Assembly: GCF_030246865.1 (NCBI RefSeq)
Contig: NZ_CP126738.1
Coordinates: 3,038,001 to 3,102,000 of the forward strand
Length of the DNA stretch: 64,000 nucleotides
Source: Microbacterium sp. zg-B96
GTDB taxonomy: Bacteria; Actinomycetota; Actinomycetes; Actinomycetales; Microbacteriaceae
Reading direction: 5' to 3'
Positions within the stretch are counted from its first letter, which is position 1; the number at the start of each line of letters is the position of its first letter. Both the position numbers and the translations under genes were made by a program. Positions 1-64,000 of the stretch are shown here, in pieces. The notes under the pieces were generated by a model. That model made no database searches and was not told where the DNA came from. It saw nothing but the letters and a program-made list of their open reading frames with translations.

Positions 1-247
1 AATTGCAGTTGAACGGTGCATCCACAGCGCCCAGCAGGGATAGCGCGAACCACACGTCGATGGCCCGGTGCGAGGTGTCCATAAGCAGGCCCACGCGGCT
101 GCCGGCGCCCACTCCCAGTCCCGCCAGTCCCGCCGCCAGCGCCCGTGCATCCTGCAGCAGGCGGGAGTATGTGCGACCTGCTCCGTCGACGCGGATCATC
201 TCCTCGTCCGCGTAGTGGTGTGCCTGCGCCGACAGGAACCGCGCCAT
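1..247 (-). CDS. AMP-dependent acyl-CoA synthetase, N-terminal part (truncated by window start)
   Basis: Only the first 82 codons are present. The protein begins MARFLSAQAHHYADEEMIRVDG and continues with TYSRLLQDARALAAGLAGLGVGAG and a VGLLMDTS segment. This is the usual N-terminal subdomain of ANL (acyl-CoA synthetase/ligase) enzymes, which adenylate a carboxylic acid and transfer it to CoA. The AMP-binding motifs lie outside the window, so substrate class cannot be read. It is the third gene of a minus-strand operon behind the luciferase-like oxidoreductase and an enoyl-CoA hydratase (52 bp gap), so it probably activates the acid that this block degrades. No strong ribosome-binding site precedes the ATG. 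Confidence 0.8.
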   Translation of the reverse strand, partial: MARFLSAQAHHYADEEMIRVDGAGRTYSRLLQDARALAAGLAGLGVGAGSRVGLLMDTSHRAIDVWFALSLLGAVDAPFNCN

Positions 248-299
248 CGCCGTCACTGCTCTCGCCTCTCGGTGTGTGAGTGGGTACGGATGCGGAGCA

Positions 300-1043
300 C
301 TACTTCGAGCGGGCGGAGAACGCCGCGAGTCGCGCTCTCGCATCGTCGCCGAGCATCGTCTCGTAGGCGTCCTCCATGGACGACAGCGGCCGCGTCTCGT
401 TGAGGATCTTCTTGTACAGCCGGATCGCCTCCAGGGACGCCTTGCCGAGTTCGGCGAGGACCTCCTGCACCGCGTCCTCGAGGCCACCGGCGGGCACCAG
501 CTTGGTCACCAGACCGGCGCGAAACGCGTCCTCCGCCGAGAAGGTCGTCCCCGAGTACAGCCAGTAGCGCAGCCACGCCGGCGGCACCCGGTCGCGCAAG
601 AGACGAGGCATGTGTCCGTCAACGACACCCACGCGCGACTCGGGCATCGCGAACTTCGATCCCTCAGTGGCGATCACGATGTCGCTGACCAGGGCGAGCG
701 TCAGGCCGCCACCCATGCATAGCCCGTCGACCGCTGCGATCGTGGGCTTGGGCAGGCTGCGGATGGCCTCGAAGGGCACGCTCTCGTCGTACCCGAAGAC
801 ATCGATGCCGTCCTCGTCCTCAAGTGCGGCGAGCATCTCCTTCAGGTCCCCGCCCACCGCGAAGGAGCCCTGCGTGCCTTCCAGCACGACCGCGCGCACG
901 TCGGCGTCGCGGTATGCGCGGCGGTATGCATCGCGGACCTGGGCGTACATTCGCTTATTCAGCGCGTTCTTCGCCTCCGGACGGTTGATCACGACGCGCA
1001 TGACGCCGTCGGTGACGGTGCTCGAGACCTTCTCTTCGGTCAC
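300..1043 (-). CDS. Enoyl-CoA hydratase/isomerase family protein (crotonase fold)
   Basis: A 247-residue crotonase-fold protein acting on acyl-CoA thioesters in the cytoplasm. The GTG start at 1043 is chosen because AAGGAGGA lies just upstream, although the frame stays open to 1220. It has the NRPEAKNALN opening, the oxyanion-hole segment FAVGGDLKEM and the glycine loop CMGGGLTLAL near residue 110. The position of the first catalytic Glu of classical hydratases (GGGCE) is Thr here, while the second (MPESRVG) is kept. That suggests isomerase, hydrolase or one-base chemistry rather than simple crotonyl hydration. It sits between the luciferase-like enzyme (55 bp upstream) and the acyl-CoA synthetase. 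Family assignment is sure; the reaction is not. Confidence 0.88.
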   Translation of the reverse strand: MTEEKVSSTVTDGVMRVVINRPEAKNALNKRMYAQVRDAYRRAYRDADVRAVVLEGTQGSFAVGGDLKEMLAALEDEDGIDVFGYDESVPFEAIRSLPKPTIAAVDGLCMGGGLTLALVSDIVIATEGSKFAMPESRVGVVDGHMPRLLRDRVPPAWLRYWLYSGTTFSAEDAFRAGLVTKLVPAGGLEDAVQEVLAELGKASLEAIRLYKKILNETRPLSSMEDAYETMLGDDARARLAAFSARSK

Positions 1044-1098
1044 AGAGTCCTCCTTCGTCGGGGGCCTGGCGGCCCCGGTGTGGCTACGTGGGAATCGC

Positions 1099-2172
1099 TC
1101 AGGCCACGCTCTTGACGCGCGGCGCGACCTCGGTGTGGAGCAGCTGGAGGCTGTAGTTCCAGGGGGCCGGGTCGTCGATGAAGTCGTGCCCGAAGATGAG
1201 CGTCGTCCCCCATCCGCCACTGTCGTCCATCAGGTTGTTGAGCTTGGCTACGACGGTGTCGGGGCTGCCCACGATCATGCTCTCGCGCACGAGCTCGATC
1301 AGGTCGCTCTTGTCATCCCACAGCGGCTTCACGCCGATGCGGGCAGCGCGACGCTGCTCGTTCGGGATGAGGTGCTCGCGCCAGGCATGACCGATCGGGC
1401 CTTCGACGACGAGCCGCTCGGCTTCGGCATCCGTGTCCGCGACGAAGATCTCGCGGCCGACATGGTGCGAGGCGCGACTGAGAGTCGACACATCGATTCC
1501 GCCGTCACGCGCGCCCTGAAGATAGGTCTCCCAGTGGTTGCGCACCAACTCGGGGCTACCACCGAAGGAAAGGGGGATGAAGCCTTGGTTGCCGGCGTAG
1601 GCGATCGACGTCGAGTTGGGGCTGGCACCGGCCATCGCGATGGTCATCTTGCCGCCGTACGGGCGCAGGTCGCGCAAATGATGCCCGCCGTGCTCGCTCC
1701 CGGGGAGCTGCGAGGTCCAGTACTTCCCCTCGAACTTAACCGGGCCGCCGGCCCAGATCTGCCGCATGAGCGCAAGGGACTCGATCGACATGTCGAGGTT
1801 CTCGGCCTGCGACGTGAACCCGTGGAACTTGGCATCCACCGGGTTGACACCCGTGGCCACGCCCAAGATGTAGCGCCCCTGCGTGATGTGGCTCATCCAT
1901 GAAGTCTGCGACGCCAGGTGGGCCGGGTGCTGGTAGGGCAGGAGGTGTGCGCCGGGCGCCAGGATGATGCGCTCGGTCTCCCGCGCCGCAGCCGCGAGCA
2001 CGAGCTCAGGGTTGGGAATGGCCTCCCATCCGAGAGTGAAGTGCTGACCGACCCAGAACTCCTCGAGCCCGGCCTGCTCGGCTGCGACGGCTTGGTCGAC
2101 CGCCCAGTCGAAGACCTCGCGCGGCGAGCGCTCGGGTCGGGTGAACGGGGTTTGGAAGAGGCCGAACTTCAC
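1099..2172 (-). CDS. Luciferase-like (LLM) flavin-dependent monooxygenase
   Basis: A 357-residue TIM-barrel protein of the bacterial luciferase superfamily, which uses reduced FMN or F420. Visible family features are MKFGLFQTPF at the N-terminus, EEFWVGQHF, the strand ERIILAPGAHLLPYQHPAHLA and GRYILGVATGV, plus a C-terminal SMIVGSPDTVVAKL segment. The start is GTG with AAGGGA 8 bases upstream. It leads the minus-strand operon with a crotonase and an acyl-CoA synthetase. The family includes type II Baeyer-Villiger and limonene-type monooxygenases, so a ring or side-chain oxygenation that starts the pathway is plausible but inferred. A separate flavin reductase is not seen nearby. F420 use is possible, since a cofE gene lies at 50.6 kb. 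Confidence 0.9.
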   Translation of the reverse strand: MKFGLFQTPFTRPERSPREVFDWAVDQAVAAEQAGLEEFWVGQHFTLGWEAIPNPELVLAAAARETERIILAPGAHLLPYQHPAHLASQTSWMSHITQGRYILGVATGVNPVDAKFHGFTSQAENLDMSIESLALMRQIWAGGPVKFEGKYWTSQLPGSEHGGHHLRDLRPYGGKMTIAMAGASPNSTSIAYAGNQGFIPLSFGGSPELVRNHWETYLQGARDGGIDVSTLSRASHHVGREIFVADTDAEAERLVVEGPIGHAWREHLIPNEQRRAARIGVKPLWDDKSDLIELVRESMIVGSPDTVVAKLNNLMDDSGGWGTTLIFGHDFIDDPAPWNYSLQLLHTEVAPRVKSVA

Positions 2173-2351
2173 GTGCTGTTCCCTTCAGGAGGCGACACTG
2201 CCGCGGAATGGCACCCAAGGCGACCAATCCGAAATGAATACTTACATATATTGACATGATTGCCAAATCAGTCAAGTGTTATGTGTAATGCTTTGGATCC
2301 TATGGGCGGTGCTCGCGCACCCTCCGTCGCAGAGATAAGAAGGAGCGCCCG
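2173..2351. promoter_or_regulatory. Divergent promoter region with an inverted-repeat operator
   Basis: A 179-bp AT-rich spacer separates the luciferase-like gene (minus) from the acyl-CoA dehydrogenase pair (plus). At 2251-2275 the arm TTGAC-A-TGATT is followed by GCCA and then AATCAGTCAA, a 10-bp inverted repeat with one bulged A. A minus-strand promoter fits: TTGACT at 2276-2271, 18-base spacer, AATATA at 2252-2247. A TGTAAT at 2284-2289 could be the plus-strand -10. The minus strand of 2237-2256 also reads TCAATATATGTAAGTATT, resembling the motif shared by other intergenic regions of the block. Confidence 0.55.
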
Positions 2352-3545
2352 GTGCCACCCTCGAGGACCATCGAACAGCTGCGCGCCGACGTGCGCGAAT
2401 GGTGCCGGGCCTCGATCCCGGCGGATTGGCGGCAGACCGAGGCCAACGCGTCTCGGGACCAGTTCGTGGCGTTCCAGAACGACTGGCTTCGTCGACTGAA
2501 CGAGGCTGGATGGTCCACGCCGCATTGGCCCACCGAATGGGGAGGCGGCTACAGCCTCGCCGAGCAGGGCGTCATCTTCGAGGAGCTCGCCCGCGCCGAG
2601 GCACCCAGGCTAGTACTGCATTTCATCTCGCTCCATCACGCGGCATCCACGCTGCTGCACGCCGGCACCGAGGAGCAACGCGCGCGCCATCTGCCCGCGA
2701 TCCGCAACGGCGAGGTGTGGTGCCAGGGTTTTTCCGAACCCGGAGCGGGGTCCGACCTCGCCGCGTTGGCCACCAAGGCCGTGCGGGACGGCGACCACTA
2801 CGTCGTCAATGGACAGAAGATCTGGGCGAGTCTTGCCATGTACGCCGACTGGTGCCTCCTGCTGGTGCGCACGGATCCCGATGCGCCCAAGCGCCGCGGC
2901 ATCTCCTACATGCTCATGGACATGCGGTCCCCGGGCGTCGAGGTACGGCCCATCAAGAAGGCCACTGGCGAGGAGCACTTCTGCGAGATCTTCCTGACCG
3001 ACGTGCGCATCCCGGTGGCCAACCTCATCGGACCGGAGAATGACGGCTGGCGGGTGGCGCAATCCACACTCAACTCCGAACGCGGTGCCACGATGGTGGA
3101 ACTCAGCGAGCGCCTCAAGGTCGGGTTCTCGTGGCTATGGGACGAACTGCATGATCCCGGGCGCGATCCCGGCCTGCTCGGCGCTCAGGACGCGTACGTT
3201 GCCGACGAGCTCGCCGGGTACGCCACGAGCCTGGAGGCGCTGCGCCTCCTCGTGGCAAGAGGACTCGCCGACGACATCATCCCCCAGAACGCCGGCGTGC
3301 TGGCCTCCGTCACCAAGCTCGTGTACAGCGAGCTGCTGCAGGACATGACCGGTTTCGGGGCTTCCCTCGCGGGGCTCGACGGCCAGCTGCGCACGCCCCG
3401 CGTCGCCAGCGGCGGATGGGAGTCCGGAGTGTGGCTCCTCGACCACATCTCCTCGTGGGAGTGGACCATTCCCGGCGGCACCAGCGAGATTCAGCGCACG
3501 ATCATCGGGGAGCGCGGCCTGGGCCTGCCCCGGGAACCGAGGTGA
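2352..3545 (+). CDS. Acyl-CoA dehydrogenase, large subunit of a probable alpha/beta pair
   Basis: A 397-residue flavoprotein of the acyl-CoA dehydrogenase family, which oxidises acyl-CoA to enoyl-CoA and passes electrons to ETF. GTG start with AAGGAG 8 bases upstream. The middle domain has WCQGFSEPGAGSDLAAL, and the C-terminus ends in IPGGTSEIQRTIIGERGLG. At the position where canonical enzymes carry the catalytic Glu (EGT) this protein has Gly (GGT). It lies 4 bp before a second, smaller acyl-CoA dehydrogenase, an arrangement typical of the heteromeric FadE pairs of actinobacterial steroid and side-chain catabolism, where one subunit lacks the base. Substrate unknown. Confidence 0.92.
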   Translation: MPPSRTIEQLRADVREWCRASIPADWRQTEANASRDQFVAFQNDWLRRLNEAGWSTPHWPTEWGGGYSLAEQGVIFEELARAEAPRLVLHFISLHHAASTLLHAGTEEQRARHLPAIRNGEVWCQGFSEPGAGSDLAALATKAVRDGDHYVVNGQKIWASLAMYADWCLLLVRTDPDAPKRRGISYMLMDMRSPGVEVRPIKKATGEEHFCEIFLTDVRIPVANLIGPENDGWRVAQSTLNSERGATMVELSERLKVGFSWLWDELHDPGRDPGLLGAQDAYVADELAGYATSLEALRLLVARGLADDIIPQNAGVLASVTKLVYSELLQDMTGFGASLAGLDGQLRTPRVASGGWESGVWLLDHISSWEWTIPGGTSEIQRTIIGERGLGLPREPR

Positions 3546-3549
3546 GACC

Positions 3550-4677
3550 ATGACCACGATCTTGGGCATCGATGAGGAGCTCTCCGCGCTGAGGGGGATG
3601 GTGTGGGACCTCCTCGCGCAGCGCTTTCCCGCCGCGCACGTGCATCGCATCGTCGACGGCGGCACCGCGCAGGATGCCGAGCTGGACGCGGCACTGGCTG
3701 AGCTCGGCATGTTCGGGGTAGACGTCCCGGAAGACCTCGGTGGCGGCGGCGGCACCTTCACGCACCTGCGGCAGGTGGCGGAGGGCTGCGGCTGGGCCGC
3801 CGGCACAACCCGGCTCCTCGGGACGGCGGCGGCCACCGGCATCCTCACAGACTCCGACGCGCCGGCCGCGAGAGCGTTGATCGAGGACATCGCCGGCGGG
3901 TCAGCATCCGCCGCCGTTGCCACGCCCGGCGTCTTCTCGAGCGCAGCGGGCGAGGGCATCCGCGCGCGGCGGGACGGCGCAGACATCGTGCTGGATGGCC
4001 GCGCCTCTCACGTGCTCGACCTGCCGGGTGCGCAGGTCGTGATCGTGCGCGCGGTCGATTCCGACGAACAGCCCCTGTTCGCGGTCGTCCCGGCCGATCA
4101 GTCGGGCGTCCACGTCGAGCGCCAGGAGGTGCTGGACCTCACGCGCAGCATCGGGCGTCTCACGCTGAGTGGCGTACGCGTCGGAACGGACGCCGTTGTC
4201 GTGGACGGAGGCGCCGCGCACGACACCACGGAGGCGCTCATCCAGCGGATGTCCCTTCTGGTGGCCGCCGACGCACTCGGCGTATCCAGCCGTGTGCTCG
4301 AACTCACGACCGCGTACGCCACCCAGCGCGAGCAGTTCGACCGGGCGATCGGGTCCTTCCAGGCGGTCAAGCACCAGGCCGCCGACATGCTGGTGCGGAC
4401 GGAGATGGCGCGAGCGCTCGTCGACGAGGCATCCACCGCGGTGGATGAGCGGAGAGCCGATGCGCCTCGACTGGCCTCGATGGCCAAAGACCTCGCCTGC
4501 GCCGGTGCCGCGTGGGTGGCAGGTCGCGGCATCCAGCTCCACGGCGGGATCGGCTACACGTGGGAGCACGAGATGCACGTCTATTTCAAGCGCGCGAAGC
4601 TCGCCGAGCACCTCTTCGGCGACCGCCGGTGGCACCGCCGCCGCATCACCGACGAGATTCGCGCGATGCACCACTGA
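3550..4677 (+). CDS. Acyl-CoA dehydrogenase, second subunit of a probable alpha/beta pair
   Basis: A 375-residue acyl-CoA dehydrogenase family protein starting 4 bp after its partner. The N-terminal domain (about residues 1-120) is helical. The central domain is divergent and lacks the EPGAGSD signature. The C-terminal domain carries REQFDRAIGSFQAVKHQAADML and RGIQLHGGIGYTWEHEMHVYFKRAKL. This is the pattern of the beta-type subunit in heteromeric dehydrogenases. Adjacent, co-directional and non-homologous in length to its neighbour, it probably forms a complex with it. The MaoC hydratase that follows would hydrate the product. Confidence 0.9.
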   Translation: MTTILGIDEELSALRGMVWDLLAQRFPAAHVHRIVDGGTAQDAELDAALAELGMFGVDVPEDLGGGGGTFTHLRQVAEGCGWAAGTTRLLGTAAATGILTDSDAPAARALIEDIAGGSASAAVATPGVFSSAAGEGIRARRDGADIVLDGRASHVLDLPGAQVVIVRAVDSDEQPLFAVVPADQSGVHVERQEVLDLTRSIGRLTLSGVRVGTDAVVVDGGAAHDTTEALIQRMSLLVAADALGVSSRVLELTTAYATQREQFDRAIGSFQAVKHQAADMLVRTEMARALVDEASTAVDERRADAPRLASMAKDLACAGAAWVAGRGIQLHGGIGYTWEHEMHVYFKRAKLAEHLFGDRRWHRRRITDEIRAMHH

Positions 4678-4716
4678 CGGCGCGACACCCCGGTGCGCGC
4701 CAGAACGGAAGACGAC

Positions 4717-5205
4717 ATGGACGTCACCTACGCACAATTGCAGGGGATGAAGGGCACCGCGCTCGGCCCTTCCCCCTACCGCACCATCACGCAGGACGAT
4801 ATCCAGACGTTCGCCGACCTCACAGACGACCACTACTGGCTGCACGTCGACACCGAGAAGTCGGCCGCCGGGCCCTTCGGCACGACGATCGCGCACGGGT
4901 ACCTGACGCTCGCGATGATCAGCGCACTGTGGCCGGGGTTGCTGTGGGTCACTGATGCGCCCCTGATGGTGAACTACGGTTTCGAACGCGTGCGGTTCAC
5001 CGCCCCGGTCCTCAGTGGCAGCCGAATCCGGATGCGGGCCACGATCGCCGATGTGCTTCCCACCCCCCGAGGATGCCGACTCCAGGTCGACATGGCGCTG
5101 GAGCGGGAGAACGAAGAACGACCCGCCATCGTGGCTACCTGCCTGTTCGACCTGTCACGCCCCGACGGCACCGAGGGCCACGGATCGCCCGGCGGCTCGG
5201 CCTAA
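4717..5205 (+). CDS. MaoC-like enoyl-CoA hydratase (hotdog fold)
   Basis: A 162-residue single-hotdog protein. It contains FADLTDDHYWLHVDTEKSAAG followed by PFGTTIAHGYLTLAM, the R-hydratase signature with the Asp and His that activate water. The ATG at 4717 (MDVTYAQLQ) is preferred over a GTG at 4693 because GGAAG lies 6 bases before it and homologues begin there. It would add water to the 2-enoyl-CoA made by the dehydrogenase pair upstream (39 bp gap). It ends before a strong bidirectional hairpin. Molecular role is well supported; pathway position is inferred from order. Confidence 0.9.
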   Translation: MDVTYAQLQGMKGTALGPSPYRTITQDDIQTFADLTDDHYWLHVDTEKSAAGPFGTTIAHGYLTLAMISALWPGLLWVTDAPLMVNYGFERVRFTAPVLSGSRIRMRATIADVLPTPRGCRLQVDMALERENEERPAIVATCLFDLSRPDGTEGHGSPGGSA

Positions 5206-5255
5206 CCCGGTCACCTTGCTGTACGACTAGCAGCATCGGTCCGCAGTTCTTACTG

Positions 5256-5295
5256 GAGGGAGGTCCCGGGGTCGTATCGCCCCGGCACCTCCCTC
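5256..5295. terminator. Bidirectional hairpin between convergent genes
   Basis: GAGGGAGGT-C-CCGGGG, an 8-base loop, then CCCCGG-C-ACCTCCCTC: a 15-bp stem with one C-C mismatch. It lies between the MaoC gene (plus) and the ABC ATPase gene (minus), so it can serve both. There is no clear U-tract, as is common in high-GC actinobacteria. Confidence 0.75.
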
Positions 5296-5305
5296 GTCGC
5301 CCGGC

Positions 5306-6397
5306 TCAGGCGGGGTAGGTGTGCAGGCTGCGCTGCGCGACGCTTACCGCGACGCTGGCGCCGGGCTGCAGACTCCGGACCCATGCCTCGGATGCGCCGG
5401 TGCCGGTCCGCACGTGCAGACGCGACTCATCACCGAGGGTCAGTGTCACATCGACGTGGCGTCCGCCGTACTCGGCGGTGACGAGGCTCGCATCCATCAC
5501 GATGGCCCCGTCGACGGCGGTGGGGCGCACGGGGTGTAGCACGAGGTCGTCCGGACGGATGAGCGACACTGCACGGTCTGTGTCGACACCGAGCACCGGG
5601 GCCGAGACGGTCAGGCCGCCAGGGCCTACCCACGCACCGTCCGATCGCACCCATTCAAGCCGGTTGGACATGCCCACGAAGCCGGCGACGTACTCCGTCG
5701 CCGGGGCGAGGAACAGCGCCTCTGGGGTGTCCAACTGCTCGATGCGGCCGTCCTTCATGATGGCGACGCGATCACCCAGCGCGAGAGCCTCTTCCTGGTC
5801 ATGGGTCACGAGCACACCCGTGAACCTGAGCTGCTGGTGCAGCTCCCGGATCTCGGTGCGCACCTGATCGCGCAGCTTCGCGTCGAGGTTGCTGAGCGGC
5901 TCGTCCAGCAGCACCACCGACGGCTGAGCGACGAGTCCTCGCGCCAACGCGATCCGCTGCTGCTGGCCGCCACTGAGCTGAGCAGGATAGCGGTCGAGCA
6001 GGTTGGCGCAGTGCACCATTTCCGCCGCACGCTCGACCCATCCGTCGGAGATCGCCTGCTTCATGCGTCGTACCTTGAGGGGGTACGCGATGTTCTGCCG
6101 CACCGTCATGTGCGGCCACAACGCGTATGACTGGAACACCATGCCGATGTTGCGCTTATTGATCGGCACGTTTGCTCGCGTCCCGCCGCCGAAGACAGGG
6201 GTGCCGTCGAAGTGGATGCTTCCGCCACTCGGCGTCTCCAGTCCTGCAAGGCAGCGCAGGGTCGTGGTTTTGCCGCACCCACTGGGACCGAGCAGCACGA
6301 GGATCTCGCCCTGCTCGACCTCCAAGTCGAGTCCGTCGACGACGGTGGTGTTGCCGAACCCCTTGGTGAGGCCCGTGACGGTGATGCCCGCTGCCAT
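5306..6397 (-). CDS. ABC transporter ATP-binding protein (Fbp/Pot type)
   Basis: A 363-residue ATPase that powers uptake through the permease at 7416. It has Walker A LLGPSGCGKTTTL, Q-loop GMVFQSYALWPHM, signature LSGGQQQRIALARG, Walker B VVLLDEPLSNLDAK and switch VTHDQEEAL. A C-terminal extension of about 120 residues matches a TOBE regulatory domain. The ATG at 6397 (MAAGITVTGL) is taken as the start; a longer open frame upstream overlaps the hydrolase gene and has no domain. It is downstream of an alpha/beta hydrolase gene (19 bp gap) and divergent from the permease and binding-protein genes. Closest families carry Fe3+, polyamines or organic anions; here an organic acid is more likely from context. 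Confidence 0.92.
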   Translation of the reverse strand: MAAGITVTGLTKGFGNTTVVDGLDLEVEQGEILVLLGPSGCGKTTTLRCLAGLETPSGGSIHFDGTPVFGGGTRANVPINKRNIGMVFQSYALWPHMTVRQNIAYPLKVRRMKQAISDGWVERAAEMVHCANLLDRYPAQLSGGQQQRIALARGLVAQPSVVLLDEPLSNLDAKLRDQVRTEIRELHQQLRFTGVLVTHDQEEALALGDRVAIMKDGRIEQLDTPEALFLAPATEYVAGFVGMSNRLEWVRSDGAWVGPGGLTVSAPVLGVDTDRAVSLIRPDDLVLHPVRPTAVDGAIVMDASLVTAEYGGRHVDVTLTLGDESRLHVRTGTGASEAWVRSLQPGASVAVSVAQRSLHTYPA

Positions 6398-6416
6398 CGC
6401 TCCGCTCTCCGTTCTG

Positions 6417-7223
6417 TCAGTTCTGCGCCGAGTGGCGCAGGGTCCATCCGAGTTGCAGCGAGGCGAAGATATCGGGGGACTCCGCGTAGTACGCGTGCCC
6501 ACCTCCTTCCACGACGACGAGCTCGGCGTCGGTGATGCCGCGGTACAGGTCCCTGGCATGATCGGGCGTGGTGAGGATGTCCTCGGTCCCGACGGTGACA
6601 AGCGTGGGCGCCGTGATCTTGGCCAGCTCCTCGTCGGTCATCCACTGTTCCGTAGCGACGCGCAGGTGCGCCGCGTACTCCTGGGCGTTGATCTTCTCGA
6701 TCTCGGTCGCCCCGACCGGCAGCGCCTGGGAGATGTGCGTCTGGCTGAAGGCGGTGATCTCCACGAACGGGCGGAGAAGTTCCCCCGCGAGGCCGCTGTC
6801 GACGATCCTCTGTCGGAAACCGAGGATCGCCCGCAGGCGCGGATCCGGACGCGCGGCGGTGGAGTGCAGCGCGAGACTGCGGACCAGGTGCGGATGCCGC
6901 GACGCGACGCGCATCGCGATGGCTCCACCCATCGACACGCCGCACACGTGGACCGGGCCCTCACCGAGCGCCTCGATGAGCTCGGCGGCGTCGTCGGCGA
7001 GATCCTCCATGGTCGTCTCCGGACCGACGTCCGAGGCGTCGCCCACGCCGCGATTGTCGAATGAGATGCACTGCAGGTGCGGAGCCAGCCGTCGCATCGC
7101 CGGATCCCACGCCCGGTGGTCGGTTCCCAGCCCCTGGATCATCAGGAGGACCGGCCCGCTGCCCATACGCTTGACGTTCGTCGTCAGTGCCGACAGTGCG
7201 TGCTTTTCCATCGTGTGCTGCAC
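6417..7223 (-). CDS. Alpha/beta hydrolase (3-oxoadipate enol-lactonase-like)
   Basis: A 268-residue alpha/beta-hydrolase. It shows LLMIQGLGTDHRAWD (oxyanion strand), the nucleophile elbow VCGVSMGGAIAMRVA with Ser, PTLVTVGTEDILT with the acid Asp, and VVEGGGHAYYAESPD with the His: a complete triad. Overall organisation resembles enol-lactonases (PcaD) and related C-C or lactone hydrolases. A GTG at 7223 is used as start because AAGGAGATCC precedes it; an ATG at 7211 is an alternative. It is co-transcribed with the transporter ATPase. With the luciferase-like monooxygenase of the same block it could open a lactone, an inference only. Confidence 0.85.
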   Translation of the reverse strand: MQHTMEKHALSALTTNVKRMGSGPVLLMIQGLGTDHRAWDPAMRRLAPHLQCISFDNRGVGDASDVGPETTMEDLADDAAELIEALGEGPVHVCGVSMGGAIAMRVASRHPHLVRSLALHSTAARPDPRLRAILGFRQRIVDSGLAGELLRPFVEITAFSQTHISQALPVGATEIEKINAQEYAAHLRVATEQWMTDEELAKITAPTLVTVGTEDILTTPDHARDLYRGITDAELVVVEGGGHAYYAESPDIFASLQLGWTLRHSAQN

Positions 7224-7415
7224 GGATCTCCTTTGATCGTGGGGGCGGACCATCGCACATCAGTGTAGTGCGGATCCCAAACATAATTATAATGATTAAC
7301 GTAATTAGTGATAGCGGTGAGCTTCACGGCAGCAGTACGTTATGAACGTAAAGATTAATAGATAGCGCGCGCCGAAGACGGCGCATTTCGCAAGGACGCG
7401 ACACAGGAGGAGCAC
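7224..7415. promoter_or_regulatory. Divergent promoter region of the ABC uptake system
   Basis: This 192-bp spacer is strikingly AT-rich at 7278-7365. It includes ATTA-ACG-TAAT at 7295-7305 and GTACGTTATGAACGTAAAGATTA-type sequence at 7335-7357, one of the GTAAAGATT motif copies found in other promoters of this block. It would drive the hydrolase/ATPase genes leftwards and the permease/binding-protein genes rightwards. Exact promoters cannot be fixed by eye. Confidence 0.5.
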
Positions 7416-9176
7416 GTGCCGGACACCCTCACAGCCACCCCGCCAGAGGCATCCACCCGGCTGCCGGGTGCTCCCGCGCGGTTCCCCACCTCTGCACGCA
7501 GCGCAGCAGGAAAATGGCTGCGCCGCCACGGCCTGACGACAGGACTGGCACTGGTCCTGCTCTTCCTGGTGCTCTACCCGCTCCTCCGACTGCAGTTCCT
7601 CGCCCTGGAGGACGGCGCGCGCGCCTACCGCGAGGCCATCGCGCTCCCCGACCTCGCCACCACGCTGCTGACCACGGCGGCACTCGGGGTGGGTTCCCTG
7701 CTCATCTCCCTGGTCCTGGGCACAGCCCTGGCATGGTTCTCGCTGCGCCTCCCCCGTCGGCACGCGTGGATGTCCATCATCCCGATTCTGCCGATCGTCC
7801 TCCCCGCCGTCGCGGTCGTGGTCGGCTGGGCCTTCCTGCTCTCGCCCCAGGTGGGCTTCATCAACATCGCCTTGCGCGCCCTCCCGTTCGTCGACGTCGC
7901 CACCCCCACGGTCGGCCTGCCGAGCGGTCCGCTCAACATCTACTCCGTGCCGGGCATCATCATCGTGACCGGTCTGCAGTTGGCGCCACTGGTCTTCCTC
8001 TTCCTCCAGGGCAGCCTCAAGCAGCTCAACTTCGAGACCATCGAAGCCGCATCGGTCGCGGGGGCCGGATCGGTCCGCGTCTTCCTGACCGTGGTGCTGC
8101 CGCTGCTGCGACCGGCTCTGGTGTACTCCGCCGCCTTCGCAATGCTGCTGGGGCTCGGCCAGCTCACGGCGCCACAGTTCCTGGGAGCACGCGACGGCAT
8201 CCGCGTGCTCGCCACCGAGATCTATCGGTTCGGCGGGACGGCTCCCACCGATTTCGCCCTGGCCGCAGCGGTGGCCTCACCCCTCCTGATCGCAGGCATT
8301 CTCTTCATCGTGGTGCAGCGACTGCTCCTGCGCCGGGACTTCCGCTTCGTGAGCACGGGGACCAAGGGCGCCTCACGCCCCGGTAAGCCATCACGCTTTT
8401 CCGCCCCCTTCATCGCGGTCTACGGCATCATCACCATCGTCCTGCCGTTCGGCGCAATCGCCCTGGTCTCACTGGTGCCGTACTGGACCGCCACGATCAC
8501 CACCTTCACGATCGACAACTTCGTGCGCGCACTCACCACGCCCGCCATCCTCGACGCGCTCGGCAATAGTGTCGGCACGTCGGTCGGGGCGATCCTCATC
8601 GCACTCCCGCTTGGGTATCTGCTCACCGACATCCTCTACCGCCGTCGGGGCAGCGCTCTCGCGCGCGGGACCATCGACGTCCTCGTGCAGATGCCGCTCG
8701 GAGTCCCCGCCGTCGTCTTCGGCGTGGGCCTGCTGTTCGTGTACACCGGCAATCCGTTCACCCTCTACGGCACACCCGCACTCATCGTCCTCACATACGT
8801 GGTCATCGTCCTCCCCTTCACCGTCCGGATGCAGCTCGCGGCGCGGATGGCGGTCGGCAACTCGCACGAGGATGCCGCGCGTGCGTCGGGCGCAGGCGCG
8901 ATTCGCGCACACCTCACCGTCGTCGTCCCCATGATGCGCGGAGCGCTCGCCGGGGCGGCCGTGCTGGCCTTCGTGATCCTGACGCACGAGTTCGCGGCGT
9001 CCATGTTCGTCCGCTCCGCCCGCACCCAGGTGCTGGGCACTCTGCTCTACCAGGAGTGGACCCACGGCTCGTACCCCATGGTCGCCGCCGTCAGCATCAT
9101 CATGTCGGTGGTCACCGCGGTGGGCCTCGTCGTGGCGATGCGGCTCGGCGGTCGCGACACGCTGGAGTCTCTGTGA
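7416..9176 (+). CDS. ABC transporter permease, fused double-domain (Fbp/Thi type)
   Basis: A 586-residue integral membrane protein with about 12 transmembrane helices in two homologous halves. Each half carries a permease EAA loop: EAASVAGAGSVRVFLTVVLP near residue 210 and EDAARASGAGAIRAHLTVVVP near residue 490. This fused architecture is typical of the FbpB/ThiP/PhnV group that works with one ATPase and one periplasmic-type binding protein. GTG start preceded by AGGAGGAG. The binding-protein gene follows after 238 bp, and the ATPase is divergent at 5306-6397. Together they make a complete importer. Confidence 0.93.
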   Translation: MPDTLTATPPEASTRLPGAPARFPTSARSAAGKWLRRHGLTTGLALVLLFLVLYPLLRLQFLALEDGARAYREAIALPDLATTLLTTAALGVGSLLISLVLGTALAWFSLRLPRRHAWMSIIPILPIVLPAVAVVVGWAFLLSPQVGFINIALRALPFVDVATPTVGLPSGPLNIYSVPGIIIVTGLQLAPLVFLFLQGSLKQLNFETIEAASVAGAGSVRVFLTVVLPLLRPALVYSAAFAMLLGLGQLTAPQFLGARDGIRVLATEIYRFGGTAPTDFALAAAVASPLLIAGILFIVVQRLLLRRDFRFVSTGTKGASRPGKPSRFSAPFIAVYGIITIVLPFGAIALVSLVPYWTATITTFTIDNFVRALTTPAILDALGNSVGTSVGAILIALPLGYLLTDILYRRRGSALARGTIDVLVQMPLGVPAVVFGVGLLFVYTGNPFTLYGTPALIVLTYVVIVLPFTVRMQLAARMAVGNSHEDAARASGAGAIRAHLTVVVPMMRGALAGAAVLAFVILTHEFAASMFVRSARTQVLGTLLYQEWTHGSYPMVAAVSIIMSVVTAVGLVVAMRLGGRDTLESL

Positions 9177-9414
9177 ACCAAATCAGATCTAGCGGCACGC
9201 CAGTTTGCTAAGTATAATAAAGATTACGAAGAAGGTCTTGGGCGTTCGCCCATGGAACGACAGCTGTCGACGACCGGGAAGGCCCACGGCCCGAGGACGA
9301 AGTAGTCCCCGGTGACCCGAGGTCCCGAGCGGATCGGCGCACTGCGTCGCACACCACTTCCTCACCCACACGGGGAGACGACCCGCGCTCTCCCGTACAG
9401 TCGAAGGGAACACC
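9177..9414 (+). promoter_or_regulatory. Leader and internal promoter before the binding-protein gene
   Basis: A 238-bp spacer inside the transporter operon. It contains a perfect TATAAT at 9213-9218 within CTAAGTATAATAAAGATTAC (9208-9227), a copy of the block-wide motif, and a small hairpin GGGCGTTCGCCC at about 9240. No good -35 is visible. An extra promoter for high binding-protein expression is the simplest reading. I see no recognisable riboswitch. Confidence 0.45.
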
Positions 9415-10470
9415 GTGAAGAGGCAATCCATGCGCATGGGCGTGATCGCAAGCTCGCTGCTCGCGATTTCGCTGGTCGCGACCGGCTGCGCAGTCAGCGA
9501 CGACACTCCTCCAGATGCCACACCCGAAGCCAGCGGCGACAGCGAGTGGCAGGGCGTCATCGACGCCGCGAAGGAGGAGGGACGCCTCACGTGGTACTCC
9601 GTCGCACCGGCCGAGGTGCGCGAGGGCCTCAAAGCCGCGTTCGAGGAGAAGTACCCGGAGATCACGCTTGAGATCCTCGCCATGGGCACGGCCGATATGA
9701 ACGCCGCGCTCGAGGCCGAGCACGACACCGGAGCCGAAGGCGCCGACGTGGTCACGTCCGTCGATTACGGCTGGATCCTCGACAAGTCGGAGGAAGGCTG
9801 GATCAGCGACCTCGAAGGACCCGCTGCCGAGGTCCCGGAGTGGAGCGACTACATCATCGACGGCAAGATCGCCAGCGCCGGCCTGGGGCTCATGGTGCTC
9901 GGCTGGAACACTTCGCTGTACAGCGGCACCGTCGAGTCGTACGACGACCTCCTCATCTCCGACCTGGGAGACGGCGCCATCGGTACGGCCCGCCCGGAAC
10001 CTGCGATCCACGCGGACCACTGGGCCTTCGTGGAAGAGTCGCACAATCCGGACTACCAGGCCGAACTGGCCGAGCAGGACCCGGCGCTGTACCCGAGCGC
10101 GTTCGCACTCCAGGAGGCGCTTGCAGCCGGTGAGGTCGCCGTGGGCGCCTTCGTTTCGGCTGCCGACATGGTCGGCCTCAAGGACAAGGGAGCTCCAGTG
10201 GAGTTCACCGTGCCCGACCCGGCCCTGGCGATCGGCAACATGTTCTTCATCCCTGCTTCGGGCAAGAACCAGAACGCCGCACAGCTGTTCATGGATTTCT
10301 TCCTGTCCGAAGAGGGCCAGGCGATCGCAGCGAAGAACGCCTTCAGCCCCCTCCCCTCGGTTGACACGCTCGCGGGAGGCAGTGAAGTGGTGCTGACCAA
10401 CGTCGACCGCGTCCTCGATCAGGACTGGTTCGCCGGCTACCTGGCCGACTGGAAGGCCATCTACGAGTGA
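9415..10470 (+). CDS. ABC transporter substrate-binding lipoprotein (Fbp family)
   Basis: A 351-residue exported lipoprotein. The N-terminus MKRQSMRMGVIASSLLAISLVATGC is a signal peptide with a lipobox ending at Cys25. The mature part has the Fe3+/2-aminoethylphosphonate-type binding fold: EWQGVIDAAKEEGRLTWYS, then EEKYPEITLEILAMGTADM, GADVVTSVDYGWILD, and a C-terminal FSPLPSVDTLAGG. The sequence lacks the paired tyrosines that would prove iron binding, and clustering with CoA catabolic genes argues for an organic acid ligand. GTG start with GAAGGGA upstream; an ATG at codon 6 or 8 is also possible. Confidence 0.9.
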   Translation: MKRQSMRMGVIASSLLAISLVATGCAVSDDTPPDATPEASGDSEWQGVIDAAKEEGRLTWYSVAPAEVREGLKAAFEEKYPEITLEILAMGTADMNAALEAEHDTGAEGADVVTSVDYGWILDKSEEGWISDLEGPAAEVPEWSDYIIDGKIASAGLGLMVLGWNTSLYSGTVESYDDLLISDLGDGAIGTARPEPAIHADHWAFVEESHNPDYQAELAEQDPALYPSAFALQEALAAGEVAVGAFVSAADMVGLKDKGAPVEFTVPDPALAIGNMFFIPASGKNQNAAQLFMDFFLSEEGQAIAAKNAFSPLPSVDTLAGGSEVVLTNVDRVLDQDWFAGYLADWKAIYE

Positions 10471-10483
10471 CCCGCCCACGCTG

Positions 10484-10539
10484 AGAGAAGGGGGGTGGGA
10501 TGCCAAGGCATCCCACCCCCCCCCCCCCCCCCCTTCTCT
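10484..10539. terminator. Bidirectional terminator hairpin with an 18-base C tract
   Basis: The arms AGAGAAGGGGGGTGGGATGCC and GGCATCCCACCCCCC...CTTCTCT pair perfectly around a two-base centre, except that six Gs on the left face a run of 18 Cs (10516-10533) on the right. It lies between the convergent binding-protein and HMG-CoA-lyase genes. The 12 extra Cs would bulge out of the stem. Confidence 0.8.
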
Positions 10540-10557
10540 TATCAGAACTGTCGCGCG

Positions 10558-11487
10558 TCAGCCCGTCGCAAGGGCCCGCACGACGCCCGAGGGAGCCGGC
10601 CGCCCCAGCACTCCCGCCATCCAGGCGCTCGTCTCGACCAGGGCGGGGAGATTGACGCCGGTGTGAATTCCCAGCCCGTGCAGCATCCACACCAGGTCCT
10701 CAGTCGCGAGGTTGCCAGTCGCCCCCGGGGCGTAGGGGCATCCCCCAAGCCCGCCGGCCGATGCGTCGAAGGTCCGCACGCCGACCTCCAATGCCGCGTA
10801 CGCGTTCGCCAGCGCCTGCCCGTAGGTGTCGTGAAAGTGCACTGCGAGCGCATCGATGCCGACACCGCTGTCGACGAAGGCCGCGAGCAGGGCCTTGACG
10901 TGACCAGGCGTGCCCACACCGATCGAGTCGCCGATCGACAGCTGCGTCGCGCCCAGATCGAGTAGTCGCCGACCCGCCGCGACGACCTGCTCGATGGGCA
11001 CGTCGCCCTCCCAAGGGTCGCCGAAGCACATCGAGACGTACGCGCGCACGTCGAGGCCGTGTTCGCGTGCACGCGTCACGGTGGGCTCGAACATCGCGTA
11101 CTGCTCGTCTAGCGACCGGTTGAGGTTCTTGCGCGCGAACGAGTCGGTCGCACTCCCGAAGATCGCGATGGTACGGACACCGGCAGCCAGCGCGCGATCC
11201 AGTCCCCGCTCATTGGGGACCAACACGGGCAGCGTAACCGGGCCGTCGAGGTCGAGCTGTTCGAGGACTTCGGTGGCATCGCCCAGTTGCGGCACCCAGT
11301 CAGGACGCACGAAGCTCGTCGCCTCGATCGTGGTGAGGCCTGCGGCGATCAGTCGACGGATAAACTCCACTTTCGCCGCCGTGGGGACGAGCGCCGACTC
11401 ATTCTGCAGGCCATCTCGCGGGCCCACTTCGTAGACCGTCACCGCCGCGGGAAGCCCCGCCTGCGTGGAACATTGGGGATCTCTCAT
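10558..11487 (-). CDS. mvaB: Hydroxymethylglutaryl-CoA lyase family protein
   Basis: A 309-residue TIM-barrel lyase of the HMG-CoA lyase family, which splits 3-hydroxy-3-methylglutaryl-CoA into acetyl-CoA and acetoacetate. All landmarks are present: VYEVGPRDGLQNE with the catalytic Arg, AVHFHDTYGQALAN with the metal-binding HxH, and the signature loop GLGGCPYAPGATGNLATED with the catalytic Cys. Length is normal. It is second in a minus-strand pair after an acyl-CoA dehydrogenase (27 bp). No 3-methylcrotonyl-CoA carboxylase is in the window, so the HMG-CoA-like substrate may come from another branched acid rather than leucine. Confidence 0.9.
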   Translation of the reverse strand: MRDPQCSTQAGLPAAVTVYEVGPRDGLQNESALVPTAAKVEFIRRLIAAGLTTIEATSFVRPDWVPQLGDATEVLEQLDLDGPVTLPVLVPNERGLDRALAAGVRTIAIFGSATDSFARKNLNRSLDEQYAMFEPTVTRAREHGLDVRAYVSMCFGDPWEGDVPIEQVVAAGRRLLDLGATQLSIGDSIGVGTPGHVKALLAAFVDSGVGIDALAVHFHDTYGQALANAYAALEVGVRTFDASAGGLGGCPYAPGATGNLATEDLVWMLHGLGIHTGVNLPALVETSAWMAGVLGRPAPSGVVRALATG

Positions 11488-11514
11488 GTTTTGCTCCTCT
11501 GGTCAGCCGACCGC

Positions 11515-12681
11515 TCAGTAGGACCGTTCCAGCCCCAGCACGTGTTCGGCGATGAAGTTCAGAACCATCTCCTGAGGCACGGGGGCACTCTTCATCAGGC
11601 GGGACTCGACCCAATAGCGGCCCACGTCGTACTCGTCGGCGTACGCGTAGCCGCCGAGGGTTTGCATGGCGCGGTCCGCGGCGAAGAAGGCCGCATCCGA
11701 CGCGAGGTACTTGGCGGCGTTGGCCTGCTCGCCGCAGGGCATTCCGTTGTCGTACCGCCACGAGGCCTCGCGTACCGCGAGCTCGGCCGCACGCAGCCGC
11801 ATGTGCGCTTCCGCAAGGGGGAAGGAGATGCCCTGATTCTTGCCGATCGGCCTGCCGAACACGCGCCGCTCGCGCGCATACTGCGTGGCCTTGCGCAGGG
11901 CAGCGCGCCCGATGCCGATCGCTTCGCCGGCGATGAGGATGCGCTCGGGGTTGAGCCCGTCGAGAATGTAGCGGAACCCGGCACCTTCGTCCCCAACACG
12001 ATCCGTCACGTCCACCCGGAGCCCGTCGTAGCGGGTCTCGCACGATCCGACGGCATTGCGGCCGATCTTGTCGATGAGCCGGATGTCGACCTCGGGGACC
12101 TGGAGGTCGCCGAGCAGGAGCGTCATCCCATCCGTGCGGCGGGTCACCTCGGCCGCGGGCGTCGTGCGGCACAGCAGGAGGACCTTCTGCGCGATGTGTG
12201 CCTTCGTGGTCCACACCTTCTGGCCGTGCACGATGTACTGATCGCCCTCGCGCACGGCTCGTGTGGTGATCGACGGCGTGTCCAACCCGGCATCCGGCTC
12301 GGTGACGCCGAACGCGACGTGCAGGCTGCCGTCTGCCACCACCGGTAGATATCGGCGCTTCATCTCCTCCGTGCCGTGTTTGACGACGGGATTCATGCCG
12401 AAGATGGAGATGTGCACGGCGCTCGCGCCGTTCATCGCGGCTCCGGACGCGGCGACCTCCTCCAGCACGATGGACGCCTCAGTGATGCCCCCGCCGCCCC
12501 CGCCGTATTCCTCTGGGATGGCGATCCCCACCCACCCGGCCTGCGCCATGGCGTTGTAGAACTCCCAGGGGAACTCGTGCTCCCGGTCGTGACGCCGCCA
12601 GTACTCGTCGCCGAAACCCTTGCACAACTCGCGTATGGCACCGCGGATGGCGCGGAGATGGTCAGGCTCTTCGAAATCCAA
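11515..12681 (-). CDS. Acyl-CoA dehydrogenase
   Basis: A 388-residue acyl-CoA dehydrogenase. It has WVGIAIPEEYGGGGGG, FGVTEPDAGLDTPSITTRAVR, YIVHGQKVWTTKAH and RERRVFGRPIGKNQGISFPLA, and ends in RLMKSAPVPQEMVLNFIAEHVLG. That C-terminal form is common in enzymes for short or branched acids. The start is read as TTG at 12681 (LDFEEPDHLRAIRGA), since GGGAG lies 6 bases before it and homologues begin there; the frame itself is open much further upstream, overlapping the divergent CoA-transferase gene. It precedes the HMG-CoA lyase gene and would make the enoyl-CoA for that branch. Confidence 0.85.
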   Translation of the reverse strand: MDFEEPDHLRAIRGAIRELCKGFGDEYWRRHDREHEFPWEFYNAMAQAGWVGIAIPEEYGGGGGGITEASIVLEEVAASGAAMNGASAVHISIFGMNPVVKHGTEEMKRRYLPVVADGSLHVAFGVTEPDAGLDTPSITTRAVREGDQYIVHGQKVWTTKAHIAQKVLLLCRTTPAAEVTRRTDGMTLLLGDLQVPEVDIRLIDKIGRNAVGSCETRYDGLRVDVTDRVGDEGAGFRYILDGLNPERILIAGEAIGIGRAALRKATQYARERRVFGRPIGKNQGISFPLAEAHMRLRAAELAVREASWRYDNGMPCGEQANAAKYLASDAAFFAADRAMQTLGGYAYADEYDVGRYWVESRLMKSAPVPQEMVLNFIAEHVLGLERSY

Positions 12682-12735
12682 GGGGGCTCCCGCAATCGGC
12701 TCGCCACTGGTGCGGCGAGCGTGGACAGAATAACT

Positions 12736-12757
12736 CTTAATCTTTACTATATTTGAC
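12736..12757 (-). promoter_or_regulatory. Candidate shared operator between divergent genes
   Basis: On the minus strand this reads TCAAATATAGTAAAGATTA, the clearest copy of the motif repeated in other promoters of the block. It lies between the acyl-CoA dehydrogenase (minus) and CoA-transferase (plus) genes and includes a TATAGT that could be a -10 element. Confidence 0.45.
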
Positions 12758-12783
12758 TCCACGACCCTCCGGAAGAGGTGCAC

Positions 12784-14007
12784 ATGGAGTGGATGGAACG
12801 CGACGACGCGTTCGCCGGCCTCACGTCGGGCACGCGATTCGTCGCCGGCAACGCGACCGGAACGCCCAACACCCTGCTGGCGGGACTCGCCAGACGCGCA
12901 CTGCAAGTGCGCGGCTTGATCCTCCGCAGCGGACTGCTCCTGGGCGACCTCGGGCTCGAGCCTGCGGTGCGCGCCGGTGCCCTGACCGTACGCAGCTGGC
13001 ACGTGCACGGCGCCATGCGCCGGCTGCAGCGGGAAGGCCTCGTGGACTACACCCCCCTGCGACTGCTGGACATCCCGCAGCGGGTCCTCGCCGCATCCGA
13101 CGTCGCACTCCTGCGTGTGGGACCGCCCGACGCCGACGGCTGGTGCTCGCTCGGACCATCCGCCAGCTACGCGCGACGCGCAGCCGAGACCGTTCCGATG
13201 GTGATCGCCGAAGTCACCGACGACATGCCCCGCACATACGGAGACAGCCGCCTCCACATCTCGCGCATCGACCGGTTCGTCCGATCCGAGACCGCGCTGC
13301 CCACCCAGGATCCCGGCGATCTGGACGTTGCAGGCCGCGCACTAGCCGGGCAGGTGCTCGCCCTGCTGCCCGCGGGGGCGACGGTGCAGCTCGGCATCGG
13401 CAAGGTACCCGATGCCATCGCTGCGGCCCTGGGAGAGGAGGACGGAGACGCCCCGCCCGGCCTGATCGGACTCGTGACCGACGCGATGCTCCCACTCATC
13501 GAGCGGATCGCCCGCGCAGGCGGCCGAGTAAAGGCGCTGGAGGTCATCGGCAGCGACGCACTGATGCGTTGGTTGCACGAGAATCCCGTGGTCCAGATGG
13601 CCGACTCGCAGGAACTGCACAATCCGCTCTACCTGGCCCGCGTGCCGAACCTCGTCTCCGTAAACTCCGCGATCGCGGTGGACATCCGCGGGCAGGTGGC
13701 CTCGGAGTCCGTCGCGGGCGCGGTGATCGCCGGCGTGGGCGGCAGCGCGGACTTCGCCGAAGGGGCCCACCTCTCTCCGGGCGGTCTGCGCATCATCGCA
13801 CTGGGGTCCACCACGCGCTCGGGTGCGTCGACCATCGTCGCCGCCCACCGGAGCGAGGACACCGTCACCGCGGCCCACCACAGCGTCGACCTCGTCGTCA
13901 CCGAGCACGGGGTCGCGGATCTGCGTGGCGCGACGGTGCGCGAGCGCCGCGACGCGCTCACCGCGATCGCGGCACCGGAGCATCGCGAGGCGCTCCGGGC
14001 CTCCTGA
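12784..14007 (+). CDS. Acetyl-CoA hydrolase/transferase family CoA-transferase
   Basis: A 407-residue family I CoA-transferase of the acetyl-CoA hydrolase/4-hydroxybutyrate CoA-transferase type. It moves CoA from acetyl-CoA (or another donor) to a carboxylate. Seen are VQLGIGKVPDAIAAALGEE, VQMADSQELHNPLYLARVPNLVSVNSAIAVD, the GGSADFAEGAHLSPGG loop and LVVTEHGVADLRGATVRER, which in this family surround the CoA and catalytic Glu sites. ATG at 12784 is chosen (AGAGG 5 bases before); a GTG at 12778 is too close to that site. It is followed after 42 bp by a CaiB-type transferase, giving two mechanistically different CoA-transferases side by side. Confidence 0.88.
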   Translation: MEWMERDDAFAGLTSGTRFVAGNATGTPNTLLAGLARRALQVRGLILRSGLLLGDLGLEPAVRAGALTVRSWHVHGAMRRLQREGLVDYTPLRLLDIPQRVLAASDVALLRVGPPDADGWCSLGPSASYARRAAETVPMVIAEVTDDMPRTYGDSRLHISRIDRFVRSETALPTQDPGDLDVAGRALAGQVLALLPAGATVQLGIGKVPDAIAAALGEEDGDAPPGLIGLVTDAMLPLIERIARAGGRVKALEVIGSDALMRWLHENPVVQMADSQELHNPLYLARVPNLVSVNSAIAVDIRGQVASESVAGAVIAGVGGSADFAEGAHLSPGGLRIIALGSTTRSGASTIVAAHRSEDTVTAAHHSVDLVVTEHGVADLRGATVRERRDALTAIAAPEHREALRAS

Positions 14008-14049
14008 GCGCGACGCCCGAACTCCACCGACAGCACAGAAGGAACCCCC

Positions 14050-15222
14050 ATGGCATCAGGACACGGCGACCACCGCACGACCGAAGGCGGCCCACTGGCC
14101 GGAGTGACGATCGTGGACACCACGTCGATGCTCATGGGACCGTACTGCACGGCGGTCCTTCGGGAGATGGGTGCCCGGATCATCAAGATCGAGCCGCGGG
14201 AAGGCGACATCTCCCGCGGCATCGACGACCGCGAGCAGAATCTCCTCGGCCCGATCTACCTGAACCTCAATCGCGGCAAGGAGTCGATCGCACTCGACTT
14301 GCGCAACGCCGACGACCGGGCCCTCTTCGACCGCTTCGTCGCGCGGGCCGACGTGGTGACGCACAACCGACCGCCGGGCTCCGAGATTCGCATCGGGCTC
14401 GACTATGACACGCTGTCCGCCGTCAATCCGCGCATCATCGTGTGTGGCATGTTCGGCTTCGGAGCGGATGGCCCCTACGGCCCGCTACCCGCATACGACG
14501 ACGTCATCCAGTCCGCCTCCGGCCTGGCGGCACACCAGACCGGCGCAGGCGAGCCCCAGTACATCCGCACGCCCCTGACCGACAAGATCACCGGGATAGT
14601 GGCGGCCGGGGCGATCGCCGCCGCCCTGTACGAGCGGGAGCAGTCCGGCACGGGGCAGCTCATCGAAGTGCCCATGTACGAGACCATGGTCCGGTTCCTT
14701 CTCGTCGAGCAGCAGGGCGCTCAGATATTCGATCCTCCGCGGGGTCCAGCCGGCTACGCGCGCACGAACTCGCCGCACCGACATCCCTACCGCACTGCCG
14801 ACGGACTCATCGGCATCCTCGCGAGCACGGACGCGCATTGGGCATCATTGTTCCGGGTGCTCGGTCATGCCGAGCTCATCCAGGACGAGCGGTTCGTCAG
14901 CATCACCCGTCGCACCGCGAACATCGACGCACTCTACGCCTGGCTGGCCGCCGAGGTGGCGGCGCATCCGACCGAGCAATTGCTCGAGGCGCTGCAGGGC
15001 GCGCGGGTGCCCGCCATGCGCGTCAACGCGATCGAGGACCTGTTCGATGATCCCCATCTGCGCGCCACGAACTTCTTCGAGCGTGTCGAGCATCCCGTCC
15101 TGGGGCCGCTTCGGCAGGCGGGCGCACCCGTGCACTTCGGGCGAAGCGGGACGCCGGAGCTCTTCCCCGCACCGGTTCTCGGCGCCCACGCCGACGACTT
15201 GCGCGCCGAGTTCGAGGCATGA
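14050..15222 (+). CDS. CaiB/BaiF family (family III) CoA-transferase
   Basis: A 390-residue family III CoA-transferase. These interlocked dimers form an aspartyl-CoA intermediate. It has the N-terminal pattern GVTIVDTTSMLMGPYCTAVLREMGARIIKIEP, LNLNRGKESIALDLRN, and IRTPLTDKITGIVAAGAIAAALYERE, where the Asp of PLTDKITG is the expected nucleophile. Ribosome-binding site AAGGAA precedes the ATG. It ends 21 bp before the convergent GntR gene. Likely activates the growth substrate or an intermediate at the expense of a pathway CoA ester. Confidence 0.92.
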   Translation: MASGHGDHRTTEGGPLAGVTIVDTTSMLMGPYCTAVLREMGARIIKIEPREGDISRGIDDREQNLLGPIYLNLNRGKESIALDLRNADDRALFDRFVARADVVTHNRPPGSEIRIGLDYDTLSAVNPRIIVCGMFGFGADGPYGPLPAYDDVIQSASGLAAHQTGAGEPQYIRTPLTDKITGIVAAGAIAAALYEREQSGTGQLIEVPMYETMVRFLLVEQQGAQIFDPPRGPAGYARTNSPHRHPYRTADGLIGILASTDAHWASLFRVLGHAELIQDERFVSITRRTANIDALYAWLAAEVAAHPTEQLLEALQGARVPAMRVNAIEDLFDDPHLRATNFFERVEHPVLGPLRQAGAPVHFGRSGTPELFPAPVLGAHADDLRAEFEA

Positions 15223-15243
15223 GCGCGCCGCATCCGGCGGTGC

Positions 15244-16053
15244 TCAGAGACTCTTGAACGCCTGCACTGCCAGGAGGGACGATGAATCGACGACTTCGTC
15301 GCCGTGACGATCAAGCACGATCTGCTGCGTCGCGCGCACGTGCTTCTCCGCCAGTTGACGCGCCCCCTCGGCATCACCCTCATCGACGAGCTTGATCAGG
15401 ACCTCGTGCGTGCGCAGCGACTCGCGCTGCTGGTCCTCACCGGGGTACTGCGCGGTGGCCTTGACGCTCTGCGCCCACGTCTTCTCTTGAATCGACCACA
15501 CTGCGGACAAGGTTCGCACAACCAACCGCAGGCTCTGGTTCTGCAGCCCGCCGACGATGATCTCGTGGAACACGCGGGCGTGTGCGGAGTACTGGTCGCC
15601 AACCCCCACGAGGCGCTCGGTTTCGGCCAGGTTCTCCCTCAGTGCCGGCACGATCGTCGCGTGGCGGTCGGGACGTGTGGCGCATTCTGCCACGCACATC
15701 GGCTCGAGGATGACGAGTGACTCCGCGAGGTCGGAAAGTCGCACGCCCTGCCCCTGCATCGAAAGGGCGACGGCAAACGCCGCGGATGACCAGTCCGGCT
15801 TGTGGACGAATGCACCGCCGAACTTGCCGCGGCGCACCGTGATGAGGCCCTCTGCCTCGAGAATGCGGAGCGCCTCTCGCACGGACGGACCGCTCACGCC
15901 ATACTCACGCACGAGGTCTTCCTGGCGAGGAAGCGGGATGTCAGTCTGATCGCTCTGCAGGATGCGCTGCCGCAGATCAGCGGCGATGGCCTCGGCGATG
16001 CGCGGAGTCATGCCGACTCGCAGGGCCGTTGCTCTGTGATTCTCGTCTGCCAT
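15244..16053 (-). CDS. GntR family transcriptional regulator with FCD ligand domain
   Basis: A 269-residue repressor-type regulator. Residues about 15-90 form the winged helix-turn-helix (RQEDLVREYGVSGPSVREALRILEAEGLITVRRG), and the rest is an all-helical FCD domain (RVFHEIIVGGLQNQSLRL) that usually binds a carboxylate. It is the only regulator in the first 25 kb and closes a minus-strand operon (crotonase, two acyl-CoA dehydrogenase subunits, regulator). The palindrome TCAAGTATAAACTTGA at 16094-16109 lies 41 bp upstream, consistent with autoregulation. I infer that it controls the whole catabolic block. Confidence 0.92.
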   Translation of the reverse strand: MADENHRATALRVGMTPRIAEAIAADLRQRILQSDQTDIPLPRQEDLVREYGVSGPSVREALRILEAEGLITVRRGKFGGAFVHKPDWSSAAFAVALSMQGQGVRLSDLAESLVILEPMCVAECATRPDRHATIVPALRENLAETERLVGVGDQYSAHARVFHEIIVGGLQNQSLRLVVRTLSAVWSIQEKTWAQSVKATAQYPGEDQQRESLRTHEVLIKLVDEGDAEGARQLAEKHVRATQQIVLDRHGDEVVDSSSLLAVQAFKSL

Positions 16054-16093
16054 TGCACCGATCCTTCAACGATCTGCAAAACGTGGGACGGAA

Positions 16094-16109
16094 TCAAGTA
16101 TAAACTTGA
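16094..16109. promoter_or_regulatory. Palindromic operator candidate upstream of the GntR regulator
   Basis: TCAAGT-ATAA-ACTTGA: perfect 6-bp arms with a 4-bp centre. It lies in the 69-bp gap before the regulator gene. Half-sites like TCAAGT or TTAAGT followed by ATA recur at 2237-2280, 9208, 12736 and 18273. Confidence 0.55.
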
Positions 16110-16122
16110 AAGTCTTGCCAGG

Positions 16123-17070
16123 TCACCGGGGTGCCACAACGTGCCCCAACTGCGGGTATCCAACGCGCCCGAGCATTTCAAGCAGAACACCGGTCGTGCG
16201 ATGGGAGTCCTCTGGCAACCGGCGGGAAGCTTGGCTCGCCCGCGACAGCCACGACACGTCCACTTCGTCGGTGAAGCCCATGGCGCCGTGCAGTTGGTGG
16301 GCGCCTCGCAACACGGTCCCGGCAGCCCGCTGCATCGCGACCCGCAATCCGAGCGCTTCCACGAGCGCCTCATCCGCATCCGCGCTGCGCGCCAGGACCC
16401 ACAGGGCGTACTTGGCCAACTCTCCGGAGGCCACCGTTTCCAGGGACATGTCGGCGAGCTGGAACGCGACCGCCTGGAACTGCGCCAGAGGTCGACCGAA
16501 TTGCTCCCGCTCCCGCGCGTAGCGGGCGGTGTCCTCGACCGCATTCTCGAGGAGTCCGAGCAGCCACCATGATTCCAATGCGATGAGCAGCGCAGCCCCG
16601 TGCCGCCCGTCCCCGGCATCCGCGGCGGCGTCGACCTCGACCCCGAAGGGCGCCAGCTGTGTTCCCAGCGTGATCCCCGCCCCCCGCGGCGTCAGCCGAT
16701 GGCGACCCCCCTGCAGGTCGACGCCGTTCCACGAGAGCCCGAGATCCATGTGCGGCACGATACGGGGAGCGCGACGCGACACCAGTGCCGTGGCGTCGGC
16801 GCCGCATCGCCCCAGCCGTTCCACGACGGGATACGGCAGTGCAAAGCGGCCGGCCGCGCGGCAGACTTCGGCCGCCACCTCCAGCTCCGTAGCGCCCTCC
16901 GCTGGATCGATTTCCCAGATTCCGAGTTCACCGAGCATGTCCCCGACGCCGGCGCGTAGTCCAGGGTCGGCGACTGCTCGCCGGAGCAGCTGGACGCCGC
17001 CCTCGCGCTCGACGCGCTCGCGCACCATCGCGCCGACCTCAAGCGCTTCCGCCGAGAGCGTGGCGTTCAC
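16123..17070 (-). CDS. Acyl-CoA dehydrogenase, short subunit of a probable alpha/beta pair
   Basis: A 315-residue acyl-CoA dehydrogenase family protein, shorter than the usual 380. The N-terminal helical domain is followed by a reduced middle domain without the EPGAGSD motif, then DTARYAREREQFGRPLAQFQAVAFQLADMSL and LRGAHQLHGAMGFTDEVDVSWLSR. This is a beta-type subunit. Its GTG start overlaps the stop of the preceding dehydrogenase gene by 4 bases (GTGA), so the two are translationally coupled and probably form one heteromer. Confidence 0.88.
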   Translation of the reverse strand: MNATLSAEALEVGAMVRERVEREGGVQLLRRAVADPGLRAGVGDMLGELGIWEIDPAEGATELEVAAEVCRAAGRFALPYPVVERLGRCGADATALVSRRAPRIVPHMDLGLSWNGVDLQGGRHRLTPRGAGITLGTQLAPFGVEVDAAADAGDGRHGAALLIALESWWLLGLLENAVEDTARYAREREQFGRPLAQFQAVAFQLADMSLETVASGELAKYALWVLARSADADEALVEALGLRVAMQRAAGTVLRGAHQLHGAMGFTDEVDVSWLSRASQASRRLPEDSHRTTGVLLEMLGRVGYPQLGHVVAPR

Positions 17071-18221
17071 GGACGCACCAGCTGTCGGGCAGCGGTGTGC
17101 TTGTTGATCTCGAGCGTGCCCGACGCGACGGTCGAGGCTTGCGCGTAGCGCCAGTGATCCTCGACCTCGCGTGCGTAGCCGGCTCCCGGATCGTGCGTGC
17201 CGAGCGCGGCGTTCTCGACAATCTCCATGAGCACTTCGGCGACCTCCTGGTCCAGGGACGTGACGGCGACACGGTACAGCGCCGTTTCGCCGATGGGCGG
17301 CGCCTCGGCTTGGGCGGCGAGGAGCAGCCGGTAGGCGAGTAGGCGCACCTGCCGCGTGCGCACCATCATGGCTGCCCAGCGCTCGCGCAGCGATGAGGGC
17401 AGCTCATCCCACGCCCCGCCGAGGGCATCCGGAGCGGCGCGCAGCAGGCTCTCGCAGCGCGCATAGCGCGCGATGCCGATGCGCTCGAAGCTGAGCACAT
17501 CCATCACAACGCGCCATCCACCCCCCACCTCTCCCAGGACGGCGCCATCGGGCACCCATGCCTCGTCGAAGTACACCTCATTCAAGTGATGGGGACCGAG
17601 CATCGCGCTGATCGGGCGCACCTCCACCCCCGGCTGGTCCATGTCGAGCAGGAACACGGTGATGCCGTCCTTGCGGCCGGCCGGATCCCCCGTGCGGGCC
17701 AGCAGGAAGCACCACTGGGCCATGCTCGCGTACGAAGTCCACACCTTCTGCCCCGAGATGCGCCATCCGCCCTCGACCGGCGTGGCCCGGGTGCGCAGGG
17801 CGGGCAGGTCGGACCCCGCCCCGGGCTCGCTGAACCCCTGGCACCAGACGACCTGTCCGGAAGCGATGCGGGGCAAGTGCTCGTCGCGCTGCTGCGGCGA
17901 ACCGTGACGCATGATGACCGGCCCGACCCAGTTCAGCCCCATGTACTGCGCGCCGCGCGGTTCGTGCGCGGCCCACATCTCCTCGCGCATGGCCGTCTGC
18001 GACAGCACGTCGGCCGAGCGCCCCCCGTACTCGGACGGCCAGGCGAGCGTCAGGAGGCGACGTACGCCGAGCTCGCGACTGAACCGCTCCGTAATGGCGA
18101 GATCTGCAGGGTTGTTCGTGAAAGCGCCGAGGAATCCCGCCGGAACGTGATGCGCAACGAGGTCCCGCAATTCGCCACGCAGCGCGGTGACCTCGCTCGG
18201 CTCCCCATAGTCGAGCGTCAT
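17067..18221 (-). CDS. Acyl-CoA dehydrogenase, large subunit of a probable alpha/beta pair
   Basis: A 384-residue acyl-CoA dehydrogenase. It shows WCQGFSEPGAGSDLPALRTRAT, WRISGQKVWTSYASMAQWCFLLAR and a C-terminus STVASGTLEINKHTAARQLVRP. At the canonical catalytic Glu position (EGT) it has Ser (SGT). With the overlapping shorter gene it repeats the arrangement seen at 2352-4677, making two such pairs in this block. In studied steroid-catabolic pairs the active site is built with both subunits; the same is inferred here. Confidence 0.9.
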   Translation of the reverse strand: MTLDYGEPSEVTALRGELRDLVAHHVPAGFLGAFTNNPADLAITERFSRELGVRRLLTLAWPSEYGGRSADVLSQTAMREEMWAAHEPRGAQYMGLNWVGPVIMRHGSPQQRDEHLPRIASGQVVWCQGFSEPGAGSDLPALRTRATPVEGGWRISGQKVWTSYASMAQWCFLLARTGDPAGRKDGITVFLLDMDQPGVEVRPISAMLGPHHLNEVYFDEAWVPDGAVLGEVGGGWRVVMDVLSFERIGIARYARCESLLRAAPDALGGAWDELPSSLRERWAAMMVRTRQVRLLAYRLLLAAQAEAPPIGETALYRVAVTSLDQEVAEVLMEIVENAALGTHDPGAGYAREVEDHWRYAQASTVASGTLEINKHTAARQLVRP

Positions 18222-18272
18222 TGCCCCTCCTCCGTGGCGCCTCAGCGTCTCCGCCGCGACATAGTAATCTTA

Positions 18273-18293
18273 TTAAGTATTATCTAGTAAAGA
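18273..18293 (+). promoter_or_regulatory. Candidate shared motif upstream of the dehydrogenase pair
   Basis: TTAAGTATTATCTAGTAAAGA lies within the end of the crotonase gene and 52 bp upstream of the acyl-CoA dehydrogenase start at 18221. It is embedded in an AT-rich stretch (18261-18293) that stands out in 70% GC sequence and matches the motif at 9208 and 12736. It may allow independent expression of the dehydrogenase pair and regulator. Confidence 0.35.
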
Positions 18294-19073
18294 CCCTCCG
18301 TCGCGCAAGGATGCCGCTCGCCGCGTCGAGAACCGGTGACGAGCGTCGCCCTTCTCCAATCCCCACCCCCTCAGAACCCGGGCCTCGCGTTGCCGCGCTG
18401 CGGTGAGGCGCTCCTCGTGACCCTCGCGGTAGAGGCGTACGGCGTTGGCGATCGCGGCACGCGGTGCCCCCGCGATCTCCTCCGCCACCTCCCGCACCCG
18501 GTCGGGGAGCCGCTCGTGCGGGACGACCTCGTTCACCAGGCCCCACGCGAGAGCGGTCGGCGCGTCGACCGGCCGTCCAGTCAGGGTCATCTGGCGTGCG
18601 CGGGCCGTACCGACGGCCGCCGGCAATTCGGCGCTCAACCCCCACCCCGGGGTCAGCCCGAGGACCGCATGCGTGTCCGCGAAGCTCGCACGGTCAGATG
18701 CCAGGACGAACGAACACGCCAAGACGATCTCCAGAGCGCCGGACACGCACGCTCCGTTCACGGCGGCGATTACGGGCACGCTCAGCGCCCGCAGACACGT
18801 TGCAGGGTCGGTCAATGGAGCCTCGTACGCCTCATCGGAGAGCAGCTCCTTGATGTCCACACCGCTGCTGAAAGCCGGATCGGAGCCGGTGAGCACGACG
18901 ACGCGCACGTCCGGATCGGCGTCGAGCCGCTCAAGGATGGCCACGAGGGCGGTGCGTGTGCGGCGGTTCAGCGCATTGCGCGCCCCAGGCCGGTCGAAGC
19001 TGATGACGGCGGTCGCACCGCACCGCTCGACGAGGAGATCGACACCCTCACCCACACGAGCCGAATTCGTCAC
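18273..19073 (-). CDS. Enoyl-CoA hydratase/isomerase family protein
   Basis: A 266-residue crotonase-fold protein: FDRPGARNALNRRTRTAL, FSSGVDIKELL and ACVSGALEIVLACSFVLASDRASFADTHAVLGLTPGWG. The first catalytic Glu (ALEI) is kept, but the second (normally PE before the LG strand) is DT. It also has SGAL rather than GGG in the oxyanion loop. The start is a GTG with only a weak upstream purine run. The 3' end overlaps an AT-rich motif at 18273-18293, so the last few residues may be recent. First gene of the operon with the dehydrogenase pair and GntR. Confidence 0.85.
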   Translation of the reverse strand: MTNSARVGEGVDLLVERCGATAVISFDRPGARNALNRRTRTALVAILERLDADPDVRVVVLTGSDPAFSSGVDIKELLSDEAYEAPLTDPATCLRALSVPVIAAVNGACVSGALEIVLACSFVLASDRASFADTHAVLGLTPGWGLSAELPAAVGTARARQMTLTGRPVDAPTALAWGLVNEVVPHERLPDRVREVAEEIAGAPRAAIANAVRLYREGHEERLTAARQREARVLRGWGLEKGDARHRFSTRRAASLRDGGSLLDNT

Positions 19074-19204
19074 TCGCCGATCCCGCGCGACTCGGGTGGC
19101 TCCAGAATCGATGCAACCATGTCCACCTCTCCGGATGACCGCGGCTAATCATTTAAAGGGTATAGATATATGGTGGTCAGATCGACCTTTCGAGGAGGAA
19201 AGCG

Positions 19205-19996
19205 ATGACCCCTACGGCAGACTTCCGGAGCGAGGTCGTCGACCTCCGCATCGAGGACCGCATCGCGCTCGTCACGCTGAACCGGCCGGCCAGCGCCAAC
19301 GCTCTCGACGAGCAGCTCATCCGTGACCTCGGCGAACTGTGGCGCACGCTCGCCGCCGACCGCGGCATCCGGTGCATCGTCCTCACTGGCGCAGGACGCC
19401 ATTTCTGCGCGGGAGCGGATGTCAGCATGCTCGCGTCCGATCGCACCGAGGTCGGCAGGGACGCCGACGAAGAGCTGTCGTTCCTGCCCGGCCGCGTGGT
19501 CGATGTGCCCGTGATCGTCGCCGTCAACGGCACGTGCGCCGGCGGCGGCTTGCACTTCGTCGCCGACGCCGACATCGTGATCGCCGCAGACGGGGCCCGC
19601 TTCATCGATTCCCACGTGAGCGTGGGGCAGGTCAGCGGGATCGAGCCGGTCGAGCTGATGACGCTCATGCGACGCGACCGCGCGGTACGCATGGCACTGC
19701 TGGGACGACACGAGATCGTCGACGCCGCGACCGCACTGGACAGCGGGCTGGTCTCGGAGGTGCTCGCCGCCGAGGATCTCCTCGAGCACGCCCTGGATCT
19801 GGCTCACAAGGTGTGCAGCGGATCGCCGACCGCCGTGCGACACACGCGACGGGTGATCCGTGCGTATCTCGCAGACTCCGTGCGGAGCTATCGCGACCTG
19901 GGCTGGGAGCTCGTGCAACGGCACTGGGCGCACCCGGACTCGAAGGAAGGGCCGGCGGCTTTTCAGGAGAAGCGCGAGCCGCACTGGGCCGAGTGA
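19205..19996 (+). CDS. Enoyl-CoA hydratase/isomerase family protein with altered catalytic residues
   Basis: A 263-residue crotonase-fold protein: LNRPASANALDEQLI, FCAGADVSMLASD and CAGGGLHFVADADIVIAADGARFIDSHVSVGQVSGIEP. Both classical Glu positions are replaced (His in GGGLH, Ser in DSH). It is therefore unlikely to be a standard hydratase and may be an isomerase, a C-C hydrolase or an epimerase. Excellent ribosome-binding site (GAGGAGGAAA). It stands alone, divergent from the crotonase at 18273 and convergent with the thiolase gene. The AT-rich spacer before it (19074-19204) holds TTTAAAGGGTATAGATATA. Confidence 0.85.
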   Translation: MTPTADFRSEVVDLRIEDRIALVTLNRPASANALDEQLIRDLGELWRTLAADRGIRCIVLTGAGRHFCAGADVSMLASDRTEVGRDADEELSFLPGRVVDVPVIVAVNGTCAGGGLHFVADADIVIAADGARFIDSHVSVGQVSGIEPVELMTLMRRDRAVRMALLGRHEIVDAATALDSGLVSEVLAAEDLLEHALDLAHKVCSGSPTAVRHTRRVIRAYLADSVRSYRDLGWELVQRHWAHPDSKEGPAAFQEKREPHWAE

Positions 19997-20015
19997 CGCC
20001 GCGGGCGGCTCGCTC

Positions 20016-21206
20016 TCAGAGACGCTCGATGATCGTGGCGTTGGCCATCCCGCCACCCTCGCACATCGTCTGCAGGCCGTAGCGGCCACCCGTGGCCTCC
20101 AGGTGGTGGAGCATCGTCGTGAGCAGGCGGGTTCCCGACGCGCCCAGCGGATGACCGAGGGCGATCGCGCCGCCGCGGGGGTTCAGGCGGGCCGGATCGA
20201 CATCGAACTCCGCAGCCCAGGCCAGCGGAACAGAGGCGAAGGCCTCGTTGACCTCGAAGGCGTCGATATCGCCGATACCCAGACCGGATCGACGGAGGAT
20301 CCGATGGGTCGCCGGGATCGGGCCGGTGAGCATGTAAAGCGGGTCGTCGCCGACGACGGCGAAGCTATGGAACCGCGCGCGCGGCCGCAGCCCGAGTGCC
20401 TTTGCGGCGCTCTCGCTCATGATGAGCACCGCAGACGCCCCGTCGGTGAGGGGTGAGGAGTTGCCCGGATGGATCGACCAGTCCAGGTCGGGGAAGCGCT
20501 GCGCCAGCTCATCGGTCCGGAAGGAGGGCTGCAGCCCCGCAAGGCCCTCCGCCGTGGTCGAGGACCGCACGGTCTCGTCGCGGTCGACGAGGCGCTCCCC
20601 ACCCGGCCCGGGCACCGTGATCGGCAGGATTTCCTCCGCGAACGCCCCCGACGCCGCCGCCTCGGCGGCACGGCGATGCGATTCGGCGGCGAACCGGTCG
20701 AGTTCGTCGCGGCTCAGCCCCCACTTTTTCGCGATGAGCTCCGCGGCCACTCCCTGGTTCACGAGCCCGTCGGGAAAGCGCGCGGCCAGGCGGGAACCCG
20801 CGGGCGACCCTCCTCCTGCTGCGGCGCCGAGGGGGACGCGACTCATCGACTCGACCCCGGCTGCGATGACGACGTCGTATCCGCCGGCCATCACGCCCTG
20901 CGCGGCGAACGTCGCTGCCTGCTGGCTCGATCCGCACTGGCGGTCGATGGTGGTGGCGGGCACGGCGACATCGAAGCCAGCCGAAAGCACCGCGCCGCGC
21001 GCGATGTTCGTGCTCTGGTCGCCCACCTGGCTGACGCAGCCGACGAGCACGTCGTCGATCTGAGAAGAGTCCAGACCGCTCCGCTCGACCAGCGCCGCGA
21101 GAAGCTCGGCGAGGAGGTCCGCAGGGTGCACGCCTGATAGGGCTCCGCCTGGCTTCCCCTTGCCGGATGCCGTGCGGACAGCATCCACGATAACCGCGTT
21201 CTCCAT
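20016..21206 (-). CDS. Thiolase (acetyl-CoA C-acyltransferase)
   Basis: A 396-residue thiolase that cleaves 3-oxoacyl-CoA with CoA. All active-site elements are present: nucleophile Cys in IDRQCGSSQQAATFAAQG, the NEAFASVPLAWA segment, His in GGAIALGHPLGASGTRL and the second Cys in LQTMCEGGGMANATIIERL. Length is normal. It is the last gene of an operon read from 23867 leftwards: nitronate-monooxygenase-like, SDR, PaaG-like crotonase, thiolase (1 bp from the crotonase stop). This set covers dehydrogenation of a hydroxyacyl-CoA and thiolysis. Confidence 0.94.
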   Translation of the reverse strand: MENAVIVDAVRTASGKGKPGGALSGVHPADLLAELLAALVERSGLDSSQIDDVLVGCVSQVGDQSTNIARGAVLSAGFDVAVPATTIDRQCGSSQQAATFAAQGVMAGGYDVVIAAGVESMSRVPLGAAAGGGSPAGSRLAARFPDGLVNQGVAAELIAKKWGLSRDELDRFAAESHRRAAEAAASGAFAEEILPITVPGPGGERLVDRDETVRSSTTAEGLAGLQPSFRTDELAQRFPDLDWSIHPGNSSPLTDGASAVLIMSESAAKALGLRPRARFHSFAVVGDDPLYMLTGPIPATHRILRRSGLGIGDIDAFEVNEAFASVPLAWAAEFDVDPARLNPRGGAIALGHPLGASGTRLLTTMLHHLEATGGRYGLQTMCEGGGMANATIIERL

Positions 21207-21207
21207 G

Positions 21208-22068
21208 TCAGACTCCCTGCTCCTTCGCCGGCTCCGCCGTCGATTCTGCGCGCGCCGCCGCGCCCCTGTCCAGGAAGGCGCGGATACGCTCCTGCGCGTG
21301 AGGGGTGCCGGCGGCGTGGGCGATCGTCCGCTGTTCCTCCGCGAGCTGTGCGGAATACGTTGCCTCAGCCGCCGCGCGGATCAGCCTCTTGGTTTCTCCC
21401 AACGCCGGGCCGGCAGCACGGGCGAAGTCGCGCGCGCGCCCGTCGACCGTCGCGGCGAGCTGCTCTGGCGGGACCACCTCGGAAACGATCCCCCACCGCT
21501 GCGCCTCGTCCGCCGTCAGAGGGCGTCCGGTCGCGGCGAGCGCGAGGGCGCGGTGCATCCCCACGCTGCGGGCCAGCAGGGAGGAGACCCCGCTGTCAGG
21601 GGTCAGGCCCACGCCGGCATAGGCCGTGAGGAACCGCGCGCGCGGTGTCGCGATGAGATAGTCGGCGGTCAGGGCCAAACCGAGACCGCCGCCGGCGGCC
21701 GCACCGTCCACCGCCGCCACGACGAACAACCGGGATCGGGTCATCGCCTCGAGCGCCGCGTGCATGGCCCCGGCCAATCGGTCCAGGAACGCGGACGGAT
21801 GGGACGCGCGCGCCATGGCGGCCACGTCGCCTCCGGAACAGAACACCGAACCGACGGCGTCCAGCACGATCACCGTGGCGGCGGACGCCTCCGCGGACGC
21901 GATCGCGTCCTGCAGGGCCAGGGCAGTGTCGAGGTCGACGGCGTTGCCCGCATCGGGCCGGTCGAGCGTGATGCGGAACAGCTGACCGTCAAGACGAGTG
22001 CGGATCGGCGCGACGGACGCGCTCATCGTCCGCTCGCGCTTCGTCGTCGGTCCTCCGCCCCTTGTCAC
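21208..22068 (-). CDS. Enoyl-CoA isomerase/hydratase, PaaG-like
   Basis: A 286-residue crotonase-fold protein: LDRPDAGNAVDLDTAL, FCSGGDVAAMA, GAAAGGGLGLALTADYLIATPRARFLTAYAGVGLTPDSGVSSLL. It lacks both hydratase Glu residues but has the Asp of LTPDSG, which is the catalytic acid/base of the PaaG group (ring 1,2-epoxyphenylacetyl-CoA or delta3-delta2 enoyl isomerases). A GTG at 22068 overlaps the SDR stop by 4 bases and is used as start; an ATG at 22026 (MSASVAPIR) is the alternative. Double-bond shifting in a ring-derived or branched enoyl-CoA is a reasonable inference. Confidence 0.86.
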   Translation of the reverse strand: MTRGGGPTTKRERTMSASVAPIRTRLDGQLFRITLDRPDAGNAVDLDTALALQDAIASAEASAATVIVLDAVGSVFCSGGDVAAMARASHPSAFLDRLAGAMHAALEAMTRSRLFVVAAVDGAAAGGGLGLALTADYLIATPRARFLTAYAGVGLTPDSGVSSLLARSVGMHRALALAATGRPLTADEAQRWGIVSEVVPPEQLAATVDGRARDFARAAGPALGETKRLIRAAAEATYSAQLAEEQRTIAHAAGTPHAQERIRAFLDRGAAARAESTAEPAKEQGV

Positions 22069-22820
22069 TGCGGCTGCATCCGCAGTGCGCCGTCCATGCG
22101 GACTACCTCCGCATTGAGGTAGTCGTGCTCGATGAGCATGAGTACCAGTTGCGCGAATTCGTCGGGGCGGGCCAAGCGCTGCGGAAATGGGATGCCGGCA
22201 GCGAGCGATGCTCCCACCTCAGGACCAAGCGACGCAAGCATTGGAGTGTCGACGATGCCCGGGGCGATGGTGTTGACCCGGATGCCCACGCGGGCAAGGT
22301 CGCGCGCGGCGGGGACGGTCATGCCCACCACCGCCCCCTTGGAGGCGGAGTAGGCAATCTGCCCGATCTGGCCTTCGTATGCCGCCACCGAGGCCGTGTT
22401 GATGATGACGCCGCGCTGCCCGTGCTCATCCGCCTCGGCGCGGGCGATCACCTCCGCTCCCAGCCGCATCACGTTGAAGGTGCCAAGGGTGTTGACCTCG
22501 AGCGTGCGGCGGAACAGGTCGAGCTCGTGCGCCCCTTTCGACGACAGGATGCGGCGGGCCGGCGCGATGCCGGCGCAGTTGACCACGACGCGTAGGGGAC
22601 GATCCACGCGCACCGTGCCCAGCGCGTCGGCGACGTCCTGCTCGCTCGTCACGTCGGCGGGGACCAGGCGGACCCCATCGCGGGCCGGCGCCTTCTCGAT
22701 CTGCGCGGGGAGGTCCAGTCCCAGGACCTCGGCGCCGCGGGCAGCCAGCGCCGCCGCGGTGGCCGCTCCCAAGCCGGATGCGGCCCCGGTGACAACGGCG
22801 GTGATCTCGTCGACCTTCAT
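22065..22820 (-). CDS. SDR family 3-hydroxyacyl-CoA dehydrogenase (HSD10-like)
   Basis: A 251-residue short-chain dehydrogenase: NAD-binding TGAASGLGAATAAALAARGAEV, Asp in LGLDLP selecting NAD, NCAGIAPARRI, catalytic Ser in INTASVAAYEGQ and YSASK with Tyr and Lys. The insertions (SSKGAHELDLFRRTLEVNTLGTFNVM) and the C-terminal PFPQRLARPDEFAQLV match type II 3-hydroxyacyl-CoA dehydrogenases, which oxidise 2-methyl-3-hydroxyacyl-CoA and similar esters. AAGGAG precedes the ATG. It provides the 3-oxoacyl-CoA for the thiolase in the same operon. Confidence 0.92.
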   Translation of the reverse strand: MKVDEITAVVTGAASGLGAATAAALAARGAEVLGLDLPAQIEKAPARDGVRLVPADVTSEQDVADALGTVRVDRPLRVVVNCAGIAPARRILSSKGAHELDLFRRTLEVNTLGTFNVMRLGAEVIARAEADEHGQRGVIINTASVAAYEGQIGQIAYSASKGAVVGMTVPAARDLARVGIRVNTIAPGIVDTPMLASLGPEVGASLAAGIPFPQRLARPDEFAQLVLMLIEHDYLNAEVVRMDGALRMQPQ

Positions 22821-22836
22821 GCGTGCTCCTTCCGAT

Positions 22837-22852
22837 GGCCCGCGTGCGGGCC
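22837..22852 (-). promoter_or_regulatory. Intercistronic hairpin
   Basis: GGCCCGC-GT-GCGGGCC, a perfect 7-bp stem in the 51-bp gap between the nitronate-monooxygenase-like gene and the SDR gene. It may trim or modulate downstream expression. Weak evidence beyond the symmetry. Confidence 0.4.
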
Positions 22853-22871
22853 GGTTGCCGTAGCGCGTGGG

Positions 22872-25110
<2,239 letters not shown>

Positions 25111-25112
<2 letters not shown>

Positions 25113-25190
25113 TACTCACTCGGCAGCGGCAATACTCACTCGGCAGCGCGAATACTCACTCGGCAGCAGCAATACTCACTCGGGGGCGGT
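25111..25190. repeat. 20-bp direct repeat array 1 (4 copies)
   Basis: Four head-to-tail units AATACTCACTCGGCAGCRRC begin at 25111, 25131, 25151 and 25171, an exact 20-bp period. The core GAATACTCACTCG is conserved and the rest varies slightly. The array lies between convergent genes and overlaps both ends: the dehydrogenase stop codon and the last codons of the LacI gene. The same repeat occurs at 34421-34549 and 35145-35220, and nowhere else I can see in the window. Confidence 0.95.
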
Positions 25191-26229
25191 GGCCGGTTGT
25201 GGAGCCTCGGCGCACCAGTTGCGGTTCCACGACGACACGCTGGTGCAGGTGCCCCGCGGGATCGGCGATCTCCTCGAGCAGCAGCGACATCGCCGCCAGT
25301 CCCAGCCGCTCCCCCTGCATCGCAACCGTCGTGAGCGAGACCGCAGCGACGGATGCCGTCGTGTTGTGGTCGCACCCCATCACCGCCATCTCCCGCGGCA
25401 CGTCGATCCCCTGCCGGGTCATCTCGGTGATGAATCCGGCGGCGAGCGTGTCGGTCACGGCGACGACGCCGTTGGGCCGGGTGTCCGGACCGCGGGCCGC
25501 GATACGCGCGGCAGCGGCCACGCCGCTGGCCTCGGTGAGGTCGGCGGCGTGCAGTTCCTCGAACCGCACCCGCCCTTGCGTCTCGCGCACCGCGCGGCGC
25601 AGCCCTTCGCGCCGCAGGGCCACCGGCTGCAGCGACGGATCGGTGCCGCCGACGAACAGCAGCCGGTCACAGCCTTCTTCGATGAGATGCCGACCGGCGA
25701 GGAAGCCGACCTGCTCGTTGTCGACGACGACGCAGCAGTCGTCCCCGGGGCCCGGGTCGTAGTTGACCAGAACCACGGGGCATCCGCGCTTGCGCAGCTT
25801 CTGGATCTGCGCGGAGGAGTCGCGCATCGGCGCCAGCAGGAGTCCCGCCACCCGCGCCTCGTCGAAGAAATCCACGTTCGCCGCCTGCAGTTGGAAGTCG
25901 TCCTGACTGCCGGCCAGCAGCAGATTCAGGCCCCGCGCCCGCGCCGTCTGCTGCGCCCCGAGCGCCACATCCACGAACATCGAGTTGGCCAGATCGATCA
26001 CGACCAGTCCGATGCTGCGGGAGCCGCCGGCGGCCAGCGAACTGGCGTTCGCGTCGCGCACGAACCCCAGCGCCTCGATCGACGCGCGCACCCGCTCCAG
26101 CGTCTTCGCACTCACCTTGTCGGGGTGATTGAGCACGTGCGACACCGTGCCCATCGACACCCCCGCGTGCCGCGCAACATCACGCAGTTTGGGGGGCGCA
26201 TCCGACTCAGGTGACACGCGACTGTTCAT
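25156..26229 (-). CDS. LacI family transcriptional regulator
   Basis: A 357-residue LacI-type regulator. Residues about 12-60 contain the helix-turn-helix and hinge (LRDVARHAGVSMGTVSHVLNHPDKVSAKTLERV). The rest is the periplasmic-binding-like sugar domain (SIGLVVIDLANSMFVDVALGAQQ, GLLLAPMRDS, GVVAVTDTLAAGFI). It is the last gene after the sugar transporter genes (25 bp gap). Two identical TGAAGCGATTCA palindromes in the 29.5-29.7 kb promoter region are its probable operators. The C-terminal RVSIAAAE is encoded by the repeat array, so the natural end was probably altered. Confidence 0.93.
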   Translation of the reverse strand: MNSRVSPESDAPPKLRDVARHAGVSMGTVSHVLNHPDKVSAKTLERVRASIEALGFVRDANASSLAAGGSRSIGLVVIDLANSMFVDVALGAQQTARARGLNLLLAGSQDDFQLQAANVDFFDEARVAGLLLAPMRDSSAQIQKLRKRGCPVVLVNYDPGPGDDCCVVVDNEQVGFLAGRHLIEEGCDRLLFVGGTDPSLQPVALRREGLRRAVRETQGRVRFEELHAADLTEASGVAAAARIAARGPDTRPNGVVAVTDTLAAGFITEMTRQGIDVPREMAVMGCDHNTTASVAAVSLTTVAMQGERLGLAAMSLLLEEIADPAGHLHQRVVVEPQLVRRGSTTGHRPRVSIAAAE

Positions 26230-26254
26230 CTCGATGTCACCGTAGCGCAGGCGG

Positions 26255-27139
26255 TCACCCCTTGATCGCGCCGGAGGTCATGCCGGCGACGATCTGCCGG
26301 TTGAAGAAGATGAACATGATCAGCGGCGGGATCGTGATCAGCAGGACGTCCATGAACAGGAGGTTCCACTGGTTCAGGCCCTGCGACTGGTAGTTGTACA
26401 GCGTCAGCTGCACGGTGGCGTTGTCCATCCCGGGCAGGAAGTACAGCGCATACGTGAAGTCGTTGAAGACGGTGACCGCCTGCACCACGATGACCGTCAC
26501 GATCACCGAACGCAGCAGCGGGAAGATCACCTGGAAGAACAGGCGGATGGGCCCTGCGCCGTCGATGAGGGCAGCCTCGTCCAGTTCACGCGGGATCGAG
26601 CCGACGAACGCCTTGAACAGCATGATGCAGAACGACAGACCGAATGCCACGTGCACCGCGATGAGGCCGGTGAGCGACCCGTACAGACCGGTGCCCTGCA
26701 GCACCCAGATGGTCGGCACGACCGCCGGCGGGATGATGAGCCCGGCCAGCACGAGGAAATTGATCAGGCCGTTCCAGCGCGACTTGCGCCGCTGCAGCAC
26801 GTAGCCGACCATCGCGGAGAGGACCACCATGATCACCACGGCGACGATCGTGAGGATCGTGCTGTTGATGAACGCGCGGATCAGGATGAAGTCGTTGGTC
26901 TCCACGACCGTCGTGAGGTTCTCGAAGAACGCCCACTGAGTGGGCCAGGAGAACTGCAGCAAGGATGCCTCTTGCTGCGTCTTGCTGGCGGTCAGGATGA
27001 TGAACGCGAACGGCACCAGGAAGACCACGGCGGCCAGCGCGATCGAGACACTGCCGAGGACGACGCCCTTCTTCTTCACGCGGGTCTTCTCGCCCGACGT
27101 CTCGCGGGTCTTCACGCGGGGCTTCTCAGTGGTCGTCAC
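26255..27139 (-). CDS. Sugar ABC transporter permease (MalG-like)
   Basis: A 294-residue permease with six predicted helices. It has an N-terminal lysine/arginine-rich cytoplasmic tail, then LGSVSIALAAVVFLVPFAFIILTA, and the EAA loop ELDEAALIDGAGPIRLFFQVIFPLLR near residue 195. It ends FNRQIVAGMTSGAIKG, the usual CUT1 family terminus. The GTG start at 27139 overlaps the stop of the partner permease by 4 bases. Imports an oligosaccharide or glycoside together with 27136-28065 and the lipoprotein at 28127. No ATPase gene is present; CUT1 systems often share one encoded elsewhere. Confidence 0.93.
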   Translation of the reverse strand: MTTTEKPRVKTRETSGEKTRVKKKGVVLGSVSIALAAVVFLVPFAFIILTASKTQQEASLLQFSWPTQWAFFENLTTVVETNDFILIRAFINSTILTIVAVVIMVVLSAMVGYVLQRRKSRWNGLINFLVLAGLIIPPAVVPTIWVLQGTGLYGSLTGLIAVHVAFGLSFCIMLFKAFVGSIPRELDEAALIDGAGPIRLFFQVIFPLLRSVIVTVIVVQAVTVFNDFTYALYFLPGMDNATVQLTLYNYQSQGLNQWNLLFMDVLLITIPPLIMFIFFNRQIVAGMTSGAIKG

Positions 27140-28065
27140 GATTCGCTGCCTTTGCGGTTGAGCCAGTACGAGAGCGGCAGGATGATGGCCGCCACGACGA
27201 GGAAGAGCACGACGTTGCCGGCGGTGGACAGCCCGAAGAAGCCGGCCTGGTACTGCTTGTAGATGACGGAGGCGATCACGTCGCTGGTGAAGCCGGGCCC
27301 GCCGCCGGTCATCGACCAGATGAGGTCGAAGGAGCGGAGCCCTCCGATGAGGGACAGGATGACCACGGTCACCGTCGCGGGGCGCGCCAGCGGCAGGATG
27401 ATGAACCGGAAGTTGTGCCACGCCGATGCGCCGTCGACCTTGGCCGCTTCGAAGTACTCCTGCGGGATGGCGACGATGCCGGCGATGTAGATGAGGGTGG
27501 CAAGACCCACGCCCTTCCACACGTCCACGAACGCGACCGTGTACAGCGCGAGGTTCGGGTCGGTGAGCCAACCGGGGCCGGCGATGCCGACCATTCCCAG
27601 CAGCTGGTTGACCATGCCGTCGAACGGGTCCAGCAGCACGGTGAAGGTGACGCCGATGCCGACGGTGCTCACCAGCACGGGGAAGAAGACCACCGAGCGC
27701 AGGAACCCGCGGGCGATGATCTGCGAGGTCAGCAGGATCGCCAGCATCAGGCCGAGCACGACCTTGGCCGCCGAGGTGAGGAAGGCGTAGATGAAGGTGT
27801 TGGTGAACCCTCGCACGAGGGCGGGTTCACGGAAGAACTGCACGAAGTTGTCGAGTCCGATGAACTCGACGTCGAACAGGGTCCAGCGCGTCAGCGAGAA
27901 GTAGAAGGATGCCGCGGTGGGGATGATGAACAGGACGAGGAAGAACACCCCTGCCGGAATGTGGAACCACAGCGGATACGGACTTGTGCCGCGCCGGCGC
28001 TGCGAGCGCTGCGGGCGCTCGGTCTTGAGGTCTCGGCGTTTGGGGGCGAGTGTCGCGGTTGTCAT
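27136..28065 (-). CDS. Sugar ABC transporter permease (MalF-like)
   Basis: A 309-residue permease with six helices: PLWFHIPAGVFFLVLFIIPTAASFYFSLTRW at the N-terminus and the EAA loop YFEAAKVDGASAWHNFRFIILPL near residue 215, then GGLRSFDLIWSMTGGGPG, a CUT1 signature. Start ATG with GGAGGAG 8 bases upstream. It heterodimerises with the downstream permease. A 9-bp hairpin separates it from the binding-protein gene. Confidence 0.93.
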   Translation of the reverse strand: MTTATLAPKRRDLKTERPQRSQRRRGTSPYPLWFHIPAGVFFLVLFIIPTAASFYFSLTRWTLFDVEFIGLDNFVQFFREPALVRGFTNTFIYAFLTSAAKVVLGLMLAILLTSQIIARGFLRSVVFFPVLVSTVGIGVTFTVLLDPFDGMVNQLLGMVGIAGPGWLTDPNLALYTVAFVDVWKGVGLATLIYIAGIVAIPQEYFEAAKVDGASAWHNFRFIILPLARPATVTVVILSLIGGLRSFDLIWSMTGGGPGFTSDVIASVIYKQYQAGFFGLSTAGNVVLFLVVAAIILPLSYWLNRKGSES

Positions 28066-28080
28066 CTGTTCTCCTCCGAC

Positions 28081-28112
28081 GTGACGGGGCCGACTCTCGC
28101 CGACCCCGTCAC
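28081..28112 (-). promoter_or_regulatory. Intercistronic stem-loop after the binding-protein gene
   Basis: On the minus strand GTGACGGGG-T-CG ... CG-G-CCCCGTCAC, a 9-bp perfect stem extended by 2 bp. It lies between the stop of the sugar-binding protein gene and the permease ribosome-binding site. Such hairpins usually stabilise the binding-protein message or partly terminate it, giving more binding protein than permease. Confidence 0.65.
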
Positions 28113-28126
28113 GCGTTCGCGGATTG

Positions 28127-29431
28127 TTACCAGTCCAGGCCGAGCTGCTGCGCCTGCTTGACCACGTCCTGGTCGTAGAGCGCGGCGCCGTCATCGGCGG
28201 AGCGGATGCCCGAACCCACCTCGACGGTGATCTGCTCGAGCGAGGGGCCCTTGATCGCGGAGAGGAACTCCAGCGCCAGGCTGGTGCGTCCCTCGTCGAA
28301 GTACGCCTGCATGTCGTGCACGAGCGCCGGAGCGTTATCGGGCAGTTCGCAGCCGGCGACGACGAACGGGCCGCCGAGCGTGGTGGAATCCGCCTGGATG
28401 GCGCAGCTCTCGGGCGTGGCCAGCCACGTCAGGAACTCCTTGGTCGCCTCGAGCTGCTCGCCCTCGGTGGTCTTGGGGACGTAGACGCCGTTGGGCATCC
28501 ACACCGTCAGACCGTTGCTGGCGGAGTCGGCACCGGGGATCGGGAATACACCGATCGACGCGTCGGCGTCGGGGTAGTTCGCCCCGAGCGCTTCGGCGAC
28601 GTTTCCGGTGAGCATCGGGTAGTGCGCGGCTTCGCCCTCGGCGAGCATCCGCACGGCGTCGTCATACGTCGCCGATGCGAAGTCCTCGTTGAGCACGCCC
28701 GCGTCGTGGATGTCCTGCAGGTGCTGGAAGCCCGCGACGGCGGGTTCGTCGACGAACTTCGCCTCACCTGCGGTGTACTCGTCGGCCCAGTCGGGGTTGT
28801 CTGCGGTCACGTTGAAGAAGTCACCCAGGACGGGAACCTGTGAGGTCCACGCGTCGCCGAAGCTCTGCACGACACCCACGAGCCCGGCGTCCGTGACGGC
28901 CTCGGCGTTGGCCATGAACTCATCCCACGTGGTCGGGACCTCAAGGCCCAGCTCCGCGTAGATGTCCTTGTTGTAGACCATCGCGCCGGCGAACGAAGCG
29001 CCGACGGGAACACCGTAGAGGCCCTCCTCGGTCGACACTGCCTGCACGAAGTTGTCGTCGAGGTCGGCTGCCCATTCCTCGTCGCTCAGCGAGACCAGCT
29101 GCTTGTCCGGTCCCAGCGCCATCAGCAGCGAGCCGGAGTTGTACCAGAACATGTCGTTCATGTCGCCGGTGGACAGGCGGGTCTTGATCAGGTTGTCGCC
29201 TTCACCGCCGGCCGGGTGCGTCTCGACCTCGATCGTAACGTCGGGGTTGACCTCTGCGTAACCGGCAACGAGGCCGTCCCACAGAGCGATGGACGAAGGG
29301 TTGCTGTCGATGTAGATGGACAGTTCACCGCCGTCCGCGGCGTCTCCACCACCCGAGCATCCGGCCAGCGCCAGCGCGCCGACCACCCCAACGGCTCCCA
29401 GCGCCAGACGACGCGGCTGAGCATTTCCCAC
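28127..29431 (-). CDS. Sugar ABC transporter substrate-binding lipoprotein
   Basis: A 434-residue family 1 solute-binding protein. The signal peptide RRLALGAVGVVGALALAGC ends in a lipobox, so the protein is anchored outside the membrane. The mature protein shows ELSIYIDSNPSSIALWDGLVAGYAEVNPDVTIEVE, the LVSLSDEEWAADL hinge region and NGVYVPKTTEGEQLEATKEFLTWLATPE. GTG start with GGAGG 7 bases before. First gene of the transporter/LacI operon, divergent from the rhamnosidase genes. Ligand is probably a rhamnose-containing glycoside, inferred from that link. Confidence 0.92.
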   Translation of the reverse strand: MGNAQPRRLALGAVGVVGALALAGCSGGGDAADGGELSIYIDSNPSSIALWDGLVAGYAEVNPDVTIEVETHPAGGEGDNLIKTRLSTGDMNDMFWYNSGSLLMALGPDKQLVSLSDEEWAADLDDNFVQAVSTEEGLYGVPVGASFAGAMVYNKDIYAELGLEVPTTWDEFMANAEAVTDAGLVGVVQSFGDAWTSQVPVLGDFFNVTADNPDWADEYTAGEAKFVDEPAVAGFQHLQDIHDAGVLNEDFASATYDDAVRMLAEGEAAHYPMLTGNVAEALGANYPDADASIGVFPIPGADSASNGLTVWMPNGVYVPKTTEGEQLEATKEFLTWLATPESCAIQADSTTLGGPFVVAGCELPDNAPALVHDMQAYFDEGRTSLALEFLSAIKGPSLEQITVEVGSGIRSADDGAALYDQDVVKQAQQLGLDW

Positions 29432-29480
29432 GGTTTACCTCCCTGTAGACCCTCGTCGCCGTCCTCGGCTGACGATATTT

Positions 29481-29492
29481 TGAAGCGATTCA
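29481..29492. promoter_or_regulatory. LacI-type operator, transporter side
   Basis: TGAAGCGATTCA, a palindrome (TGAA..CG..TTCA) with the central CG step typical of LacI-family sites. It lies just downstream of the TACATT -10 of the minus-strand promoter, where a repressor would block initiation. Confidence 0.8.
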
Positions 29493-29661
29493 CTTCCCTG
29501 CGAATGTAAGTCGCGGTAGGGCCGGTGTCAAGCGTCTGGCGCCGGTTCGGCGCGTTTCGACCCGTATTGGCGGCAAACAACCGGACAAAACGGATGCCGT
29601 GCGTCACCATCGGACCTTGACGCCGGTTCAACCGCCGCCGTATGGTCAACGAAGCCGTATA

Positions 29662-29673
29662 TGAAGCGATTCA
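29662..29673. promoter_or_regulatory. LacI-type operator, rhamnosidase side
   Basis: A second TGAAGCGATTCA, identical to that at 29481-29492 (centres 181 bp apart) and just downstream of the plus-strand -10. Both operons are therefore probably repressed by the LacI protein at 25156-26229 until inducer appears. Confidence 0.8.
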
Positions 29674-29704
29674 TTCGTGAGTCCGATCCGCCGAGAGGAA
29701 GACG

Positions 29705-32377
29705 ATGACCGTCTTGCCCCCCACCCACCAGTCGACGACGCAGACGCGGATCCGCCACCTGGGTTCCCAGTTCGACCAGCGCCTGCAGGCCCTCCCGCCC
29801 GAGGCCATCCGCCTGCGCTGGAGCGCCGAGTCCGACCTGCCCGGTGCCGCCCAGTCCGGCTACCAGGTGCGGATGCGCCGTGACGGCGGCGAATGGATCA
29901 CCTCCGAGCCGGTCGCCTGCACGGCCGCGATCGACATCCCCGACGACGCACCGCCGCTGGCCCCGCGCGAGGTGCGCGAGTACGGCGTGCGCCTGGCCAC
30001 CGCCGAGGGCTGGACGCCGTGGAGCGACACGCTCAGCGTGGAAGGCGCGCTGACCGCAGCGGAGCTGACCGCCCAGGTGATCGACATCGACAGCGAGACG
30101 GAAGGGCCGGTGCCGGTGTTCCGGCGGGAGTTCTCGCTGACCGCCGCGCCGCAGCGCGCGCGCCTGTACATCTCCGCCCTCGGGGTCTACGAGGTGCGCA
30201 TCAACGGGCAGCGCGCGACCGACGGCATCCTGAACCCGGGGTGGACCTCCTACCAGGAGCGCATTCTGCTGGACACCCTCGATGTGGCCCCGTTCCTGCG
30301 CGCCGGCGACAACGCGATCGAGATCACCGTCGCCGACGGCTGGTACCGCGGCCGCATGGGCTTCGCCGAGCGCCGGGAGATCTACGGCGACCGGATCGGC
30401 CCCATCGCGCAGCTGGAGACGACGGATGCCGACGGCAACCTCACCACCCTGGTGACCGACCCGACCTGGCGCGGCGGCTATGGCGCGGTGCGCTCGGCGA
30501 GCATCTATGACGGCACCGTCACCGACCTCGACGGCGCGGTGGACGCCTCGGTCCCCGGTTTCGCCGACGAGCAGTGGCAGCCGGCGCGGGTCGTGCCGGT
30601 CGATCGAGAACTGTTCATCCCCCGCCCGGTCATCCCGGTGCGGGAGGTGCAGGCGCTGCCGATGTCGATCCGCGCCCGCGACGGTGCGATCGCGCTGGAT
30701 GGGCAGCAGAACATCTCCGGCTGGGTGCGCCTGGAAGTGGAAGGCGCCCGCGGGGCCACCGTGACGGTGCGCCATGCCGAAGTGCTCGAGCCCGACGGCG
30801 CCCTGCACACTGCGGCGCTGCGCACCGCGAAGGCCACCGACACCTACACGCTCGACCGCGACGGTCGCCACCTGCTGGAGCCGATGTTCACGTTCCACGG
30901 CTTCCGCTACGCCGAGGTCACCGGCGACGTACAGGTGCTGTCGGCTACCGCCGTCGCCATCTCCAGCGACCTGCTCCCCCGCTCGCAGTTCGACAGTTCC
31001 CACACCGCGTTGAACCGCTTCCACGACAACGTGCTGTGGTCGCAGCGGGACAACTTCGTCTCCCTCCCCACCGACTGCCCGCAGCGCGATGAGCGCCTGG
31101 GCTGGACCGGCGACGCGCAGGCGTTCGCCGCGACGGCGAACACGCTGTTCGACAGCGAGTCCTTCTGGGCGTCCTGGCTGCGCGACCTCGAGGTCGAGCA
31201 GGACGACGACGGCGCCGTGGCATCCATCGTCCCCAACATCATCCGCCCCCAGGATCTGATGATGGGCGGTGGGCCGGTCGAGTCGATGGGCCGTGCCGGC
31301 TGGGCGGATGCCGCCACCATCGTGCCGATGGCCAGCTACACCGCCTTCGGCACCACCGATGCCCTGCGCGCCCAGCTGGGCAGCATGCGGCGGTGGGTGG
31401 ACCACCTCCGCCGCCGGGCGGGCGCCGACGTGCTCCTCCCCGACGAGCCGTTCCAGTACGGCGACTGGCTCGACCCGGACGCTCCCGGCGACCGGCCCTG
31501 GCAGGCCAAGACGCCGCCGCTGTTCGTGGCGAACTGCTTCTATGTCCATTCCGCCGCACTGCTCGCCCGCGCCGAGACGATCCTCGGCGAGGAGGGTGCC
31601 GCGGAGCACCGTGAGTTGGCGGACCGCGTGTCCGAGGCGGTATGGCAGACGTGGCGGGATGAGGCGATGCGCACCCAGACGGGAGCTGCGATGTGCCTGG
31701 AGTTCGGCATCGTTCCCGATGCCGAACGTGCTGCTCTTGCCGATGCCCTCGCCGAGAACGTGCGCACCGAGAAGGGGAGGATCGCCACCGGCTTCCTCGG
31801 GACGCCGCTCGTGCTGGACGCCCTCACCCGCAACGGCCACCTCACCGAGGCCTACCGGATGCTGCTGCGTCGCGAGGCGCCGTCCTGGCTGTACCAGGTG
31901 GACCGGGGAGCCACGACGGTCTGGGAGCGCTGGGATGCGATCAAGCCCGATGGCTCGATCCACAGCGGCGCGATGGATTCCAAGGAGGGGGACAGCATGA
32001 TCTCCTTCAACCACTACGCCTACGGCGCCGTCATCGACTGGGTGTACCGCACCGTCGGCGGCCTCGCCCCGATCGAGCCGGGCTACCGTGCCGTGCGCAT
32101 CGCCCCGCGCCCCGCGGAGAGCCTGCGTCACGCCCGGGCACGCGTGGAGACCCACTACGGCCCGGTCGAGATCGACTGGACCCTGGGCGAGGACGACACC
32201 TTCACGGCGGACCTCACGGTGCCCTTCGGTGTCCGCGCCGACCTGGATCTGCCCGCCACCGCCGCCTCGACGGTGACGGTCGACGGCGCCCCGGCGCCGG
32301 CGTCACTCACCCACGGCCGCTACCGGCTGGTCGTCACCGCCGCGGCGGTCGTGCCGAGCGACGCGGCGAGGTCGTGA
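29705..32377 (+). CDS. Alpha-L-rhamnosidase, glycoside hydrolase family 78
   Basis: An 890-residue GH78 enzyme that removes terminal alpha-L-rhamnose by inversion. An N-terminal fibronectin-like domain (to about residue 115) is followed by beta-sandwich domains (RLYISALGVYEVRINGQ, ISGWVRLEVEG). The (alpha/alpha)6 barrel contains DCPQRDERLGWTGDAQAF at about residues 456-473 with the presumed acid Glu, and TTVWERWDAI near residue 740 with the presumed base. A C-terminal beta domain ends the protein. No signal peptide, so it acts on imported glycosides in the cytoplasm. GAGGAAG precedes the ATG. Confidence 0.95.
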   Translation: MTVLPPTHQSTTQTRIRHLGSQFDQRLQALPPEAIRLRWSAESDLPGAAQSGYQVRMRRDGGEWITSEPVACTAAIDIPDDAPPLAPREVREYGVRLATAEGWTPWSDTLSVEGALTAAELTAQVIDIDSETEGPVPVFRREFSLTAAPQRARLYISALGVYEVRINGQRATDGILNPGWTSYQERILLDTLDVAPFLRAGDNAIEITVADGWYRGRMGFAERREIYGDRIGPIAQLETTDADGNLTTLVTDPTWRGGYGAVRSASIYDGTVTDLDGAVDASVPGFADEQWQPARVVPVDRELFIPRPVIPVREVQALPMSIRARDGAIALDGQQNISGWVRLEVEGARGATVTVRHAEVLEPDGALHTAALRTAKATDTYTLDRDGRHLLEPMFTFHGFRYAEVTGDVQVLSATAVAISSDLLPRSQFDSSHTALNRFHDNVLWSQRDNFVSLPTDCPQRDERLGWTGDAQAFAATANTLFDSESFWASWLRDLEVEQDDDGAVASIVPNIIRPQDLMMGGGPVESMGRAGWADAATIVPMASYTAFGTTDALRAQLGSMRRWVDHLRRRAGADVLLPDEPFQYGDWLDPDAPGDRPWQAKTPPLFVANCFYVHSAALLARAETILGEEGAAEHRELADRVSEAVWQTWRDEAMRTQTGAAMCLEFGIVPDAERAALADALAENVRTEKGRIATGFLGTPLVLDALTRNGHLTEAYRMLLRREAPSWLYQVDRGATTVWERWDAIKPDGSIHSGAMDSKEGDSMISFNHYAYGAVIDWVYRTVGGLAPIEPGYRAVRIAPRPAESLRHARARVETHYGPVEIDWTLGEDDTFTADLTVPFGVRADLDLPATAASTVTVDGAPAPASLTHGRYRLVVTAAAVVPSDAARS

Positions 32378-34446
32378 CGGCTGCACACCGCATCGAAGCG
32401 CCGCCGGTGTGGGAGCGGGAGGAGCTGATCCTCCGCTCCCGCGCCAGCGGGGCCGACACCCTGCCGGATCGGCTGCCCACGGCATCCGGTCGGGCGTGGT
32501 TCTACCCGCGCGGCCAGTACGAGGCGGGCGCGCTGCTGCGCGTGATCGGCGAGGGGCGGCGCGCCATCCGGCACGTCGACTACGCCGAGAACGTCGGCGG
32601 CACCTCCCCCTCCGGGATGTTCCGAGCGACGGTTCCCGCCGCGGGTGCGCAGGTCGCGGCCGGGTTCGCGGCGGCGTTCACCGTGCTCACCACAGGGGAC
32701 GCGATCGTCCGCGCGGACGGCGTGACGATCCCCCTCCCGCGCGGCCCCGTCCTCTCGGTCCCGCGGCTGGCGGCGGGGACCGTGCTGGAGATCGTCGTGC
32801 TGACTCCCGACGAAGCAGTGCCGCCGGCGGCGGCGCTGCCCGCGGCCGGCTGGCACTGGGAGACGTCGCTCGACGGCGTCGCCTGGGAGAGCGTCGCTCC
32901 CCGCGACGGTGACGAGGTCCCCCCGCACGAACGCGGCGAACCGACGGTGCAGATCGCGCTGACTGCGGCATCCGATTCGTCGTACGCTCTTCCTGCCCCG
33001 GTGCTCGGCCGGGTGCAGATCGTCGCGGCGCAGCGCCCGGTGCTCACGACGGGCGAGTCCGAGGCCGAAGCCGCCGCCGGAGCGGATGCCGCGGAGAGCC
33101 GGTGCGACCTCACCGAGACCGCCCCGGGGGTCTACCTCACCGACCACGCGATCGGGTTCCGCTACGCCTCGATCACCGGCGTCGTCCCCGAGTCCGTCAT
33201 GGTGCACGCCAGCATCCGTCCGGCGCCGCGGCGCGGGGCCTTCCTCACCGACGATGAGACGCTGAACACGATCTGGGCCACGAGCGCCTACACGCTGCGG
33301 TTGTGCATGCAGACGGTGCTGCTGGACGGCATCAAACGCGACCGGATGCCGTGGATGGGCGACCACGCCCTCGGCGTGCTGACCAACGCCGCCGCGTTCG
33401 CCGACCCCGAGATCATCCGCACCACGCTGCGCGGGCTCGGCCGGCCGCGCGACGGGTTTGTCAACGGCATCTCGGACTACTCGCTGTGGTGGGTGATCTC
33501 GCACGGGCTGTACCAGCGGTATTTCGGTGATACGGAGTTCGCGCGCACCGAGGCGGAGCACCTTCACGCGTTCCTGACGGAGCTGGCGACGTTCGCCGAT
33601 GCCGATGGGCTGTTCCGGCCCCGTCGCGTCGCGGGGTCGTTCCCGCACGCCGGGCCCGGCGCGGTGTTCCTGGACTGGGGGGTGCAGTTCCGCGCCGACG
33701 GCGTGCCGACCGCGATCCAGATCCTCTGGTTCTGGGCGCTGAGCTCGGCCGGATCGGTGCTCGCGGTGGCGGAACACCCGGAGGCTGCCCGCTGGACGGC
33801 GGCGGCTGCGGCCGTGCGCGCGCAGCTGGTCGCGCGGGCGTGGCATCCGCAGTCCGGGCTGTGGAGCGAGTATCTCGACGATCCGGAGTGCTCCAGCGCT
33901 TACCCGAACTTCCTCGCGGTGCTCGCGGGGCTGAAACTGACCCCCGGCGCGGACGCGGTGCAGCTTGTGTCCCGCTCGTCGGCGGGGACGCCGTTCATGC
34001 GCGCGTTCGCGCTGATGGCGCTGGGGCGCACGGGCGAACGGGTCGCCGCGGTCGCGGAGGTGCGGCGGCTGTGGTCAGGGATGCTGGATGCCGGCGCGAC
34101 GACGTTCTGGGAGGACTTTGGCGGCGACGGGTCCGACCTGGAGATGTACGGGCGGCCGTTCGGCAAGAGCCTGTGTCACGCCTGGTCGGCGGGGCCGGCG
34201 GCGCTGCTGCCCGAGCTCGTGCTCGGCATCCGTCCGGTGACCGACGGGTGGCGCCGGTTCACCGTCGATCCGCGTCTGGGTGCCCTGCAGTGGGCCGCGG
34301 CGGTGACCCCGACACCGTTCGGCGACGTGGTCGTGGACGCGCGTCCCGACCGGCTGCAGGTCGAGGTCCCTGCCGGGACGACGCTCGTGCACGGCGCCGC
34401 CGAATACCCCGGCCCCGCCCGAGTGAGTATTCGGGCCCGCGAGTGA
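32374..34446 (+). CDS. Second GH78-type (alpha-L-rhamnosidase-related) glycoside hydrolase
   Basis: A 690-residue protein whose GTG start overlaps the first rhamnosidase stop (GTGA). N-terminal beta domains to about residue 280 are followed by a helical barrel: TLRLCMQTVLLDGIKRDRMP then WMGDHALGV (near residue 320), FVNGISDYSLWWV, and TTFWEDFGGDGSDLEMYG near residue 577, then SLCHAWSAGPAALLPELVLGI. These match GH78 catalytic landmarks, but the family DERLGWTGD is KRDRMPWMGD here, so the acid residue is replaced or shifted. The last residues RVSIRARE and the stop codon come from repeat array 2. No signal peptide. Probably acts on a different rhamnoside linkage. Confidence 0.85.
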   Translation: MTAAHRIEAPPVWEREELILRSRASGADTLPDRLPTASGRAWFYPRGQYEAGALLRVIGEGRRAIRHVDYAENVGGTSPSGMFRATVPAAGAQVAAGFAAAFTVLTTGDAIVRADGVTIPLPRGPVLSVPRLAAGTVLEIVVLTPDEAVPPAAALPAAGWHWETSLDGVAWESVAPRDGDEVPPHERGEPTVQIALTAASDSSYALPAPVLGRVQIVAAQRPVLTTGESEAEAAAGADAAESRCDLTETAPGVYLTDHAIGFRYASITGVVPESVMVHASIRPAPRRGAFLTDDETLNTIWATSAYTLRLCMQTVLLDGIKRDRMPWMGDHALGVLTNAAAFADPEIIRTTLRGLGRPRDGFVNGISDYSLWWVISHGLYQRYFGDTEFARTEAEHLHAFLTELATFADADGLFRPRRVAGSFPHAGPGAVFLDWGVQFRADGVPTAIQILWFWALSSAGSVLAVAEHPEAARWTAAAAAVRAQLVARAWHPQSGLWSEYLDDPECSSAYPNFLAVLAGLKLTPGADAVQLVSRSSAGTPFMRAFALMALGRTGERVAAVAEVRRLWSGMLDAGATTFWEDFGGDGSDLEMYGRPFGKSLCHAWSAGPAALLPELVLGIRPVTDGWRRFTVDPRLGALQWAAAVTPTPFGDVVVDARPDRLQVEVPAGTTLVHGAAEYPGPARVSIRARE

Positions 34447-34549
34447 GTATTCGTCGCCTCGAGTGAGTATTCGTCGCGGCGAGTGAGTATTCGAGCCCTC
34501 GAGTGAGTACTCGTGCGAATACTCACTCGGCAGCACGAATACTCACTCG
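34421..34549. repeat. 20-bp repeat array 2 (5 direct plus 2 inverted copies)
   Basis: Five units of GAGTGAGTATTCG plus 7 variable bases start at 34421, 34441, 34461, 34481 and 34501. Two copies in the opposite orientation (GAATACTCACTCG) start at 34517 and 34537. The switch creates the inverted repeat GAGTGAGTA ... TACTCACTC at about 34501-34528, which could fold as a terminator. The first copies encode the C-terminus and stop of the preceding glycosidase. Confidence 0.95.
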
Positions 34550-34567
34550 GCGGCCTACCCTGGGGGC

Positions 34568-34702
34568 ATGAGCCAGGAACGTGAGCCACAGAACGACGCG
34601 CCGCTGGGCGGCGACGAGGGAACCGAAGAGCAGCTCGAGGCCGACAACCCGGCTGAGGAGCAAACGCTGAAGACCCTCGACCCCGACAGCCCGCCGGCCT
34701 GA
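34568..34702 (+). CDS. Small acidic hypothetical protein (44 aa)
   Basis: Reads MSQEREPQNDAPLGGDEGTE and continues EQLEADNPAEEQTLKTLDPDSPPA. It is highly acidic, has no hydrophobic segment and is probably disordered. A weak GGGGG precedes the ATG and a good terminator follows the stop, which supports a real short gene. The normal codon-position GC pattern also fits. No function can be assigned. Confidence 0.65.
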   Translation: MSQEREPQNDAPLGGDEGTEEQLEADNPAEEQTLKTLDPDSPPA

Positions 34703-34707
34703 CGCGA

Positions 34708-34742
34708 CAAGACCCAGCCGGAACAGGTCCGGCCGGGTCTTG
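34708..34742 (+). terminator. Rho-independent-type hairpin after the small gene
   Basis: CAAGACCC-A-GCCGGA, loop ACAGG, TCCGGC-C-GGGTCTTG: 14 paired bases with one mismatch. It follows the 44-codon gene by 5 bases and also faces the rhaS-like remnant on the other strand. Confidence 0.8.
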
Positions 34743-34756
34743 TACTGCGGCGACCT

Positions 34757-34990
34757 TTAGAAGTCGGAGTCGCCGATGTCGTCCGCGGTGAACACGAACG
34801 GGTCGCCCAGCAGCACCGTGCCGTCGGCGCCAACCTCGAACGAGCCGAGCTTGCCGACTTCGAACGTATCGCCCTCTTCGCCGGTGATCTCCTCCGTGAT
34901 GAGCGCCTGCGCCGCCCACGCGGCGAGGTAGCCGAGGTCGGCCGGGTTCAACGACGAGTTCGATGTCGGGGTGGTTCGCGCGCCCGCCGG
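34757..34990 (-). pseudogene. 3' remnant of a RhaS-like rhamnose ABC transporter binding protein
   Basis: The minus strand encodes LNPADLGYLAAWAAQALITE, EITGEEGDTFEVGKLGSF and VGADGTVLLGDPFVFTADD up to a stop at 34757. This is the conserved C-terminal end (about 64 residues) of the RhaS family of rhamnose-binding proteins. Just upstream, in another frame, ANHPDIELV resembles an internal piece of the same family, so a deletion and frameshift are likely. No start codon, signal peptide or N-terminal lobe remains. A 135-codon open frame through this region is therefore an accident of decay. It suggests that a rhamnose uptake locus once adjoined the rhamnosidases. Confidence 0.7.
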
Positions 34991-35058
34991 AGCTGATCGT
35001 GCGGGCCTCGACCGCTGCGCACTGGCCCGCGCCCGCCGGCATCCGTCTGCCCACCTCT

Positions 35059-35115
35059 CGGACACAGGAGAACTCCCGGAAACAGGACGATTCCGGCCAA
35101 AACGTCCTGTCCCGG
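35059..35115. repeat. Structured intergenic element related to 38875-38910
   Basis: Contains CGGACACAGGAGAACTCCCG and GGAAACAGGACG, with an 8-bp inverted repeat ACAGGACG (35082-35089) and CGTCCTGT (35103-35110). A similar CTCTCCGACACAGGAGTGTC sequence occurs at about 38878-38897 before another operon. Function unknown; possibly a small interspersed repeat. Confidence 0.45.
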
Positions 35116-35144
35116 TGATTCTTCCTGTATGCGTGAGACGCCGC

Positions 35145-35220
35145 GAGTACTCACTCGACGCCACGAATACTCACTCGACGCCGCGAATACTCACTCGGCA
35201 GCGTGAATACTCACTCGGCG
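35145..35220. repeat. 20-bp repeat array 3 (4 copies)
   Basis: Copies of GARTACTCACTCGRCRGC begin at 35145 (variant GAGTACTCACTCG), 35165, 35185 and 35205, again with an exact 20-bp period. The array ends two bases before the stop codon of the transglutaminase gene at 35222. Same family as arrays at 25111 and 34421. Confidence 0.95.
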
Positions 35221-35221
35221 G

Positions 35222-36067
35222 CTAGGCCTCGCGGGTGATCGTCACCTTCACGTGCAGGTCGCTCTTGAACGTGCCGGCGTACACGCCGCGCAGCGGCGGG
35301 ACGTCGTTGTAGTCGCGGCCTCGCCCGACGAGCACGTGTCGCTCGCCGATCTCGGTGTTGTTCGTGGGGTCGAACCCGTGCCAATCGCCCGCGAACCACT
35401 CCACCCAGGCATGCGACTCGCCGACGACGGCGACCCCCACCTCGGCTTCGGGATCCGGATGCAGGTAGCCCGAGACATAGCGGGCAGGGATGCCGACCTC
35501 GCGCAGTGCCCCCAGCGTGATGTGGGCCATGTCCTGACAGACACCGCTGCGCTGCTCCCACGCCTCGGCGGCGGTGGACTGCACGCCGGTGGACCCGTAC
35601 ATGTACTCGACGGTGTCGCCGATCGCCACCGCGATCGCCAGCGCCGCCTGACCGGGGTTGTCGTGCTGCGCCGCGATCATGCGGGCGAGTTCGGCGACCT
35701 CGGGGTGCGCGGCGGTGCGCGGCGACTGTGCAAGCATCTCGACGGTCGAGATCGAGCGCTGGGCCTCGCCACGGAGATCTTCCCACGAGATCTCGGGGTG
35801 CTCCAGCGGCCGGGGCCGCACCTCCACAAGCGACCGGGCGGTGATGCCCAGCGCGGTGTGCCCGGACAGCACATCGAAGGATGCCACGCGGGTGCCGAAG
35901 TAGTCGACGTACTGGTTCACGCTGGAGGAGGGCTCGATGTCGAGCGATGAGCTCAGCACGAACTGGTTCTCGGTCGAAACCGGAAGCATGCGCGCTTCGT
36001 TATACGACGCCGACACGTCACCCGGGTACGTGAAGCCGGTGGCATGTTCGATCCGCAGGCGCATCAT
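35222..36067 (-). CDS. Transglutaminase-like cysteine protease family protein
   Basis: A 281-residue protein with an N-terminal beta domain (LRIEHATGFTYPGDVSASYNEARM) and a transglutaminase core: the Cys in WEQRSGVCQDMAHITLGALREVGIPARYVSGYLH, His in VGESHAWVEWFAGDWHGFDPTNN and the following Asp complete the triad. Such proteins are encoded with circularly permuted ATP-grasp and alpha-E proteins and are thought to cleave or form amide bonds in a peptide product. Last gene of that operon; its ATG overlaps the alpha-E stop by 4 bases. Cytoplasmic, no signal peptide. Confidence 0.92.
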   Translation of the reverse strand: MMRLRIEHATGFTYPGDVSASYNEARMLPVSTENQFVLSSSLDIEPSSSVNQYVDYFGTRVASFDVLSGHTALGITARSLVEVRPRPLEHPEISWEDLRGEAQRSISTVEMLAQSPRTAAHPEVAELARMIAAQHDNPGQAALAIAVAIGDTVEYMYGSTGVQSTAAEAWEQRSGVCQDMAHITLGALREVGIPARYVSGYLHPDPEAEVGVAVVGESHAWVEWFAGDWHGFDPTNNTEIGERHVLVGRGRDYNDVPPLRGVYAGTFKSDLHVKVTITREA

Positions 36068-36996
36068 GTGATCTCTCCCACCCAGCTGGGCTCGGCCTGC
36101 GTCGGGAAGAACCGGTGGCGGATCGCCTCGGATGCCTCCCGCGTGACCGTCTGCACTCGTTCCATATGCTCGGGCAGTTCGCCCAGGATGTCACCGATCG
36201 GGCTGTACTCCAGGTCGTTGCGGATGCGCCCCAGTGCGCGGGCCACCGCGTTGGAGTGCCCCACGCGATCGGCACGGGGGTCGATCGCGCTCATGCATTC
36301 CTCGGCGCGCTGGATCGAGTAGATGATCGACCGCGGGAACAGGCGGTCCAGCAGCAGGAACTCGGCGGCGTTGCGCGAGCTGGGCATGCCGCGGTAGGTG
36401 CGCAGGTACGCCTCGTAGGCGCCGCACGAACGAAGGATGGTCGTCCAGGACGGTCCGGATGCCTCCGTCAGCGACCGCGTGGCGAGCATGCGTGCCGTCA
36501 TGTCGGTGCGTTCGATGCTGCGGCCGAGGGTGAAGAACTGCCACGCCTCGTCACGGCTGGTCGAGGAGTCGACGATGCCGACCGCCAGCGCCGAGCGCTC
36601 CCTGACCCACTGGAAGAACTCGTGCACCTTCTCGGACTGCAACCGGCGCGGCATCCGCGAGTTGGTCGTGTTGAGCGTCTCCCACAGTTCGGTGGAGACG
36701 ATCTCCCGCGCGCGACGGGCGTTCTCACGAGCCGCCTGCAGCGAGTAGGCGATGCTCGAGGAGTTGGTGCGATCCACGGCGAGACGGGCGAGCACATCCT
36801 GACGTTCGACGCGCTCGAGGTGCTCGGGCGCCGTGGAGCCCATGACGCTCAGCAGCGACCGGCAGGCGGTGTCCTCGTCGATCCAGGGGTCCTCCAGCAG
36901 CAGCTGCAGGTGCACGTCGAGGATGCGGGCGGTGCCGTCGGCGCGCTCGATGTACCGCCCGATCCAGAAAAGACTCTCGGCAATGCGACTCAGCAT
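36064..36996 (-). CDS. Alpha-E domain protein (DUF403)
   Basis: A 310-residue mostly helical protein beginning MLSRIAESLFWIGRYIERADGTARILDVHLQLL, the family signature, with NSRMPRRLQSEKVHEFFQWVRERSALAVGI and GRSIERTDMTARML later. The alpha-E family occurs beside circularly permuted ATP-grasp enzymes and transglutaminases; its chemistry is not established. The start at 36996 is set by homology; the open frame extends far upstream but overlaps the ATP-grasp gene. The ribosome-binding site is weak. Confidence 0.92.
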   Translation of the reverse strand: MLSRIAESLFWIGRYIERADGTARILDVHLQLLLEDPWIDEDTACRSLLSVMGSTAPEHLERVERQDVLARLAVDRTNSSSIAYSLQAARENARRAREIVSTELWETLNTTNSRMPRRLQSEKVHEFFQWVRERSALAVGIVDSSTSRDEAWQFFTLGRSIERTDMTARMLATRSLTEASGPSWTTILRSCGAYEAYLRTYRGMPSSRNAAEFLLLDRLFPRSIIYSIQRAEECMSAIDPRADRVGHSNAVARALGRIRNDLEYSPIGDILGELPEHMERVQTVTREASEAIRHRFFPTQAEPSWVGEIT

Positions 36997-37075
36997 TCGT
37001 GGCACGTCCCCCCGTGTCCGGTCCCTGAGTAGCGCCCGCAGGGCGCGTATCGAAGGGCAGCTATCCGTGAGGCCA

Positions 37076-38752
37076 TCACGACGCCTCCCCCGCATCGCGA
37101 CCCTGTTGCTGCTGCTCCTGCTGCTCGGTATGCGAGAGCGGACGGTCCTGCGGGGAGTGAGCGGGTTCCGGCTGACCGTCGTAGACGATCGGGATCGCCT
37201 CGGTGACGGCCGCCTGATCGGCGACGAGCCCGGACAGACCTTGGCCCTGGCCGTACTCGACCCGGCCCGGGGCGGAGCCGCCCACGATCCAGGTGTCCTT
37301 CGAGCCGCCGCCCTGACTGGAGTTGACCACCAGCTGCCCCTCGGGAAGCGCGACCCGCGTGAGACCGCCGGGCAGCACCCACACCTCGTCGCCGTTGTTG
37401 ACGGCGAAGGGGCGGAGGTCCGCGTGACGCGGGCGCATGCCGTCCTCGACGAGCGTCGGGATCGTCGAGAGCATGACCACCGGCTGCGCGATCCAGCCCC
37501 GCGGGTCGGCACGCAGTTGCGTCTTCAGCTTGGCGAGTTCGGCCGGCGAGGCATCCGGTCCGATGACCAGTCCCTTGCCGCCGGAGCCGTCGACGGGCTT
37601 GATGACGAGCTCGTCCAGTCGGTCGAGCACTTCCTCGAGCGCGCCCGGGTCCTCGAGGCGCCAGGTGTCGACGTTCTTGAGGATGGGCTCCTCGGCGAGG
37701 TAGTACCGGATGAGGTCGGGCACGTAGGTGTACAGCAGCTTGTCGTCGGCGACGCCATTGCCCACGGCGTTGGCGATGGTGACGTTGCCCAGCCGCGCGG
37801 CGAGCATGAGCCCGGGGGCGCCGAGCATCGAGTCGGCGCGGAACTGCAGCGGGTCGAGGTAGTCGTCGTCGACACGGCGGTAGATGACGTCGACGCGCTG
37901 CGGGCCGCGGGTGGTGCGCATGAACACCTTGCCGCCGACGCACAGCAGGTCGCGGCCCTCGACGAGCTCGACGCCCATGAGGCGGGCCAGCAGCGTGTGC
38001 TCGAAGTAGGCGGAGTTGTACACGCCGGGGGTCAGCACGACGACGTTGGGGTCCTCGACTCCGGGCGGCGCCGATGCGCGCAGCGCCGCGAGCAGCTTGT
38101 TGGGGTAGTCGCCGACCGGCCGCACCCGCATCGACACGAACAGTTCGGGCAGCGTCTGGGCCATGACGCGGCGGTTGGAGATGACGTAGCTGACGCCGGA
38201 GGGCACCCGCACATTGTCCTCGAGCACGCGCATCTCGCCGTGCTCGTCGCGGATGAGGTCGATGCCCGAGACGTGGATGCGCACGCCGTTGGCGGCGTGG
38301 ATGCCGGCGGCCTGCCGGTAGAAGTACTGCGACGAGGCGATGAGTCCGGCCGGCAGCACGCCGTCGCGCACGCAGTGCTGGTGCCCGTAGGTGTCGTCGA
38401 GGAACGCCTCCAGCGCCAGCACCCGCTGCTTCACGCCCGCTTCGATGCGGGACCACTCGTCGTACTCGATGATGCGGGGGACCGCGTCCAGCGGGAAGGG
38501 CCGCTCCTCACCGGCGAAGTCGAACGTCACGCCCTGCGCGAGGTACGAGCTCGCAAGCGAATCGGTGCGCCCGCGCAGCTCTTCCTGGGTCATCTGGGCC
38601 AGCGCCTGGTACAGCTCGCGGTACGCCCGACGCGACGGCACCGGGGCGCCCGGGCGGTCGGCGTGACCGAACATCTCGTCGTACGCCGGTACGCCGGAGG
38701 GCGTCTTGCGCGGCGCCAGTATGGAGCCGTAACCGTCGAACAGATCACCCAT
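37076..38752 (-). CDS. Circularly permuted ATP-grasp protein (DUF404/DUF407)
   Basis: A 558-residue ATP-dependent ligase-like protein. Characteristic segments are YDEMFGHADRPGAPVPSRRAY, AGIHAANGVRIHVSGIDLIRDEHGEMRVLEDNVRVPSGVSYVISNRR, VVLTPGVYNSAYFEHTLLARLMGVELVEGRDL, and VIKPVDGSGGKGLVIGPDA with the ATP-binding Lys and glycine-rich loop. The C-terminal tail is Gln-rich. First gene of a three-gene operon with alpha-E and transglutaminase. The trio is thought to build and process a small peptide amide, but no product is known. Confidence 0.93.
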   Translation of the reverse strand: MGDLFDGYGSILAPRKTPSGVPAYDEMFGHADRPGAPVPSRRAYRELYQALAQMTQEELRGRTDSLASSYLAQGVTFDFAGEERPFPLDAVPRIIEYDEWSRIEAGVKQRVLALEAFLDDTYGHQHCVRDGVLPAGLIASSQYFYRQAAGIHAANGVRIHVSGIDLIRDEHGEMRVLEDNVRVPSGVSYVISNRRVMAQTLPELFVSMRVRPVGDYPNKLLAALRASAPPGVEDPNVVVLTPGVYNSAYFEHTLLARLMGVELVEGRDLLCVGGKVFMRTTRGPQRVDVIYRRVDDDYLDPLQFRADSMLGAPGLMLAARLGNVTIANAVGNGVADDKLLYTYVPDLIRYYLAEEPILKNVDTWRLEDPGALEEVLDRLDELVIKPVDGSGGKGLVIGPDASPAELAKLKTQLRADPRGWIAQPVVMLSTIPTLVEDGMRPRHADLRPFAVNNGDEVWVLPGGLTRVALPEGQLVVNSSQGGGSKDTWIVGGSAPGRVEYGQGQGLSGLVADQAAVTEAIPIVYDGQPEPAHSPQDRPLSHTEQQEQQQQGRDAGEAS

Positions 38753-38916
38753 GCTTTCACCCTATCCGCGGGCGCATTGCCGCCGTGTTTCGGCCGAAGG
38801 TCTTGACAGCGCGGGGGTGCAGTGGTGTCGCGCCGTGGCCGCGCGCACGCGGCATCCACCCGTCGCCGGTGCCGCCCTCTCCGACACAGGAGTGTCCAGG
38901 AGACGGATGCCGCGGG
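38753..38916. other. Intergenic region before the ATP-grasp operon
   Basis: 164 bp with no gene. Holds CTCTCCGACACAGGAGTGTC at about 38878-38897, related to the element at 35059-35115, and otherwise GC-rich sequence with no clear promoter to my eye. Confidence 0.4.
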
Positions 38917-40140
38917 TCAGCCGAGCGCGACCTTCAACTGTTCCACGGCCCAGTCCAGCTCGGTGGCCCGGATCACCAGCGGCGGCGCGATGCGCAGGGT
39001 CTGGCCGTGGGTGTCCTTCACGAGCACCCCGCGCGCCAGCAGCCGCTCGGCCACCTCGCGGCCGGTGCCGCGCGCGGGGTCGATGTCGATGCCTGCCCAC
39101 AGCCCCGCCGTGCGCACGGCGGTGACGCCGTGGCCGATGAGTTCCCGCAGCTTCTCGTCGAGGTGCTCACCGAGCATCTGCGCGCGGGTCTGCAGCTTGC
39201 CCGTTGCAAGCAGCTCCACGACGCGCTGCCCGATCGCGGCGGCGAGCGGATTGCCGCCGAAGGTCGAGCCATGCTCGCCGGGGCGGATGACACCCAGCAC
39301 GTCGGCGTCGGCGACGACCGCCGACACCGGCAGGATGCCGCCGCCGAGCGCCTTGCCCAGCAGATACACGTCGGGCACGACGCCTTCGCGGTCGCAGGCG
39401 AACGTCGTGCCGACCCGGCCCAGGCCCGACTGGATCTCGTCCGCGATGAACAGGACGTTCCGGCGGGTGCAGATCTCCCGCACCGCGGCGAGGTACCCCT
39501 CCGGCGGGACGATGACGCCCGCCTCGCCCTGGATCGGCTCGACGAGCACGGCCGCGGTGTTGTCGTCGATCGCGGCCTCGATCGCCGCGGCGTCGCCGAA
39601 CGGCACCGAGATGAACCCGGGCGCATAGGGCCCGAAGTCGTCGTGGGCGCTGGGGTCGTCGCTGAAGCCGATGATCGTGGTGGTGCGGCCGTGGAAGTTG
39701 CCGTTGGCGACGACGATCGTCGCGGCATCCGCCGGCACCCCCTTCACCCGATACGCCCAGGCGCGGGCGACCTTGATGCCGGTCTCGACCGCCTCGGCGC
39801 CGGTGTTCATCGGCAGCACCAGATCCTTGCCGCACAGCTGCGCCAGCGCCGCGGCGAACGAGCCGAGCCGGTCGTTGTGGAACGCGCGGCTGGTGAGGGT
39901 GATGCGCCCCAGCTGCGCGGTCGCGGCGGCGACGAGCTGCGGATGCCGGTGCCCGAAGTTCATCGCGGAGTACGCCGACAGCAGGTCGAGGTAGCGCTTC
40001 CCCTCGACGTCGGTGACCCACACCCCCTCGCCACTGGCGACCACCACCGGCAGCGGATGGTAGTTGTGCGCGACGTGCTGCTCCTCGGCGGCGATCAGGC
40101 TCAGCGCGGCGGGATCGATGTTCTGCGGGACGGCGGACAT
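38917..40140 (-). CDS. rocD: Ornithine--oxo-acid aminotransferase
   Basis: A 407-residue class III PLP aminotransferase that converts ornithine and 2-oxoglutarate to glutamate semialdehyde and glutamate. Evidence: VWVTDVEGKRYLDLLSAYSAMNFGHRHP, LPMNTGAEAVETGIKVARAWAYRVKGV, LVEPIQGEAGVIVPPEGYL, LFIADEIQSGLGRVGTTFACDREGVVPD with the PLP Asp, and LLGKALGGGILPVSAVVAD with the Schiff-base Lys. It directly follows the dimethylargininase gene (1 bp) and lies near putA, giving a route from arginine derivatives to glutamate. Confidence 0.95.
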   Translation of the reverse strand: MSAVPQNIDPAALSLIAAEEQHVAHNYHPLPVVVASGEGVWVTDVEGKRYLDLLSAYSAMNFGHRHPQLVAAATAQLGRITLTSRAFHNDRLGSFAAALAQLCGKDLVLPMNTGAEAVETGIKVARAWAYRVKGVPADAATIVVANGNFHGRTTTIIGFSDDPSAHDDFGPYAPGFISVPFGDAAAIEAAIDDNTAAVLVEPIQGEAGVIVPPEGYLAAVREICTRRNVLFIADEIQSGLGRVGTTFACDREGVVPDVYLLGKALGGGILPVSAVVADADVLGVIRPGEHGSTFGGNPLAAAIGQRVVELLATGKLQTRAQMLGEHLDEKLRELIGHGVTAVRTAGLWAGIDIDPARGTGREVAERLLARGVLVKDTHGQTLRIAPPLVIRATELDWAVEQLKVALG

Positions 40141-40141
40141 G

Positions 40142-41026
40142 TCAGCCTCTCAATTCGAGGGTGCAGCACTTGATGCCGCCGCCGCCGAGCAGCAGCTCGG
40201 ACAGGTCGACGGGGACGGGGATGTAACCGCGGTCGCGCAACTGGTCAATGAACCCGACCGCGCGCGGGGAGACGATCACGTTGCGGCCGTCGCTGGCGGT
40301 GTTGAGCCCGAAGACGGCGCCGTCCTCGTCGGAGACGGCGATGGCGTCCGGGAACCGCTCGGCCAGCACGGCGCGGGAGTGTTCGTCGAACGCGGTGGGC
40401 AGGTACGCGATGTTGGCGCGGTCGACGCCGCTGTGCCCCTGGACCGGGTCCAGCACGGCGATCGCGGTGTCGAGGTGGTAGAACCGCGGGTCGATCAGCC
40501 GCAGGCTCACCACCTCCCGCCCGAACACGTCCGCCACCTCGCGGTGGCTGTCGCCGACGGAGCGGAAGCCGGTGCCGGCGAGGATCGTGTCGCCCACGAG
40601 CAGGAAGTCACCCTCGCCCTCCTGCACTTCGACGGGTTCGATCACCTCGAATCCGTGCGCGGCGAACCAGTCCATGAACGGCCGCTCCTCGCCGCGGCGT
40701 TCCGGCACGCGGAAGCGCACGCCCAGCGCACGGCCGTCGATGATGAACCCGCCGTTGGCGGTGTAGACCATGTCCGGGAGCCCCGGGACCGGGTCGATCA
40801 GCTCGACCTCGTGCCCCAGCCGCAGGTAGGTGTCGTGCAGCTCCTGCCACTGGCGCAGCGCCTTGGCGGTGTCGGTTGGCCGGGCCGGCTCCATCCAGGG
40901 ATTGATCCGGTAGCTCACCGTGAAATGCTCCGGACGGCACATCAGGTACCGGCGGTGCTGCGCGATGCGTTCCGCAGCCTCGGGCCCGGGCTGCTGGGTC
41001 TGCGGGAGGGTCGGGTGCGTGGACAT
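40142..41026 (-). CDS. ddaH: Dimethylargininase / arginine-type amidinohydrolase
   Basis: A 294-residue pentein-fold enzyme of the amidinotransferase superfamily. It hydrolyses methylated arginine, or possibly arginine, to citrulline or ornithine products. Features: YLMCRPEHFTVSYRINPWM, MVYTANGGFIIDGRALGVRF, EGEGDFLLVGDTILAGTGFRS, YHLDTAIAVLDP with the catalytic His, and the Cys nucleophile in LLLGGGGIKCCTLEL at the C-terminus. ATG at 41026 with AAGGAG upstream. Tight coupling to rocD suggests that the product is used as ornithine or is further degraded. Confidence 0.9.
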   Translation of the reverse strand: MSTHPTLPQTQQPGPEAAERIAQHRRYLMCRPEHFTVSYRINPWMEPARPTDTAKALRQWQELHDTYLRLGHEVELIDPVPGLPDMVYTANGGFIIDGRALGVRFRVPERRGEERPFMDWFAAHGFEVIEPVEVQEGEGDFLLVGDTILAGTGFRSVGDSHREVADVFGREVVSLRLIDPRFYHLDTAIAVLDPVQGHSGVDRANIAYLPTAFDEHSRAVLAERFPDAIAVSDEDGAVFGLNTASDGRNVIVSPRAVGFIDQLRDRGYIPVPVDLSELLLGGGGIKCCTLELRG

Positions 41027-41117
41027 TGTGCTCCTTTTCGCAAAGGTGGCGGACGCTGTCCTCTTGGCCCGGTGGCCCTTCGACCGCAGTGCTCTTGTGC
41101 TGCGGGAAAGGGGCGAT

Positions 41118-41155
41118 CCGGACACGCCGGGACCATTGTGACATGGCGGGTCCGG
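41118..41155. terminator. Hairpin between the oxidoreductase operon and ddaH
   Basis: CCGGAC-A-CGCC, 16-base loop, GGCG-G-GTCCGG: a 10-bp stem with one mismatch. It lies 19 bases past the stop of the MDR oxidoreductase gene, in a 147-bp gap without a gene. Loop is large, so confidence is moderate. Confidence 0.5.
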
Positions 41156-41173
41156 CTGCGTCTGGATGCCGCG

Positions 41174-42187
41174 TCAATCGCCGCGGACGACGACCTTTCC
41201 GATCGTGTGACCGGAGGCGATGTGCGCCAGTGCCGCGTTCGCCTCCGCCAGTGGCCACACCCGTTCGATGTGCGGCGTGAGCTCCCCGGCGCCGGCCAGG
41301 CGCGCCAGTTCCGCGGTGATCTCGGGCTTCGTCGCCACCGTGAGGGGTCGCACCCGCCGCGACCCGACGAGCGACATCGGCAGCGCGCGCAGCACCATCG
41401 CGATCGGGCCGATGATTCGTCCGGTGCCGCCGCCGATGAGCACGACGCTCCCGCCGGGGATGAGCAGCCGGCGCAGTGCCCGCAGTGAGTTGTCGCCGGC
41501 GGTGACCAGCACGGCATCGAAGGATGCCGCGGCGAGCGTGGCCGGGTCGGTGCGGCGGTGGTCCAGCACGGTCGTGGCCCCCATCTCCCGGACGACCGAC
41601 AGCGAGCGCTCCCCGGCGATGGCGGTGACGTCGGCGCCGCGGCGGGCCGCCAGCTGCACCGCGAAGTGACCGACCCCTCCCCCGGCGCCCACCACCAGCA
41701 CGCGGGCGCCGCGAGCCCTGTCGCCGGTGATGCCTGCGCGCGCCAGCGCCTGCCACGCCGTGCCACCGGCCAGCGGCAGCGCGGCAGCGACGACGGGGTC
41801 CAGCCCGTCGGGCCGGCGGACGAGGCGCGCCGCCGCCACCACGACGAAGGCGGCGAGCCCGCCGCCGGTGCCCTCGCCGAGTACGGCGTCGCCCACCCGC
41901 AGCGTCGTGACGTCGCGGCCGACGGCGACGACGATGCCGGCGATGTCGCGCCCCTGCACCGTGGTGCGGGGGCGGCGCAGCCCGAACGCGAGGCGCAGCG
42001 CGAGGGGGTTGCCCTGCATGATGCGAGCGTCGGCGGAGTTGAGCGCCGTCGCCTGCACGCGCACGAGCACGTCGCCCGGACCCGGCGACGGCACCGGCAC
42101 CTGCTCGGGGGCGACGACCTCGGCGCCGCCGTAGCGGTGCTGCGTCCAGGCGGTCATGGTGGTGGGGACTGCGGCATCCGCGTTCAT
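41174..42187 (-). CDS. NAD(P)-dependent MDR oxidoreductase (quinone reductase-like)
   Basis: A 337-residue medium-chain dehydrogenase/reductase. N-terminal GroES-like domain (MTAWTQHRYGGAEVV, DVLVRVQATALNSADARIMQG, GRDIAGIVVAVGRDV) and nucleotide-binding domain with VLVVGAGGGVGHFAVQLAARRGADVTAIAG. No zinc ligand set is visible, as in quinone oxidoreductases. Its ATG overlaps the stop of the small XRE regulator (ATGA), so it is part of the regulator/membrane-protein operon. Substrate unknown. Confidence 0.9.
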   Translation of the reverse strand: MNADAAVPTTMTAWTQHRYGGAEVVAPEQVPVPSPGPGDVLVRVQATALNSADARIMQGNPLALRLAFGLRRPRTTVQGRDIAGIVVAVGRDVTTLRVGDAVLGEGTGGGLAAFVVVAAARLVRRPDGLDPVVAAALPLAGGTAWQALARAGITGDRARGARVLVVGAGGGVGHFAVQLAARRGADVTAIAGERSLSVVREMGATTVLDHRRTDPATLAAASFDAVLVTAGDNSLRALRRLLIPGGSVVLIGGGTGRIIGPIAMVLRALPMSLVGSRRVRPLTVATKPEITAELARLAGAGELTPHIERVWPLAEANAALAHIASGHTIGKVVVRGD

Positions 42188-42408
42188 GATGCCTCCTCTT
42201 CGGGGTACTGGAACACGTCGTCGAGACTGCGGCCGAAGACGTGCGCGATCTGGAATGCCAGCTCGAGCGTGGGCGAATACTTGCCCTGTTCGATGGCGAT
42301 GAGCGTCTGGCGCGTGACGCCGACGCGGCGGGCGAGCTCGGCCTGGGTCAGCCCTGCCGCCTCGCGCAGCGTGCGGATGTCGTTGGTGACCTTGGTGGGC
42401 TTGACCAT
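42184..42408 (-). CDS. Small XRE-family helix-turn-helix regulator
   Basis: A 74-residue protein that is almost only a helix-turn-helix: TNDIRTLREAAGLTQAELAR then RVGVTRQTLIAIEQGKYSPT. Such short regulators are typically paired with a membrane protein gene, as here. Start ATG overlaps the preceding stop (TGATG). Likely binds the two GTGTCAAGAATC palindromes upstream of the operon and represses it. Confidence 0.92.
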   Translation of the reverse strand: MVKPTKVTNDIRTLREAAGLTQAELARRVGVTRQTLIAIEQGKYSPTLELAFQIAHVFGRSLDDVFQYPEEEAS

Positions 42409-42842
42409 CAGGCCAGACCCCGTCGGTAGGCGATGACCTGGGCGATGCCGCCGATGAAAGCCGACAGCGCGAACCCGAAGAACATGGTGTTCGCGATCCA
42501 GAACCAGGACGCCTCGAGGGCGCACAGCGTGATCACGCCGAGACCGGCGATGACCATGAAGGCCTGGCCGACACGGGAGCCGAGGCGGGCGATGTCGCGG
42601 TCGCGTAGATCCGATGCGCCCACCCCGTCGGGGTCACGCACGCCAGCGACCATGCCCCACACGATGCTCACGACGATCGAGCCGACGATGCTGCCGACGA
42701 TCGTCCAGAGCATGACGGGCCACCACTGCACCTCGGCGAGGGGGCCGCCTGCGGCGGCCTGCAGGATCACGATGACGTACACCGTCACCGCCACGACCGT
42801 GGCGATGAGCTGCGACCACGTGTTGCGCTCTTGATAGACCAT
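42408..42842 (-). CDS. Four-helix membrane protein of an XRE-linked operon
   Basis: A 144-residue protein with about four transmembrane segments: LIATVVAVTVYVIVILQAAA, VMLWTIVGSIVGSIVVSIVWG, FMVIAGLGVITLCALEASWF and MFFGFALSAFIGGIAQVIAY. A charged loop (RDPDGVGASDLRDRDIARLGSR) lies between helices 2 and 3. Ribosome-binding site AGGGGG before the ATG. First gene of the three-gene operon. Function unknown; its pairing with a tiny XRE protein is a common bacterial arrangement, perhaps sensing the membrane or a peptide. Confidence 0.85.
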   Translation of the reverse strand: MVYQERNTWSQLIATVVAVTVYVIVILQAAAGGPLAEVQWWPVMLWTIVGSIVGSIVVSIVWGMVAGVRDPDGVGASDLRDRDIARLGSRVGQAFMVIAGLGVITLCALEASWFWIANTMFFGFALSAFIGGIAQVIAYRRGLA

Positions 42843-42933
42843 GGGACCCCCTCGAAGGTGTCAAGAATCTTTGACACCTCGAGTATCGACCCGGATGGCA
42901 TCCGTGTCAAGAATCTTTTACATCGAGTCGGCG
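42843..42933 (-). promoter_or_regulatory. Promoter with two operators for the XRE operon
   Basis: GTGTCAAGAATCTTTGACAC at 42858-42877 is an inverted repeat (GTGTCAA/TTTGACAC), and GTGTCAAGAATCTTTTACAT at 42904-42923 repeats it with three changes, 46 bp apart. On the minus strand a TTGACA -35 (42908-42903) lies in the distal copy, followed by a 17-base spacer and GATACT. The proximal copy sits just downstream of that -10. Two sites flanking the promoter is a classic repression layout. Confidence 0.85.
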
Positions 42934-45900
42934 CTAGATCACGTCGTCGAACGTCGGGTCCGGGTTGCCGAACCGGTGCGCGGTGATCGTGATCGACTGC
43001 TCCCGCAGGAACGGCAGCAGTTCGAGCCGGCCGGCGGTGGTCACCTCGTTGTCGTAGATCGCCAGGTCCGGGTCGCCGCCCAGGGCCTCGGCCAGTGCGC
43101 GGCGCAGCGCCGCGACGGACTCCCGCGGTCCCACCAGCCGGGCGCGGGAGGGGCGCCGGGCGGTGAGGTCCAGTCCGAGGTCGGCGGATGCCACGCCGTC
43201 GCCGGTGCCCACGATGCGTTCGAGCCATTGCTGGTCGGTCTCCACGTGCACCGACGCCCGCAGGTCACCCAGCGCCCGGCGCACCGCGGCGGGAAGACCC
43301 ACCGGCGCGCTGAGGGTGAACGGGGATCCGGCGCGGATCGCGGCGACCACGACGCGCAGCACCGCCTGCCAGGTGGCATCCGATGTCGCCCGGATCGTGA
43401 CGGCCGGCACCGGGCGATAGCGGAAGAGATTGCGCTCCACGCCCAGCTGCGACACGTCGCGGACACGGCCGAATTCGCGATCCCAGACGATCGCGTCCGA
43501 CAGGGCGCCGCGGCGCAGCCAGTCGAAGCCCTCGTAGTCGAGGGTGGGCTGGGCCGCCTCGATGAGCGACGTGATGCGGGAGTCCAGTCCCCGCAGGTGC
43601 AGCGTCGAGGAGGATGCCCCGCCGGCGGACGCACGCCACGAGCCGAGGCCGATGAGGTAGTTCGGTCCGCCCGCTTTTGCGCCGGCGCCCACCGACGACC
43701 GCTTCCAGCCGCCGAACGGCTGCCGCTGCACGATCGCGCCCGTCGTCCCGCGGTTGACGTAGAGATTTCCCGCCTGCACGCGGTCCAGCCACAACGCGAG
43801 GTCGTCGGGGTGCTGTGTGTACAGCCCTGCCGTCAGCCCGTAGGCGACGGCGTTCTGCATCTCGATTGCCTGCGCCAGGGAGTGCGCGTGCATGATGCCG
43901 AGCACCGGCCCGAAGAATTCCTCGAGGTGCGTACGCGACCCGGGCTGCACCCCCACGCGGATGCCGGGGGTCCACAGCCGTCCCTCGTACTCCGGGTCCA
44001 CGCCCTCCAGGAGGCGCGGTTCGACAAGCCACTGCTCCCCCTCTTCAAGGGTGCGCAGCGCCCAGTCGAGCTTGCCGGTGGGTGCCGCGATGAGCGGCCC
44101 CATCTCGGCCAGCGGGTCGGTGGGCGGGCCCACGCGCAGCGACCGGGTGGCATCCACCAGCTGCCGGGCGAACCGCTTGGATCGCCCCACCGGCCCCACC
44201 AGGATCGCCAGCGACGCCGCCGAGCACTTCTGGCCGGCGTGCCCGAAGGCGCTGCGGACAAGGTCGGATGCCGCCAGGTCGAGGTCGGCGGTGGGCGTGA
44301 TGATCATCGCGTTCTTACCGCTGGTCTCCGCCAACAGCGGCAACCCGGGACGCCACGATTCAAAGAGGGCGGCGGTGTCCCAGGAGCCGGTGAGGATCAC
44401 CCGATCCACCGCCGGGTGCGAGATGAGCCGCTGCCCCAGGTCGTCTTCATCGACGTCGACCAGGGCCAGCACGTCGCGGGGAACGCCGGCCTCCCACAGC
44501 GCCTCGGCGATGACGGCGGCGCAGCGGCGGGCCTGCGGCGCGGGTTTGAGCACGACGCCGGACCCTGCGGCGAGCGCGGCGAGCACCCCGCCGGTGGGGA
44601 TCGCGATAGGGAAGTTCCAGGGCGGTGCGACGACGGTGAGCCGGGACGGCTCGAACACCGCGCCGCTGACGCGGTCGAGTTCGCGCGCGGTCGCGGCGTA
44701 GTAGTTGGCGAAGTCGACCGCTTCACTCACCTCGATGTCGGCCTCGGCGAGCACCTTTCCGGTCTCCGACGCGGCGACTTCGATCAGCTCCGCCCGGTGC
44801 GCCTCGAGGGCGCGGCCGGCGGCGATCAGCACGACGGCGCGCTCGGCCGCGGCGAGGCCGCCCCACGTGCCGGCGCCCTGGGTCACCGTCGCGATGACGC
44901 GTTCGAGGGCGCCGACATCGGTCACCCGCGCGGCGTCGATGGTGGCATCCCCCGCGGCGCTGACCTCGACCCGTTCGAGCACGGCACCGGCCCAGGCGCG
45001 GTTGCCCGGGACGGCGGGGTCGGTGTCGGCGGCGTTGCGGAAGCCGGGAGCACCCAGCGCACGGCGCGTCTCGCGCGGTGCGAACACCGCGGTCTCGACG
45101 AATTCCTGGCCACCGAACAGCATGGCGTCGGCCGATGGTTCCAGCGGCACGGTGTCGCTCGGATCCGTCCCGGCCGACCGTGCGATGCCGAGCACCGCCT
45201 GGGTCAATCCGGCTTCGTCATCGGATGCCGCAGCGTCGCGCACGATGCTTTGGGCACGCCGCACCGGGTCGGCTCTGCGATCCTGCGTGCGGTTCGGGCC
45301 CAGGGCGAGCCCGGGTTCGGCGCTGCGGTCAAGCGACGAGAGGAACCGGTCGCGCTCCCGGTCGAACAGCGCCGGATCGGCGGCGAGGTCCAGGGCCGCG
45401 GAGAGGAAGTTCTCGCTCGAGGCGTTCTCCTCCAGCCGGCGCACCAGGTAGCTGATGGCGACGTCGAACTCATCGGGGCGCACGACCGGCACGTACAGCA
45501 GCACCGGACCGACTTCGCGGGAGACGGCGTGCACCTGCGCCTGCGCCATGCCCAGCAGCATCTCCACGTCGATGTCGTCCTGCACACCGCGCTGGCCGGC
45601 CAGCAGCCATGCGTAGGCGATGTCGAACAGATTGTGACCGGCGACGCCGATCCGCACGGCGGCGGTGCGGTCGGCCTGCAGCGCCCAGTCGAGGCACCGG
45701 AGGTAATTGGCATCCGTGTCGAGCTTGCTGTCGTAGGTCGCCAGCGGCCAGTCGTGCATCGCGGCCTCCACTCGCTCCATCGCGAGGTTGGCGCCCTTGA
45801 CCAGCCGGATCTTGATGCGCGCGCCACCTGCGGCCAGCCGCATGCGCGCCCACGCCGACAGCTCCTGCAGGGCCGGCAGGGCGTCGGGCAGATACGTCTG

Positions 45901-46689
45901 CAGCACGATGCCCGCTTCCAGCTGCTGCAGCCGCGGGTCCTCGAGGATCCGGGTGAACACCGCGATCGTGAGGTCCAGGTCGCGGTACTCCTCCATGTCG
46001 AGGTTGATGAACGTCGGACCGCCCGGCGTCGCGGGGTCCGCCGCGGTCAGGTACAGCGGCAGCAGCCGCTCGACGACCGCTTCCACCGTCTGGTCGAACG
46101 CCCACATCGAGATGCGCGGCATGATCGCGGAGACCTTGACCGAGACGTAGTCGACGTCCTCCCGACGGATGAGGTCGTGGATGCCGTCGGCGCGGCGCAC
46201 GGCCTCGGCCTCACCCAGCACGGCCTCACCCAGCAGGTTGAGGTTCAGCCGCGCGCCGCTCTCCCGGATGCGCGTGATGGCCGGCCCGAGCTTGCCCGGT
46301 CGGGCGTCGACGATGAGGTGCCCGACCATCTCGCGCAGCACCCGGCGTGCGATCGGCACCACCGGCGTCGGCAGCACCGGCGCCACCGCACCACCCACGT
46401 GCACCGCGCCGCGCAGGTACCAGGGCAGGAAGTCGGGCACGAGCGGCGCGATGCGGGTGAGGTGGGATGCCGCCGCCGACAGGCTCTCCGGCCGCATCAC
46501 CCCGTCGACGAAGCCGATCGTGAACGGCAGTCCGCGGGGGTCTTTGAGCACCCCGGCCAGCCGCTTGGCCGCAGGGTCGGTCTCGACGCTGGCGGACTCG
46601 GTGACCCACCGCTGGGCGAGGTCGATCGCGCGGTCGGCGAGGTCCGCGGACATGGGCGACTGCGGTGCCTCGTCGTAGGTCTGCGGCAT
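42934..46689 (-). CDS. putA: Bifunctional proline dehydrogenase / glutamate-5-semialdehyde dehydrogenase
   Basis: A 1251-residue PutA. Residues about 20-470 form the FAD proline dehydrogenase barrel (SVKVSAIMPRISMWAFDQ, EEYRDLDLTIAVFTRI, GARIKIRLVKGANLAMER). Residues about 530-1010 form the aldehyde dehydrogenase (VVAPPWNFPIAIPTGGVLAAL, Glu in LLAETSGKN near 788, Cys in FGHAGQKCSAASL near 822). A further 240-residue C-terminal domain follows. It turns proline into glutamate in two steps, receiving semialdehyde also from RocD. Membrane or quinone contact is expected from the family. No regulatory ribbon-helix-helix domain at the N-terminus. Confidence 0.96.
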   Translation of the reverse strand: MPQTYDEAPQSPMSADLADRAIDLAQRWVTESASVETDPAAKRLAGVLKDPRGLPFTIGFVDGVMRPESLSAAASHLTRIAPLVPDFLPWYLRGAVHVGGAVAPVLPTPVVPIARRVLREMVGHLIVDARPGKLGPAITRIRESGARLNLNLLGEAVLGEAEAVRRADGIHDLIRREDVDYVSVKVSAIMPRISMWAFDQTVEAVVERLLPLYLTAADPATPGGPTFINLDMEEYRDLDLTIAVFTRILEDPRLQQLEAGIVLQTYLPDALPALQELSAWARMRLAAGGARIKIRLVKGANLAMERVEAAMHDWPLATYDSKLDTDANYLRCLDWALQADRTAAVRIGVAGHNLFDIAYAWLLAGQRGVQDDIDVEMLLGMAQAQVHAVSREVGPVLLYVPVVRPDEFDVAISYLVRRLEENASSENFLSAALDLAADPALFDRERDRFLSSLDRSAEPGLALGPNRTQDRRADPVRRAQSIVRDAAASDDEAGLTQAVLGIARSAGTDPSDTVPLEPSADAMLFGGQEFVETAVFAPRETRRALGAPGFRNAADTDPAVPGNRAWAGAVLERVEVSAAGDATIDAARVTDVGALERVIATVTQGAGTWGGLAAAERAVVLIAAGRALEAHRAELIEVAASETGKVLAEADIEVSEAVDFANYYAATARELDRVSGAVFEPSRLTVVAPPWNFPIAIPTGGVLAALAAGSGVVLKPAPQARRCAAVIAEALWEAGVPRDVLALVDVDEDDLGQRLISHPAVDRVILTGSWDTAALFESWRPGLPLLAETSGKNAMIITPTADLDLAASDLVRSAFGHAGQKCSAASLAILVGPVGRSKRFARQLVDATRSLRVGPPTDPLAEMGPLIAAPTGKLDWALRTLEEGEQWLVEPRLLEGVDPEYEGRLWTPGIRVGVQPGSRTHLEEFFGPVLGIMHAHSLAQAIEMQNAVAYGLTAGLYTQHPDDLALWLDRVQAGNLYVNRGTTGAIVQRQPFGGWKRSSVGAGAKAGGPNYLIGLGSWRASAGGASSSTLHLRGLDSRITSLIEAAQPTLDYEGFDWLRRGALSDAIVWDREFGRVRDVSQLGVERNLFRYRPVPAVTIRATSDATWQAVLRVVVAAIRAGSPFTLSAPVGLPAAVRRALGDLRASVHVETDQQWLERIVGTGDGVASADLGLDLTARRPSRARLVGPRESVAALRRALAEALGGDPDLAIYDNEVTTAGRLELLPFLREQSITITAHRFGNPDPTFDDVI

Positions 46690-46933
46690 GCGCCCAGCCT
46701 ACGTCCGGCCCGCTGCCGCACCGAGGAGGGACGCGGCCGCGGCGGCACCGGCCGCACCGCGTCGGAATTCAGGCTGTGCGCGCGGTTCCAGCCCGGATTC
46801 GCCGGTTCCCGGCTTCTCAGCCTGAATTCCGACGTCGAACGACCTCCGAGGCCATCGACGCACGGTCGAATGGTTGAGATCATGGCCGCAGGGCTGCCGC
46901 GACGCCTCGAACCGGCAGCTGCGAGGAGTCGAT
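46690..46933. promoter_or_regulatory. Divergent spacer between putA and the amidotransferase gene
   Basis: 244 bp without a gene. It holds the long inverted repeat described at 46761-46833 and presumably both promoters, which I cannot place with confidence. Confidence 0.5.
46761..46833. repeat. Perfect 16-bp inverted repeat spanning 73 bp
   Basis: GTCGGAATTCAGGCTG (46761-46776) and CAGCCTGAATTCCGAC (46818-46833) are exact reverse complements separated by 41 bases. The interior holds further symmetry (AGCCCGG ... CCCGGCT). Could be a MITE-like element or an RNA stem in the leader of either gene. Confidence 0.85.
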
Positions 46934-47806
46934 ATGTGTCGTTGGATCGCGTACCTCGGATCTGCGCTGCCTCTCGAGGACATCCTGGTCCGCCCCGACC
47001 ACTCGCTGATCGATCAGAGCCTCCTGGCGCGTGAGCTGTACCTGCCGGGAACGGCGATGGCCTCGCAGTTCCGCGAGCACGCGTTCCCGACCAACGGCGA
47101 CGGGTTCGGCGTCGCGTGGGCGGGACGGCGGGACACCCCGGGGCAATACCGGCAGACCACGCCGGCGTGGGACAGCGACAACCTGCGCCACCTCGCCGCC
47201 GAAATCGAATCGGGCTGCTTCCTCGCGCACGTGCGGGCAGCCCCGGGCGGCACGATCGCGGAGCAGAACTCGCACCCGTTCGTGCACGGCCGCTGGATGT
47301 TCCAGCACAACGGCGAGATCAGCGGGTTCGCCGACCTCAAGCGCGAACTCACGATGGCGGTGGCGCCGGAGCTGTACCCGTTCATCAGGGGCACGACCGA
47401 CAGCGAGGTCTGCTTCTTCCTCGCCCTCACCTACGGGCTCGCGACGGACCCGGTCGCCGCCCTCCGGCGCATGGTCGAACGCGTCGAGACCGCACGGCGT
47501 GATCACGGCACCTCCGGCGCATTCCGCGGTGCGATGTGCGTCTCGGACGGAGACCGACTCGTCGTCCTGCGCTGGTCGAGCCCGGATGCCACGCAGCTGC
47601 CGCCGCCGTCCCTGTTCCACAGCGCGGGACCCGAGACCCTGCACGTCGGTGAGGGACGGACCGAACAGCTCCCCCGCGACGCGCAGCTCGTCGTCTCGGA
47701 ACCGCTCGAGCTGCACTGGTCGCGGCGCAGGTGGCAGGAGATCCCGGCCAGCACCATCGGGGTCATCACCCGCGACGCCGCACCGGTGTTCACCGCGCTG
47801 AGCTGA
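46934..47806 (+). CDS. Class II glutamine amidotransferase domain protein
   Basis: A 290-residue Ntn-fold protein starting MCRWIAYLGS with the nucleophile Cys at position 2 after Met removal. Further features: GDGFGVAWAGRRDTPGQYR, FLAHVRAAPGGTIAEQNSHPFVHGRWMFQHNGEISGF and RGTTDSEVCFFLALTYGL. This resembles EgtC/YafJ-type stand-alone glutaminase domains. ATG at 46934 with GAGGAG 7 bases upstream. It is not beside ergothioneine genes here, so the substrate is open. Confidence 0.92.
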   Translation: MCRWIAYLGSALPLEDILVRPDHSLIDQSLLARELYLPGTAMASQFREHAFPTNGDGFGVAWAGRRDTPGQYRQTTPAWDSDNLRHLAAEIESGCFLAHVRAAPGGTIAEQNSHPFVHGRWMFQHNGEISGFADLKRELTMAVAPELYPFIRGTTDSEVCFFLALTYGLATDPVAALRRMVERVETARRDHGTSGAFRGAMCVSDGDRLVVLRWSSPDATQLPPPSLFHSAGPETLHVGEGRTEQLPRDAQLVVSEPLELHWSRRRWQEIPASTIGVITRDAAPVFTALS

Positions 47807-47835
47807 ACCCCGCGCCGGGAAGACGGTGCAGCGGC

Positions 47836-48396
47836 TCAGTCCCAGACGCTGGGAGCCGGGCTCTTGGTCGAGGGCAGGGCGGATTCCGCGGCCCACTGCA
47901 GCATCCACGGTTCCAGCGGCGGCAGGTCGTCGGGACGGTGCAGCGCCTCGAACAGTTCCTCGAGGGGGACGATGCCGCCCCCGCGGCGCAGGAACCGGGC
48001 CCGCACCAGCATCTCGGCGTAGATCTCACCGTTCACCACGGCGCGGTGGATCATGTAGACCGACTTGTCGTCGTGTCCGTGCAGGCGCGACTCGACGGTG
48101 AACCGCTGCCACAGCCCGAGGGATTTGCGGAACGTGATGGTCTCGCTCGCCACGACGGCGTACCACCCGCGGGCGTTGAAAAGGTCCCACATGCCGGTGC
48201 GGATGAGCAGGTCGAACCGGCCGAGGTCGAACAGCGACGCGTAGCGACCGTTGTTCATGTGCCCGAGCAGGTCGATGTCGGTGGGCAGGGTCCGAACCCG
48301 CACCCGCCCGACCGTGGCCGGATGGGCCGCGCCGTTGCGACGCAGCATGGCCTTCGCGCGCAGGATCGTCAGGAGAGTCCGCCACCATACATTCAC
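47836..48396 (-). CDS. Acyl-CoA thioesterase (4HBT/hotdog family)
   Basis: A 186-residue hotdog protein: RVRVRTLPTDIDLLGHMNNGRYASLFDLGRFDLL is the 4HBT motif with the conserved Asp and GHMNN, followed by VVASETITFRKSLGLWQRFTVESRL and YMIHRAVVNGEIYAEMLVRARFL. The GTG at 48396 (VNVWWRTLLTI) is preferred by homology over 48435; neither has a strong ribosome-binding site. The N-terminal hydrophobic stretch suggests membrane association. Convergent with the amidotransferase gene (29 bp gap). Confidence 0.82.
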   Translation of the reverse strand: MNVWWRTLLTILRAKAMLRRNGAAHPATVGRVRVRTLPTDIDLLGHMNNGRYASLFDLGRFDLLIRTGMWDLFNARGWYAVVASETITFRKSLGLWQRFTVESRLHGHDDKSVYMIHRAVVNGEIYAEMLVRARFLRRGGGIVPLEELFEALHRPDDLPPLEPWMLQWAAESALPSTKSPAPSVWD

Positions 48397-48463
48397 GAGG
48401 CGTGATGCTAGCCCGGTCAGCCGCCGTTCCGGCAATCCCGCTGTGGGATGCCGACAACGCCGG

Positions 48464-49882
48464 TCATCTGCGCAGCACCAGATCCTTCAGCCGCGCGGGC
48501 GACCGGGTCACCCGTCGCCACCGGCCGGAGGCGTCGTTCCACCCGGGCGCCCGCACCTCGGGCACCCCCTTGTTCATGCGGATGCGCCACCCGTGCACGT
48601 CGAGGAAGCGGTGGTGGAACCAGCACAACAGCACGCCGTTGTCGGTGTGCGTGCGACCGCCTTTGGCGTGCTCGACGACGTGGTGGATCTCGCACCATGC
48701 GGCGGGCACCCCGCATCCGGGGATGAAGCAGCCGCCGTCGCGGGCGGCGATCGCCCGGCGCTGATGCCGGTTGAACACCCGGTCCTCGGTGCCGATCGCG
48801 ACGATCCGCCCCTCAGTCGTCAGCGTGACGCGCTGGATGGCCCCGGCGCAGCCGGCGTGCCGCGCCGCAGCGAGGGAAACCGGCTCATCGCACCCGTCGA
48901 CGTGGGCGTAGCCCTGGCCGGTGGCGACATCCTCGGCGCGCACCGTCACGACCAGGGTCGGCGCCGCACCCCCGATCGTCGGCAGCGATCCGCTGGCGGC
49001 AGCCACAGTCAGCGCGATCGCGAGGGCATCGTGCTGCTTCTGCGGGCGCGTGCGCCCGTCCACCGGCGGCACGCTGTCGTGGCTCCAATCCTCGTCGGAG
49101 TCGCTCACCCCTGCATCGAAGGCCACCTTGCCCCGCGGTGAGAGGGTGGCGTCGAAGATCCGCTCCAGTTGAGCGGCGACCTCGGGCATGAGCATCCCGC
49201 GCACGGGCACCCCGCACGCAGTGGGGGTGCCGAGGATCAGCGATCGCCTGTGCATGGTCGCTCGTTCGCGGGGCTCGGCGCCGTCCTGATCCAACGCCAC
49301 TGACCACGCCTGCGCCTGCACGCGAAGCAGATCCGGGCACGCCGGCGGCGCGCCGTCCGGACCCTCGCCCCGCGCCTCGGCGGCGAGGAGGCCATCGACA
49401 AGGAGAAGGGCCTCGCGCCCGACCCGGCTCCCCATCGCCAGCAGCGGCTCCGCGATCGCGAGCGCCCCGTCGAGTCCGACCACGCCGTCGAGCACGGCCT
49501 CCCGCAGCGCGGGCAGTTGCGACTGCAGCGGCTCGTCGGTGAGGAAGGACTCCTCGGGCCGCACCACCGCCGCGACCCTACGCAATCGCGAAGCCGTCTG
49601 CGGTGCCACCAGCGCCGCCCGCTGCACCAGTTCCGAGACGTCATGGCACCCCAGGCGCGTCGTCATCCGGTCATCGCGGGGACCCTCGGAGCGGGACTGC
49701 ACCTCGCCGACGATCTCAATGAGCGCGGCATCCACCCACCGCCCGATGCCCCCGACAACCCCGAGCAGCCGCGCCAGATCCGCTTCGGTCTGGCTCGCCA
49801 GTTCCCCGCTGCGCACCCCGTCGGACACCACTTCGGCGACATGCTCTCGCAGCGCCTCAAGTCGGTTCAGGAAGGTGCTCAT
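48464..49882 (-). CDS. DUF222 HNH endonuclease-like protein
   Basis: A 472-residue protein with an N-terminal helical DUF222 domain (about residues 1-330) and a C-terminal HNH nuclease motif: [16 protein letters not shown], then [37 protein letters not shown]. The cysteines and histidines fit a zinc-supported HNH site. These proteins are abundant and multicopy in actinobacteria; their biological role is not settled and a selfish or defence role has been suggested. Monocistronic, ATG start. Confidence 0.93.
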
Positions 49883-50085
49883 GCGCCAATTCTGCTCACC
49901 CCCTCCGACATTGGCGCCCGCAAGAAGGGCCCGATCACACGGTCAATTCCCGATCTGTGGACAACCCGTGGAAGTCGGCCCTGTGGAGGAAGCGCCGCGG
50001 CGCCGAGGGGAGACGCCGACCACCCGCCGAATTACCCCGGCTGTTCCGATTTCGCCCCCGCGCGACCCGCGCGTAGAGTCACGAC
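49883..50085. other. Divergent spacer between the HNH and GNAT genes
   Basis: 203 bp with no gene. Apart from GC-rich sequence I see no hairpin, repeat or clear promoter; CGTAGAGT at about 50072 may be a -10-like element for the acetyltransferase gene. Confidence 0.35.
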
Positions 50086-50592
50086 ATGGAACGCGAAACC
50101 CAGACCGACATCGTCGTCCGTCCGGTGCGGGACGTGGATGCAGAGGCCCTGGGCCGCGTGCACGCCCAGTGCTGGCACGAGACCTACGACCACCTCATCA
50201 GCAAGGCCGCGCTCGAGAACGTCTCGCCACGACGTCTGGCCGAACTGTGGACGCACTGGGCTCAGCAGGGTCCCGACTTCCGCATGCACGCCGCACTCGA
50301 CGACGGCGAGATCGTCGGATTCGTCGGCTCCGGCCCCGCCCGCGACCGGGATGCGCCACGCACCCGCGAGCTGTACTTCATCTACCTCCTGGCCAAGTAC
50401 CAGGGCACCGGCGCCGGCCAGCGCCTCTTCGACGCCGCGATCCACCAGGACGAACAGGCCTACCTCTGGGTCGCCGAGGACAACCCCCGCGCGCACCGGT
50501 TCTACCAGCGCAACGGTTTCGTCCTCGACGGCGCGGCGCACACCGAACCCTTCCTCGGCGAAACGCTGACCGAAGTCCGCTTCGTCCGCTGA
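50086..50592 (+). CDS. GNAT family N-acetyltransferase
   Basis: A 168-residue acetyl-CoA-dependent acetyltransferase: [30 protein letters not shown], the beta-strand [26 protein letters not shown] with the acetyl-CoA pyrophosphate loop (QGTGAG), and [21 protein letters not shown], a typical end. It is followed 5 bp later by the cofE gene. Acceptor unknown. Confidence 0.92.
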
Positions 50593-50597
50593 GCGTC

Positions 50598-51371
50598 GTG
50601 CTGCAGGTCTGGGCGCTCGACGGTATTCCCGAGGTCGCCATCGGTGACGACCTCGTCACGCTGATCTCCGCCGCCGCGGGCGGCACACTCGCCGACGGCG
50701 ACATCCTCGTGGTGACGTCGAAGATCGTGTCCAAGGCCGAGGGCCGCATGATCCGCGCCGACGACCGCGAAGCGGCCATCACCGCCGAGACCGTACGCGT
50801 CGTGGCGTCGCGCACCTCGGCATCCGGACACCTCACGCGCATCGTGGAGAACCGGCTCGGCATCGTCTCCGCCGCCGCCGGCGTGGATGCCTCGAACACC
50901 CCTCACGGCACCGTGCTGCTGCTCCCCGTCGACCCCGATGCCTCGGCCCGCGCCATCGCCGCCGGCCTGCGGGAGCGGCTCGGGGTGCACGTCGGCGTCA
51001 TCGTCTCCGACACCCTCGGCAGGGCGTGGCGCGAGGGCCAGACCGATCACGCCATCGGCGCCGGCGGCGTCACGGTCATGGCGGACCTGCGCGGCCAGAC
51101 GGATGCCGAAGGTCGCCCGCTCGTGGTGACCATGCCCTGCGTGGCCGATGAGCTGGCCGCGGCGGCCGACCTCGTCAAGGGGAAGGCCTCGCGTCGCCCG
51201 GTCGCCGTCGTCCGAGGGCGCGCGGATCTCGTGGGCCCCCTGGACCTCCCGGGCGCCCGCTCGATCGTGCGCCCGGCCGAACGCGACTTCTTCCACCTGG
51301 GCGCCGACGAAGCGCACGCGCAGGGGTACGCGGCCGGCTTCGCCGCCGGCGCCGCCACCGACGCGGACTGA
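50598..51371 (+). CDS. cofE: Coenzyme F420-0:L-glutamate ligase
   Basis: A 257-residue CofE/FbiB N-domain protein that adds glutamates to F420-0 using GTP. Evidence: [86 protein letters not shown] and [25 protein letters not shown]. It lacks the C-terminal nitroreductase-like domain of mycobacterial FbiB. The GTG at 50598 is the start; the frame is open far upstream but overlaps the GNAT gene. No other F420 genes are in the window. Confidence 0.92.
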
Positions 51372-51625
51372 CGCCCCCCAGTCGCCCCCCGTCGTCCCCA
51401 GTCGTCCCCCGTCGTCCCCCGCCGGCCCCGCCGGCGCGCGCCGGTTCTTCGGAGATCACCGGTTCTTCGGTGGCATCCGCCCCATTCGGTCCGAAATCGC
51501 GGCGTTCTCCGAAGAACGGGCGACGCGGATGCCGCGCGCCCGCGACCCGATCTCGACTCGACCGTTGCGCACGCGTCGCTATTCAGTGATACTGACTACC
51601 GGTAGTTAGCCACACTGAGTAGTGA
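51372..51625. promoter_or_regulatory. Spacer with 10-bp tandem repeats, paired TTCTTCGG elements and the PadR operator
   Basis: 254 bp without a gene. At 51380-51429 the unit MGTCGTCCCC repeats about five times. CCGGTTCTTCGG occurs at 51441-51452 and 51459-51470, with CCGAAGAAC at 51509-51517 able to pair with it. A promoter TTGCGC (51565-51570), 17-base spacer and GATACT (51588-51593) is followed directly by the perfect palindrome ACTACCGGTAGT at 51595-51606, a likely PadR operator. Confidence 0.65.
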
Positions 51626-51634
51626 GTGGGAACG

Positions 51635-51964
51635 ATGAGCAAGCAGATGACCGAGATGCTCAAGGGCACGCTGGAGGGCGTGGTCCTGGCGATCCTCGCG
51701 CTGCGCCCGGCATACGGGTACGAGATCACGAGCTGGCTGCGCGAGCAGGGTTTCGCGGACATCGCCGAAGGCACCGTCTACGCACTGCTGGTGCGCATCG
51801 AACAGCGCGGCCTCGTGGACGTGGAGAAGGTCCCGTCCGAAAAGGGGCCCCCGCGCAAGGTGTACTCGCTCAACGCGCAGGGACACGAACAGCTCGAAGA
51901 GTTCTGGAGGACGTGGAGCTTCCTGGCAGAACGTCTGGAACAGCTCCACCGAGGAGGCAAGTGA
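51635..51964 (+). CDS. PadR family transcriptional regulator
   Basis: A 109-residue winged-helix repressor: LKGTLEGVVLAILALRPAYGYEITSWLREQGFADIAEGTVYALLVRIEQRGLVDVEK, then a C-terminal helix (EQLEEFWRTWSFLAERLEQL) for dimerisation. First gene of an operon with DUF1048 and ABC-2 transporter genes, a standard arrangement in which PadR represses a drug efflux pump until a ligand binds. ATG at 51635 is chosen; GTG at 51626 is possible. It presumably binds ACTACCGGTAGT just upstream. Confidence 0.92.
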   Translation: MSKQMTEMLKGTLEGVVLAILALRPAYGYEITSWLREQGFADIAEGTVYALLVRIEQRGLVDVEKVPSEKGPPRKVYSLNAQGHEQLEEFWRTWSFLAERLEQLHRGGK

Positions 51965-51966
51965 AC

Positions 51967-52350
51967 ATGGCTGCAGGTTGGCTCGAAAAGGTCACCGGCC
52001 CGTTCGAAGAGAAGAAGCAGTACAAGCAGTACAAGGCGCGAGTGGAGCAGCTGCCCGCGGACTATCGCACCGCCGCCATGGCGCTGGAGCGCTACCTGAT
52101 GTACTACGGCTCGATCACCAAGGGCGACATCATGCTCGCGATGCTCCGCGACCTCGCCGACCTGTTCGAGCAGGCAGCCGCCGACGGCACGCCGATCCGC
52201 GCGATCGTCGGCGATGACCCGGTGGAGTTCGCCGAAGAGTTCCTGCGCAACTACACCGCCGGGCAGTGGATCAACAAGGAACGTGCGCGGCTGGTCAAGG
52301 CCATCAACGGCGTGACCGGCGATGGCACCGGAAAGGAGGCGGAATCATGA
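51967..52350 (+). CDS. DUF1048 domain protein
   Basis: A 127-residue soluble helical protein: KVTGPFEEKKQYKQYKARVEQLPADYRTAAMALERYLMYYGSITKG, then ADLFEQAAADGTPIRAIVGDDPVEFAEEFLRNY. The family is regularly found between PadR regulators and ABC transporters but has no defined activity. GAGGAGG lies upstream; a GTG at 51961 overlapping the padR stop is an alternative start. Its stop overlaps the ATPase ATG. Confidence 0.9.
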   Translation: MAAGWLEKVTGPFEEKKQYKQYKARVEQLPADYRTAAMALERYLMYYGSITKGDIMLAMLRDLADLFEQAAADGTPIRAIVGDDPVEFAEEFLRNYTAGQWINKERARLVKAINGVTGDGTGKEAES

Positions 52351-53153
52351 CCGCCACACCGGCACCCGCCATCGAGGTGGCGGGTCTGGAGAAGTCGTTC
52401 AAGGACCTGCGCGTGCTGCAGGGTGTGGATTTCGACGTCGCGCGGGGCAGCATCTTCGCCCTTCTCGGCTCCAACGGCGCCGGCAAGACGACCGTCGTGC
52501 GCATCCTGTCGACACTGCTGCGGGCGGATGCCGGAACGGCGACGGTCAACAGCGCCGATGTGGCCGCGCAGGCCGCCCAGGTGCGCGAGTCGATCAGCCT
52601 GACCGGGCAGTTCGCCGCCGTCGACGAGGTGCTCACCGGTCGGGAGAACCTGGTCCTGGTCGCCAAGCTCCGCCACCTCAAGGATCCCGGCACCATCGCC
52701 GACTCGCTGCTGGCCCGCTTCGGGCTCACCGACGCCGGCGGCCGCAGGGCCGGGACATACTCCGGCGGCATGCAGCGGCGTCTGGACATCTCGATGAGTC
52801 TCATCGGCAACCCGCCGGTGATCTTCCTGGATGAACCCACGACCGGTCTCGACCCGGAAGCCCGCCTGGAGGTGTGGCAAGCGGTGCGGGAACTCGCCCG
52901 CGGCGGCACCACGGTGCTGCTGACCACGCAGTACCTCGACGAGGCCGAGCATCTCGCCGATCGCATCGCGATCCTCCACCAGGGCCGCATCATCGCGAAC
53001 GGCACGCTGGCGGAGCTGAAGAAGCTGCTGCCGCCGGCGAAGGTCGAGTACGTCGAGAAGAAGCCCACCCTCGAGGAGGTCTTCCTCGCCATCATCGGCA
53101 GCGATGCCGCCGCTCCGGGCGCACCGGCGACCACCGGAAAGGAACGACCATGA
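52347..53153 (+). CDS. ABC transporter ATP-binding protein (DrrA-like)
   Basis: A 268-residue ATPase of the ABC-2/daunorubicin-resistance type: Walker [18 protein letters not shown]-loop [12 protein letters not shown], signature [17 protein letters not shown], Walker [21 protein letters not shown], switch [18 protein letters not shown]-terminal [13 protein letters not shown] matches the family end. AAAGGAGG before the ATG; overlaps neighbours by 4 bases on both sides. Powers export with the permease that follows. Confidence 0.95.
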
Positions 53154-53911
53154 CCGGCCACGGCCTCACCGACACCGCCGTGCTGACCGGCCGGTCACTG
53201 CGACACATCCTGCGCAGCCCCGACACCATCATCACCACCGCCGTCACCCCGATCGCGCTGATGCTGCTGTTCGTCTACGTGTTCGGCGGGGCCATCGACG
53301 TGGGCACCGAGGCGTATGTGGACTACATGCTCCCCGGCATCCTGTTGATCGCGATCGCGTCCGGCATCGCGTACACCGCGTACCGGCTGTTCCTGGACAT
53401 GCAGGGCGGCATCTTCGAACGCTTCCAGTCCATGCCCATTGCCCGCTCCGGTGTGCTCTGGGCGCACGTGCTGACCTCGATGGTCGCCAACGGCATCTCG
53501 ATGGCGATCGTCGTCGGTGTGGCCCTGCTCATGGGGTTCCGCACCGACGCGAACGTCCTGGAATGGCTCGCGGTCGTCGGCATGCTGCTGCTGTTCACGC
53601 TGACCCTCACCTGGATCGCCGTGATCGCGGGGCTCTCGGCCAAGACGGTCGACGGCGCGAGCGCCTTTTCGTACCCGCTGATCTTCCTGCCGTTCATCAG
53701 CTCTGCGTTCGTCCCCACCGAGACCATGCCGGGCCCGGTGCGCTGGTTCGCCGAGAACCAGCCGGTCACCTCGATCGTCGACAGCACCCGTGCCCTGTTC
53801 GCCGGTCAGCCGGTGGGCACCGACATCTGGGTGGCGCTGGCGTGGTGCCTGGGCATCCTGGTGGTGGCGTTCGGGTTCGCGATGACCATCTACAAGCGCA
53901 AGATCTCCTGA
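53150..53911 (+). CDS. ABC-2 type transporter permease (DrrB-like)
   Basis: A 253-residue membrane protein with about six helices: [90 protein letters not shown], and the family segment [20 protein letters not shown]. Exports a drug, lipid or other hydrophobic molecule with the upstream ATPase. ATG overlaps the ATPase stop. Ends the PadR operon. Confidence 0.93.
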
Positions 53912-53991
53912 CGCCGCCGGCCGAGCGTACTCTCGCTTACGTGACCGAGCGCCGCTGCCCGGCGGTGCCGGTCTGTGAACGGGAAGGCACC

Positions 53992-55200
53992 ATGGTCGAC
54001 GCATTCATCTACGACGCCGTACGCACGCCTCGGGGCAAGAACAAGGGTGGGTCGCTGCACGGCATCAAGCCGGTCGACCTCGTCGTGACACTCATCGACG
54101 CACTGCGCGAGCGCAACCCCGAGCTGGATGCCGCCGACATCGACGACATCGTGCTGGGGGTCGTTTCTCCGGTCGGCGAGCAGGGCGGCGACATCGCCCG
54201 CACCGCGGCACTCGTGGCGGGGCTTCCCGAGTCGGTCCCCGGCGTGCAGGTGAACCGGTTCTGCGCCTCGGGGCTCGAGGCGGTCAACCTCGCCGCGCAG
54301 AAGGTGGCCTCCGGTTTCGAGGATCTCGTGCTCGCCGGCGGGGTCGAGTCGATGTCGCGGGTGCCGATCGGCTCGGACGGCGGCGCGTACGCGCAGGACC
54401 CGACCACCGGATACGACAACTATTTCGTGCCGCAGGGCATCGGTGCCGACCTCATCGCGACGACCGAGGGCTTCACCAGGGCGGATGTAGACGCGTTCGC
54501 GGTGCGCTCGCAGCAGCGGGCGGATGCCGCCTGGCGGGAGGGCCGGTTCGCCCGGTCGGTCGTGCCGGTGCGCGACGTCAACGGCGTGATCGTGCTCGAC
54601 CACGACGAGCACCGGCGACCCGAGTCGACCGTCGAGTCGCTCGGGCTGCTGCCGGCGAGCTTCGCGGGCATCGGCGATCAGGCCGGGTTCGACACGGTCG
54701 CGCTGCAGAAGTACCACTGGGTGGAGAAGATCGAGCACGTGCACGGACCGGGCAACTCCTCGGGCATCGTCGACGGCGCAGCCCTGCTGCTGGTGGGATC
54801 CGCCGGCGCCGGGCGCGCTGCGGGGCTCACCCCGCGCGCCCGCATCGTCGCGACCGCCGTCGTCGGCTCGGAGCCGACCATCATGCTCACGGGACCCACA
54901 CCGGCGACGCAGAAGGTGCTCGAGCGCGCGGGGCTGACCGTCGGGGACATCGACCTGTTCGAACTCAACGAGGCGTTCGCGGCCGTCGTCATGAAGTGGC
55001 AGAAAGACCTCGGCATCCCCGACGACAAGGTCAACGTCAACGGCGGCGCGATCGCGATGGGCCACCCGCTGGGAGCCACCGGTGCGATGATCCTGGGCAC
55101 CCTGCTGGACGAACTCGAGCGCCGCGACCTGAAACGGGGCCTCGCGACGCTGTGCGTCGGCGCCGGCATGGGCATCGCCACCATCATCGAGAGGATCTGA
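53992..55200 (+). CDS. fadA: Acetyl-CoA C-acyltransferase (3-ketoacyl-CoA thiolase)
   Basis: A 402-residue thiolase for fatty acid beta-oxidation: [24 protein letters not shown], nucleophile Cys in [40 protein letters not shown], His in [20 protein letters not shown] and Cys in [21 protein letters not shown] at 53992 with GGGAAGG before it. It is followed after 1 bp by the multifunctional fadB-like gene, the usual fadAB pair, and looks like a housekeeping long-chain system distinct from the block at 1-25 kb. Confidence 0.95.
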
Positions 55201-55201
55201 C

Positions 55202-57310
55202 GTGACGATCGAGGACAGCACCACCGCCTCCGCCGGGTACGCCTGGGACCGGGATGCCGACGGCGTCGTCACCGTGACGATGGACGACCCCGACAGCGCC
55301 GTCAACACCATGAACCGCCACTTCGTGTCGGCGCTGGAGGCGACCGTCGCCCGGCTGGAGACCGAGCGCGACGACATCACCGGCGTCATCCTGACCTCGG
55401 CGAAGCCGAGCTGGTTCGCCGGCGGCGACCTCAACCTGCTGCGGGCGGCGGACCCTGCCCGCGCGGCCGAAGAAACCGCGAACCTCGAGCATGTGAAGTC
55501 GCTGCTGCGTCGAGTGGAGCGCCTCGGCAGACCGGTCGTCGCCGCCATGAACGGCACGGCGCTGGGTGGCGGGCTGGAAGTCGCCCTCGCCTGCCACCAC
55601 CGCATCGCGGCATCCGACGCACACGACGCCCGGTTCGGGGTGCCGGAGGTGTCGCTGGGGCTGATCCCGGGCGGCGGCGGCGTCACCCGGCTGGTGCGGA
55701 TGCTGGGTCTGCAGCGGGCCCTTCAGGAAGTCATCCTCCCGGCGACCCGCTTCCGCGCCGACGACGCGCTGGCCATCGGCATCCTCGACGAGGTCGCGCC
55801 GGCCGCGGAGCTCGACGCCCGCGCGCGCGTCTTCATCACGGCGAACCCCGCCCCGGTGAAGCCGTGGGACGCCAAGGGCTACCGCCTCCCCGGCGGCTCC
55901 CCCCACTCCCCCGCCATCGCGGGTCTGCTGCCGGCGATGCCCGCGATGCTGCGCAAGAAGCTCAACGGCGCACCGCTGCCCGCCCCGCGCGCGGCGCTGG
56001 CCGCCGCCGTCGAGGGCGCCTATGTCGACTTCGACACCGCGTCGACGATCGAGTCGCGCTACCTCGTGCAGCTCACCCACGGCCAGGTCGCCAAGAACAT
56101 GATCACGGCGTTCTTCTTCGACCTGCAGGAGATCAACGCCGGCGCCAGCCGCCCGCCGGGCTTCCCGCGGTTCACCGCCACCAAGGTCGGCGTCCTCGGT
56201 GCGGGCATGATGGGCGCCGCCATCGCCTACGCCACGGCGAAAGCCGGCATCGACGTGGTCCTCCTGGACCTCTCCCCCGAAGCAGCGGAGAAGGGCAAGG
56301 AGCACGCCCACGGCCGGGAGCAGCAGGCGGTGGCCCGGGGCGAAACCACCGAGGAGCGCAGCCAGGCGCTGCTGGAGCGCATCCACCCCACCGCCGACCC
56401 CGCGGACTTCGCCGGTGTGGACATCGTCATCGAGGCGGTATCCGAATCGGTATCAGGCAAGCCGCGGGTGTCCCCGGAGGTCCAGGCCACCGTGAGTCCC
56501 GTCCACGTCTTCTCCGCGGCCGACGGCATGCCGCTCGTTGAGATCATCCGCGGCGAGAGCACCGGCGACGAGGCGCTGGCGAGGACGTTCGACTTCGTGC
56601 AGCAGATCCGCAAGACCCCCATCGTCGTGACAAACTCCCGCGGCTTCTTCACCTCCCGCGTGATCGGCGCGCGCCTCGCCGAGGCGGTCGCCGCCGTCGG
56701 CGAAGGCGTGGAACCGGCCTCCGTCGAGCAGGCCGCCCTGCAGGCGGGCTATCCGGCCGGCGCCCTGCACCTGCTGGACGAGCTGTCGCTGTCGCTGGGG
56801 CAGAAGATGCGAGTCGCCGCGCGCGCCGCGACCGAGGCGGCGGGCGCGAACTGGGTCGCACACCCGTCGGAGGCCGTCGTGGACTGGATGGTCGACGACG
56901 CGAAGCGCCGAGGCCGCGCGGCCCGCCGCGGCTTCTACGACTACGACGAGCGTGGGGAACGCGTCAGGATCTGGCCGGGGCTGCGCGAGCGATTCGACTC
57001 CGGCCGCACACGCGTGGCGCTTGTGGATCTGCAGGAGCGGATGCTGTTCGCCGAGGCGCTCGAGGCGATCCACTGCCTCGATGAGGGGGTACTCGCGTCG
57101 GTGGCCGACGCCAACATCGGCTCGATCTACGGCATCGGCTTTCCGGCATGGACGGGAGGCGTGCTGCAGTACGTCAACCAGTACGAGGGGGGCCTGCCCG
57201 GCTTCGTCGCCCGGGCGCGGGAGCTGGCCGACGCCTTCGGCGAGCGCTTCGTCCCGCCGGCGTCGCTTTGGAAAAGGGCGGAGGCCGGCCAGGACTTCCG
57301 GCGCGAGTGA
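55202..57310 (+). CDS. fadB: Multifunctional enoyl-CoA hydratase / 3-hydroxyacyl-CoA dehydrogenase, apparently shortened
   Basis: A 702-residue beta-oxidation enzyme. The N-terminal crotonase domain (to about 200) has both Glu residues (LGGGLEVALAC, GVPEVSLGLIPGGGG). The NAD domain begins KVGVLGAGMMGAAIAYATAKAGIDVVLLD near residue 328. In most homologues about 29 residues containing the SNTS motif separate the VxP turn from the HFFSP motif. Here TVSPVHVFSAADGMPLVEI (near residue 433) joins them with one residue between. The motif His survives but the substrate-binding Ser segment is gone, in frame. The remaining C-terminal domains are normal (VNQYEGGLPGFVARARELAD). Dehydrogenase activity is therefore in doubt. 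Confidence 0.9.
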   Translation: MTIEDSTTASAGYAWDRDADGVVTVTMDDPDSAVNTMNRHFVSALEATVARLETERDDITGVILTSAKPSWFAGGDLNLLRAADPARAAEETANLEHVKSLLRRVERLGRPVVAAMNGTALGGGLEVALACHHRIAASDAHDARFGVPEVSLGLIPGGGGVTRLVRMLGLQRALQEVILPATRFRADDALAIGILDEVAPAAELDARARVFITANPAPVKPWDAKGYRLPGGSPHSPAIAGLLPAMPAMLRKKLNGAPLPAPRAALAAAVEGAYVDFDTASTIESRYLVQLTHGQVAKNMITAFFFDLQEINAGASRPPGFPRFTATKVGVLGAGMMGAAIAYATAKAGIDVVLLDLSPEAAEKGKEHAHGREQQAVARGETTEERSQALLERIHPTADPADFAGVDIVIEAVSESVSGKPRVSPEVQATVSPVHVFSAADGMPLVEIIRGESTGDEALARTFDFVQQIRKTPIVVTNSRGFFTSRVIGARLAEAVAAVGEGVEPASVEQAALQAGYPAGALHLLDELSLSLGQKMRVAARAATEAAGANWVAHPSEAVVDWMVDDAKRRGRAARRGFYDYDERGERVRIWPGLRERFDSGRTRVALVDLQERMLFAEALEAIHCLDEGVLASVADANIGSIYGIGFPAWTGGVLQYVNQYEGGLPGFVARARELADAFGERFVPPASLWKRAEAGQDFRRE

Positions 57311-57375
57311 GATCGGCGACGCACCGAGTGCTCCAAGGCCACATGACGGCGACGCAGGCCCTAGGCTGACGCTCG

Positions 57376-58185
57376 ATGAGCACAGTGAGCGTCGTCATCC
57401 CGTCTCTGAACGATGCGTTCATGCTGACGAACTGCCTGGCCGCCCTCGCCGACCAGACGCGACAGCCGGACGAGATCATCGTCGTCGACAACGGATCCAC
57501 CGACAGCACGGCAGACGTCGCCCGCGCCGCCGGTGCGGTGCTGGTGAGCGAACCGCGCCGCGGGGTGCTGCGCGCGACCGCGAGCGGCTTCGACGCGGCC
57601 CGCGGCGACATCATCGGGCGACTGGATGCCGATTCGATCCCGTCGCCGCAGTGGACCGCGCGTCTGGAACAGCGCTTCGATGCCGATCCCACCCTCACCG
57701 CGCTGACCGGCACGGGCGTGTTCTACGGCGGCGCCCGGGTATGGGAAGTCATCGGCCGGTACGGGTACCTCGGCGGCTACTTCTGGTCCATGCGCCTGGT
57801 CATGGGGCACGTGCCCGTGTTCGGTTCCAACTTCGCGCTCCGCCGCAGCGCATGGCCGCAGGTGCGCGAACGCGTGCATCTGGACGACCCCCGCATGCAC
57901 GATGACCTCGAAGTCAGCTTCGCCCTCGATTTCGGCGCGGGCGTCGAGTTCGACCGGTTGCTGCGCGTCGGGGTGTCCGCTCGCCCCTTCGACTCGTTCG
58001 CCGGCTTCCGCCGACGAGTCGTGTGGGCGTTCCACGACATCGGCGTCAACCTGTCCGAGGTCGGCGCTCTCCGCCGGCACTGGCGGTGCGCGCTAGGACG
58101 CCACCGGCGCCGGGCGGTCCGCCGCGAAGCCCGCCGCGAGGCGCGACGGGTCAGCGCGGAAAGTGCACCAGCATCGCCTCGGTGA
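57376..58185 (+). CDS. Family 2 glycosyltransferase
   Basis: A 269-residue GT-A fold transferase: VSVVIPSLNDAFMLTNCLAALADQTRQPDEIIVVDNGSTDSTADV, RGDIIGRLDADSIPSPQWTARL with the DxD-type metal site, and HDDLEVSFALDFGAGVEFDRLLRVGVSARPF. No transmembrane helices. The Arg/Ala-rich C-terminal tail (about 40 residues) overlaps the 3' end of the convergent hydrolase gene by 35 bp and is less certain. Acceptor and sugar unknown. Confidence 0.9.
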   Translation: MSTVSVVIPSLNDAFMLTNCLAALADQTRQPDEIIVVDNGSTDSTADVARAAGAVLVSEPRRGVLRATASGFDAARGDIIGRLDADSIPSPQWTARLEQRFDADPTLTALTGTGVFYGGARVWEVIGRYGYLGGYFWSMRLVMGHVPVFGSNFALRRSAWPQVRERVHLDDPRMHDDLEVSFALDFGAGVEFDRLLRVGVSARPFDSFAGFRRRVVWAFHDIGVNLSEVGALRRHWRCALGRHRRRAVRREARREARRVSAESAPASPR

Positions 58186-59062
58186 GCTGATGCGGCGCTG
58201 ACTCGCACGGGCTGTGGCCGGTGTCGATCACCCGCAGCACGGCGTTGAGCCGCGCGGCGTATGCCTGGTGCGCCGCAACCGGCCAGACATCACCCGTGCC
58301 GGTGACGACGAGGATCGGCAGACCCAGCGCCCGCAGGGCATCGGCCAGGTCCGGCGTGTGCTTCATGAGCCAGAAGATGTCCTCGACGCTGGAGGTGCGG
58401 GTGAGCGCGAACCGCGCCCGCACGAAGACGGCGCGGTCCTGCGGCCCGCGGTGCACGTTGTTGCGCACGCCCCACATCATCAGGCGTGCCGCGGTGCGTG
58501 CCGGGATCGGGCCGCTCGCGGGGCCCAGGATCTTGAAGGCGCGCAGCGCCTGGCCTGCGATCGGAGGCGCCGACAGCAGCGTGATGGTCGAGAACAGTTC
58601 GGGATGGGCGACGGCGGTGGCCGCGACGACAGTGCCGGCGAACGAGTAGCCCAGCACGTGCGCCGGCGTGGCGCCGGTGGCCAGCACGGCCAGCAGGTCG
58701 TCGACGAACAGCTCCAGCGTGTACCGGCGCTGCGGCGGCACGAGGTTCTCCGGGCCCGCCGTGTAGGACTCGTACTGCCCCGCCATGTCGAACGACTCGA
58801 CCCGATAGCCCGCTGCTGCCAGCATCGGCATCATCCGGATGAAGTCCTCTTTGGACCCCGTGACGCCGGGCACCAGCACGACGCGCTGCCCGTCGACCGG
58901 GCCCATGCTGATGCGGGCGAGCGCGCCGCTCGGCGCGGCGACACGGTCGCGCTGCACGTCGGGCGGCAGCAGGCTCCAGTCGATCGGCCCGAGCGCGGCG
59001 TCGAACTGGGCCGCCCGGCTGGCGATGCCCTGAGCTTCCCCGTCCGCCCTGTCGACGCTCAC
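58151..59062 (-). CDS. Alpha/beta hydrolase
   Basis: A 303-residue alpha/beta-hydrolase: GQRVVLVPGVTGSKEDFIRMMPMLAAAGYRVESFDMAGQYES, nucleophile elbow AHVLGYSFAGTVVAATAV (GYSFAG with Ser), PILVVTGTGDVWPVAAHQAYAARL and the final His in VIDTGHSPCESAPHQLTEAML. Complete triad. Esterase or lipase-like, substrate unknown. Convergent with the glycosyltransferase gene and overlapping it by 35 bp. Co-directional with the enoyl-CoA hydratase gene 27 bp upstream, so it may be the last gene of that operon. Confidence 0.9.
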   Translation of the reverse strand: MSVDRADGEAQGIASRAAQFDAALGPIDWSLLPPDVQRDRVAAPSGALARISMGPVDGQRVVLVPGVTGSKEDFIRMMPMLAAAGYRVESFDMAGQYESYTAGPENLVPPQRRYTLELFVDDLLAVLATGATPAHVLGYSFAGTVVAATAVAHPELFSTITLLSAPPIAGQALRAFKILGPASGPIPARTAARLMMWGVRNNVHRGPQDRAVFVRARFALTRTSSVEDIFWLMKHTPDLADALRALGLPILVVTGTGDVWPVAAHQAYAARLNAVLRVIDTGHSPCESAPHQLTEAMLVHFPR

Positions 59063-59089
59063 GAGGGCATCCTAGGGTGCCCTCGTCAC

Positions 59090-59866
59090 TCAGCGGTGGC
59101 TGAACCGCGGCGCGCGCTTTTCGCTGAAGGCGGCCATGCCCTCTTTCTGATCCTCCAGGGCGAACAGCGACGTGAAGATGCGCGTCTCCAGGCGCAGGCC
59201 TTCGGCCAGGCTCGTCTCCTGAGCCGCTCGCAGTGCCTCTGTGGCGGCGTACAGCACCGGCAGCGACTTCGACGCGATCGTCTCGGCCGTCTTCGCGGCC
59301 TCGTCGAGCAGATCGGATGCCGGCACGACCCGGGACACCAGGCCGGCACGTTCCGCCTCGGCGGCATCCATCATGCGCCCGGTCAGCACGAGCTCCGCCG
59401 CCTTGTAGGCGCCGACCGCCCGGGTCAGCCGCTGCGTGCCGCCGATGCCGGGGATGACCCCGAGGTTGATCTCGGGTTGACCGAACCGGGCGGTGTCGGC
59501 GGCGAGGATCACGTCGCACATCATCGCCAGCTCGCACCCGCCGCCGAGGGCGAAGCCTGCCACCGCGGCCACCACCGGCGTCCGTACGCGGGAGAGCTGC
59601 TCGAGCCCCGCGAAGGGGTTGTGCATCGTCATCTCGTGGGAGCTCTTCCCCGCCATCTCCTTGATGTCGGCGCCCGCCGCGAAAGCCCGCTCGGAACCGG
59701 TCAGCACGATGCAACCGATGTTCTCGTCGGCGTCGAACGCGGTCACCGCCTCACCGAGCTCGGCGGCGAGTTGGGCGTTGAGGGCGTTGAGGGCCTGAGG
59801 CCGGTTGAGGGTGATCCAGCCGATGCGGCCACGGGTCTCGACGATGAGCGTCTCGTATGCGGTCAT
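59090..59866 (-). CDS. Enoyl-CoA hydratase (canonical crotonase)
   Basis: A 258-residue hydratase with every landmark: [55 protein letters not shown] with the first Glu, and [25 protein letters not shown] with the second. It adds water to short-chain 2-enoyl-CoA. Starts 4 bp after the acyl-CoA dehydrogenase stop, so the two steps are coupled. It contrasts with the crotonases at 1-22 kb, most of which lack one or both Glu residues. Confidence 0.95.
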
Positions 59867-59870
59867 GCCC

Positions 59871-61064
59871 TCATCGTGCCACGCGTCCGCGGCGCAGCAG
59901 ATCGCGGCCGACGATGACACGCATGATCTCGTTCGTGCCCTCCAGGATCTGGTGCACCCGCAGATCCCGCACCACCTTCTCGATGCCGAGCTCGCGCAGA
60001 TACCCGTAGCCGCCGTGCAGCTGCAGCGCGTCGTTGGCGACGCGGAAACCGGCGTCGGTGGCGAAGCGCTTGGCCATGGCGCACTGCACCGCAGCGTCGT
60101 CGGCGCCCTCGTCCAGCGCACGGGCGGCGTCGCGCACCAGCGCGCGGGCCGCGCGCAGCTCGGTGGCCATGTCTGCGAGCATGAACACGACCGCCTGACG
60201 CTCGGACAGCGGTTCACCGAAGGTCTCACGCTCCTGCACGTAGCGCACCGCGCGGTCCATCGCCCACTGGGCGCCCCCGATCGAGCACGCCGCGATGCCG
60301 AGACGGCCCGCGTCGAGGGCCGCCATCGCGATGCGGAAACCCTCGCCGACGCCGCCGATGAGGGCGGATGCCGGCAGACGCACGTCGTCGAGCACCACCT
60401 GGCGGGTCGGCTGCGCGCTCCAGCCCATCTTCTTCTCGTTCGCGCCGAACGACAGTCCGGGGGTCCCGGCCGGCACGAGGAACGCCGAGATGCCCCGAGC
60501 GCCGGGGGAACCCGGCTCCCCTGGCGCGCCGGTGCGGGCCATCACGACGTACACCCCCGCTTCGCCCGCACCGGAGATGAACTGCTTCACGCCGGTGAGC
60601 CGGTAGTCCTCGCCGTCGGCCACGGCGGCGGTGACGAGCGCCGCGGCATCCGACCCCGCCCCCGGCTCGGTCAGGCAATAGGAGCCCACCTCGCTCATCT
60701 CGACCAGGCGCGGCAGCCACTCCTGCCGCTGCGCGGCGCTCCCCCAGGTGTCGATGATCCCGGCGACCATGTTGTGGATCGAGATGTAGGCCGCAAGCGA
60801 CGTGTCGCCCTCCGCGAGCGCCTCGTAGATCGCCACCGCGTCGCTGCGCGACAGCCCGGTGCCGCCTACGTCCTCCCGCACGCAGACGCCGCCGAGGCCG
60901 AGGTCGCCCGCCCGGCGCAGGGCGTCGCGCGGGAAGATCGCGTGCTCGTCGCGTTCCAGGGCGTAGGGCGCCAGCTCGGCGGCGGTGAATTCCCGCACCG
61001 CGGCGAGGATCGCCGCGCGCTCATCATCGGTCAGCGTGGGCGGTGTGTTCATCGTCGACGACAT
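59871..61064 (-). CDS. Acyl-CoA dehydrogenase (isobutyryl/short-branched type)
   Basis: A 397-residue acyl-CoA dehydrogenase: [96 protein letters not shown] and [35 protein letters not shown], with the catalytic Glu present (LEGT). The [13 protein letters not shown] form is frequent in isobutyryl-CoA dehydrogenases. ATG at 61064 (MSSTMNTPP) with GGAAAG upstream. In one operon with etfA and a cytochrome b gene. Confidence 0.94.
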
Positions 61065-61117
61065 CGGCTTTCCATCCTGTGCAGGCTTTCGGCCTCGCGG
61101 TGGGCGATGTGCGTAGT

Positions 61118-61933
61118 TTAGCTGCGCGCGCTGAGGTAGGTCAGTTGCGCCCGCACGGATGCCTCGGCGGCGAACCGCACCGCGGGGTCGATGTGACCGT
61201 AGACGATATCGGTCACCGCGGCCACCAGGGCCGCGTCGGGCGCGGGGGCTCGATCGAGCGTGCCGAGGGCGGCGCGCACCTCGTCGAGGCGGGTGCGGCG
61301 GTGGGCGGCGTAGGTGCGGCAGATGGCGGCGAGGTCCGGCAGCTGCGGGCCGTGGGCCGGCAGCACCGGGATCGCGCCGTAGCCGCGCAGCCGGGTGAGC
61401 GAGTCGAGGTAGTCCGCCAGCGACCCGTCGGGTGCGGCGATGATCGTCGTGCCGCGGCCGAGGATCGTGTCCCCGGTGAGCATGGTGCCGCCGGGGGTGT
61501 CGGCGGCATCCCGCGCAGCGTCGTCGGGCAGGTGCAGCGAGACGGAGTCGGCGGTGTGGCCGGGGGTCGCGACGACGTCGATACGGATGCCGGCGGCGTG
61601 CAGCTGCTCCCCGTCGGCCAGCGGTGGTGCCCCGATGCACAGCCGCTCATCGAGGGCTCGCACCGGCGCCCCGCTGAGCTCGGCGAACCGCGGTGCCGCC
61701 TCGGTGTGGTCGCGGTGGTGGTGGGTGAGGAGGATGAGTTCCACCTCCCCCGCACCGCGGAGCGCATCGAGGTGGGCGGCGTCGTCGGGACCGGGGTCGA
61801 CGACGACGATGCTGCCGCTGCCGGGCGCCCGGATCACGAACGAGTTCGTGCCGTCGAGGGTCATCGGCCCCGCGTTGGGCGCGAGCACGCGGGAGACCAG
61901 TGTGGTCCAGCGCTCCGCCCCGGCATCCGCCAT
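61118..61933 (-). CDS. MBL-fold metallo-hydrolase
   Basis: A 271-residue metallo-beta-lactamase-fold enzyme. Metal ligands: LILLTHHHRDHTEAAPRFAEL (HxHxDH), DVVATPGHTADSVSLHL, MLTGDTILGRGTTII with the bridging Asp, and PVLPAHGPQLPD. The C-terminal helices (RRTRLDEVRAAL) match the LACTB2/glyoxalase-like subgroup, which hydrolyses thioesters or RNA. Lies 6 bp after the cytochrome b gene and 53 bp before the acyl-CoA dehydrogenase gene, so a thioesterase-like role is possible. Confidence 0.9.
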   Translation of the reverse strand: MADAGAERWTTLVSRVLAPNAGPMTLDGTNSFVIRAPGSGSIVVVDPGPDDAAHLDALRGAGEVELILLTHHHRDHTEAAPRFAELSGAPVRALDERLCIGAPPLADGEQLHAAGIRIDVVATPGHTADSVSLHLPDDAARDAADTPGGTMLTGDTILGRGTTIIAAPDGSLADYLDSLTRLRGYGAIPVLPAHGPQLPDLAAICRTYAAHRRTRLDEVRAALGTLDRAPAPDAALVAAVTDIVYGHIDPAVRFAAEASVRAQLTYLSARS

Positions 61934-61939
61934 CTGCCG

Positions 61940-63685
61940 CTACCGCCCGCTGACCGTGCCGAACAGCCGCGCGATCGGCGCGACCACGAGCGGCCTCGCG
62001 GCGATCCACCCGATCGCGATCGCCACGACCGAGGCGATGAAGATCCAGAACCCGGTCCAGTTGTCCGCATAAGCGGTGGGGTCGACCGACCCCTGCGCGG
62101 CGTACATGTGGTTGAGGTTGCGCAGCGCCCCGGTGGCGAACACCAGCGCGACGTGCACGATGATGAACGCGACGAAGTAGAGCATCACCGGGAAGTGCAG
62201 CGCGCGCGCCCACTCCACGGGGTAGGCCTGGTTGAGCCGCGCGTTGTTCTTCGGCCACATGCCGCTCATGCGGTAGCCGGTGATGGCGGCCAGCGGCGCG
62301 GCGATGAACACCGTCGTGAAGTAGGCCAGCTGCTGCAGCCCGTTGTAGTTGACCCAGCCGTTCTCGGTGGGCCAGTCCAGCGAGACGTACTGGAGCGCCG
62401 CCGACAGTGCGTTGGGGAGGACCTCCCAGCTGGTGGGGACGATACGCATCCACTGCCCGGTGGTGAACAGCAGCACCAGGAACACGAGGCCGTTGACCAT
62501 CCACAGCACGTCGAGGGCCTGGTGCAGCCAGATGGTGAGGCTGGTCTTGCCCTTCTTGTCGCCCCGCGGCGTCCAGAACACCGTCGGCCGCTTCTCGGTG
62601 CGGATCTGCAGGCCGGTGCGGATGATCAGCACCATGAAGAACGCGTTGAAGAAGTGCTGCCACCCGAGCCACGCCGGGAAGCCGACAGGCGCCCCCTCGG
62701 GCAGATGGTACTCGCCGGGGTAGGTGACGAGGAAGTCCTGCATGAACTCGAGGCTGAGGAACCAGCGCACGAAGAACACCGCGAGGGCTGCCGCCACCAG
62801 CAGGCCACCGCCGCCGACGACCACGATTCCCGCCCACTGCGTGCGGGTGAACGCACCGATGCGCGTGGGCTCCGGCTTCGGCGCCGGGCGGACAGATGCC
62901 GCCGCTCCCGGCCACACGGTGCGGGGCACCGTGAGCGGCGGGCGCGGGCCGGTGGGGGACGCGGGGGCGTGTGCTGTGGTTGCGGTTGCGGTTGCGGGCG
63001 CGGTAGCGGTAGTTGCGGCCGCCGCCACGAGAGCGCTATCCGTCACCGGTGCGGCATCCGTCACGGGCGCGGTATCCGTCACGGGCGCGGCATCCGTCGC
63101 GATAGGCCGCGCGACTCCCGCCGGCGGCCAGGGCTCGCCACCCGCGACGCGAGGCAGTCCGCGCCTCAGCGCGACACCGTCCCCGGCATCCGCGGCGACC
63201 GTCGCTGGCACGGACTGCGGGGGCTGCGCGGGCTGCTCGGGTGTCACGTCCGCACGCTCTGCGGCAGAAACACCCGCCATAACCGACACCGGAGCGGCTG
63301 CGGGAGCCGCGGTAGCGGGAGCCGCGGCAGCGCCCGCGGGGGGCCAGGGCTCGCCACCGGGCACCCGCGGCAGGCCGCGCCGCAGCGCGCGCCCGGCCGA
63401 CGCCGGTTCGGGTGTCACTTCGTGTCGCTCCGCGGGCGCCGAAGCGGCAGCGACTGCCACCTGAGCGTCGCTTGTCGACGCGGGCGCCGGTTCAGGTGTC
63501 ACTTCGTGTCGCTCCGCGGGCGCGGGGGCGGCAGCAACTGCCACTTCAGCGGCGGGCGCGGCCGGGGCGGGCGCGGCGACACCGACGGGCGCGGCACCGG
63601 CGGCAGCGGCACCGGCGGCAGGCCACGGCTCACCGCCGGCCACCCGCGGCAGGCCCCGGCGCACGGTTCGCCCGTATGTCGCCAT
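61940..63685 (-). CDS. Cytochrome b/b561-like membrane protein with RRGLPRV repeats
   Basis: A 581-residue protein. Residues 1-270 are Ala/Pro-rich and low complexity, with three copies of RRGLPRVxGGEPWP (about 9-22, 102-115 and 174-187), two ERHEVTPEP units and APVTD repeats. Residues about 280-575 form a membrane domain with about five helices and candidate heme ligands: His in [38 protein letters not shown] and [11 protein letters not shown], giving a diheme b-type cytochrome. It starts 6 bp after the etfA stop, suggesting electron transfer between ETF and the quinone pool. The role is an inference. Confidence 0.85.
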
Positions 63686-63691
63686 CGCGCG

Positions 63692-64000
63692 CTACGCCTT
63701 CTTCGACTCGAGGGCCGCGATCAGCTGCGGCACGATCTGGAAGAGATCGCCCACCACGCCGAAGTCGGCGATCTCGAAGATCGGGGCGTCCGCGTCCTTG
63801 TTGATCGCGACGATCGTCTTCGCGGTCTGCATTCCCGCCTTGTGCTGGATCGCCCCGGAGATGCCGAGAGCGACATACAACTGCGGGGACACCGACACAC
63901 CGGTCTGCCCCACCTGGTACGAGTACGGCACGTAGCCGGCATCCACTGCGGCGCGCGACGCGCCGATCGCGGCGCCCAGCGTGTCGGCGAGCTGCTCGAC
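63692..64000 (-). CDS. etfA: Electron transfer flavoprotein alpha subunit, C-terminal part (truncated by window end)
   Basis: The last 102 codons of an ETF alpha subunit. [20 protein letters not shown] is followed by [77 protein letters not shown]. The [19 protein letters not shown] and NKD segments contact FAD in the family. It accepts electrons from acyl-CoA dehydrogenases. It heads the visible part of the operon with cytochrome b, MBL hydrolase, acyl-CoA dehydrogenase and hydratase; etfB presumably lies just beyond the window. Confidence 0.95.

Follow-up and report, generated by a model that had tools for sequence, protein, structure and literature searches.

Oriented arrays of a 20-bp repeat at gene borders, candidate polar boundaries of transcription units in one bacterial clade

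What are the regular repeats found around a sugar-utilization module, and does their place beside it have a meaning? The window, that is, the whole stretch of 64,000 nucleotides analyzed here, contains 15 copies of the core GAATACTCACTCG, of which 10 are exact and 5 have a single mismatch. They occupy both strands, with a step of 20 bp within each array. In 100 dinucleotide shuffles of the window, copies with up to two mismatches numbered 0.62 on average and 3 at most. The recount agrees with the original prediction in copy number, orientation, and period. It differs in the number of arrays, which is four instead of three: the site at 34420 is a pair, with five copies on the minus strand and two on the plus strand, and the plus set is out of 20-bp register with the minus set (Table 1). 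Likewise, the arrays had been placed only at the two borders of the 10-kb rhamnoside module. One of them (35145) lies about 600 bp outside it, and the genome holds 208 exact 13-mers (96 on the plus strand and 112 on the minus strand), against 0 for the control.

Table 1. Repeat arrays and adjoining features, in window coordinates.
Feature	Position	Strand	Remarks
Acyl-CoA dehydrogenase gene	23940..25112	+	PF00441, PF02771, PF02770; stop overlaps the 25110 array
4-copy array	25110..25182	+	Convergent junction; opens with the TAA that stops the + gene and encloses the TGA that stops the - gene
LacI-family regulator	25156..26229	-	Final codons and stop are array sequence; protein ends RVSIAAAE
Rhamnosidase-like glycosidase	32407..34446	+	PF17389, PF17390; final codons and stop are array sequence; protein ends RVSIRARE
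5-copy array	34420..34512	-	Second copy holds the TGA ending the rhamnosidase-like + gene
2-copy array	34517..34549	+	Pairs outward with the 34420 array; 18 bp 5' of the small + gene
TACCCT, -10-like (TANNNT), putative promoter	34556..34561	+	Found by eye between the 34517 array and ATG 34568; promoter role inferred
Small protein gene, 44 aa	34568..34702 (genome 3072568-3072702)	+	From the home-made gene caller; 3' of the 34517 array
4-copy array	35145..35217	+	End 4 bp from the stop of the - transglutaminase-like gene
Transglutaminase-like gene	35222..36067	-	PF08379, PF01841; abutted by the 35145 array

The array census covers 28% of the genome of this window (G000). It relies on the exact core, leaving strongly decayed arrays uncounted, and comprises 71 arrays of 2-8 copies each, the four of the window included. 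The period is 20 bp in 193 of the 195 intervals. With the examined arrays of the relatives G118, G031, and G025 added, it is 20 bp in 373 of 380. Tandem copying alone can maintain such a period.

Gene borders hold 68 of the 71 arrays according to our home-made gene caller, and 70 after two corrections by eye (wrong strand at arrays 541776 and 615606); the caller also missed the acyl-CoA dehydrogenase gene ending at 25112. The remaining array is inside a gene. Arrays typically start no more than about 20 bp from a stop codon, often providing that codon, or stand 5' of a start. More precisely, 51 of the 71 point at a gene end and 20 at a start (two of these 20 are caller errors by eye), a measure that is partly automatic, since any array has a neighbor on its arrow side and both stops are near in a convergent junction with a single array. 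Of those pointing at an end, 47 lie between -27 and +21 bp from the stop, and the stop codon is inside the array in 22 of these 47. Close pairs point outward in 15 of 15 cases. Arrays were borne by 8 of 110 convergent, 11 of 411 tandem, and 3 of 109 divergent junctions in an unselected 685 kb of G000, where the one array inside a gene was counted to its nearest junction. So, the repeat is not scattered at random without regard to gene ends.

The genes beside the arrays are of mixed kinds. Elsewhere in the genome, 18 of the 19 scanned proteins encoded next to arrays match mixed Pfam families and one has no match; PheT, GatB, NDK, a RecQ-type helicase, and the IMPDH family are among them. For this reason, we rejected the arrays as an operator of one pathway. 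The earlier link to the rhamnoside module was accidental.

The repeat unit consists of the 13-bp core and a 7-bp spacer, and the two parts evolve differently. Within the arrays of G000, the core mismatch is 1.6% per site versus a spacer difference of 28% (104 units). The values are 2.3% versus 29% in G118 (53 units) and 3.6% versus 44% in G031 (15 units). These rates take every unit between two exact cores, regardless of its content. Spacers do not vary freely, however: T is rare and the pattern is RSRSCRY. In the base counts behind this pattern, units were chosen by TACTCA, a choice that makes core positions 4-9 invariant, and 7 of the 172 G000 tandem pairs, outside the examined DNA, were left out. 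Spacers of orthologous arrays are only slightly more similar than those of unrelated ones, with a likeness of 0.644 against 0.580 (p = 0.001; 64 pairs, with 2 of the 66 left out for having no spacers).

Arrays occur in 5 of the 295 genomes of the genus, and these five form one clade (66 of the 295 were left unscored in one comparison). The four genomes related to G000 keep arrays at common sites. In a strict recount, 66 of their 90 arrays have a G000 counterpart at the same site and with the same orientation: 35 of 41 in G031, 10 of 13 in G025, 20 of 35 in G118 (arrays examined in part), and 1 of 1 in G294. Among the 15 unshared G118 arrays, 12 have flanks outside the examined G000 DNA; for two G118 arrays, the G000 site holds only an array of the opposite orientation. 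Inside the unselected 685 kb, sharing is 16 of 19 for G031, 6 of 8 for G025, and 1 of 1 for G294.

In G294, a single array is intact, and other sites hold decayed cores. A core with three mismatches or fewer is present there at 7 of 19 gene ends that carry an array in G000 (one being the intact array), versus 0 of 63 control gene ends, in DNA picked by expected synteny save for the piece with its one array. The equivalent in G025 is 12 of 19 versus 1 of 52, a count biased by G025 DNA mostly picked for holding arrays. On comparative sequence grounds, this points to a sequence-specific recognition of the core that some species retain and G294 has mostly lost. Likewise, a nearly fixed core with drifting spacers at the same borders in sister species suggests that some factor reads the arrays.

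The best explanation, which we hold with real reserve, is that the arrays are rows of putative factor-binding sites that delimit transcription units as polar boundaries. A putative sequence-specific factor would line up head-to-tail, with one 13-bp core per 20 bp (about two helical turns). The arrow GAATACTCACTCG would aim at the unit from just 3' of its stop or 5' of its start. The bound row may then halt RNA polymerase leaving the unit, that is, 3' read-through and, at the 5' end, outward antisense transcription. The factor, its cooperativity, and its function as a barrier are putative here. The original prediction had proposed cooperative binding to one face of the DNA and a transcription border, and both ideas are compatible with the pattern.

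Oriented DNA-bound proteins that halt a polymerase from one side are known from TTF-I at Sal boxes and from Tus-Ter. The action proposed for the arrays would resemble theirs; however, it concerns about 70 dispersed sites on a bacterial chromosome and a hypothetical factor. To our knowledge, hardly any example of a dedicated polar transcription barrier or insulator has been described in bacteria. In its fullest form, the reading is that of a chromosome-wide insulator specific to one small clade, in which a lineage-specific protein polymerizes on oriented arrays and blocks RNA polymerase from one direction, with decay under way in one sister species. We consider this form unlikely. If the arrays were true insulators, the clade would be a natural experiment, with the same borders carrying intact, altered, or decayed arrays in different relatives.

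An actinobacterial protein, BldC, binds cooperatively and head-to-tail on directional rows of direct repeats of variable length, according to PMC5859096. There, 9 bp of the type AATTXXXX(C) are recognized per subunit at the promoters of target genes. The arrays resemble the BldC operators in being oriented direct-repeat rows of variable length. In contrast, they have a 20-bp period, the core GAATACTCACTCG, and a position at the borders of unrelated genes. A 9-bp operator of the BldC type was rejected because of the period found in almost every interval.

The arrays could also be a functionless or selfish interspersed repeat with an ecology like that of REPs. Copying and tandem duplication would generate it, it would survive where it is harmless, at stop codons and 5' of promoters, and the core would be uniform through youth or homogenization. 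We judge this somewhat unlikely and treat it as a serious rival. Array sites are places that tolerate insertions. A spreading repeat should leave recent gains, and at least one is seen: array 3239562, in the linker of an AMP-ligase-like gene of G000, is missing there in G031, G222, and G084. In this one case, the alignment with array-free relatives displays no clear target-site duplication of a transposon or MITE. The copy number is identical in only 16 of the 66 orthologous array pairs. Spacers are more alike within an array (0.67) than between arrays (0.49), which indicates that units duplicate. Moreover, identical spacers common to several arrays number 153, against a column-shuffle mean of 75. 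This excess, however, vanishes under a second-order Markov null (mean 196, p = 0.85; 1 of the 71 arrays left out for broken units), and copying between arrays was rejected on that count. Many sites are old, with flanking DNA mostly 80-92% identical between species, yet their cores are near-fixed and their spacers differ by 28-44%. Young copies or homogenization of whole units would not give this combination in the same arrays. Single copies are absent among the 71 arrays of the examined G000 DNA, although G031 has 3 among its 41. If the arrays are mere repeats, they would be an interspersed family with no obligatory palindrome or RAYT, whose core is near-fixed while its spacers drift.

The comparison with REPs bears on the same question. 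PMC3733652 describes REPs as many short intergenic repeats, mostly 3' of genes and at same-direction or convergent junctions, either single, paired, or clustered; thus, the repeats of other bacteria occupy similar places. In PMC2817692, gyrase, Pol I, or IHF is described as binding to BIMEs and REPs, which also assist Rho-dependent termination. The arrays are like REPs, BIMEs, and REPINs in being dispersed, intergenic, and mainly 3' of genes. Unlike REPs and REPINs, they are direct repeats in the same direction whose 13-bp core recurs at a fixed 20-bp period. They do not need a palindromic body, their unit is without the GTAG/CGTC tag, and their close pairs are only outward. A Y1 (RAYT-type) transposase, PF01797, was found in 0 of 10 genomes (five with arrays and five others), whereas 5 of 14 control genomes were positive; this also counts against the functionless repeat. 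We rejected a RAYT/REPIN origin on the lack of transposase and tag and on the scarcity of inverted partners among unpaired arrays, although inverted repeats do arise in the 15 close pairs. Among the literature matches listed, with most subscription journals outside the coverage, no title deals with this repeat.

The arrays might instead act as RNA. Gene-sense CGAGUGAGUAUUC in the 3' UTR would be a terminator, an mRNA stabilizer, or a protein-binding site, and the outward pairs would be bidirectional terminator hairpins. The majority of arrays are 3' of a stop codon and in one sense, and GAGUAUUC is self-complementary through G-U pairs. On both strands, the window pair folds much better than its shuffles (z of -8.7 and -9.2). 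In the two single arrays of the window, z was -3.6 for one of the four strands, which also fits an RNA element, and 1.7, -1.1, and -0.7 for the others. Folding is better for the gene-sense strand than for the opposite one in 64 of 66 arrays (5 of the 71 were left out for broken units), an asymmetry that just 4 of 60 permutations of the core equal in strength. Of the 295 genus genomes, 41 have inverted CGAGTGAG/CTCACTCG pairs, versus 2 for a control pattern; at the ndk site of G025, the core is a variant and forms a perfect inverted pair.

On the other hand, 14 of the 60 permuted cores match or beat the gene-sense stability of the same 66 arrays, so no special RNA structure is indicated. No close partner exists at 41 of 56 array sites, and at 38 of these 41 unpaired arrays no inverted core better than chance lies within 120 bp (the exceptions are 667463, 1095501, and 3073148). 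A run of four T within 40 bp beyond the array was found in 0 of 71. The hallmarks of an intrinsic terminator, a stable hairpin and then a U-run, are lacking, although the 15 outward pairs can form hairpins. The core is near-fixed and not covarying. Seven Rfam matches were obtained, with E values up to 1 and all under the gathering score; they include miRNA precursor models on the inverted pair, and we take them as chance. Finally, several arrays are located between divergent genes, probably outside the transcript of the gene they point at, which favors a DNA element over an RNA element. Taken as an RNA element, the repeat is an improbable candidate.

The original prediction had also mentioned recombination borders. 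In this reading, the arrays would promote exchange of the gene blocks between them. Synteny is broken at 10 of 24 array junctions versus 14 of 101 other junctions (p = 0.004). Likewise, the 38.5 kb between G000 arrays 3033885 and 3072420, which include the sugar module, correspond to one gene between the matching G031 arrays. However, compared with non-operonic junctions alone, the proportions are 10 of 24 and 12 of 51 (p = 0.17), so a border effect suffices. The other 14 array junctions are syntenic, and the numbers are small, with junctions having both genes unmatched excluded. After this matching of junction types we dropped the idea, which we regard as very improbable.

The arrays share with CRISPR the regular repeats with variable pieces. 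In both, the end copy is often off consensus; in the arrays, this is the terminal copy at one end. CRISPR repeats have 24-48 bp, and their unique spacers have about 25-40 bp. In contrast, the arrays number about 70 per genome, with a 13-bp core and 7-bp spacers that recur within the same array. Judged on this repeat layout, CRISPR was rejected, as had already been proposed from the window.

The 13-bp core GAATACTCACTCG occurs 15 times in the window, which spans G000:C1:3038001-3102000 on a 3.41-Mb chromosome. Ten copies are exact and five have one mismatch, while shuffled window sequences give at most three. This agrees with the number in the original prediction. However, the copies form four arrays and not three. 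Each repeat unit consists of the core and a 7-bp spacer.

Arrays of the 13-bp core in the window (positions in the window)
Feature	Copies	Position	Strand
Array	4	25110-25182	+
Array	5	34420-34512	-
Array	2	34517-34549	+
Array	4	35145-35217	+

In the whole genome (G000), the exact 13-mer occurs 208 times, and TACTCACTCG core pairs 20 bp apart occur 172 times; the controls give 0 in both cases. We examined 943,839 bases of G000, including 165 of the 172 pairs, and required at least one exact core per array. They contain 71 arrays of two to eight copies and no single copies. The interval is exactly 20 bp in 193 of 195 cases.

To avoid the bias towards exact cores, we took all units between two exact cores, regardless of their appearance. 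In 104 such G000 units, the core mismatch is 1.6% per site, chiefly at positions 1 and 3, and the spacers inside arrays differ by 28%. The spacers follow the pattern RSRSCRY, with T being rare. Their identity is 67% within an array versus 49% between arrays. The copy distal to the pointed gene is frequently GAGTACTC-like; the core is exact in 44 of 69 tabulated first copies and in 59 of 71 last copies. Orthologous arrays show a slight excess of spacer identity over unrelated arrays of equal size (0.644 vs 0.580 over 64 pairs; p = 0.001). Copy numbers match in 16 of 66 orthologous pairs. That the core stays almost constant at old shared sites while the spacers drift implies that the core would be recognized by some factor.

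We favor a putative row of DNA-bound proteins over an RNA element because of the rigid two-turn spacing, the same-direction copies, and the sites between divergent genes. The strand asymmetry of RNA folding is equaled by just 4 of 60 core permutations, which speaks for an RNA element. However, array RNA folds no better than many permuted-core arrays.

The arrays lie at gene borders in 68 of 71 cases according to our own gene caller (70 of 71 after two by-eye corrections). The arrow, meaning the core orientation, points toward a gene end in 51 arrays, 47 of them from -27 to +21 bp from the stop codon. The stop codon falls within the array in 22 cases (nearest copy in 17, next copy in 5). The other 20 arrays point toward a gene start, 17 of them at 12-124 bp, and by eye several have a TAnnnT box in between. 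Of the remaining three, two are gene-caller errors and actually gene ends. Pairs less than 150 bp apart point outward in 15 of 15 cases; 41 arrays are unpaired. Across a 685-kb stretch whose choice did not depend on arrays, an array is present at 8/110 convergent, 11/411 tandem, and 3/109 divergent junctions.

Given this placement at transcription-unit edges and the outward pairing, we favor arrays as polar boundaries with a putative bound factor. A row of core-binding proteins at the edge of a unit would create the boundary. Almost as likely, they are a repeat that does no harm and persists at gene borders alone. A regulon was rejected, since the scanned genes beside arrays are of mixed kinds.

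One array (G000:C1:3239562) lies in frame within a linker of an AMP-ligase-like gene and encodes the peptides RILTR, EYSLG, and ANTHS. This linker is shorter and array-free in genomes G031, G222, and G084. Separately, in the 40 bp beyond the distal side of each G000 array, GATGCC/GGCATC appears in 21 of 71 cases, with a baseline of 138/1480 array-free intergenic 40-mers and 46/329 array-free convergent ones.

The arrays had been tied to the rhamnoside module. The search of the genome and relatives recovered the repeat widely in G000 and, counting G000 itself, in 5 of 295 genus genomes, but not a module-specific placement. The module is array-flanked because many units are, so its flanking is incidental. 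In G000, 38.5 kb separate the arrays at 3033885 and 3072420, and the corresponding arrays of the sister genome G031 enclose one gene; therefore, gene content differs there. In G031, that single gene (G031:C1:2852805-2853875) replaces the window genes at 1-34420, including the sugar module. As for the proposed recombination borders, synteny breaks are in excess at array junctions against all other junctions (10/24 vs 14/101, p = 0.004), but not significantly against other non-operonic ones (12/51, p = 0.17).

The five genomes with the two-copy pattern are G000 (172), G118 (234), G031 (44), G025 (19), and G294 (3); controls give 0. A looser CTCACTCG pair is confined to the same five (179, 246, 50, 31, and 4, respectively), and its reversed control gives 6 in G025, 2 in G000, and 1 each in G159 and G209. 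The three-copy pattern matches only Microbacterium pullorum Sa4CUA7 in an 84,980-species collection, which may omit genomes very close to that of the window. In a joined-gene tree the five form one clade against G081 and G084, with a support of 100 that applies to the clade and not to its inner branching order.

We recounted arrays at the same junction and orientation as a G000 array. The shared fractions are 35/41 in G031, 10/13 in G025, 20/35 in G118, and 1/1 in G294 (66/90 in sum, on 48 G000 arrays). The other 15 G118 arrays comprise 12 with flanks beyond the examined G000 DNA, 2 with only an opposite array there, and 1 with none. Within the 685-kb stretch the values are 16/19 (G031), 6/8 (G025), and 1/1 (G294). 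A comparison of 30 genomes at the pheT end shows an array in 3 (G000, G118, and G031); the other 27, G025 among them, have none within the 130 bases shown. In G045 and G011, a different inverted, repeated element with GTTTCGTCTCG lies downstream of pheT at that place.

In G294, cores with up to three mismatches occur at 7 of 19 gene ends that have a G000 array (its own intact array among the 7) versus 0 of 63 control ends. Core pairs spaced by 20 bp with no more than 8 mismatches over 26 positions occur at 5 of the 19; the best control has 10 mismatches. The matching test in G025 gives 12/19 vs 1/52, biased because its DNA was mostly chosen for its arrays. From these remnants and the shared sites, the arrays would most simply date back to the ancestor of the clade. 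G000, G118, and G031 would have kept them, G025 would have altered ones, and in G294 most would have decayed. Alternatively, in a reverse history, short degenerate ancestors may have expanded later.

Known systems offer partial parallels. REPs in other bacteria lie chiefly downstream of genes, at convergent or same-direction gene pairs (PMC3733652), and BIMEs bind gyrase and REPs aid Rho-dependent termination (PMC2817692). The arrays have the same genomic ecology. However, they have no required palindrome, tag, or transposase; none of the 10 genomes examined carries a Y1/RAYT transposase. In actinobacteria, BldC binds direct repeats head-to-tail, as PMC5859096 describes; the arrays are also direct repeats, but with a 20-bp period instead of 9-bp repeats.

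Among the matches listed, 30-bp dispersed inverted repeats (about CGAGTGAGCANNNNATNNNNTGCTCACTCG) occur in at least six places in G253, and also in G284, G035, and G238. Their CGAGTGAG/CTCACTCG ends are common to the arrays. They may represent a related family of hairpins carried by other species of the genus. Another dispersed inverted repeat, of about 37 bp (about CGAGTGAGACAC...GTGTCTCACTCG) is found in G083, 13 by count and 7 among the matches listed, where similar ones also appear in G016, G072, G166, and G233.
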